Below are positions 1 to 35,030 of a DNA stretch of 35,030 nt, piece by piece (position 1 is the stretch's first letter; each line of letters opens with the position of its first letter). Made by a program: the position numbers and the translations under genes. The notes beneath the pieces were generated by a model, which was given only the letters and a program-made list of their open reading frames with translations, ran no database searches and was not told the origin of the DNA. The DNA is from Bacteroidales bacterium (GTDB lineage: Bacteria; Bacteroidota; Bacteroidia; Bacteroidales; F082): positions 1-35,030 of the forward strand of contig WGDP01000138.1 in the NCBI GenBank assembly GCA_015493215.1. Reading direction: 5' to 3'.

Positions 1-1
1 A

Positions 2-1300
2 ACAAAAGTCTGGAAAAACAAACAGTGCATCAGCCTGTCCGAAAGGCTGCGTAAACTGGGCTACACCCAACCACCATCACCAAGAACGCTCTATAATTTT
101 TCAAAAACCGGTAAAGCATCTGCTTACACCCTGTCAACCCTGGTTCATGCTGTTTATAATGACAACAGCGCATTCATGGCCTTTTTTAATTCGGAATACC
201 AGGGAAACGATAAACTGAAATGGGAAGCTTTTGCTGACTTTACAAGCTGGCAGTATAAACCAAAAAACCCGGAAGAAACTACTGTCAGCAAAGATTCACC
301 CGATACAACTGCCGGCAAATTATCAATAAGCGACCCTTCACTGTTTATTTACAAAATGTTTGGCGGCAGGTTCACCCCTCTTTTTGCTTTTTACTTTTTT
401 ATTTATTGCGTGGTTGTATTGTCGTTGGCAGTTGCTACCGGCGTTTGGAAAGGAATCGATTATCCACTGTCGGAAAGTTATTCGGTTTGGATTGGCTATC
501 TGTTTTTTGCCTCTGCAGCTACGTTTATTACACTGTTCAACAAAAACCTGTTTCGTTTATTAAACTTCACCAATGGAAATACCGAAGTTTTAAAAAAGCG
601 ATTGACCTCCGTTAAAGTCAGCCTGATTTTGCTAATACTCGCAGTAATTATTTCTTCAGCGCTTCATTATACTTTTCTTACCGATCAATTACACGGCTGG
701 TGCGAAAGCGAGCCGGGAAAACTTTCGTGGCTCGGGTTTTATCACCTTGTATTGTATGCCTTTAACCTCTGGATTATCTTTCTGTTTATTTACTACTATA
801 CAAACGTTGGCAAAATCATAAAATCATTGGCTGAAACCGAGACAAATAACGAAATCGGGTACTGTAAAAACATCAAGGCCATCCTCCCGGTTTTATCAAA
901 CCTCAACATCTATTACAAGCTGATTGTTATTGCCATTGGCGGATTTGCCATGCTGTTTTTTGCAACCATTATTCTTTTTATGAAAAAGAACCACGATTAC
1001 ACGCTCTATTTATGGCAGTGGGTTGAAATAGGAATACTGATAATATTGTATGTGGGTTTTGGTTTTGTACTCTATTGGCGATATTTTGCAAAAAGCATCA
1101 GCAATTTTTTAATTGCCGAACGTAACAAACAGTTGTTGAAAAACTATATGAACCAACAGGAGATGATTTACAGCCTGACCCTGCCCTCCGGTCCCGACGA
1201 AATTAACCAATACGCAGCCAATATCCTTAATATTATTATCTGGATTGTTTCAATAGGATTGCTGCTGCTAATTGGGTCGATGCTGTATTTAAGTAATTAA
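2..1300 (+). CDS. Seven-helix membrane protein with N-terminal HTH-like segment (5' partial)
   Basis: The frame is open from base 2, so the gene begins left of the window. The ATG at 176 is internal, and at least 58 further codons precede it. That upstream part contains a segment (RTLYNFSKTGKAS...TLSTLVHAV) resembling the small helical N-terminal domain found on many Bacteroidota proteins, where a TLY..F..G..S..TL pattern is followed by a hydrophobic helix; an HTH fold is an inference. About seven hydrophobic helices follow, near residues 62-85, 101-120, 145-170, 185-207, 248-270, 283-310 and 350-372 counted from the internal ATG. I do not recognise the family and assign no function. A sensor or regulatory membrane protein would fit, but nothing catalytic is visible. 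Confidence 0.7.
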   Translation, partial: TKVWKNKQCISLSERLRKLGYTQPPSPRTLYNFSKTGKASAYTLSTLVHAVYNDNSAFMAFFNSEYQGNDKLKWEAFADFTSWQYKPKNPEETTVSKDSPDTTAGKLSISDPSLFIYKMFGGRFTPLFAFYFFIYCVVVLSLAVATGVWKGIDYPLSESYSVWIGYLFFASAATFITLFNKNLFRLLNFTNGNTEVLKKRLTSVKVSLILLILAVIISSALHYTFLTDQLHGWCESEPGKLSWLGFYHLVLYAFNLWIIFLFIYYYTNVGKIIKSLAETETNNEIGYCKNIKAILPVLSNLNIYYKLIVIAIGGFAMLFFATIILFMKKNHDYTLYLWQWVEIGILIILYVGFGFVLYWRYFAKSISNFLIAERNKQLLKNYMNQQEMIYSLTLPSGPDEINQYAANILNIIIWIVSIGLLLLIGSMLYLSN

Positions 1301-1421
1301 CAGGTGTTTATATGATGATAAATCTCATTTTTCAAAGAAGTTTCAAACTATTTACAATAGGCAATGCAGGTTGAAACGGAGAATGTTTTTTTAATTTACA
1401 GACACGTTTAACACAAAAATA

Positions 1422-1685
1422 ATGAACGCAACAAACAAAGCAAAGATAATTCAGTTTGTGAGAGAACAGTTGAGCAATTGTAAAAGCAACTATCAATCTG
1501 CGATCGATACAATATTCAATGATAAAGCGTATGGCAACAAATCCGAAAAGCTTGCCGCACTTAAGTTTTTGGCATTATACAGTTCAGAGGACATCGGTTT
1601 AATCAATCAAAGTGCACAAGAGGTACTTAAACTGGAAGGTACTCCCCTCGAAAAAATAGAAATGAAATTAATTACATGGGAATAA
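1422..1685 (+). CDS. Small hypothetical protein, 87 aa
   Basis: This short soluble, mostly helical protein begins MNATNKAKIIQFVREQL. It has no signal peptide, membrane segment or recognisable motif. It lies 121 bp after the upstream membrane protein and only 18 bp before the first giant secreted protein, on the same strand. The codon pattern looks coding, with no internal bias break, and no longer gene occupies the other strand. The function is unknown, and its position does not prove a link with the secreted-protein block downstream. Confidence 0.6.
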   Translation: MNATNKAKIIQFVREQLSNCKSNYQSAIDTIFNDKAYGNKSEKLAALKFLALYSSEDIGLINQSAQEVLKLEGTPLEKIEMKLITWE

Positions 1686-1703
1686 TAATAAACCAAAAAG
1701 ATT

Positions 1704-4700
1704 ATGAAAAAACTACTACTTATTTTTACAGCAATACTTTTAATCCACACCACACTAACCGCCCAACAGCCTGTTAAAGAACTTGAAAGCTGGGCAGCCC
1801 GACAAACGGGCAACATTAATGCCGGAGAGGTAGTGGAGTTTTTAAATGGGGGGAGAGCTGCCGGAGATATTACTTTTGGGAGTGAATATGTTTTTAGCTC
1901 TACTCCAACCACCTCAATATCTGCTTGTTCACTTGATTCAACACGTTTTATTGTTGCATTCTCGGACTCCAGCTATTCTTATATTGGAACTGCAATGATT
2001 GGAACTATATCAGGTAATAATATCTCTTATAGTTCCAAGTTCATATTCAACAATGATCAAACTATTAACATAGCTTCGACAGCAATGGATAACAATAGTT
2101 TTGTTATAGCATATACTGATTATGGTAATTCAAGATATGGGACTACAATTTTAGGAACAATTTCAGGAAATACAATCTCATATAGCAACGAATATGTTTT
2201 TAACATAGCACAAACTCAATATATATCTATAGTAGGTTTAAGTGATGATAAGTTTGTAGTTAATTATCAGGATACTGGAGGTTCTTTTTATGGGGCATCT
2301 ATAGTTGGAACCATATCAGGAAATGTAATTTCATTTGGTTCTGAATATATCTTTAATTATAGTACTAGCAGACCTAATTCATCTGTTAGAATTGATACTA
2401 ACACTTTTGTTGTAATGATAATTGAACCTAATTCTACATGGGCTGGATCAGCATTAGTTGGAATTGTGTCAGGAAGTTCAATAACTTTTGGGCCAAAAAA
2501 TGTTTTTAACCCCTCTACCACTGTATATCTTTCATCCACAGCTTTAAATGACTCCAATTTTGTAGTTGTTTATAGCGTAGGTACCGCATACAGCAATATT
2601 GGAAAAGCTGTTTTAGGAACTGTTTCAGGGTACAATATATTGTATGGAACTGTAACTGATTTTAACCCTACTACAGTAAGATACACTTCAGCAGCAACAT
2701 TGAATACATCTAAATTTGTTATTTCATTTACTGATGGTGCTAGTAATTCTTCTCCTGGCACAGTAATAATTGGAACCGTTTCAGGAAATAATATGTCTTT
2801 TGGTTCTAAGTTTATATTTAATTCCACTATAATGCTTAGTAATTCGATAATTACATTAGACACATCACATTTTGTAAACTGTTACAGGGATGCAGGCAAT
2901 GCAAATTACGGAACTGCTATTGTTGGAACTATTGAAGGGCCGCCATTGGTAAATACAACCGCTCTCACAACCAGCACCTGCCCCGGAACAGTCACAATCC
3001 CAATAACCGTTCAAAATATGGATGACGTAACTGATTTTTCATTGATATTGGATTATGGTACAACAAACCTTACCTATGACGGATATCAAAATGCAAATAC
3101 GCAGCTAAGCAGCGGAACTTTATCTGTTGTTGAAGCAGGGGGTGAGATTACAATGGCGTGGAATTCAACCACAGCAGCAAATATAACAACAGACACATTA
3201 CTGGAGCTACAATTTACAGCTTCTGCAAGTTATGTCCAAAATACCGAAAACTTAACATGGGATGACCCCAACAGTTATTATAAAAATAGCAACGGCGATA
3301 CCTTATCGACTGTGTTTAACAACGGGCTGGTAACTATTGAACCAATAGTAGGAGGTGCAGGGCCAATGTCCGGTTCAAACAATGTATGTCAGGGGGCAAC
3401 AAACGAAAGCTATCAGGTTGATAGTATTGCGAATGCAACTTCCTATGTGTGGGAATTAAACCCTTCAAATTCCGGTACAATTAATGGAAGCGGTACGAAT
3501 ATCACCATTGATTATTCTGCAACCTTTTCAGGACAAACAACCTTGTCAGTTTATGGTTCAAACTCATGTGGCAACGGACCCTCTTCATCTTTAGTTATTA
3601 CAGTAGCTCCTGCTCCAACAGCAAATGCAAATGTTGATGATACAGTTTGTGAGAACAATACATACGCTTTGTCTGGTTCAGCCACAAATCAACAATCAAT
3701 ATTATGGACTACTGCGGGAGATGGCACATTTGATGATGCTACTTCTCTAACAGCTAATTATACTCCGGGGAGTAATGATATTGCTTCAGGCTCTGCAACC
3801 CTTACCTTAACAGCTTATGCAATAGCACCATGTGCTACTAATGCTGTTGATGATATGATACTAACAGTCCAGCAGTTTCCCACAGCCAACGCCGGCTCCA
3901 ACGATACAATTGGCGACAATGCCACCTATACACTATCTGGTTTGGCAGCAAACCAGCAAAGTGTTCTTTGGACAACAGCCGGTGATGGTACGTTTGACGA
4001 TGCAACCTTGCTTGCTGCTACCTACACACCCGGCGTTAACGACATTGCCAACGACTCGGTAATACTAACATTAACAGCCAATTCCATAACACCCTGTGCA
4101 ACAAGCGAAAGTGATAATATGACTTTGTACATACAACCATCACAACAAATTAGCTTGTTAAACGGTTGGAATATCGGTTCATTTTATGTTGCCCCTGTCA
4201 ATATGGATCTTCTAAACATACTACAGCCGCTTGTTACCTCCAATGAGCTTACAAAAGTAATTGATGAACAGGGTGGTTTTATTCAGGAAATTCCCGGTTT
4301 CGGTTGGATGAACACCATAGGCAACATGGCGAACAGCGAAGGCTATTATATAAAAGTAAACCAAAATACCCAGTTGGATTTGTTTGGCACTTTGGCCGTT
4401 ACACCGTTTAGCATACCATTGTCAACCGGATGGAACATAATGGGCTATCCAACACAGGATACCGCAGATGCCATTACAGTAGTACAACCCTTAATCGACT
4501 CTTCATATCTTACCAAAATAATTGACGAAAGTGGTGGTTTTGTGCAGGAGATACCGGGTTTTGGCTGGATGAACACCATTGGCAATTTTATGCCCGGCGA
4601 AGGGTACTACATAAAAGTAACACAAAACTGTACACTTACAATTGCCAGAGAAGCACCCACTGTAACAACCGATAATGCAACCGGCATTACCTATTCCTCT

Positions 4701-6485
4701 GCAATTAGTGGTGGTAATATTACTTATAATGGTGGCGCCCCTGTAACTGCACGGGGTGTTTGCTGGAGTACTTCTTCTAACCCAACATTAGCCGATAATT
4801 ATACAACCGATGGCACAGGAACAGGTTCTTTTACAAGTAACATTACAGGGCTTGCGGCCAACACACAGTATTATATAAGGGCTTATGCCACCAATAGTGA
4901 GGGGACTGGATATGGGAATGAAGTGTCGTTTATTGCTACACCACCACCATTTGTTAATTGTGGAGATTTACTTACATATGAAGGACAGAACTATACTACT
5001 GTTCAGATTGGTGGGCAATGCTGGATGGCAGAGAACTTAAATGTAGGAATCATGATACAAGGTGGTCTATATCAGACAAACAACGGGCAGATTGAAAAGT
5101 ATTGTTACGGTAACGACCAAATTAACTGTGATATTTATGGTGGCTTATATCAATGGGATGAGATGATGCAGTATGTAACTACTGAGGGGATTAAGGGAAT
5201 ATGCCCTGATGGATGGCATTTACCAACAGATAATGAATGGAAAACAATGGAGATATATTTAGGTATGATACAAAGTCAGGCAGATACAGTTGGTTGGCGG
5301 GGAACTAATGAAGGTGGAAAGTTAAAAGAAATTGGGACAACCCATTGGAATGCACCTAATACCGGAGCCACAAACTCTTCAGGGTTTGCAGCACTTCCAG
5401 GGGGCTATAATTATTATGGGTCGTTTCGCTACCTTGACGATCAAGGACACTGGTGGGCAAGTACTCCGTATTCAAATACTGGTGCATGGAGTCGCCGATT
5501 GTACTTCAATTATGCGCAAGTGTATAGGTACAATTGGAATCATGTCAAGGCACTTGGGCGAAGTGTACGTTGTCTCAAAGATGTTAATCAACCACCACTA
5601 CAACCCACTTCACCAATACCGGCAGATAGCTCACAAAATCAAAGCCTCACAGTAGGTTTGCATTGGTCATGCTCTGAACCTGAAGGTGACTCTCTAACCT
5701 ACGATGTATATTTTAGTACCGATACCATCCCCATTTTGGTGGCTTCAGCAATTACTGATACTACCTATGTCCCGGATACACTTGATTATGATTCCACGTA
5801 CTTCTGGAAAATAGTAGCTCATGATAATCATTCAAATACAACTATAGGTGATATTTGGGAATTTACAACTAGGGATTCTACTTGGCAATGTGGTGATACT
5901 ATTGTTGATTCAAGAGATGGACAGAGCTATAATACTGTTCAGGTTGGTGGACAATGCTGGATGGCAGAAAACCTTAATGTTGGCACAATGATATTAAATT
6001 ATCAGGAGCAAACAAATAATAGCCAAACCGAAAAGTATTGCTACAACAATGACCCCATTAATTGTGATGTTTATGGAGGTTTATACCAATGGAATGAAAT
6101 GATGCAGTACATAACAACGCAAGGAGTGCAAGGTATTTGCCCCAGTGGATGGCATATACCGACTGATGGGGAATGGACAATTCTCACCACTCACTTAGGC
6201 GGTACAAATGTTGCTGGAGGGAAAATGAAAGAAACTGGAATAAACCACTGGAATTCTCCAAATACAGGTGCAACAAATAGTAGTGGGTTTACTGCCCTTC
6301 CAGGGGGCTACTGGAGTAGCAGTGGGTTGTTCTACTCCCTTGGCACTTACGGCTACTGGTGGTCATCAAGCGAGAGTTCTAGTACGCACGCATGGTACCG
6401 GTACCTGTACTACGACTTTGTCCTGATTAACCGTTATTATTACAACAAGACAAGCGGATACAGTGTCCGTTGCATCAAAGATTAA
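1704..6485 (+). CDS. Giant secreted multidomain protein: propeller, cohesin-like, PKD, Ig repeats, two FISUMP domains
   Basis: This 1593-aa protein starts with a clear signal peptide (MKKLLLIFTAILLIHTTLTA|QQ). Approximate domain order: seven repeats of about 51 aa ending in GT(I/V)SGN.IS (residues 58-412), consistent with a seven-bladed beta-propeller; a cohesin-like domain (413-550); a PKD-like domain (551-637); two Ig-like repeats with the signature WTTAGDGTFDDAT (638-812); a tandem GWN...GGF.QEIPGFGW domain (816-982); an Fn3-like domain (983-1083); FISUMP domain 1 (1087-1293); a second Fn3-like domain (1295-1392); FISUMP domain 2 (1393-1593). FISUMP domains carry GGQCWMAENLNVG, ICP.GWH.PTD.EW and a SVRC ending. 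No separate T9SS tail follows the last FISUMP domain. The second Ig repeat has IG in place of the usual IC. Surface adhesion or binding is inferred. Confidence 0.85.
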   Translation: MKKLLLIFTAILLIHTTLTAQQPVKELESWAARQTGNINAGEVVEFLNGGRAAGDITFGSEYVFSSTPTTSISACSLDSTRFIVAFSDSSYSYIGTAMIGTISGNNISYSSKFIFNNDQTINIASTAMDNNSFVIAYTDYGNSRYGTTILGTISGNTISYSNEYVFNIAQTQYISIVGLSDDKFVVNYQDTGGSFYGASIVGTISGNVISFGSEYIFNYSTSRPNSSVRIDTNTFVVMIIEPNSTWAGSALVGIVSGSSITFGPKNVFNPSTTVYLSSTALNDSNFVVVYSVGTAYSNIGKAVLGTVSGYNILYGTVTDFNPTTVRYTSAATLNTSKFVISFTDGASNSSPGTVIIGTVSGNNMSFGSKFIFNSTIMLSNSIITLDTSHFVNCYRDAGNANYGTAIVGTIEGPPLVNTTALTTSTCPGTVTIPITVQNMDDVTDFSLILDYGTTNLTYDGYQNANTQLSSGTLSVVEAGGEITMAWNSTTAANITTDTLLELQFTASASYVQNTENLTWDDPNSYYKNSNGDTLSTVFNNGLVTIEPIVGGAGPMSGSNNVCQGATNESYQVDSIANATSYVWELNPSNSGTINGSGTNITIDYSATFSGQTTLSVYGSNSCGNGPSSSLVITVAPAPTANANVDDTVCENNTYALSGSATNQQSILWTTAGDGTFDDATSLTANYTPGSNDIASGSATLTLTAYAIAPCATNAVDDMILTVQQFPTANAGSNDTIGDNATYTLSGLAANQQSVLWTTAGDGTFDDATLLAATYTPGVNDIANDSVILTLTANSITPCATSESDNMTLYIQPSQQISLLNGWNIGSFYVAPVNMDLLNILQPLVTSNELTKVIDEQGGFIQEIPGFGWMNTIGNMANSEGYYIKVNQNTQLDLFGTLAVTPFSIPLSTGWNIMGYPTQDTADAITVVQPLIDSSYLTKIIDESGGFVQEIPGFGWMNTIGNFMPGEGYYIKVTQNCTLTIAREAPTVTTDNATGITYSSAISGGNITYNGGAPVTARGVCWSTSSNPTLADNYTTDGTGTGSFTSNITGLAANTQYYIRAYATNSEGTGYGNEVSFIATPPPFVNCGDLLTYEGQNYTTVQIGGQCWMAENLNVGIMIQGGLYQTNNGQIEKYCYGNDQINCDIYGGLYQWDEMMQYVTTEGIKGICPDGWHLPTDNEWKTMEIYLGMIQSQADTVGWRGTNEGGKLKEIGTTHWNAPNTGATNSSGFAALPGGYNYYGSFRYLDDQGHWWASTPYSNTGAWSRRLYFNYAQVYRYNWNHVKALGRSVRCLKDVNQPPLQPTSPIPADSSQNQSLTVGLHWSCSEPEGDSLTYDVYFSTDTIPILVASAITDTTYVPDTLDYDSTYFWKIVAHDNHSNTTIGDIWEFTTRDSTWQCGDTIVDSRDGQSYNTVQVGGQCWMAENLNVGTMILNYQEQTNNSQTEKYCYNNDPINCDVYGGLYQWNEMMQYITTQGVQGICPSGWHIPTDGEWTILTTHLGGTNVAGGKMKETGINHWNSPNTGATNSSGFTALPGGYWSSSGLFYSLGTYGYWWSSSESSSTHAWYRYLYYDFVLINRYYYNKTSGYSVRCIKD
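1875..2939 (+). repeat. Seven tandem ~51-codon repeats (propeller-like)
   Basis: Seven consecutive units lie inside the first giant secreted protein. Each begins with FGSEYVF-like residues, has a central L(D/N)...FV..Y.D pattern, and ends in G(T/V)(I/V)SGN.IS. The 1065 bp divide into units of about 152 bp. Seven units of this size are what a closed seven-bladed beta-propeller needs. Confidence 0.75.
4149..4650 (+). repeat. Tandem pair of GWN/GGF/IPG/GW domains
   Basis: Two adjacent copies of about 83 aa share the pattern GWNI...(S/G)(F/Y)....LQPL(V/I)...LTK(V/I)ID E.GGF(I/V)QEIPGFGWMNTIGN, ending in EGYYIKV. The same tandem pair recurs in the downstream neighbour at 9854-10358. The DNA copies have diverged, so these are old protein-level repeats. 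Confidence 0.75.
6315..6482 (+). other. Candidate DGR-type variable region at the end of FISUMP domain 2
   Basis: The last ~55 codons of the first giant protein keep a scaffold of G, WWSSSE, AW.R.L, R, K..GYSVRC. The positions between are mostly Y, F, D, V, N or S encoded by NAC/NNC-like codons. Ten of twelve Tyr codons here are TAC, unlike the TAT-rich rest of the gene. This is the appearance expected when AAC codons of a template repeat are randomised at adenines. No reverse transcriptase or template repeat is seen in the window, so the call is inferential. Confidence 0.4.
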
Positions 6486-6526
6486 TATAAAGGTTTAATA
6501 AAAAGTAATCAATTAAATAAACTGAA

Positions 6527-9500
6527 ATGGAAATATCAAAAAAAATAACTAAAGCTAAATTAGTAACAATTAGTACCACATTTATTATAGGATTAATTTT
6601 TATAATTAGTACTGTTACTTCAACAGTAAAGGCACAAAATCAAGGGGGGGGATATCCATGGCCATATAATTCAGGTTGTTGTGGGGTTTGGACAACGACA
6701 TGTAGTGATCCATATGATTTCTATTATTTTCAATGCACATCTTACGTAGCATGGAAAATGAATCAGGCAAATGATATCTCTCCACAGACTACACCATTTC
6801 CATTTTATGACACTATGACAGGAACAGGCGGAACAGGAACCTGTAACTATTCTTACGGACAACTTAGTAATGCCTGTAGGTGGGCTGATGCTCTTCAATC
6901 AATAGGGTACTTTGTTGATCAAACACCTGTTCCCGGTGCTATAGCACAATGGGAAGCTAATCCAAACAACTCTTATGGTCATGTAGCATATGTTGAATCG
7001 GTTAATACTGATGGGACTGTATTAATTTCTGAATATAATTATTCTACTACATGCGGTTATGACACCAGAACAATCGCTGCAAATAGTGCGGACAATTATA
7101 TACGTTTTAACCGTTTTGCTATAACAAGTACTCCAACTATTATAGCACCAAACCCGCTCGTCCAAGGTCAGGGGTGCACAATAACAGTAGAGGTTGAAAA
7201 TGAGTTTTCAAGTGATGTAACAGCAAATTTTAGATGTGCATTGTATAGCTCTTCGAATGTGTTTCTTGGTGAAATTGAAATAAAAAATGGAGAGTTCTTT
7301 AATGCAAATGAAACACGAACGCTTGTATTTTCAAAAACAATAATTAACTCATCACCCGGAAACTATAAAATTTGGATTGAATCCAGAGTTACTGATAATA
7401 CTCCTTGGACAGTATTGCATAAAGAGAATGCTTCCAGTATTATTCCGATTAACATAGTATCTAGTAGTTCTGGTCAGAATGCGCCAGATATAGCAATAAC
7501 TAACATCAATATTTTACCAAATTACAATCCGAATGTTGGTGATGATGTATATTTTCAGGCTACTATTGAAAACGTTGGGCAAGTTGTAGCAAATAACATA
7601 AATCTTAACTTTAATATTGATGGCCAAACTTATTATACTAATAATACTGCTTCTTTAGCACCGGGAGCAACCAATACCATTACAGCACCGGCTTATGTTT
7701 TTAGTGAATCAGGCATGTATCAATGTTTTGTAGAGGCTGAAGCTGTAACAGGCGAAACCTACCTATTAAACAATACTGCCGTTCAATCTGTGGTTGTTTA
7801 TGGAGAGTCATTTTCATGGTTAACTGAAGTAAGCAATACAAATTATCAACTAAATGGTATTTATTATCTTAACCCAACAAATGCTATTGCTGTTGGTGAT
7901 TATGGAAAGATTGCGACATACAATGGTGTTGATTGGACAACAATAACTAATCCAAACGGCGCTTGGGAATTAAATGATGTGTACGCAGCTGATGCAAATA
8001 ATATCTATGCCGTTGGGCAGGGCGGACATATTTTCTTCTATAATGGTAGCCAATGGTCAACCATAACTATTAATGGTGCATATCAGGATTTTGAAGCGGT
8101 TGATGGAAACAATGCTAATGATATTTGGGTTGTGGGTGATGATGGAATTATTTATAATTATGATGGAACTGCCTGGAATTTAATCAACTCAAATACAACT
8201 GCCAAATTAAAAGGAGTTTACTGTGCCGGCAATCTTACTTATGTTGTTGGTTATTCTGGAACGATATTACAAATAAATGGTACGAGTGTTTATCAAATGA
8301 CCAATGTTCCGTCAGAAAGGTATTACGATATTCATGGAACTTCTGACAATAACATTTTTGCTGTTGGGCAAGATGCAACTATTTTACATTATAATGGAAA
8401 TGCTTGGACTGTAATGAATAGTCCCTTACCATACACTGATGACATCAATGGTGTATGGGCAGCTGATAATGGAGAGGCTTTCGCTTGTACTCAAAGTGCT
8501 AACATGTTACACTATACAGGAAGTGCATGGGAGCTTCAAACAGATAATATTCCGGTTAACTTACAAGGCATTTACGGTTTAACCCAAACTGATGTAATTA
8601 GCACTGGTACTCAAGGTAACATTCGGCATTATGAAAGTACTGCTTCACCATTACTGATAAACTTACCCGTGCCCTTTAAGAGCCAGGTGCTTCCTGGTTC
8701 ATGGGATCAAACTCAAAACTGTGGTCAAACAAGCTTGGTCATGTGCCATTCATTTTATCAATATACTACACCTTCAGTACAAGACATTAAAGATATAGAT
8801 GATTTCCTTTGGACAACCTACAACTACCCAATAAATAACTATAATGGATCACCTACCGGTGTATCTGACCTTTATAATGTAGCAAGTCTATTCTATGGTT
8901 ATCAAGATATAGAAACTCATACAGACTGGACAATAGAATCCATAAAAAACTCACTACTTGCAAACATACCAGTCATAGTAGCTGTAAAAACCGGTATGAC
9001 TACAACCGGGGTAAATCATTTTATGGTTTTAAGAGGCTATGATGAAGAGAATCAGAAATTATTCTTCAATGACCCAGGAAGATCTTTGAAATCAGATTGT
9101 GGTAAAAATGTTAGTTATAGCGTAGCTCTGTTTCAGCAGTCCTGGGCAACACAAGGGAATGCCTGCATAGTAATAAACGAAGCAAGTGGTTCAGGACCAG
9201 GAGGAACAACAACAGCTCCAATAAGTCTAACCTATGAGATTGCAACAGATACAATTATAATTGGATGGGAGCCTGCTTATGGCAGCAATCCTATTAAATA
9301 TTTTATTTACAGAGATGATATCCTGATTGACTCCGTGCAATCCGACACATCAATATATCTTGACACAAACAGACTTTACAATATAAATTATAAATATAAT
9401 ATTACTGCTTTTGATACAGTTGAAAGTCCACTCTCACAAGATTTATTTGTACTAATCCCTGGAGAATATTTTACACCTGTATGGGATGGCAACAATCCAT

Positions 9501-10423
9501 ATTCACCTCAAAATATCATCATTACCGATGCATTACTTGATGGACAGAAATTATATGCCGGATGTGAGATAGGTATATTTGATGGTGAGATTTGTGTTGG
9601 GAAAGCAGTATTGTCCGACACAATCACTGTGAATAACCCTTTAACAATTGTTGCCGGAGCTGACGATCCTTCAACAACAAATGATATTGAAGGGTTTATT
9701 GAGCCAAATGAAATAAAATACAGATATTATATACCTGTCACTCAAAGTGAAATAGAATTAGTAGCAGCAAATTATAACACAACTCTTGATACTGTTTTTA
9801 CTAAACTTGGTACAAGTTTAGTTGAATTAGATGGGACATCCGGTGTTGAACAATGCATTTCATTATCAAATGGTTGGAATATTATCTCTTTTTATGCCAC
9901 TCCGGAATACCTAAGCATGGATTCAATATTAAAACCGCTTACTGAGAGTGGCACTTTAATCAAGATAATAGATGAAACAGGTGGTTTTATGCAAAATATA
10001 CCTGGTATTGGTTGGCTAAATACTATCGGTGACATGTCAAATACAGAAGGCTATTATATTAAACTAATACAAGATGATACTTTGTGTATTTCCGGTAGCC
10101 TTGTTTCATTGCCATTTAGTATTCCTCTTATCGAAAACTGGAATCTAATGAGCTATCCTGTTCAATATAGTCAGCCCGCAATGACAGTTGTTCAACCATT
10201 GATTGATTCGGCACATTTAACAAAAATTATTTCACAATCTGGTGGTTTTATCCAAAATATTCCCGGATTTGGATGGTTTAATACGATTAATGATTTTCAA
10301 CCGGGACAAGGCTATTATATAAAAATGAATTCGGATGACACACTTATAATAAATGAATCGTCCACAAAATATGTACGTTACCAAAATTTAATTAAAGAGG
10401 GGAAAAAAGTCCAAATGGAATAA
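6527..10423 (+). CDS. Secreted multidomain protein with CHAP and C39-like cysteine peptidase domains
   Basis: This 1298-aa protein has an N-terminal signal or anchor helix (about residues 11-36, ending STVKA|QN). Domain order: CHAP-type amidase/peptidase with Cys70 (FYYFQCTSYVAW) and His152 (YGHVAYVES), about 45-195; two CARDB-like Ig domains (about 208-424); a seven-fold AVG..G.I..YNG..W propeller (about 424-704); a C39-like papain-fold peptidase with Cys732 in NCGQTSLVM, His831 in VNHFMVLRGYD and Asp849 in NDPGR (about 708-885); an Fn3-like domain (about 890-975); the NPY-type domain found at the N-terminus of the next two proteins; and a tandem GWN/GGF/IPG domain (1110-1277). CHAP domains usually cut peptidoglycan amide bonds, and C39-like domains cut peptides. 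The C-terminus (LIKEGKKVQME) is not a clear T9SS sorting domain. Substrate and localisation are inferred only. Confidence 0.82.
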   Translation: MEISKKITKAKLVTISTTFIIGLIFIISTVTSTVKAQNQGGGYPWPYNSGCCGVWTTTCSDPYDFYYFQCTSYVAWKMNQANDISPQTTPFPFYDTMTGTGGTGTCNYSYGQLSNACRWADALQSIGYFVDQTPVPGAIAQWEANPNNSYGHVAYVESVNTDGTVLISEYNYSTTCGYDTRTIAANSADNYIRFNRFAITSTPTIIAPNPLVQGQGCTITVEVENEFSSDVTANFRCALYSSSNVFLGEIEIKNGEFFNANETRTLVFSKTIINSSPGNYKIWIESRVTDNTPWTVLHKENASSIIPINIVSSSSGQNAPDIAITNINILPNYNPNVGDDVYFQATIENVGQVVANNINLNFNIDGQTYYTNNTASLAPGATNTITAPAYVFSESGMYQCFVEAEAVTGETYLLNNTAVQSVVVYGESFSWLTEVSNTNYQLNGIYYLNPTNAIAVGDYGKIATYNGVDWTTITNPNGAWELNDVYAADANNIYAVGQGGHIFFYNGSQWSTITINGAYQDFEAVDGNNANDIWVVGDDGIIYNYDGTAWNLINSNTTAKLKGVYCAGNLTYVVGYSGTILQINGTSVYQMTNVPSERYYDIHGTSDNNIFAVGQDATILHYNGNAWTVMNSPLPYTDDINGVWAADNGEAFACTQSANMLHYTGSAWELQTDNIPVNLQGIYGLTQTDVISTGTQGNIRHYESTASPLLINLPVPFKSQVLPGSWDQTQNCGQTSLVMCHSFYQYTTPSVQDIKDIDDFLWTTYNYPINNYNGSPTGVSDLYNVASLFYGYQDIETHTDWTIESIKNSLLANIPVIVAVKTGMTTTGVNHFMVLRGYDEENQKLFFNDPGRSLKSDCGKNVSYSVALFQQSWATQGNACIVINEASGSGPGGTTTAPISLTYEIATDTIIIGWEPAYGSNPIKYFIYRDDILIDSVQSDTSIYLDTNRLYNINYKYNITAFDTVESPLSQDLFVLIPGEYFTPVWDGNNPYSPQNIIITDALLDGQKLYAGCEIGIFDGEICVGKAVLSDTITVNNPLTIVAGADDPSTTNDIEGFIEPNEIKYRYYIPVTQSEIELVAANYNTTLDTVFTKLGTSLVELDGTSGVEQCISLSNGWNIISFYATPEYLSMDSILKPLTESGTLIKIIDETGGFMQNIPGIGWLNTIGDMSNTEGYYIKLIQDDTLCISGSLVSLPFSIPLIENWNLMSYPVQYSQPAMTVVQPLIDSAHLTKIISQSGGFIQNIPGFGWFNTINDFQPGQGYYIKMNSDDTLIINESSTKYVRYQNLIKEGKKVQME
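7800..8640 (+). repeat. Seven-unit AVGxxGxIxxYNGxxW propeller repeats
   Basis: Seven copies of about 40 codons share the core (A/V)VG..G.I..YNG..W. Examples are AVGDYGKIATYNG, AVGQGGHIFFYNG and VVGDDGIIYNYDG. The last two units are degenerate. The number and spacing fit a seven-bladed propeller placed between the CARDB domains and the C39-like domain. Confidence 0.7.
9854..10358 (+). repeat. Second tandem pair of GWN/GGF/IPG/GW domains
   Basis: Two units of about 84 aa at the C-terminal end of the CHAP/C39 protein match the pair at 4149-4650. Shared elements are NGWNI, LIKIIDETGGFMQNIPG, GWLNTIG and EGYYIKL. They are the last folded modules before the stop and may be a surface-retention or binding module. 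Confidence 0.75.
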
Positions 10424-10637
10424 TATTGACAATTTATAATTATAAACGCATTGCTATAAATTTTAGTAATCTACTAATTATTAATAGTTATGGAGATGGG
10501 ATTTAAACAAAAACCTGTTTTGACCTAATACTATATGTCTTATATAGTTTTAGTTCAAGTGGTTTTTTAGCCCTTTCGCTTATAGCAAATGTATCAAAAA
10601 AATCACAAAAAATAAAAACACATAAAACAAAAAAATC

Positions 10638-11345
10638 ATGAAAAAGCTTTTACAATTAGCAACAACAATCCTTTTGATGTTATTAACGGTAACAACAACA
10701 GCACAAATTAAAACTGCAATACCCAACGAGGTACAGCTGTTACAAAACCCTTACAACCCAATGAACATTCTACTTGTTCCATCGGCAATAGAAGGCATTA
10801 CACCGCAACAGGGTGATTTGGTAATGGCTTTTGCCGGGGATGTTTGCGCCGGAGCCGCCATTGTAGAGGATGTAGATTCATTACTCAACCTCGTGGCAAC
10901 CAGCACCGATGAAGTAAACAAAGGGTACCGGTCAGGGCAAGCCATAAGGTTAGAATACCACTCAACTTATGATAATACCGTGTATAAACTTATCCCCAAA
11001 AAAATAATAATGGGCAGCATGACTTATGAGAAACTGGGTACTTTCTATGCGCAGTTTAAAGCCAATGCGCTAAGTGTTGCACAAAACAATAGTAGAAACA
11101 TAAAGGTTTATCCAAATCCGGCTGGTCATCAATTGTATATTTTAATGGAATTTCAAAACATAAAATCCGGCGAAAAGTTAAACCTTAAACTAATCAATAT
11201 AAATGGTAAAACTGTACTTACCAACCAATATAGTTTGAATGGACAGGTGATTGCTCTGGATGTTGCCGGTTTACCTGCCGGTGAATACCTGTTGTTTTTA
11301 AGTGGCAAGGATGTAAAATATACCAAAAAAATAATAAAGCAATAA
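10638..11345 (+). CDS. Secreted T9SS-sorted protein with short NPY-type domain
   Basis: This 235-aa protein has a signal peptide (MKKLLQLATTILLMLLTVTTTAQ). A domain of about 125 residues follows, with NPYNPMNILLVPSAI and GD.VMAFAGDVCAGAAIV. It is a shorter relative of the N-terminal domain of the next gene and of residues about 980-1105 of the preceding one. The last ~80 residues are a type A T9SS sorting domain: KVYPNPAGHQLYI, LININGKTV, LPAGEYLL and a basic end (YTKKIIKQ). The product is predicted to be exported, processed by the T9SS sortase and held at the surface or released. It has no catalytic signature and could be a small partner or paralogue of the giant proteins beside it. Confidence 0.8.
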   Translation: MKKLLQLATTILLMLLTVTTTAQIKTAIPNEVQLLQNPYNPMNILLVPSAIEGITPQQGDLVMAFAGDVCAGAAIVEDVDSLLNLVATSTDEVNKGYRSGQAIRLEYHSTYDNTVYKLIPKKIIMGSMTYEKLGTFYAQFKANALSVAQNNSRNIKVYPNPAGHQLYILMEFQNIKSGEKLNLKLININGKTVLTNQYSLNGQVIALDVAGLPAGEYLLFLSGKDVKYTKKIIKQ

Positions 11346-11434
11346 GGTAGTAAACAAAACTATGTTAAAAAAATCGAGTTAAGGCTACTCTTAAAAATAG
11401 AATTTAAACCGGATTAATAAAAAATTTACAAACG

Positions 11435-14400
11435 ATGAAAAAAATATTTACAACCTATCTAATTGCGTTTTTTCTTTTGATATTTTCAGCAAACATGTTA
11501 CATGCACAACATTTCACCACTATATGGACGGGAAACCCATACGACCCAATGGCATTTATTATTCAAGGCGCTACAATCGATGGAACAGATATGGAAGCAG
11601 GCGATGAAATTGCAGTTTTTGACAACGATGGCAACGGGAACGAAATATGTGTTGGTTCTGTTGTTTTAACAGGGCCATTAACAGCGGGAAATTCTGCAAC
11701 ATTTTCTGCTGCTCACGAAGAATTGGGAGGGGATGGCTTTATTTCAGGGCATACCATTATCTATAAGTTTTGGGACAGTAGTGAATCTGCCGAAATAACC
11801 ATGATTACCCCAACTTATACTACTATTTCAGGATTTGATGAAGTATATACGGCACAAGGAACTGCTGTGTTAACATCCCTTGCCGGTAGTTCATCGGTTG
11901 AAACTACAGCCTCCTCAGTAACAACATGTCAGGGTAGTGTAACTGTTCCTGTTATTGTTAACAATGTTACCGATGTTGTTGACTTTACGTTAATCCTTAA
12001 CTACGGAACAACAAACCTTACCTACACTGGTTATCAAAATACCAATTCCCAGTTAAGTAGTGGTTCTTTATCAATATCGGAAAACGGTGGTGAAATTACT
12101 GTAACCTGGAATTCATCAACAGCAGCAAATATTGCATCCGATACATTACTGGAATTTCTGTTTACTGCATCACCGGTTTACTCGCAAACAATAGAAAACC
12201 TTACTTGGGATGAGCCAAACAGTTATTACAAAAATAGTGACGGAGACACACTTGTAGAATCGTATATAAACGGAACAGTAACAATCGACCCGATACCGGT
12301 GGGTGCAGGCACAATAACCGGCAACACCCCCGTTTGCCAGGGTTCATTAGCCGAAGGTTACAACGTGGGAACAATCACCAATGCTACATCTTATAATTGG
12401 GAAATTTCACCATCTGCAGCCGGTACTGTTAACGGAAGCGGAACAAATATTACGGTTGATTATTCAGCCACTTATTCCGGGACGGCCACACTTTCAGTTT
12501 ATGGCTCTAATTCATGCGGAAACGGCAGCTCTTCATCATTGGCAATAACAGTCTATGCGCATCCCACGGTATCTGCCGGCAGCGATGCGTCAATATGTGA
12601 AGATGCTGCTTACACATTATCGGGCACAGCAGCTAATCAGCAATCGGTATTATGGACAACTTCGGGTGATGGCACTTTTGATGATGCCACACTGTTAGCA
12701 GCAACCTATACACCGGGAAGCAACGATATTTCTACCGGTACCACAACACTCACATTAACCGCCTATGCCATGTTACCATGTTCGCCCGATGTAACAGATG
12801 ATATGGTGATAACAATTCAACCGTTACCATTGGCAGAGGCAGGAGCCGATGATACAATATGTGAAAACAGAACCTACACTTTATCAGGTTCGGCCACCAA
12901 CCAACAATCTGTGCTATGGACAACTGCCGGAGACGGTACTTTTGATGATGCAACCCTGCTCACAGCAACCTACACGCCCGGATCGGGTGATTTAGCAGCC
13001 GGCTCAGTAGCTTTAACAATAACGGCTTACCCCATAACGCCTTGCGGAACCAATGCAACAGACGATATTACAATTACAATACAAGATTTACCCATTGCAG
13101 ATGCAGGGGCTGATACAACTATATGTGAAAATGTCACCTACACATTATCCGGTACGGCTGCTAATCAGCAATCGGTACTCTGGACAACTTCCGGGGATGG
13201 TACTTTTGATGATGCTACAATATTGACGGCAACCTATACACCGGGGGTGAACGATATACTTACTTCATCGGCAACATTAACCCTGACTGCTTATGCTATT
13301 ACACCTTGCGGAACCGATGCTGTTGATAATATGATTTTATCAATCCAGCATCAGGCTACTGCCAATGCAGGTTCTAATGATACAATCTGCGAAAACTCAA
13401 CCTATACGCTTTCAGGAACTGCAACAAATCAACAATCAATACTATGGACAACTTCCGGGGATGGTTCTTTTGATGATGCCACATTACCGGGAGCAACCTA
13501 TACCCCGGGGACAAGTGATATTAGTTTAGGCACAGTCACATTAACAATTACAGCTTATGCAATTACACCCTGTGGCACAAATGCAAGCGATGATATGACA
13601 TTAGCCATCATCTTATTGCCTGTTACAAATGCAGGAGTTGACGAAACGATATGCGAAACCAATCCGGTTTATACTTTATCAGGAACAGTGTCAAACCAAA
13701 CAAGCATTTTATGGACAGGAGGTGATGGTACTTTCGATGACCCAACATTACTAAGCGCCACCTATACAGCAGGAGCAAATGACCTTGCAACCGGATCAGT
13801 AATTTTAACAATTACTGCTTATCCTGATGCTCCATGTGCAACAAATGCCGTTGATGACATGCTGCTTACCTATGCTCCGTTGCCGGTTGCCTATGCAGGG
13901 CCGGATGATGAAATATGTTTAAATTCCCCGTCATATCAATTGTCAGGAGCCACCGCTACTGATTATACCGACTTATTGTGGACCACATCCGGCGATGGTA
14001 CATTTGATGATACTACAATATTAAATCCTGTATATACACCGGGAACCAATGATAGAATTAATGGAACAGTTGATTTAACACTAACCGCTTCGTCAGTAAC
14101 TCTTTGTGTTGATGCTGATACTATGACATTAACTTTTGCTGTTCTGCCCACCGCTGATGCTGGAGCCGATGCTGAAATCTGCGAAGACAATACATATCAA
14201 CTTGCCGGCAACGCAACTGATTATAGCTTAATAGTCTGGACAACAGATGGCGATGGTACTTTTGATGATCCAACCAGTTTGACAGCTATTTACACTCCGG
14301 GTGTCGCAGATATAGCAACAGGATTAGCCAACCTTTCACTAACAGCTTATGCGAGTTTCCCGTGTGTTGACGATGCTGTTGATACAATGACACTAAATAT

Positions 14401-16288
14401 AGCATGGTTACCTATCGCTTATGCAGGGCCGGATGATGAGATATGTTTAAACTCATCAACCTATTATTTGGCAAATGCTACAGCCGCAAACCAAAGTTCA
14501 GTATTATGGACAACTTCCGGCGATGGTACATTTGATGATAGCACATTGGTTAACCCCACATATACCCCGGGACCAAATGACATTGCCAACTTTAGTGTTG
14601 TTCTTACAATGACTGCATTTGCAGATACACCATGTAATGTGGATAGCGTTGATAATATGGTATTAACGTTTGCCTTATTACCAACGGCAGACGCAGGAGC
14701 AGATGACTCTATTTGCGAAATAGATACTTATACGTTATCAGGTAGTTACACAAACGGAAGTTCTGTTTTATGGACAACCTCCGGCGACGGTACATTTGAT
14801 GATGCCACATTACCAACAGCAACCTATACCCCGGGGACAAGTGATATTAGTTTAGGCACAGTTGACTTATCAATAACAGCCTTTGCACAGTTCCCATGTA
14901 TGGATGATGCCATTGATACTATGACGCTTTCAATTGTACTACAGCCCTATGTAGATGCAGGTGATGATGATACAATTTGCGCAAGTACAGCAAGCTATCA
15001 AACAGCTGCTTTGTCATCAGGTGGAATAAGTACCTTACATTGGGAAACAACTGGTGATGGGGTGTTTGATGACACTACCATTGTAAATGCAATTTATTAT
15101 CCCGGAATAGCCGATGTTGCAAATGGAGGTGTTAATTTAATCCTAAGTGCTAATCCAATAATTCCGTGTGCAACCTCAGTTAGTGATACTATGTATTTAA
15201 AAATACAGCCTTTGGCGACATCGAATGCAGGTGATGATGCAGTAATCTGTGAAAATGATACCTATACTTTAAGTGGCTCTGCAACAAATTATGACCATAC
15301 TTATTGGGCAACATTGGGAGATGGTACTTTTGACGACCCATTTCTATTAAATGCCACTTATACACCGGGAGAGGAAGATATTGCAAATGGCAGTGTTAAC
15401 CTTTTACTGTATGCATATTCAATCGGGCCTTGCTCTGAAGAGGCTTATGATGAAATGACTCTAACGATAAATAGTATTCCTACTGCAAATGCAGGTAATG
15501 ATGTAAAAATTTGTATGGGAGAATCATATACTCTTTCCGGTAGCGCAAGCAACTATCAATCAACAGAATGGACTACTTCAGGTGATGGTACTTTTGATGA
15601 TGCAACCTTATTGAATGCTACTTATACACCAGGAACAAATGATATTTCAGAGGGTAATGTATATTTAACATTAACAGCCTTTGCTTTAGCTCCCTGTTCT
15701 GATGATGCTACAGATACAATGGAATTAGAAATTGTTTTTGCGCCTGATCAGCCACAAACCCCGGTTGGCCCAACAACTGTAGATCTTGATGCCACAGTTA
15801 CTACTGTTTACACAACTAATCAGGTTGGCGATGCAACAAGTTACCTGTGGCATTTGGAACCAATTGAAGCAGGTACAATTGAAGGAAACGATACAATTGG
15901 AACTGTATTTTGGGATGCTGGCTTTACAGGTTTAATCGCATATATAAACGTAATAGCTATTAATGATTGTGGTGAATCTTCTTCTGACACCCTTGAAGTT
16001 GGCGTAAGTCCTGTTGGTATAAAGAATTTATCAGACAATAAACCTATTGTTATAATAGCTCCCAATCCATCTAAAGGAAGGTTTAGTATTGTAGTTAAAG
16101 GGGTAAAAGATGACGTTAACATGTTTATTGTAAACAGTATGGGGCAGGTTGTTCGCCATCAGAAGTTAATTAATAAATATGGCAATGAAACTCTCTCAAC
16201 TTTTATATATTTGCAACCAAGCGGAACATATTATTTGAAATTTGTAACAAAAGAAAGTGTTATTCTAAAGAAGGTTTTAATTAATTAA
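11435..16288 (+). CDS. Giant T9SS-sorted adhesin-like protein with 12 Ig-like repeats
   Basis: This 1617-aa protein begins with a signal peptide (MKKIFTTYLIAFFLLIFSANMLHAQ). Order: NPY-type domain (TIWTGNPYDPMAF, EICVG; about 27-155), cohesin-like domain (156-288), PKD-like domain (289-375), twelve repeats of about 88 aa (377-1436), an Ig/PKD-like domain (1437-1528) and a C-terminal T9SS sorting domain (IIAPNPSKGRFSI ... YYLKFVTKESVILKKVLIN). Each repeat has the core DAGADDTICENTYTLSG, WTTSGDGTFDDAT, YTPG.NDI, LT(L/I)TAYA..PC. The two conserved Cys per unit (in IC and PC) could form a disulfide. The cohesin-PKD stretch is very close to that of the first giant protein, indicating recent duplication. 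A long extracellular stalk with an N-terminal binding head is inferred. Confidence 0.85.
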   Translation: MKKIFTTYLIAFFLLIFSANMLHAQHFTTIWTGNPYDPMAFIIQGATIDGTDMEAGDEIAVFDNDGNGNEICVGSVVLTGPLTAGNSATFSAAHEELGGDGFISGHTIIYKFWDSSESAEITMITPTYTTISGFDEVYTAQGTAVLTSLAGSSSVETTASSVTTCQGSVTVPVIVNNVTDVVDFTLILNYGTTNLTYTGYQNTNSQLSSGSLSISENGGEITVTWNSSTAANIASDTLLEFLFTASPVYSQTIENLTWDEPNSYYKNSDGDTLVESYINGTVTIDPIPVGAGTITGNTPVCQGSLAEGYNVGTITNATSYNWEISPSAAGTVNGSGTNITVDYSATYSGTATLSVYGSNSCGNGSSSSLAITVYAHPTVSAGSDASICEDAAYTLSGTAANQQSVLWTTSGDGTFDDATLLAATYTPGSNDISTGTTTLTLTAYAMLPCSPDVTDDMVITIQPLPLAEAGADDTICENRTYTLSGSATNQQSVLWTTAGDGTFDDATLLTATYTPGSGDLAAGSVALTITAYPITPCGTNATDDITITIQDLPIADAGADTTICENVTYTLSGTAANQQSVLWTTSGDGTFDDATILTATYTPGVNDILTSSATLTLTAYAITPCGTDAVDNMILSIQHQATANAGSNDTICENSTYTLSGTATNQQSILWTTSGDGSFDDATLPGATYTPGTSDISLGTVTLTITAYAITPCGTNASDDMTLAIILLPVTNAGVDETICETNPVYTLSGTVSNQTSILWTGGDGTFDDPTLLSATYTAGANDLATGSVILTITAYPDAPCATNAVDDMLLTYAPLPVAYAGPDDEICLNSPSYQLSGATATDYTDLLWTTSGDGTFDDTTILNPVYTPGTNDRINGTVDLTLTASSVTLCVDADTMTLTFAVLPTADAGADAEICEDNTYQLAGNATDYSLIVWTTDGDGTFDDPTSLTAIYTPGVADIATGLANLSLTAYASFPCVDDAVDTMTLNIAWLPIAYAGPDDEICLNSSTYYLANATAANQSSVLWTTSGDGTFDDSTLVNPTYTPGPNDIANFSVVLTMTAFADTPCNVDSVDNMVLTFALLPTADAGADDSICEIDTYTLSGSYTNGSSVLWTTSGDGTFDDATLPTATYTPGTSDISLGTVDLSITAFAQFPCMDDAIDTMTLSIVLQPYVDAGDDDTICASTASYQTAALSSGGISTLHWETTGDGVFDDTTIVNAIYYPGIADVANGGVNLILSANPIIPCATSVSDTMYLKIQPLATSNAGDDAVICENDTYTLSGSATNYDHTYWATLGDGTFDDPFLLNATYTPGEEDIANGSVNLLLYAYSIGPCSEEAYDEMTLTINSIPTANAGNDVKICMGESYTLSGSASNYQSTEWTTSGDGTFDDATLLNATYTPGTNDISEGNVYLTLTAFALAPCSDDATDTMELEIVFAPDQPQTPVGPTTVDLDATVTTVYTTNQVGDATSYLWHLEPIEAGTIEGNDTIGTVFWDAGFTGLIAYINVIAINDCGESSSDTLEVGVSPVGIKNLSDNKPIVIIAPNPSKGRFSIVVKGVKDDVNMFIVNSMGQVVRHQKLINKYGNETLSTFIYLQPSGTYYLKFVTKESVILKKVLIN
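12563..15742 (+). repeat. Twelve tandem ~265-bp repeats encoding Ig-like domains
   Basis: Twelve in-frame units of about 88 codons occur in the T9SS adhesin-like gene. They are recognised by IC(E/L/M) at the start and WTT(S/A)GDGTFDDAT in the middle. At DNA level the segment around ttttgatgatgc is shared by many units. Units 6 and 8 form a sub-family (AYAGPDDEICLNS). Two further units of the same family are in the gene at 1704-6485. Confidence 0.85.
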
Positions 16289-16452
16289 CATTTAATGAAT
16301 AAGGTTATTTGGATAATTTGATGTGTCTCAAGGGTGTAGATGCTTATCAAATATTTCTTCAAGTTTTATTGAATTTTCACCATAATTGTGAGTAAGGCTC
16401 TTGTTGAACTAAGGTTAGCATGTCAAATTGTTGTAAGATAAAACTGCTGAAA

Positions 16453-17388
16453 ATGAAAAACATCAAATTATTATTTCTATTAATTGCAATGCTGCAATCA
16501 TATGGTATTTTTGCTCAGGTAAGTATAAACACTGACGGTACCACCCCTGATGCTTCGGCAATATTAGATTTAAAAAGTACGGAAAAGGGAATGCTAATTC
16601 CGCGTATGTCTCAAACCGAAATTGTGAACATATTAAACCCGGCAAACGGACTCATGGTTTTTAATACAACTAACAACCGATTATACCTTTTTGATTCTTC
16701 TGCCAATGAATGGAAAGAAATTGCCATTGGAACCGGAACATTGACTCCGGTAAGTTGGCAATGCGGAGATACTTTGGTTGATACCAGAGATGGAAAATCA
16801 TACGCCACAGTACAAATAGGCACTCAATGCTGGATGGCCGAAAGCTTAAATATTGGTACAATGATAAATGGTAACAGTAACCAGACGGATAATGGTGTTA
16901 TTGAAAAGTTTTGTTACAATAATGATACTGCCAATTGTGCTACTTACGGAGGGTTATATCAATGGAATGAAATAATGAATTATGGTACAACTGAGGGTGC
17001 GCAAGGTATCTGCCCTACAGGTTGGCATATTCCTACTGATGCAGAATGGAAAACAATGGAAATGTACCTCGGTATGAGTCAGGCGCAAGCTGACTCAACC
17101 GAATGGAGAGGAACAGACGAAGGTGGCAAATTAAAAGAAGCAGGAACAGCCCATTGGATAAGCCCAAACACAGGTGCGACCAATTCCAGCGGTTTTACAG
17201 GATTACCCGGGGGCTATAATTATCCCGGTGGTCAGTTCAGCGATATTACCCATCATGTTGATTTCTGGACTTCGACCGAGACAGGAACGAATGCATGGTA
17301 TCGAAAATTAAACTATGGTTATGCAACAGTGGGCCGAAACAATAATAATGAAAATTATGGCTTTAGCCTTCGCTGTGTACGGGATTAA
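16453..17388 (+). CDS. Secreted FISUMP-domain protein
   Basis: An in-frame ATG exists at 16420, but the signal peptide starts at the ATG at 16453 (MKNIKLLFLLIAMLQSYGIFA|Q), so I place the start there (311 aa). A Bacteroidota-typical N-terminal segment follows (INTDGTTPDASAILDLKST, GMLIPRMS, GLMVFNTTNNRLYLFD). It is common at the head of surface or fibre-like proteins. A full FISUMP domain comes next (IGTQCWMAESLNIG, GICPTGWHIPTDAEWKTME, final FSLRCVRD). The domain is a third relative of the two FISUMP domains in the first giant protein. The segment before SLRC is Asn-rich (RNNNNENYGF), unlike the Tyr-rich equivalent in FISUMP 2. No T9SS tail is present. Function is unknown; a ligand-binding C-type-lectin-like fold is probable. 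Confidence 0.8.
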   Translation: MKNIKLLFLLIAMLQSYGIFAQVSINTDGTTPDASAILDLKSTEKGMLIPRMSQTEIVNILNPANGLMVFNTTNNRLYLFDSSANEWKEIAIGTGTLTPVSWQCGDTLVDTRDGKSYATVQIGTQCWMAESLNIGTMINGNSNQTDNGVIEKFCYNNDTANCATYGGLYQWNEIMNYGTTEGAQGICPTGWHIPTDAEWKTMEMYLGMSQAQADSTEWRGTDEGGKLKEAGTAHWISPNTGATNSSGFTGLPGGYNYPGGQFSDITHHVDFWTSTETGTNAWYRKLNYGYATVGRNNNNENYGFSLRCVRD

Positions 17389-17602
17389 TAGCTTTTACTC
17401 CTCTATGGTTTATTTCTGGGGTTAAAGCAATCATTCGCAGGGTAGTATTTAAATACAATTCCCCATATCTTTCATGGTAAATTTATTTCAACACCCATTT
17501 TACAATCACAAAAACTTATGTAAATCTGTAGTGCCACTTCAAATTTACATAAATGTACATTCATCGAAATATTGAAAAACGAAAAACGAAGATGTCGGTA
17601 AT

Positions 17603-17632
17603 TTTGAAGTTAAGTTGGTATTACTACCTTTG
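17603..17632 (+). promoter_or_regulatory. Bacteroidota-type promoter before the DUF3109 gene
   Basis: A TTTG element at 17603-17606 is followed after 18 bp by TACCTTTG at 17625-17632. This matches the Bacteroidota sigma-ABfr consensus (TTTG, about 19-21 bp, TAnnTTTG). The start codon at 17638 is only 5 bp past the -7 element, so transcription would begin at or next to the ATG. Confidence 0.6.
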
Positions 17633-17637
17633 CCCCC

Positions 17638-18198
17638 ATGATGATAATTGATGATGTTTTAGTGAGTGATGAGGTAAAGGAAATTTATTTTGCCTGCAAC
17701 CTGAAAGCCTGCCATGGCGACTGTTGCGTGGAGGGCGATGCCGGTGCGCCGTTGGAAGAAGAGGAAATTTCGATAATTGAAGATTACCTTGATGAGATAA
17801 AGCCCTATATGTCGAAAGAGGGGCTGAAGGTTGTTGAAAAAGGCGGCGTTTTCGATTACGACATGGATGCCGAATATGTTACTCCGCTGGTAAACGACCG
17901 TGAGTGCGCCTTTGTTTATTTTGAAAACGGAATAGCCTTGTGTGCCATCGAAAAGGCCTGGCTTGAGGGAAAAATAAAATTTCAAAAACCGGTATCCTGC
18001 CATCTCTATCCGATTCGGGTGGACAAGGTGGGCGATAAAACCGCTGTTAATTATAACCGCTGGTCGATTTGTATTCCCGCTCTTAAATCGGGAAGGGAAG
18101 AGGGTGTACCGTTATACCAATATCTTAAAATACCGCTAATCAGGAAATTCGGCAGTAAATGGTACAAAAAACTGGTAAAGGCAATTGAGGAGTACTAA
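17638..18198 (+). CDS. DUF3109 family cysteine-rich protein
   Basis: This 186-aa cytoplasmic protein has eight cysteines, C20, C25, C29, C30, C90, C102, C121 and C145, in the arrangement FACNLKACHGDCC...ECAFVY...LCAIEKAW...SCHLYPIR...SICIPA. This is the pattern of DUF3109, related to YkgJ-type CxxCxxxxC proteins thought to bind a metal or Fe-S cluster. The length fits the family. The biochemical role is unknown. It is probably transcribed alone: a promoter lies directly upstream, and its stop codon overlaps that of the convergent ArsR gene (18195-18198). ATG codons at 17638 and 17641 are adjacent, and either could start translation. Confidence 0.85.
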   Translation: MMIIDDVLVSDEVKEIYFACNLKACHGDCCVEGDAGAPLEEEEISIIEDYLDEIKPYMSKEGLKVVEKGGVFDYDMDAEYVTPLVNDRECAFVYFENGIALCAIEKAWLEGKIKFQKPVSCHLYPIRVDKVGDKTAVNYNRWSICIPALKSGREEGVPLYQYLKIPLIRKFGSKWYKKLVKAIEEY

Positions 18199-18494
18199 TT
18201 TTCGTTACAACGATTTATACAATCGATGATTTCCGTAAGGGTATTGCTGCGTAAGGCGTAATATATTTTCTTTCCGTCTCTTTTTGAAACCAAAACACCT
18301 TTGTTTTTTAAAATATTAAGATGGTGCGAAGCTGTAGCCTGTTCAATTTCAAGTGCCTTGTATATCTCGGTAACACTAAGATGTTTATCTCCCGATAAAA
18401 GCTCAATAATAGCAATCCTCATGGGGTGCGAAATCGCTCTTAATTTACTTGCTGCAAGTTCAAGTTTTGCAAGGTCAATATTAAATTTAGCCAT
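18195..18494 (-). CDS. ArsR-family winged-helix repressor
   Basis: This 99-aa protein shows the ArsR/SmtB fold: LRAISHPMRIAIIELL, a recognition helix in QATASHHLNILKNKGVLV, and the wing KRDGKKIYYAL. The alpha-3 metal motif ELCVCD is absent; the equivalent region reads VTEIYKALEIEQ. Two cysteines lie near the C-terminus as DCINRC (C92 and C96) and are candidate sensing residues. The regulated gene is not obvious. The gene lies downstream of adenine deaminase on the same strand but has its own promoter-like site, so autoregulation or a distant target is possible. Its stop overlaps the stop of the convergent DUF3109 gene. Confidence 0.85.
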   Translation of the reverse strand: MAKFNIDLAKLELAASKLRAISHPMRIAIIELLSGDKHLSVTEIYKALEIEQATASHHLNILKNKGVLVSKRDGKKIYYALRSNTLTEIIDCINRCNEN

Positions 18495-18510
18495 TGTATT
18501 ATTTTTTTGG

Positions 18511-18518
18511 CAAAACTA
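18511..18518 (-). promoter_or_regulatory. -7 element (TAGTTTTG) upstream of the ArsR gene
   Basis: On the minus strand the sequence reads TAGTTTTG, a match to TAnnTTTG, 16 bp before the ATG at 18494. A TTTG at 18542-18545 is 23 bp further upstream, somewhat longer than the usual spacing. Confidence 0.45.
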
Positions 18519-18689
18519 TAAAAAAGTAATTGTTTGAAATACAAAAGTATCTATATATATTGCTTACTTGTATATTTTATAATAAATCTAAATAAGACAA
18601 GGGTTTTCAATCAACTTATAAAAATAAGCAATAAGAGCCATTAATAACTTAGTAATTAACCAGATATGCAGATACTGCATCTTTAAACT

Positions 18690-20333
18690 TTATGAAACAA
18701 ACAAGTTTGTAAAGCTAAAGGTAGTTCCATCAAAAAGCCCTTTGTCGCTCAGTTTTATATCAGGAATGACCAACAAAGCCATAAACGACATGGTCATAAA
18801 CGGTGCCCGCAGGGTTGATCCCAACTCGTGGGCTTTCATATCAAGAGTGTGATATTTTTCTGCTACCGTAAATCCGTCTTCCGTACTCATCAGGCCGGCA
18901 ACGGGCAGGGGCAGTAACTCTTCAATCGCCCCATCAACAACGGCAACACCTCCTTTGGAAGCAATTACAAGGTTCATGGCTTTTACAATTTCTTCGTCAG
19001 AGGTTCCCACCGCCACCACATTGTGGCTGTCATGTGCTACGCTGGAAGCCAACGCACCCCGTTTTAATCCAAAGCCTTTTATAAAGGCAACGGCGGGTTT
19101 GACTCCCTTTTCGTAACGATTGAGAACCACAATTTTAAGTATATCCTGCTCAACATTGCTAACTGCATTTCCGTTTTCAACTTTTGGCGTTTCGGTGACA
19201 ACTCCGGTAATAAGCTCACCATCGTACGATTGAATTACTTTCATTTTATTGCCGGAAGCCTTAACAACGATGTCATCAACTGCAACTGGTTCGGCCAAAA
19301 ACAGGTTGGGTTGTTCAGCTGCTACCGACTTAATAAGTGTTTTGCCTTTCTCGGCCACTTTAATACCGTTAACATAAGTTTGCAAAACATTAAAATCATT
19401 CAGATTGTTCACCACAATCATATCGGCCGGGTCGCCCGGTTGCAGGGTTCCCACCTCAAGGTTGTAATGGTTGATGGGATTTAAAATTACATTTTTCAAT
19501 ACTTTTAAAATATCATACCCCTTATCAACTGCACGTTTTATTAGCTGATTAATATGTCCTTCGGCAAGGTCATCGGGATGTTTGTCATCCGAGCAAAACA
19601 GTACATCATCGGCGTTATCTTTTAACAGATCAACCAGTGCTTCAAAGTTTTTGGCGGCACTACCTTCGCGAATCTGGACTTTCATGCCGTATTTAATCTT
19701 TTCCAGCGCCTCTTCCATGGTAAAGCACTCATGGTCAGTGGTAATGCCTGCTTCGATGTATTTTTTTGCATCATCCCCTTTTACACCCGGTGCATGGCCG
19801 TCAACCGGTTTGTTGTATTTTTTGGCAACCGCCAGTTTATCCATCACAAAAGTATCGCGATTAATGACGCCCGGAAAATTCATCATCTCAGCCATGTACT
19901 TAATGTCGTCCATGGCCATCAACTCATCAAGCTCTTTTACGCCCAACTCGGCACCGGCTGTTTCAAAGGGTGTGGCGGGTACGCATGAAGAAGCACCAAA
20001 ATAAAATTTAAAAGGTACCTTTTTCCCGTTTTCAATCATATATTTAATACCATTAATGCCAAGCACATTGGCTATTTCGTGGGGGTCGGAAACTGTTGCT
20101 ACGGTTCCGTGAATAACCGCCAGTCTGGCAAACTCGGAAGGAATGAGCATGGAGCTTTCAATGTGTATGTGCGAGTCGATAAGTCCCGGTAAAATATAAG
20201 TTTCTTCCAAAACCGAATCATCTTTAACAATGTCTTTGATAAAACCGTTTTCAACATAAACGGTACCTTTAAAAATTGTTTCAGTATGTATATTTACAAT
20301 GTTTCCCGAAAGTGTAAATTTTTTGTTGTCCAT
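18690..20333 (-). CDS. ade: Adenine deaminase
   Basis: This 547-aa amidohydrolase converts adenine to hypoxanthine and ammonia in purine salvage. The length and motifs match the Ade/AdeC family: the metal-binding GLIDSHIHIESSM (His55, His57), VDGHAPGV, TDHECFTMEEA and the catalytic region FCSDDKHPDDL. The C-terminal Ade-specific domain is present (AVAFIKGFGLKRGALASSVAHDSHN and GG.AVVDG). Transcription runs toward the ArsR gene. A TACTTTTG -7 element lies 27 bp upstream of the ATG. No frameshift or missing active-site residue was seen. Confidence 0.95.
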   Translation of the reverse strand: MDNKKFTLSGNIVNIHTETIFKGTVYVENGFIKDIVKDDSVLEETYILPGLIDSHIHIESSMLIPSEFARLAVIHGTVATVSDPHEIANVLGINGIKYMIENGKKVPFKFYFGASSCVPATPFETAGAELGVKELDELMAMDDIKYMAEMMNFPGVINRDTFVMDKLAVAKKYNKPVDGHAPGVKGDDAKKYIEAGITTDHECFTMEEALEKIKYGMKVQIREGSAAKNFEALVDLLKDNADDVLFCSDDKHPDDLAEGHINQLIKRAVDKGYDILKVLKNVILNPINHYNLEVGTLQPGDPADMIVVNNLNDFNVLQTYVNGIKVAEKGKTLIKSVAAEQPNLFLAEPVAVDDIVVKASGNKMKVIQSYDGELITGVVTETPKVENGNAVSNVEQDILKIVVLNRYEKGVKPAVAFIKGFGLKRGALASSVAHDSHNVVAVGTSDEEIVKAMNLVIASKGGVAVVDGAIEELLPLPVAGLMSTEDGFTVAEKYHTLDMKAHELGSTLRAPFMTMSFMALLVIPDIKLSDKGLFDGTTFSFTNLFVS

Positions 20334-20359
20334 GACTTAATAGGTTTAATATTTTGTTG

Positions 20360-20367
20360 CAAAAGTA
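20360..20367 (-). promoter_or_regulatory. ade: -7 element (TACTTTTG) upstream of adenine deaminase
   Basis: The minus strand reads TACTTTTG 26 bp before the start codon, matching TAnnTTTG. No convincing -33 TTTG at standard spacing is visible, so this is a moderate call. Confidence 0.45.
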
Positions 20368-20691
20368 AGTTTTTTACTGGTGAATAATAAGTCTGCAACC
20401 TGCAAAACCATTCTACTTAAAATATCTCTTTAAAACAGGTATTGATATCATCCGTTAAGAGATTCACGTAATTTTAAATTTCCGGTTATCAGACTTACAT
20501 TTTTACTGAATCAAAATAGATTATTTATAGTGATTATATTAACAGTAAACAAGTTGTTAAACAGTCATTATAATTACCATAAATCTCTAAAAATGATTTA
20601 TTTTTCTCTTTTTATCTCTCCAAATTTATTTAAACTGAAAATAAATTAACCGACAACATATATGAAGGCTTTCATACAAATTCAATTAAAG

Positions 20692-20699
20692 TAATTTTG
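20692..20699 (+). promoter_or_regulatory. -7 element (TAATTTTG) for the Mbx/Mrp-like operon
   Basis: TAATTTTG matches TAnnTTTG and lies 39 bp before the first gene of the 13-gene cluster, leaving a short leader. The -33 region is weak: there is a TTTC but no perfect TTTG near the expected distance. No better site was seen in the rest of the cluster. Confidence 0.5.
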
Positions 20700-20738
20700 T
20701 CGCATAATTAGCTAATGATAAATTAAAAACATAGTATT

Positions 20739-21737
20739 ATGGACTTGTCAGTCAGTTACTTAGGTTTGAAAATCAAAAATCCGATTGTAGTTGGTAGCTC
20801 CAGCTTAACCGCATCGATTGAAAACCTGAAGAAAATTGAGAACAGTGGTGCCGGAGCCGTTGTTTTAAAATCAATCTTCGAAGAAGAAATATTTTACGAA
20901 TATCAAAGCATTCTGGAAAAGGAAAAAGGCCTGGAGTTTCCCGATGTTCGCTTTTTGGATTATTATGATTACAAAATCAAGCAGGATAACATTAAAAAAT
21001 ATCTTGATTTGATTAAAGAGGCAAAAAGCACTTTGAAGATTCCGGTTATTGCCAGCATCAACTGTAAAAGTTCGTGGGAATGGGCTTTCTTTGCCAAGAA
21101 GCTTGAAGAAGCCGGTGCCGATGCCATTGAGCTGAACATGTTTGTGCTTCCTTCCGATTTCGATTTAACCTGTAACAAAGTTGAAGAAACTTATCTTACC
21201 ATTATTGATAAGATTACAGCTGAGGTAAAAATTCCGGTAGCAGCAAAACTGAGTTACTACTCGGCAAACCTTGCTGCTTTTGTTAAAAAGGTATCCGAAA
21301 CCAAAGTCAGTGGTGTGGTACTGTTTAACAGGTTTTTTCACCCTGATTTTGATATCGACAACTTTACCCTGGTACCAAGCAATGTTTTGAGCCGCTCATC
21401 CGACCTCGCCATTTCATTGCGCTGGATGTCGATTTTGGCAGGCCGTGTTGACAGCGACCTTATTGCCTCTACCGGTGTTCACGATGGTGCTTCCGTTGTT
21501 AAAGAAATTCTTGCCGGTGCCGATGCCGTTCAGGTGGTATCATCATTATATAAACATGGTATCGAATCCATCGAAGACATGCTGGAAGAGATGAAAACAT
21601 GGATGGAAAAACACGGGTTTAACACCATTGCCGACTTTAAAGGCAAAATGAGCCAGGAAAAAAGCCCCAACCCTGCCGAGTACGAAAGAGTTCAGTTTAT
21701 GCGCTATTTCGAAGGCAAAAAATACAACCTCGGATAA
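20739..21737 (+). CDS. Dihydroorotate dehydrogenase-like flavoprotein (atypical active site)
   Basis: This 332-aa TIM-barrel protein belongs to the DHOD/PyrD superfamily: N-terminal LSVSYLGLKIKNPIVVGSSSLT, K(S)IFEEEI, and a C-terminal FMN phosphate-binding region (STGVHDGASVVKEILAGADAVQVVSSLY). The loop that carries the catalytic Cys or Ser in true DHODs (normally N-x-S-C-P-N) reads ELNMFVLPSD, so it lacks that residue. Synthesis of pyrimidine from this enzyme is therefore unlikely. It is the first gene of the operon, 17 bp before MnhE, which suggests a redox role with the membrane complex or its electron carrier. The substrate cannot be named from sequence. Confidence 0.8.
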   Translation: MDLSVSYLGLKIKNPIVVGSSSLTASIENLKKIENSGAGAVVLKSIFEEEIFYEYQSILEKEKGLEFPDVRFLDYYDYKIKQDNIKKYLDLIKEAKSTLKIPVIASINCKSSWEWAFFAKKLEEAGADAIELNMFVLPSDFDLTCNKVEETYLTIIDKITAEVKIPVAAKLSYYSANLAAFVKKVSETKVSGVVLFNRFFHPDFDIDNFTLVPSNVLSRSSDLAISLRWMSILAGRVDSDLIASTGVHDGASVVKEILAGADAVQVVSSLYKHGIESIEDMLEEMKTWMEKHGFNTIADFKGKMSQEKSPNPAEYERVQFMRYFEGKKYNLG

Positions 21738-21754
21738 TTTAAAAAACAAGTTAT

Positions 21755-22267
21755 ATGCAAGCATTAACATTTAATCAAAAAATGGGGAGGTTTATCGTAA
21801 ACTGGATATTCCTTATGCTGTTATGGATTATGTTTACCAGTACGTTTGCTGCTCAGGAATTGATTGTCGGTGGTTTGTTAACCATGCTAATCTCATTCTT
21901 AAGCATTCGTCTGTTCACCTGCTGTGATTTATCACTATTAAGTCCCGTAAAGATTTTTTGGATGATTTATTACTTTGGTGTTTTTTTGGTAGCACTGATT
22001 CAGGCCAACCTCGATGTTGCCCGCAGGGTAATAGCCCCTTCACTTCCCATTAACCCCGGTGTTGTTAAGTTTAAAACCAAACTGAAAACAAATTATTCAA
22101 AAATGGTTTTAGCCAACAGCATTACACTTACCCCGGGAACGCTTACCATTGATGTTGTGGGCGACACTTTTTACATTCACTGGATTGATGTAAAAACCAC
22201 CGACCCCGAAAAAGCGTTTACCGAGATAGCAGAATCGTTTGAAAAAGTTTTATTAAAAATATTTTAA
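21755..22267 (+). CDS. mnhE: Mrp/Mnh antiporter subunit E
   Basis: This 170-aa protein has two to three N-terminal membrane helices (IVNWIFLMLLWIMFT; LIVGGLLTMLISFLS; IFWMIYYFGVFLVALIQANLDVA) and a soluble C-terminal part with the MnhE signature VVKFKTKLKTNYSKMVLANSITLTPGT region followed by (D)TFYIHWID. In Mrp-type antiporters and Mbh/Mbx complexes this small subunit belongs to the Na+/H+ translocation module. It starts 17 bp after the DHOD-like gene and its stop overlaps the ATG of MnhF by one base. Confidence 0.9.
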   Translation: MQALTFNQKMGRFIVNWIFLMLLWIMFTSTFAAQELIVGGLLTMLISFLSIRLFTCCDLSLLSPVKIFWMIYYFGVFLVALIQANLDVARRVIAPSLPINPGVVKFKTKLKTNYSKMVLANSITLTPGTLTIDVVGDTFYIHWIDVKTTDPEKAFTEIAESFEKVLLKIF

Positions 22268-22527
22268 TGATGACATACATTATTTACATAGCATTTTCGC
22301 TTATGGCCCTGGGTATGATTATGTCAGCCATACGATTTGTTAAAGGCCCCACGGCCGGCGACAGAGTTGTTGCGCTCGACACACTTACTACCATTGGGGT
22401 ATCGGCACTGGTGCTGCTTGCCTTTGTATTTCAGCGTTTTATATACGTTGATGTGGCATTGGTTTATGCAGTACTCGGCTTTATAGGAGTAATTGTAATT
22501 GCCAGATATTTGGAGGGTGCGCTATGA
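22267..22527 (+). CDS. mnhF: Mrp/Mnh antiporter subunit F
   Basis: This 86-aa protein of three helices carries the family hallmark RFVKGPTAGDRVVALDTL between helices 1 and 2. The last helix is VALVYAVLGFIGVIVIARYLEG. Start and stop overlap its neighbours (TAATG with MnhE, 4 bp with MnhG), so translation is coupled. It is part of the ion-translocating module. Confidence 0.92.
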   Translation: MMTYIIYIAFSLMALGMIMSAIRFVKGPTAGDRVVALDTLTTIGVSALVLLAFVFQRFIYVDVALVYAVLGFIGVIVIARYLEGAL

Positions 22528-22889
22528 GTATTATGGAAATTATCGCCGGCATACTTATTATTATAGGTAGTATATTCCTGTTCCTCGGAGCACTGGGAAT
22601 TTACCGTATGCCCGACATTTATAATCGTCTCCAGGCAGGCACAAAAGCCACAACCCTTGGAGCCATGAGTTTAATTTTAGGTGTTGGGTTTTTAGAGCCC
22701 ACCTGGATGCTGAAAAGTTTGGTTTTAATCATCTTTATTGCATACTCTAACCCCATCAGCTCCCATGCATTGGCCAGGGCAACTTATCGCCGTGGACATT
22801 ATCCGCTTATTTTAAGCGATGATAAAGAAAACATGGATGCTTATCAGGAAGTAGTCCCTCACGAAAAAGAAAAGGAGGAAAAGATATGA
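22524..22889 (+). CDS. mnhG: Mrp/Mnh antiporter subunit G
   Basis: This 121-aa protein has three helices and the MnhG signature GALGIYRMPDIYNRLQAGTKA followed by TLGAMSLILG. The end of the last helix reads AYSNPISSHALARATYRRG, which is characteristic of the family. The C-terminal tail is charged (DKENMDAYQE...EKEKEEKI). It overlaps the next gene by 4 bp. Confidence 0.92.
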   Translation: MSIMEIIAGILIIIGSIFLFLGALGIYRMPDIYNRLQAGTKATTLGAMSLILGVGFLEPTWMLKSLVLIIFIAYSNPISSHALARATYRRGHYPLILSDDKENMDAYQEVVPHEKEKEEKI

Positions 22890-23170
22890 TGGCATTTATT
22901 TTAATATTGATTTTACTTGCACTAATGATTGCAGCATCAGTTTATGCCGTGAGGCAAAAAGATTTACTGTATGCTGTTATCGCCACAGGTATTATCAGTC
23001 TTGTTCTTTCCATTCTGTTTTACCTGCTTCAGGCACCCGACGTGGCACTTACCGAAGCAGCCATCGGGGTGGCTTTAACGACCATTATTTTTGTTATTAC
23101 CATCCGTAATACGGTAAGAATGGAAGATGAATCAGATAAAAATAAAAACATAAAATCAGCAGCGAAATGA
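22886..23170 (+). CDS. DUF4040 / MbhD-like membrane subunit
   Basis: This 94-aa protein has three helices and the conserved segment YLLQAPDVALTEAAIGVALTT. In Mrp antiporters it corresponds to part of the C-terminal end of the large MrpA subunit, and in Mbh/Mbx complexes to MbhD. It is encoded here as a separate small subunit because no MrpA is present. It overlaps MnhG and the next gene by 4 bp each. Confidence 0.88.
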   Translation: MMAFILILILLALMIAASVYAVRQKDLLYAVIATGIISLVLSILFYLLQAPDVALTEAAIGVALTTIIFVITIRNTVRMEDESDKNKNIKSAAK

Positions 23171-23889
23171 AAAAGATATTAGTATTATTGTTGCTGGCTG
23201 TTGTTGGGTTTTATACTGCCGAAACCTTTTTTGATATTGGTTTTGGAAAAGCTCCTTTTGTAAAAAGCAGCGAAATTAAACCCGTTAAAGATGTCTATCT
23301 GCATCAAACAGTTCAGGAGTTAAAAGTAGCCAATGCTGTAACCAGTATTGTTGTAAACTTCAGAGGATTTGACACCCTCGGCGAGGTTACCGTTCTTTTC
23401 CTTTCGGTAACTGCTTTGGGAAGTATTTTATATAAGAAAAGACACCACGTGGGCGAACGTTCGGTATTGTTTTCGGCTAGTAGCATTGTTACTTCCGGTT
23501 CAAAACTACTGTTTCCGGCCATTGTACTTTTAGGTGCTTATGTATTTATCCACGGTCACCTTTCACCCGGTGGAGGTTTTCAGGGCGGTGTTATTATTGC
23601 CACAGGATTTTTGTTGATGTTACTGGCTTACGAAAACTATTCGGTAAGCCACAAAGGACTTGCTATTGTTGAGTCGTTGGCAGGTATCACCTTTGCAGGT
23701 GTCGGCTTGCTTGGATTTATGAACGGAGGAACCTTTTTACAAAACTTCCTCGCAACAGGAACCCTTAACGACCTCTTTAGCGGTGGTATCATCCCCATCA
23801 TCTATATTGCTGTCGGCTTTAAAGTAGCTGCCGAACTTACCGGTGTTATTTATACCGTATTAAACGAGAAAGGAGAGCAACATGGATAG
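23167..23889 (+). CDS. MbhE-MnhB fusion membrane subunit
   Basis: This 240-aa protein joins two units. Residues 1-95 resemble MbhE or the extreme C-terminus of MrpA (VTSIVVNFRGFDTLGEVTVL). Residues about 110-235 are MnhB (LLFPAIVLLGAYVFIHGHLSPGGGFQGGVI). About six membrane helices are visible. MbhE and MnhB/MbhF are usually separate small proteins, so the fusion fixes their 1:1 ratio. It overlaps MnhC by 8 bp. Confidence 0.88.
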   Translation: MKKILVLLLLAVVGFYTAETFFDIGFGKAPFVKSSEIKPVKDVYLHQTVQELKVANAVTSIVVNFRGFDTLGEVTVLFLSVTALGSILYKKRHHVGERSVLFSASSIVTSGSKLLFPAIVLLGAYVFIHGHLSPGGGFQGGVIIATGFLLMLLAYENYSVSHKGLAIVESLAGITFAGVGLLGFMNGGTFLQNFLATGTLNDLFSGGIIPIIYIAVGFKVAAELTGVIYTVLNEKGEQHG

Positions 23890-24253
23890 CACTTACTTTC
23901 AATACTTAGATTATGCGGTTTACGGAACTGCTGTTTTGGTGATGCTGATAGGCTTATATGCCGCATTGGTAAAAAAATCACTGTTAAAAATAGTAATCGG
24001 CCTTTCTATTGTCGATTCGGGGTTAAACCTGCTTATCGTTACCCTCGGTTATATTAAAGGAGGCACTGCACCTATCTTTTCGCCGGGTTACAACGGAACA
24101 CAGGCTATGGTTGACCCAATTCCACAGGCTTTGGTACTTACTGCCATCGTTATCGGGTTTGGTGTAACAGCTGTTGCGCTGTCGCTCGTTATTCGCCTTT
24201 GGAGACATCATCATACATTATATATTGACGAAATAAAGAATTTAAAATGGTAG
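23882..24253 (+). CDS. mnhC: Mrp/Mnh antiporter subunit C (NuoK-like)
   Basis: This 123-aa, three-helix protein is homologous to NuoK. The signature is LIGLYAALVKKSLLKIVIGL..., then NLLIVTLGY and DPIPQALVLTAIVIGFG, typical of MnhC/MbhG. The helix-2 acidic residue expected in the NuoK family corresponds to Asp in the IVDSGLNLLIV segment. It overlaps MnhD by 7 bp. Confidence 0.9.
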   Translation: MDSTYFQYLDYAVYGTAVLVMLIGLYAALVKKSLLKIVIGLSIVDSGLNLLIVTLGYIKGGTAPIFSPGYNGTQAMVDPIPQALVLTAIVIGFGVTAVALSLVIRLWRHHHTLYIDEIKNLKW

Positions 24254-25734
24254 GAACTCCGGTTTTATTTATTGCAATTCCCCTCTTGGCGGCCTTTTTA
24301 ATTCCGCTAACCGGGATGGTTTGGAAAGAGTCGGTTAGGATTATACCCGGACTGATTCTTGCTTACCTGTTGGTATTAGCCATCAATCTTTTAAGCTATG
24401 TTACCGTTAACGGTCCCATTGTGGAGGTTATAGCCGGCTGGGCACCTCCCATTGGAATTAACTTGGTATTCAATGCTTTTTCGGGATTTTTGGTTACAAT
24501 TATGGTTTTTATGGGGCTTTTGGTGTGGCTTTACAGCTATCGCTTTAAAAGTAATGTTGAATACGAAGCCGCCCGTAAATATTTTCTTTTATTAATGATG
24601 CTCGTAACCGGTTCGGTAGGTATTGTTTTAACAGGCGATATTTTTAACATGTTTGTGTTTATCGAAATCACGGGTATTTCGGGCTATGCTTTAACAGCCT
24701 TTTATACAGGTCGTGACAGTGCCGAAGCCTCTTTTAAATACTTAATAATGGGGTCCATAGCATCGGTATTTTTGCTGTTGGCCATCATGATTATTTATTC
24801 GCAACTTGGTACGTTAAATATGGCTGATGTTGCTTCGAAAATGCATTTGATGGATCCCAAATATAAAGCGGTATCGTTTATACTGTTTGTTATTGCTTTG
24901 GGTATCGAAGCGGAAGTTTTCCCGCTTAACGGATGGGCACCTGATGCTTATGCCGAAGCTCCCGGCCCTGTGGGTGCAGCATTTTCAGGTATCGTAGTAA
25001 AAGCTGCCGTGTATGCGTTGATTCGCTATACCTACACCATATTCGACCTCTCAGGAGCGTTCGACCTGCTGATTATTGTTGGTTTGATGACGCTGGTTAT
25101 AGCCGAAGTTGCTGCCATACGTCAGGAAAAACTGAAAAGAATGTTGGCTTACTCCTCCATCGGACAAATGGGATTGGTTTTTGTTTCGTTTGGTATTGGT
25201 ACAAAAGAGGGTGTTTTTGCCGCTCTGTTTATCATGCTAAACCACGCCATCATTAAACCGCTTCTTTTCTTTAGCGGCAGCTATTTGGTTTATCATTCCA
25301 AGAAAAAAACCATTTCCGACGTGGATGGAATGGGTAAACTTGCACCCTTTACCTCACTTTTGTTTGCATTGGGTGCCTTTTCAATAGTTGGCCTTCCTCC
25401 GTTTGCAGGCTTTTGGAGTAAGTTGTCGTTTTTAATGGCTGCTGCCGATAGCAATATGCTGCTTATTATCGGGCTGATTCTTACTGTCAGTGTGGTTGAG
25501 CTGGTATATTACATGCGTGTGGTAAACAGAATATTCTTTTTTAAACGCGCTTCGCACCTGCTGGCACGCAGGCCTACTTTCAATGCATACATTGTTATGT
25601 CGGTTTTAGCTGTGTTGATTCTGGTAATCGGTTTTTACCCCGACAGTGTATCAACATACCTGCATAATGCCGCCAACAGTTTATTCGACAAGTCTCAGTA
25701 TATTCATAGTGTGTTAACCGCAACAATTCAATAG
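24247..25734 (+). CDS. mnhD: Mrp/Mnh antiporter subunit D (NuoM/N-like)
   Basis: This 495-aa protein has about 14 helices and the proton-pumping antiporter fold. The TM5 glutamate is present (FNMFVFIEITGISGYAL), as are the TM8 lysine (SGIVVKAAVYALIRY) and the TM12 lysine (GLPPFAGFWSKLSF). The TM7 position that is normally Lys in front of the A-x-x-PLH/N-W segment is Glu here (GIEAEVFPLNGWAPDAYAEAP). The start overlaps MnhC. It is one of two large antiporter-like subunits in the cluster and is expected to move Na+ or H+. Confidence 0.9.
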   Translation: MVGTPVLFIAIPLLAAFLIPLTGMVWKESVRIIPGLILAYLLVLAINLLSYVTVNGPIVEVIAGWAPPIGINLVFNAFSGFLVTIMVFMGLLVWLYSYRFKSNVEYEAARKYFLLLMMLVTGSVGIVLTGDIFNMFVFIEITGISGYALTAFYTGRDSAEASFKYLIMGSIASVFLLLAIMIIYSQLGTLNMADVASKMHLMDPKYKAVSFILFVIALGIEAEVFPLNGWAPDAYAEAPGPVGAAFSGIVVKAAVYALIRYTYTIFDLSGAFDLLIIVGLMTLVIAEVAAIRQEKLKRMLAYSSIGQMGLVFVSFGIGTKEGVFAALFIMLNHAIIKPLLFFSGSYLVYHSKKKTISDVDGMGKLAPFTSLLFALGAFSIVGLPPFAGFWSKLSFLMAAADSNMLLIIGLILTVSVVELVYYMRVVNRIFFFKRASHLLARRPTFNAYIVMSVLAVLILVIGFYPDSVSTYLHNAANSLFDKSQYIHSVLTATIQ

Positions 25735-25746
25735 GAGAACAAAGAA

Positions 25747-27597
25747 ATGGATATGATAACATTAATATTATTATTATTTTTAGGTGGTGCCATTGTTACC
25801 TGGTTGGGTGGCAAACTGAGTCCCATCGTGGGCGACATGCTGTTTTTAGTTACTATCATCGTTCCTGCCGGAATGTTTTTTACAGGCGTTACGGTTGGCG
25901 AGGTAACTCATATACATGCATTGGGCCTTACCCTCACCTGGGGTTTGTCTCCATTGAGTTATTTATTCTCGATGATTGTGGTTGGCCTGGGAATTTTACT
26001 CGCTATCTACGCTGTTCCTTTTATGAAAGGAAAACAAAAAACAGGTGCTTTTTATTTTAACTTTACCCTGTCGGTGATGGCTATGTTGGGTATTCTCGTA
26101 AGTAAAGACTGGGTCTCTTTCTTTATTTTTTGGGAAATTATGACATGGTCATCTTATCTGATGGTAATACTCAACGGTAAAGATGTACAAAGAGTTGGAA
26201 TTAAATACTTTATATTTTCTGCCATTGGTGCTTATGCCATGTTAATGGCCATGGTTGTTATGAACAGCCAGCTCGGTAGTTTTTTAATGGCCGATACGTT
26301 TAACAACTTCCAGCATTTAACGGTGGGCAATCAAATATTAATTCCCATTTTATTGTTAACTGCCTTTGGTGTTAAAAGTGCCATGATGCCGCTTCATGTT
26401 TGGGCTCCCGATGCTTATAGCAACGCGCCCATGGCTTACACCGGACTTTTTTCGGGCGCTCTTTCAAAAATGGGTATTTACGGAATGGTGCTGGTGATGG
26501 TTACCATGATTAATCAGTTGCCCGAAGGCACTTTAATCAGAGATATCATTGCATGGATAGGTGGTTTCACTGCCGCAGCGGCTACCCTTTGGGCTATTAC
26601 ACAAGATGACGGTAAAAAATTGCTTGCCTGGTCATCGGTTGGGCAGATGGGTTACATCATTGTTGGTGTGGCCATCGGAACCCCGCTGGCAATGTTGGCA
26701 GCGCTGTTTTTGGTTGTGGTTCATGCCATGTTTAAAGGCAGTTTGTTTATGGTGGTTGGAGCCATCGAAAAGCAAACCGGCACAACCGATTTCAGAGAGA
26801 TAAACGGCCTTATCAGAAAAATGCCCTGGACCTTTATCTCGGCATTAATTTCTGTTATTGCTTTGGCAGGTATTCCTCCATTGGCAGGCTTTGTTTCAAA
26901 ATGGATGTTGTACGAAGCTTTGATTCAAAACAACAATTACATTTTGGTAATTTTGTTGTTCTTTGCTTCTACAGCCGGTTTCCTGTACTGTTATAAATTT
27001 CTCCACGGGTACTTCCTCGGACAGGAAGAACCTGAATGGGCACATGTAAAAGAAGCTCCTGTAACTATGGTTGTTCCCATGCTTTTATTGGCCATTGGAA
27101 CTTTTGTTTTAGGAACCTTCCCTCAACTGCTTTTTAAACCCATCGACAGTGCATTACAATATGTTGGTTACGATGCCACCGGAGGCCACTTATGGGGTCA
27201 GTCAATCCTGTTCTCCGAATGGGGTGATGTGGTTACTTTGCAACCTATTTTATATGCAGTGCTGGCTGTGTTTGTATTTTTCGCCCTGTTTTTATGGTTT
27301 AAAGGAACCAAGGGCACACGTTATGTTTCCACAAAAGATATTAGTTCTTCGGGAGAACTTCCAAAGGAATGGGAAAACCTTACCTTTAAGGTTAACTTTA
27401 TGCAACCTTTTGAGCGTGTAATTGAACCCTTCCTGAAAAGGCAAATCGATAAATATTATACGGCATTTGGAAACGGATTGGAAGCTTTGTTTGAGTTTAC
27501 CAGACGTATTTATACAGGTAATGGCCAAACATACGCCATTTATGCCATCCTGTTTTTAGCACTATTGCTGCTGTTCAGAGTTAATTTGTTCGGATAA
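25747..27597 (+). CDS. Second antiporter-like subunit (NuoL/M, MbxH-like)
   Basis: This 616-aa protein has about 14 core helices plus a C-terminal extension with a final membrane helix (YAIYAILFLALLLLFRVNLFG). It keeps the TM5 Glu (FFIFWEIMTWSSYLM), a canonical TM7 Lys (FGVKSAMMPLHVWAPDAY), the TM8 Lys (SGALSKMGIYGM) and the TM12 Lys (IPPLAGFVSKWMLYEAL). An AGGAG ribosome-binding site lies 8 bp upstream, unusual in this window. Together with MnhD it provides two ion channels. A pair of such subunits is known in archaeal Mbx/Mbs, while Mbh has one. It probably sits next to the NuoH-like subunit. Confidence 0.88.
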   Translation: MDMITLILLLFLGGAIVTWLGGKLSPIVGDMLFLVTIIVPAGMFFTGVTVGEVTHIHALGLTLTWGLSPLSYLFSMIVVGLGILLAIYAVPFMKGKQKTGAFYFNFTLSVMAMLGILVSKDWVSFFIFWEIMTWSSYLMVILNGKDVQRVGIKYFIFSAIGAYAMLMAMVVMNSQLGSFLMADTFNNFQHLTVGNQILIPILLLTAFGVKSAMMPLHVWAPDAYSNAPMAYTGLFSGALSKMGIYGMVLVMVTMINQLPEGTLIRDIIAWIGGFTAAAATLWAITQDDGKKLLAWSSVGQMGYIIVGVAIGTPLAMLAALFLVVVHAMFKGSLFMVVGAIEKQTGTTDFREINGLIRKMPWTFISALISVIALAGIPPLAGFVSKWMLYEALIQNNNYILVILLFFASTAGFLYCYKFLHGYFLGQEEPEWAHVKEAPVTMVVPMLLLAIGTFVLGTFPQLLFKPIDSALQYVGYDATGGHLWGQSILFSEWGDVVTLQPILYAVLAVFVFFALFLWFKGTKGTRYVSTKDISSSGELPKEWENLTFKVNFMQPFERVIEPFLKRQIDKYYTAFGNGLEALFEFTRRIYTGNGQTYAIYAILFLALLLLFRVNLFG

Positions 27598-27610
27598 AAA
27601 ATAAAGACAA

Positions 27611-28540
27611 ATGGAATATATTTTAATAAAAACTTTAGAGGCAATAGCCACTTTCATTCTCGCTTTTATAGTGGGGATGACATACGGAGGAGTTGTTCGG
27701 AAAATTACCGGAAGAGTACACAACCGTTTGGGGCCTCCCTGGTATCAAAATTTTATTGATGCTTTTAAGTTGTTTTCAAAAACCCGTGGAATTCATCACG
27801 GAGCCATGCACTTTCTCGGAGCAGCCTTTTTAATGGTAACCTCAGTGGTATCGTTAATGATTATCCCCGTGTTGGCTCCCGGTGGGCATGCATGGTATAA
27901 CAGCTGGTTTACCAACATGAATTTTAACGGCGACCTAATCTTCCTGCTTTACATTATGACCTTTGGCCCTCTTGGTATGGCCATGGGAGCAGGACAAACA
28001 GGTAACCCCAACTCATCCATTGGTGTAACCCGTGGATTGAGCCAGATGGTTGGGTTTGAAATCCCGTGGGTAATGGCTTTGGTTGCACTTATGATTAGCT
28101 ATAAAACAACCTCTGTTATTGACTTTATGAACATTCAGCGCGAAACAGGTACCTGGCTTATGTTTGCCAACCCATTTGCATTTATTGCTGCTGTTTTGGC
28201 CATGCTGGGGATGTTCAGATATTCTCCTTTCGATATTGTGGGAGCACCTACCGAGCTGGCATCAGGCCCTGTTTCGGAAAACGGTGGTAAATTTCTGTTT
28301 ACCATGATGTCGTCAGGATCGGTATTTACCTTTGCCAAACTGGTATTGTATGTCGATTTGTTTATGGGTGGAGCCAATAACCTGGTAATGCTCGTGGTAA
28401 AAACATTTTTGCTCTACATGATTCCTGTATTATATGGTATAGTTAGCCCCCGTTACCGTACAGAACAAGCTGTAAGATGGTTTTGGGGATGGCCAACCTT
28501 TATTGGCTTACTCGCTATTTTATATGCTGTAATGTTTTAA
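27611..28540 (+). CDS. NuoH / MbhM-like membrane anchor subunit
   Basis: This 309-aa protein has eight helices and links the redox arm to the ion channels. Hydrogenase-type signatures are present: RVHNRLGPPWYQNFIDAFKLF, TFGPLGMAMGAGQTGN and RYSPFDIVGAPTELASGP followed by SENGGK. These resemble Mbh/Ech-type HycD/MbhM more than quinone-dependent NuoH. The gene lies 13 bp after the second antiporter subunit and 13 bp before the NuoB-like gene. Confidence 0.88.
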   Translation: MEYILIKTLEAIATFILAFIVGMTYGGVVRKITGRVHNRLGPPWYQNFIDAFKLFSKTRGIHHGAMHFLGAAFLMVTSVVSLMIIPVLAPGGHAWYNSWFTNMNFNGDLIFLLYIMTFGPLGMAMGAGQTGNPNSSIGVTRGLSQMVGFEIPWVMALVALMISYKTTSVIDFMNIQRETGTWLMFANPFAFIAAVLAMLGMFRYSPFDIVGAPTELASGPVSENGGKFLFTMMSSGSVFTFAKLVLYVDLFMGGANNLVMLVVKTFLLYMIPVLYGIVSPRYRTEQAVRWFWGWPTFIGLLAILYAVMF

Positions 28541-28553
28541 AAATTATTGAAGA

Positions 28554-29105
28554 ATGTATAACGATAAGAATTCAAAAAAGATAGTTGAGACAATTCAAAA
28601 TTGGGCACGAAGCCACTCCGTTTGGGTATTAGCCTACGGAACAGGCTGCGGAGCCATTGAAATTGCTCCTACCATGACTTCGAGATATGATGCGGAACGG
28701 TTGGGTTTCAGGGGTGCTGCCACCCCGCGCCAGGCCGATGTGATGCTTATTACCGGCTACCTTACCGTTAAAACGGTAAAACGGGTAGTGCGTGTTTACG
28801 AGCAGATGCAAAGCCCCAAATATGTGGTCGGTTTTGGCTCATGCACCATCAACGGGGGCATGTATTACGATTCGTACAACACCATTAACCTGCTTGATAA
28901 ATACCTCCCTGTAGATGTTTATATCAACGGTTGTATGCCGCGTCCCGAAGCAGTAATTGCCGGCCTAGCCAAACTGCAACAAATTATCCGCGAAGGAAAA
29001 GCAAACGGTGCCGAAAAGTACCTTGAAAACCTTGATTGGTATAAAGCAAATCAGCGTAAAATTGCACCCAAATGGATTGCAAAAGCACCTGATTATAACT
29101 GGTAA
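28554..29105 (+). CDS. NuoB / MbhJ-like Fe-S subunit with altered cluster site
   Basis: This 183-aa protein is the small-subunit homologue of NuoB and group 4 hydrogenases. The expected features are present: GFGSCTINGGMYYDSY (C97) and PVDVYINGCMPRPEAVI (C127). The first ligand region reads GTGCGAIEIAP (C32-G33), where NuoB has two adjacent cysteines (CC.xE), so only three of the four N2-type ligands are visible. The DNA there (ggctgcggagcc) is unambiguous. The fourth ligand might be a non-Cys residue, come from the large subunit, or be absent. Confidence 0.88.
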   Translation: MYNDKNSKKIVETIQNWARSHSVWVLAYGTGCGAIEIAPTMTSRYDAERLGFRGAATPRQADVMLITGYLTVKTVKRVVRVYEQMQSPKYVVGFGSCTINGGMYYDSYNTINLLDKYLPVDVYINGCMPRPEAVIAGLAKLQQIIREGKANGAEKYLENLDWYKANQRKIAPKWIAKAPDYNW

Positions 29106-29126
29106 AATAACGATTAATAAAAAGTT

Positions 29127-29693
29127 ATGAAAGAGATAAAAGATACAATGATTGCTAAAATCAAAGCGGCGTTTCCGGAAGCGGTAAACAAAGCGTACGA
29201 TGGCAATCGTTTGGATTTCACCGTTCATAAAGATGCTATCCCGGGCTTTCTTTCACATATGAAAGAACAACTTGGGTTCCGGCACCTTTCACATATCGCC
29301 TATGTTGACTGGATTGAGGAAAACGAGTTTGAAATAGTTTATATTCTTTGGTCGCCCGAAGAAAAAGTAAAACTCTTTATTCATACCCGTATCGACCGCG
29401 AAAATCCTGTAATGGAAAACATTGACATGATTTGGCGTCAGGCAAACACCTATCAAAGGGAAATGAAAGAGATGTTGGGTATTGAGTTTCCGGATATGGT
29501 TGCTCCTGATGAGTTTATTCTTGAGGACTGGGATGACATCCCTCCTTTCCGCAGAGACTTTGATACGCTGGAATATGTTAACCGAACCTTTTGGCACCGT
29601 CCCGGAAGAGAAGATGCTCAGGATGTACGTGAAACCATTACCAAACGTTCGGGTGAAGAAATTCCTGATTTTGCAAAAAAATACTCCAGATAG
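29127..29693 (+). CDS. NuoC / MbhK-like subunit
   Basis: This 188-aa soluble subunit is homologous to the 30-kDa subunit of complex I. The key segment is MIWRQANTYQREMKEMLGIEFPD, then LEDWDDIPPFRRDF, which matches the NuoC signature (AN.YERE..D.FGI.F ... DW.GHP.RKDF) with the usual divergence of hydrogenase-type members. It stabilises the NuoD-like large subunit and ends 2 bp before it. Confidence 0.87.
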   Translation: MKEIKDTMIAKIKAAFPEAVNKAYDGNRLDFTVHKDAIPGFLSHMKEQLGFRHLSHIAYVDWIEENEFEIVYILWSPEEKVKLFIHTRIDRENPVMENIDMIWRQANTYQREMKEMLGIEFPDMVAPDEFILEDWDDIPPFRRDFDTLEYVNRTFWHRPGREDAQDVRETITKRSGEEIPDFAKKYSR

Positions 29694-29695
29694 TT

Positions 29696-30799
29696 ATGAG
29701 AGAAAAGGCAACAACAATATATTTAGGCCCTCAGCACCCCGGTATTACCGGAAACATGATGGTGCGTTTGAAAGTGATGGGCGATACCATCGTTAGTGCT
29801 CAAACAGAGGTGGGATACCTGCACAGAGCTTTTGAAAAGCTGCAGGAACGCAGAAACTGGCTGAACAGCTTTACACTGATGTGCCGTTTTTGTGTGCCCG
29901 AAACCGACCCCATGGAAAACCTTTACGCCCGTGCGGTTGAATCGCTCGACAACATTGAAGTACCCGAGCGTGCCAAATACATTCGTGTAATGGTGCTTGA
30001 ACTTGCCCGTATTGCCACCCAGTTAATGTGGTACGCCGGACAAAATGGTTCGTTGGGACTTTACACCATGGGACAGTGGTCGATTGGTGACAGAGATTAT
30101 ATTCTCGACCTTTTTGAACAGCTGACCGGTGGCCGCGTTTATCACATGTACCAATGGCCGGGTGGTGTTCGTCGCGACCTTCCCAAAGGATTTAAAGATA
30201 AGGTTTTAAATACACTGGATTATTTGGAAAAAAGGCTCAAAGATTATGATGATCTGATGTTTGCCAACTCCATTTTCCAAAAGAGAACCCAGGGTGTTGG
30301 CTATGTACCCAAAGAGAGCATTATTGAACATGGTGTTGTAGGCCCTGTGCTTCGTGGTGCCGGTATCAGAAGCGACATACGTATTGATGAACCTTACGAA
30401 GTGTATGACAAGCTGGATTTTGAAATTCCTACCCAGGAAGGTAGTGACATTTGGGCCAGAGCACTGGTTCGTCGTGCCGAAGTGCGCCAGTCGATTCGCA
30501 TTATTCGTCAGGTACTCGATCAGATGCCAAAAGGAGAATTCAACACCAAGATACCCAATCCGATGAAGTGGCGGGTTCGTGCCGGTGATACTTATGTTCG
30601 TGCCGAATCAGGACGTGGTGAAGTAGGCTATTACGCTGTTTCCGATGGCAGTATCCACCCAAGAAGGATGCATCTGAGAGGTGCTGCATATGTACATGCC
30701 ATCACACTGCTGGAAAACATCCTGCCGGGACAAAATGTTGCTGATGTATCAGCCATTATGAACAGCCTTGGAACCTGTGCACCGGAGATTGAGAGATAG
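29696..30799 (+). CDS. NuoD / group 4 hydrogenase large-subunit-like protein with CxPE motifs
   Basis: This 367-aa protein is homologous to NuoD and to large subunits of group 4 [NiFe] hydrogenases. It has N-terminal GPQHPGITGN and VGYLHRAFEKLQERR, then LMCRFCVPETDPMENLY and, at the end, SLGTCAPEIER. Aligned by the surrounding R.C and Y..AVE residues, hydrogenase CxxC at the first site corresponds to C66-V-P-E69. At the C-terminal site (DPCxxC..R) it corresponds to C361-A-P-E364. The second nickel-ligand Cys is thus Glu at both ends, with an extra Cys at 63. This rules out a normal NiFe centre. The second His of the NuoD HPxxHG motif is also absent, arguing against a canonical quinone site. 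Its substrate chemistry is unknown. Confidence 0.9.
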   Translation: MREKATTIYLGPQHPGITGNMMVRLKVMGDTIVSAQTEVGYLHRAFEKLQERRNWLNSFTLMCRFCVPETDPMENLYARAVESLDNIEVPERAKYIRVMVLELARIATQLMWYAGQNGSLGLYTMGQWSIGDRDYILDLFEQLTGGRVYHMYQWPGGVRRDLPKGFKDKVLNTLDYLEKRLKDYDDLMFANSIFQKRTQGVGYVPKESIIEHGVVGPVLRGAGIRSDIRIDEPYEVYDKLDFEIPTQEGSDIWARALVRRAEVRQSIRIIRQVLDQMPKGEFNTKIPNPMKWRVRAGDTYVRAESGRGEVGYYAVSDGSIHPRRMHLRGAAYVHAITLLENILPGQNVADVSAIMNSLGTCAPEIER

Positions 30800-30819
30800 T
30801 TGCGGATGATGGATATTGG

Positions 30820-30854
30820 TTAAAAGATAAAAGATAAAAGTTAATAGTTAAAAG
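30820..30854 (+). repeat. Five degenerate heptamer repeats upstream of the S23-like remnant
   Basis: Five 7-bp units in a row read ttaaaag, ataaaag, ataaaag, ttaatag and ttaaaag. They lie in the only sizeable gap inside the operon, directly before the four-helix-bundle remnant. Similar A/T-rich heptamer runs precede such remnants elsewhere in Bacteroidota, from memory. Confidence 0.55.
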
Positions 30855-30970
30855 TGAGTAGTCAAAGGGAAATAAAAAGTTTTGAAGATCTTGAATGCTG
30901 GAAAGCGTGTAGAGAAGCAAGACTCTTTGTTTCGGGAGTAATAAAAAAATTCCCTCCTGAAGAAAAATAG
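30854..30970 (+). pseudogene. Truncated four-helix-bundle (S23 / 23S rRNA intervening-sequence protein) remnant
   Basis: A GTG-initiated stretch of 38 codons encodes IKSFEDLECWKACREARL, then VSGVIKKFPPEEK and a stop. This is the N-terminal helix of the S23/four-helix-bundle family (typically K.FEDLEVWK.A.EL.......FP.EEKY.L...). The stop follows EEK, where the family continues with Y-x-L. Restoring two bases (aaaTAtagatta for aaatagatta) gives EEKYRLE before another stop, suggesting a 2-bp deletion in an already truncated copy. It lies between the large subunit and the last gene of the operon. Confidence 0.6.
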
Positions 30971-30999
30971 ATTAGAGTAAAAAATTAAACATAAAGACA

Positions 31000-32790
31000 A
31001 TGAGTTTTTTCGATTTACAAGGAACACTAAAGCCGCTTACCGCACTGAAACAGTTCGGTAAAAAGCCCCATACTTTAAAGGATATACCTTGGAAAAAACG
31101 GGAAGCCTCCGATAATTACAGAGGTTTACATTTTAACGATCTTGATGAGTGTATTGGATGTGGTAATTGCTCTACCATCTGCCAAAACGCTGCCATCGAC
31201 ATGATAAATATTGAAGGTATTGAAGGTAAAAAAGGCGATTCAGGCCTGCGCCCGCGTGTTGATAACGGACGTTGCTGCTGGTGTGCCCTTTGTGTGGAAG
31301 TCTGCCCAACAGGCAGCCTCAGCCTCACCAAAGATTACATCTATATTACTGAAGACCCCGATGCCTTTTTGTGGACGCCCGGTGTAAGCAACCCTGACGG
31401 CGAAGCAAGAAAATCGTATGTAAGTACACATGAGCTTTCAATCAACGAGTTCAACCGTGTTCCCATGCCGGAATTGGAAGGCAAAGAGCGTATCAAATCG
31501 TTTGCCGAAGTGGTGTTGGGTTACAACGAAGAGCAGGCTCGTGAAGAGGCATCACGCTGTATCAGCTGTGGTATCTGTACCGAAGTTTGTCCTGACCACA
31601 TGCATATTCCCGAGTATATTAACGCCATCGCTGCCGGTAACGACAAAGATGCCGTTAAAATTATTTACGACAACAACCCGTTGCCGGAGATGTGTGGTAA
31701 GGTTTGTACCCGCCGTTGTGAAGATGTTTGTGCCATCGCCACCCGTGGTGATTCAGTGGCTATCCGTTGGCTGAAACGTTATGCTACCGAAACAGCTGCC
31801 ACAGCCGACATTACACACGAAATTGTTAATCCCGAAATCAGAGAAGCCAATGGTAAAACAGTGGGTATTATCGGTGCCGGTCCTTCAGGCCTTACTGCTG
31901 CTTATTACCTGGCCTTACGTGGTTACGATGTAACTATTTACGAAGCCAGCGCCAAAGCCGGTGGTGCTACCATGTACGGTATTCCTAAATATCGTTTGCC
32001 CATCGAAAGTCTGGAAAAACAGATTGGCTATATCCAAAGCATCGGTGTTAAAATCAACTTCAACACCAAGGTTGGGAAAGACATCTCTTTTAAAGAGATT
32101 TACGATAAATACGATTCCGTATTTATGGGCGTTGGATTCCCCGATGCATGGCCATTGGGTGTTGACGGCGACGATGCCAAAGGCTCCATGCAGGCATTCC
32201 GTTACCTCTACATGATTAACTCCGGCGAAAAGGTGGATATTGGCGATAAAGTTGTTGTTGTTGGTGGTGGTAACGTTGCCATTGATGCAGCCAGGGTATC
32301 ACGCCGTTTTGGTGCCGATGTAACCATTCTTTATCGTCGTCGTGTTGAAGACATGCCCGCCGATTGGGAAGAGATTGAAGGTGCCGAAGACGAAGGTATC
32401 CACATCATTCCTCAGGGCATTCCAACCAAAATTCATAAAGATGACAAGGGCCATGTAACAGGTATTGAATATCTAAAAGCTGAAATGGTTGCCGATGATA
32501 AAGGCGGACGTCCGCGTCCGGTTGCCATCGAAGGTAGTGAAACCATTTTAGAAGCCACAGCCGTAATGGCGGCTATCGGCCAGATGGGTGATTACAGCTT
32601 CCTGCCCAAAGAGTTTGAAGACAAAATCAAAATTGAAAGAGGCCGTTTTATCGTTAACGAAAAACAACAAACAGGCGATCCGAAAGTATTTGCCGGTGGC
32701 GATGCCGTTAACCGTACTGCTGATGCTATTTCAGCTATTGCCGACGGTTTCCGTGCTTGTAAAGCAATCGACGAATACCTGAGTAAATAA
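31000..32790 (+). CDS. Polyferredoxin-GltD/NfnB-type FAD-dependent NAD(P)H oxidoreductase fusion
   Basis: In this 596-aa protein, residues 1-130 are a NuoI/MbhN-like ferredoxin domain with two 4Fe-4S motifs: C51-x2-C54-x2-C57-x3-C61, and C92-x2-C95-x2-C98-x3-C102. The rest is like the GltD/NfnB family: a third motif (C187, C190, C193, C197), a fourth cysteine set (C232, C236, C240, C244), the FAD Rossmann site GAGPSGLTAAYYLALRG (about 290), the NAD(P)H Rossmann site VVGGGNVAIDAARVSRR (about 420) followed by YRRR, and a C-terminal FAD motif (VFAGGDAV). It probably moves electrons between NAD(P)H and the NuoB-like subunit or ferredoxin. It is the last gene of the cluster, 30 bp before a strong terminator. 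Confidence 0.92.
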   Translation: MSFFDLQGTLKPLTALKQFGKKPHTLKDIPWKKREASDNYRGLHFNDLDECIGCGNCSTICQNAAIDMINIEGIEGKKGDSGLRPRVDNGRCCWCALCVEVCPTGSLSLTKDYIYITEDPDAFLWTPGVSNPDGEARKSYVSTHELSINEFNRVPMPELEGKERIKSFAEVVLGYNEEQAREEASRCISCGICTEVCPDHMHIPEYINAIAAGNDKDAVKIIYDNNPLPEMCGKVCTRRCEDVCAIATRGDSVAIRWLKRYATETAATADITHEIVNPEIREANGKTVGIIGAGPSGLTAAYYLALRGYDVTIYEASAKAGGATMYGIPKYRLPIESLEKQIGYIQSIGVKINFNTKVGKDISFKEIYDKYDSVFMGVGFPDAWPLGVDGDDAKGSMQAFRYLYMINSGEKVDIGDKVVVVGGGNVAIDAARVSRRFGADVTILYRRRVEDMPADWEEIEGAEDEGIHIIPQGIPTKIHKDDKGHVTGIEYLKAEMVADDKGGRPRPVAIEGSETILEATAVMAAIGQMGDYSFLPKEFEDKIKIERGRFIVNEKQQTGDPKVFAGGDAVNRTADAISAIADGFRACKAIDEYLSK

Positions 32791-32813
32791 TAATAGTTTT
32801 TGCAGGCTATATT

Positions 32814-32847
32814 AAAAAAGCGGCTCCAAACGGAGCCGCTTTTTTTT
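32814..32847. terminator. Bidirectional rho-independent terminator
   Basis: The stem aaaaaagcggctcc / ggagccgctttttt has a 4-base loop (aaac) and T-runs on both strands. It ends the Mbx-like operon on the plus strand and the convergent patatin gene on the minus strand. Confidence 0.93.
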
Positions 32848-32863
32848 AAATTCAACCAACTTT

Positions 32864-33658
32864 TTAAAGTTTGGAAAACTTTAAAAATTTAATCCCTTCG
32901 TTATAGCCAATTTCAAACAGCTTATCTGTTTTACGAAAATCGACAATACCTATTCTGTCTTCCAAAAAAGGGTCGATTAAATAGTTGCATTTTTTTACTT
33001 TTTGAATAACATTTTGCTTAATAACAGCACTAAACACCCTTTCGGCAATGGCCATGGCGTTATAATTGTCGGGTTGTTTAAAATTATTTACATGAACCCC
33101 CAAAATGTAAGGATACTTTCCAAGTAGCGGTTCAATTGGAAAATTGTTGTAAAGTCCTCCGTCAATATAATGATTTCCATTGATGATTTCAGGCTCGAAA
33201 AGCAATGGAATTGAAGCGGAAGCAATTACCGCCTTGTGCAGGTTTCCCGAATGAAATATCTCTTCGGTACCCTTTTCAAGATTTGAAGCGCAGGCATAAA
33301 AAGGAATGTTTAATGAGTCGAAACTTTCGCCAATGTTGTATTTTTTAAACATCCGCAATAACTCGTTCATCGACATCAGCCCCTTTTTGCTCCAGGCAAA
33401 ATGAAATATTTTGATAAACCGCTGGCTGTCCATTATTTTTTTCATTTCCAAAGGCGGCACCCCTGCGCTGTAAAACACACCGATAATAGCTCCGATGCTG
33501 GTGCCCGAAATGGCTTCCACCTTAACATGATGTTCATACAGCGCTTGTAAAACACCTATTTCAATGGCGCCTCTTGCCCCGCCACCACTTAAAACCAGTG
33601 CTATCGAATCAACCGGTTTGTGTGTAATTTTATGTATAAATCTTTTAAAGCTATTCAT
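32864..33658 (-). CDS. Patatin-like phospholipase
   Basis: This 264-aa protein has the whole catalytic set of bacterial patatin-like lipid acyl hydrolases: oxyanion hole SGGGARG (residues 24-30), nucleophile elbow GTSIG (Ser54) and the dyad Asp in YIDGGLYNNFP (Asp166). No signal peptide is evident, so it probably works in the cytoplasm or at the inner face of the membrane on phospholipids. Its ATG lies 8 bp inside the end of the preceding serine hydrolase gene, so translation is coupled. It ends at the shared terminator. Confidence 0.92.
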   Translation of the reverse strand: MNSFKRFIHKITHKPVDSIALVLSGGGARGAIEIGVLQALYEHHVKVEAISGTSIGAIIGVFYSAGVPPLEMKKIMDSQRFIKIFHFAWSKKGLMSMNELLRMFKKYNIGESFDSLNIPFYACASNLEKGTEEIFHSGNLHKAVIASASIPLLFEPEIINGNHYIDGGLYNNFPIEPLLGKYPYILGVHVNNFKQPDNYNAMAIAERVFSAVIKQNVIQKVKKCNYLIDPFLEDRIGIVDFRKTDKLFEIGYNEGIKFLKFSKL

Positions 33659-35030
33659 GGTTCAGTCGTTTAAAGTTGAGGTCTTGAAAATCATAACTAA
33701 AGTCGATATTAGGGGAGATGCCTTTCATTTTGATGCTTTTTGCTTCCCCCTCCTCATCAAGGCAGAATAAAGCAAATGCATCGGCTTCCATATCACGGTC
33801 AATCCATTTAATGGCAAAGGTGTTTGCATTGTAATAATACATTTTACCTGTCAGGCCTGAAATCCTGAAAGATCGAAACCAAAGATCACCCTCTTTTTGA
33901 TAGACCTCTATTTTACCTAGCCAGCTGTCCTTATAAATACCTGTATAACGACTTTTATCGATGGTTAATTTTTTATGCTCCTCAACCGTTTTCCAAACCT
34001 GTTTTGTAACCGAATCGCCTTTGCTTTGCTTGCGGTTAAAATATGCAGCATATTTGGTTACCAGGTGGTTATCGTTTAAGCCTAGGTAGCTGTCAACAAT
34101 GGTTTGCGTAACCGAAGCAAAAATACCGGCACCATCGTTGCTGGCATTGGTTAAAACCACCACACCAAGATTTATATCGGGTATCATTACCACTTTCGAC
34201 AACATTCCGGTAAGCCCTCCGGTATGCGAAACTTCCATTTTTCCCTGAACATCCTTTAAAAACCACCCGTAACCGTACCCGCTGAAATGGGTGTTATATC
34301 TTGGGCTTTTTCTGCTTTTTGTAACGGTATGCAGGCTCCACATGGCCTGATGACTTTTACCGGTGAAGAGTGTGTTTTTAAGACTGTCGCCATATTTTCC
34401 GCCATCCATTTGAACAATCATCCATTTAGATAAATCGTAAACCCCCGAATATATGGAAGCTGCTGCTCCGTTGATTTTGTTGTAATCGAATTGGGTAGGT
34501 GCAACTGCATGTGGAACACCGTTTTTAACAACATGCGGCTCGGCAACATTTTTTTTGTCGGATATTAACGAGTAGTAGCAATAGGTGTCATCCATTTGTA
34601 AGGGTAGAAGAATGTTTTTTTTAACAAATTCACGCCAGCTCATGCCGCTCACCCTTGCAACCACTTCACCGGCTACAATATAAAGCAGGTTGTCGTAATC
34701 AAATTTGGTGCGGAAGGGCGAAACGGGTTTAAAATACTGAAAGTTGACAAGGATATCATGGATTGTAAAATCGCCTCCTTTGGGAAACAGCATCAGGTCG
34801 CCGGCACCAAGACCAAGCCCACTGCGATGGGTCAGCAAATCGGCAATGGTAAAATTATCGGAAACATAACTGTTGTACATGGTAAATTCAGGGATGATGC
34901 TCCTTACCTTTGTTTGCCACGTTATTTTACCTTCGTCAACCAAAATTGCCAGCGCGGCAGCGGTAAATGCTTTGGTGTTGGAGGCAATGGCAAACTGAGT
35001 GTGTTCGTTAACAAAGCTGTTTTTATCGTC
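33651..35030 (-). CDS. Class C beta-lactamase-type serine hydrolase with DUF3471 tail (5' partial)
   Basis: The frame is open to the right edge of the window. A TTG at 34943 could be mistaken for a start, but the 29 codons before it contain the active-site motif FAIASNTKAFTAAALAIL with the catalytic S-N-T-K (SxxK). The second motif is YDN in FDYDNLLYIVAGEV and the third is HTGG in VSHTGGLTGMLSK. This is the penicillin-binding-protein/class C beta-lactamase fold used by many peptidases and esterases, not necessarily an antibiotic resistance enzyme. A C-terminal DUF3471-like domain follows (YTGIYKDSWLGKIEVYQKEG). The end overlaps the patatin gene by 8 bp. The signal peptide would be outside the window. 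Confidence 0.9.
   Translation of the reverse strand, partial: DDKNSFVNEHTQFAIASNTKAFTAAALAILVDEGKITWQTKVRSIIPEFTMYNSYVSDNFTIADLLTHRSGLGLGAGDLMLFPKGGDFTIHDILVNFQYFKPVSPFRTKFDYDNLLYIVAGEVVARVSGMSWREFVKKNILLPLQMDDTYCYYSLISDKKNVAEPHVVKNGVPHAVAPTQFDYNKINGAAASIYSGVYDLSKWMIVQMDGGKYGDSLKNTLFTGKSHQAMWSLHTVTKSRKSPRYNTHFSGYGYGWFLKDVQGKMEVSHTGGLTGMLSKVVMIPDINLGVVVLTNASNDGAGIFASVTQTIVDSYLGLNDNHLVTKYAAYFNRKQSKGDSVTKQVWKTVEEHKKLTIDKSRYTGIYKDSWLGKIEVYQKEGDLWFRSFRISGLTGKMYYYNANTFAIKWIDRDMEADAFALFCLDEEGEAKSIKMKGISPNIDFSYDFQDLNFKRLNHE

Follow-up and report, generated by a model that had tools for sequence, protein, structure and literature searches.

A bacterial MBX-type large subunit, very probably nickel-free, with C-x-P-E at both former nickel-ligand pairs

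The window, a stretch of 35 030 nucleotides of contig WGDP01000138.1 from a Bacteroidales bacterium (GenBank assembly GCA_015493215.1), contains a gene at positions 29696–30799 (+) whose 367-residue product is very probably MbxL, the large subunit of a bacterial complex of the MBS/MBX type, free of nickel and with its nickel site surviving as a vestige. Complexes of this family are regarded as intermediate between NiFe hydrogenases and complex I. In the original prediction, made from the sequence of the window, the C-x-P-E motifs found at both nickel-ligand pairs were read as a selected two-Cys/two-Glu site that could bind a different metal or hold a changed catalytic pocket. The observation is correct but not new, and the window holds a further MBS/MBX complex. 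The motif pair is a known trait of the family, visible in the solved archaeal structure, since Pyrococcus furiosus MbsL carries C85-V-P-E88 and C385-P-P-D388; it is not a new metal site.

Identity of the large subunit

The translated product contains C63-R-F-C66-V-P-E69 (C66–E69 encoded at 29891–29902, +; the extra Cys63 of CRFC at 29882–29884, +) and, at its extreme C-terminus, C361-A-P-E364-I-E-R (C361–E364 encoded at 30776–30787, +). In an alignment with true group 4-like hydrogenase paralogues from related genomes (L020–L022; RICGICS ... DPCYCCTER), C66 and E69 line up with the L1 pair, and C361 and E364 with the L2 pair; this agrees with the prediction. Group 4 [NiFe] hydrogenases (MbhL, L020–L022) have cysteines at positions 66 and 361, as does the window protein, but also where the latter has E69 and E364; L020–L022 additionally extend beyond the L2 motif at the C-terminus, whereas the window MbxL does not. 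The four cysteines in two CxxC motifs required of a [NiFe] hydrogenase are thus not found in the window protein (C-V-P-E, C-A-P-E), which retains just the first cysteine of each nickel pair, with an acid second, as is characteristic of MBS/MBX.

The nearest solved member of this family is MBS, an ion-pumping relative of complex I formerly named MBX and known as the membrane-bound sulfane reductase of P. furiosus (PDB entry 6u8y; PMC7684303). Two of the four nickel cysteines have gone from P. furiosus MbsL and C85 and C385 are left (PMC7684303); the MbsL sequence, R-I-C85-V-P-E88 and C385-P-P-D388, agrees with this published numbering. C66-V-P-E69 of the window protein equals the first of these motifs and C361-A-P-E364 corresponds to the second, the window's second acid being Glu whereas that of MbsL is Asp. 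A phmmer search of the PDB with the window MbxL returned MbsL (6u8y_L) as the top match (1e-99), followed by the 49 kDa subunits of complex I (∼1e-67); the proposed kinship with Mbx/Mbs is supported. The AlphaFold model of the window MbxL (pLDDT 93.0, pTM 0.92) superposed on complex I 49 kDa subunits over its full length with Z ∼50 and an r.m.s.d. of ∼1.5 (VIA-align), and 6u8y_L was absent among the 50 structural matches listed for the model. That MbxL proteins of bacteria have more widely lost the CxxC motifs is already on record, the Caldanaerobacter subterraneus protein being described as without both (PMC4596419). The bacterial MBX complexes of C. subterraneus and Thermotoga maritima are homologous to that of P. 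furiosus and were set beside the window by description (PMC4596419, PMC9431562); mbxA of T. maritima is upregulated 4.4-fold on sulfur (PMC9431562).

The C-terminal tails of NuoD proteins follow the pattern [P/G/A]-[D/E]-x-D-[R/K] (for example V-I-P-D-I-D-R and L-G-E-V-D-R) and share with the window protein an acid at 364 as well as P363. At the other pair, E69 is specific to MBX, with S, G or A at 69 and D at 66 in NuoD. The proposal that the same substitution arose independently at both ends is therefore just half right: E69 is particular to MBX, but E364 is the state common to NuoD tails.

Conservation of the acids and cysteines

Conservation was assessed in loci of named genomes, taking the 80 nearest out of 574 matches, a sample in which distant MBX branches are under-represented. 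Among these closest 80, position 69 is acidic in 82 of 82 MbxL sequences (Glu 61, Asp 21) and position 364 in 99% of 79 (Glu 74, Asp 4, Gly 1, the last at a contig edge); R64 and V67 are constant over the 82 sequences and P363 over the 79. The cysteine columns of the same sample vary: position 66 is Cys in 68, Ala in nine, Asn in four and Ser in one (lost in 14 of 82), while position 361 is Cys in 57 of 79 and lost in 22, with Tyr in 18. After removal of a near-duplicate, C66 alone is kept in 8/81 and neither cysteine in 14/81. Cys63 is Cys in 51 of the 82 and Pro in 19. In the close relatives of the window, C66, E69, C361 and E364 are all invariant.

In a quick IQ-TREE phylogeny of these MbxL homologues from the closest 80 matches, C66 changed at least four times and C361 at least three, and most proteins lacking both cysteines adjoin one-cysteine proteins (C-V-P-E/Y-P-P-E). 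Because the acid columns are near-constant and the cysteine columns vary, the acids at 69 and 364 are under strong constraint throughout the clade and the cysteines at 66 and 361 are not. The two remaining cysteines have been lost separately in bacterial lineages that have acids at the second positions, and the acids have stayed. These columns support the original view that the change is not random decay (69 acidic in 100% and 364 in 99%, n = 81, within the closest 80 of 574 matches). Free variation, which had been named in advance as an argument against a selected four-residue site, was found at cysteines 66 and 361, and not at Glu69 and Glu364.

The MbxJ partner and the operon

The gene at 28554–29105 (+) encodes MbxJ, the NuoB-like subunit (6u8y_J, 4.7e-62). 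Catalysis by P. furiosus MBS takes place at the proximal [4Fe-4S] cluster, which is ligated by three MbsJ cysteines (PMC7684303). The window MbxJ has C32, C97 and C127 and no other cysteines; these match MbsJ C28, C93 and C123, a pattern that fits the three-Cys catalytic cluster of MBS, and none of them varies in any homologue that has the column (75 homologues among the closest 80 of 574 matches). Gly29 stands where MbsJ has the non-ligand C25. The equivalent of C25 is Gly in 46 of 73 MbxJ proteins from these closest 80, the window included, which shows that this cysteine is dispensable in nature as well.

The mbx genes occupy one strand. Small Mrp-type subunits in the order E, F, G, DUF4040/MbhD-like, B, C (21755–24253, +; NCBIfam matches) are followed by an MbxH-type (MrpD-like) antiporter subunit (24247–25734, +; PF00361, 8.1e-63), an MbxH′-type antiporter-like subunit (25747–27597, +; PF00361, 1.9e-59) and the NuoH-like membrane anchor MbxM (27611–28540, +; PF00146, 2.6e-49), so the Mrp-type module with H, H′ and anchor that marks MBX is present; the NuoC-like MbxK (29127–29693, +; PF00329, 2.8e-23) lies between mbxJ and mbxL. 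The gene at 31000–32790 (+) encodes a fusion of an MbxN-like 2×[4Fe-4S] domain (residues ∼1–120) with an NfnL/GltD-like FAD/NAD(P)H domain (∼150–596). Residues 9–118 match 6u8y_N (5.9e-21) and contain the MbsN-like cluster cysteines C51/54/57/61 and C92 or C93/C95/C98/C102, the pattern of an MbsN-like subunit with two [4Fe-4S] clusters. Residues 152–596 match the L subunit of NfnI (5jca_L, 9.1e-92), with Fer4_20 at residues 164–268, and have the Fer4_20, FAD and NAD(P) domains of an NfnL-like subunit; no NfnS partner was recognised among the annotated operon genes. The window complex therefore resembles MBS (6u8y) in the MbsL motifs, the three-Cys proximal cluster of MbsJ, the Mrp-type membrane arm and the MbsN-like ferredoxin subunit, and differs from it in the Gly at the C25 position, in the fusion of the N subunit to an NfnL/GltD-like NAD(P)H–flavin domain and in its bacterial (Bacteroidales) host.

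Wherever the contig is long enough among these 80 loci, a complete and conserved operon is found, and the N–NfnL-like fusion follows MbxL in most bacterial loci; a short N subunit alone occurs in Sulfurovum, Nitratifractor, one Chromatiaceae and an archaeal locus. In the Sulfurovum, Nitratifractor and Chromatiaceae loci (L045, L047, L052, L059), this short NuoI-like N without an NfnL-like domain is followed by an MrpE-like gene, an arrangement that differs from that of most bacterial loci. An arrangement related to the fusion was described in 2010 in Thermosphaera and Desulfurococcus, where the gene for a SudA/GltD-like NAD(P)H subunit adjoins the genes of dehydrogenase-linked MBX (PMC3035292); in these archaea the gene is separate, whereas in the window this domain and the MbxN domain form one protein.

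Immediately 5′ of the mbx operon, the window carries a gene for a dihydroorotate dehydrogenase-like flavoprotein (20739–21737, +; NF005741/PRK07565). Such a gene also precedes the operon in 7/7 relatives (L141–L147), and in six Bacteroidota loci of another MbxL clade (L083, L100, L103, L104, L108, L110) it comes right after the N gene; the gene may be functionally linked to MBX. The 200 bases that separate mbxL from the N fusion (30800–30999) contain a short open stretch, KSFEDLECWKACREARLFVSGVIKKFPPEEK. This reading frame gave no Pfam match; we take it to resemble a truncated four-helix-bundle (23S rRNA intervening-sequence) protein.

Alternative readings

In the former NiFe pocket, the two cysteines and two glutamates could in principle bind a metal other than nickel, such as Fe or Zn, as a new site that takes part in catalysis. 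All four residues occupy nickel-ligand positions and should therefore be mutually close, and both the near-complete conservation of the acids (99–100% in the closest 80 of 574 matches) and the invariance of the quartet in close relatives would suit such a site. In the same sample, however, 14 homologues of the same operon type are without both cysteines and eight more are without C361. The C85A/C385A mutant of MbsL has activity comparable to that of the wild type, and the electron path described for MBS comprises three [4Fe-4S] clusters and no other (PMC7684303). The metal site originally predicted was rejected on the natural variation of the cysteines and on this published mutant, and is now very unlikely. 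A quinone-reducing large subunit as in complex I is likewise very unlikely. The window protein is 35–39% identical to NuoD paralogues and shares the fold of NuoD/Nqo4; but the latter, which has no cysteine at any nickel position, possesses a quinone-binding His and Tyr (H38 and Y87 in Nqo4 numbering), for which the window protein has T18 and V67 (alignment, with PMC7684303). Moreover, the tree and the PDB scores group the window protein with MbsL, and its own genome carries a separate NuoD (L025).

An ion-pumping ferredoxin:NADP+ oxidoreductase, in which NADP+, bound at the NfnL-like domain, would be the final electron acceptor and the cavity of MbxL would serve for coupling alone, is a possibility of some weight, although we consider it doubtful. 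The fusion of the NfnL/GltD-like domain to the MbxN domain in most bacterial loci of the closest 80 matches speaks for it, as does the earlier literature, in which MBX is named a ferredoxin:NADP oxidoreductase (PMC4596419). Against this, the P. furiosus complex acts as a sulfane reductase whose active site lies at the proximal cluster (PMC7684303), and all the homologues sampled retain the three-Cys cluster, for which there would be no need if the NADP site were the sole end point. No measured activity was found in the literature for any MBX with an NfnL-like fusion.

Proposed mechanism and role of the acids

At the level of the sequences, the nickel site and the quinone-binding residues have been lost and the three-Cys cluster pattern has been kept. 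For the nickel-free MBS/MBX-type complex that we favour, the nickel site was very probably lost from a hydrogenase-like ancestor as the second cysteine of each pair became an acid; the first cysteine is very probably a leftover, retained in some clades and gone from others. Electrons may enter from NAD(P)H at the fused NfnL-like flavin domain and/or from ferredoxin and would then travel along the MbxN clusters until they reach the proximal [4Fe-4S] cluster, held by three cysteines of MbxJ. There, within the space vacated by the NiFe site, the open iron would reduce a small, hydrophobic substrate containing sulfur (polysulfide or sulfane), and this sulfane-type reduction may drive Na+/H+ transport by the Mrp-like arm. 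In bacteria such a scheme has indirect support from the induction of T. maritima mbxA by sulfur (PMC9431562) and from the Riftia symbiont, in which a putative Mrp–Mbx complex is co-expressed (PMC11636981). Our confidence in the donor and acceptor steps proposed for the window MBX is nearly evenly balanced.

E69 and E364 most likely shape the cavity or balance its charge near the invariant R64, R44 and H43, and do not appear to be metal ligands; this role is preferred because the acids stay where the cysteines go. Their role may be structural or lie in proton handling. The natural losses of cysteine support the published result for the MbsL mutant and provide ready-made variants for probing what the acids do. 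In a more speculative extension, which we regard as unlikely, E69 and E364 together with R64 would be functional in the MBX cavity by the open iron, for example in proton or substrate handling, one- and no-cysteine MbxL proteins would represent later steps of nickel loss towards a complex I-like state, and the bacterial fusion would be an NAD(P)H-linked MBS.

Distribution

MBX is patchy in the phylum: a match at MBX level (E < 1e-180) was found in two of 296 sampled same-phylum genomes, the window's own and G049, and the other sampled genomes gave matches of ∼1e-100 or weaker, in the range of the NuoD paralogue of the window's genome. The nearest named contig among the closest 80 of 574 matches, JALVAQ010000068, encodes an MbxL that is 99% identical. 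An argument from missing hydrogenase maturation failed, since HypD and true NiFe hydrogenases occur in the window's genome and in its relatives. One contig binned as Sulfurovum (L034) encodes an MbxL that shares 77% identity with the window protein and groups within Bacteroidales sequences; it is probably misbinned or transferred. MBX operons like that of the window, with C-V-P-D/C-P-P-E motifs and a C25-type cysteine in the J subunit, occur in Sedimenticola, Thiodiazotropha and a Lamellibrachia symbiont, among the loci of sulfur-oxidising gammaproteobacteria and symbionts (L058, L064–L067, L071, L073, L076, L080, L081 and L088).
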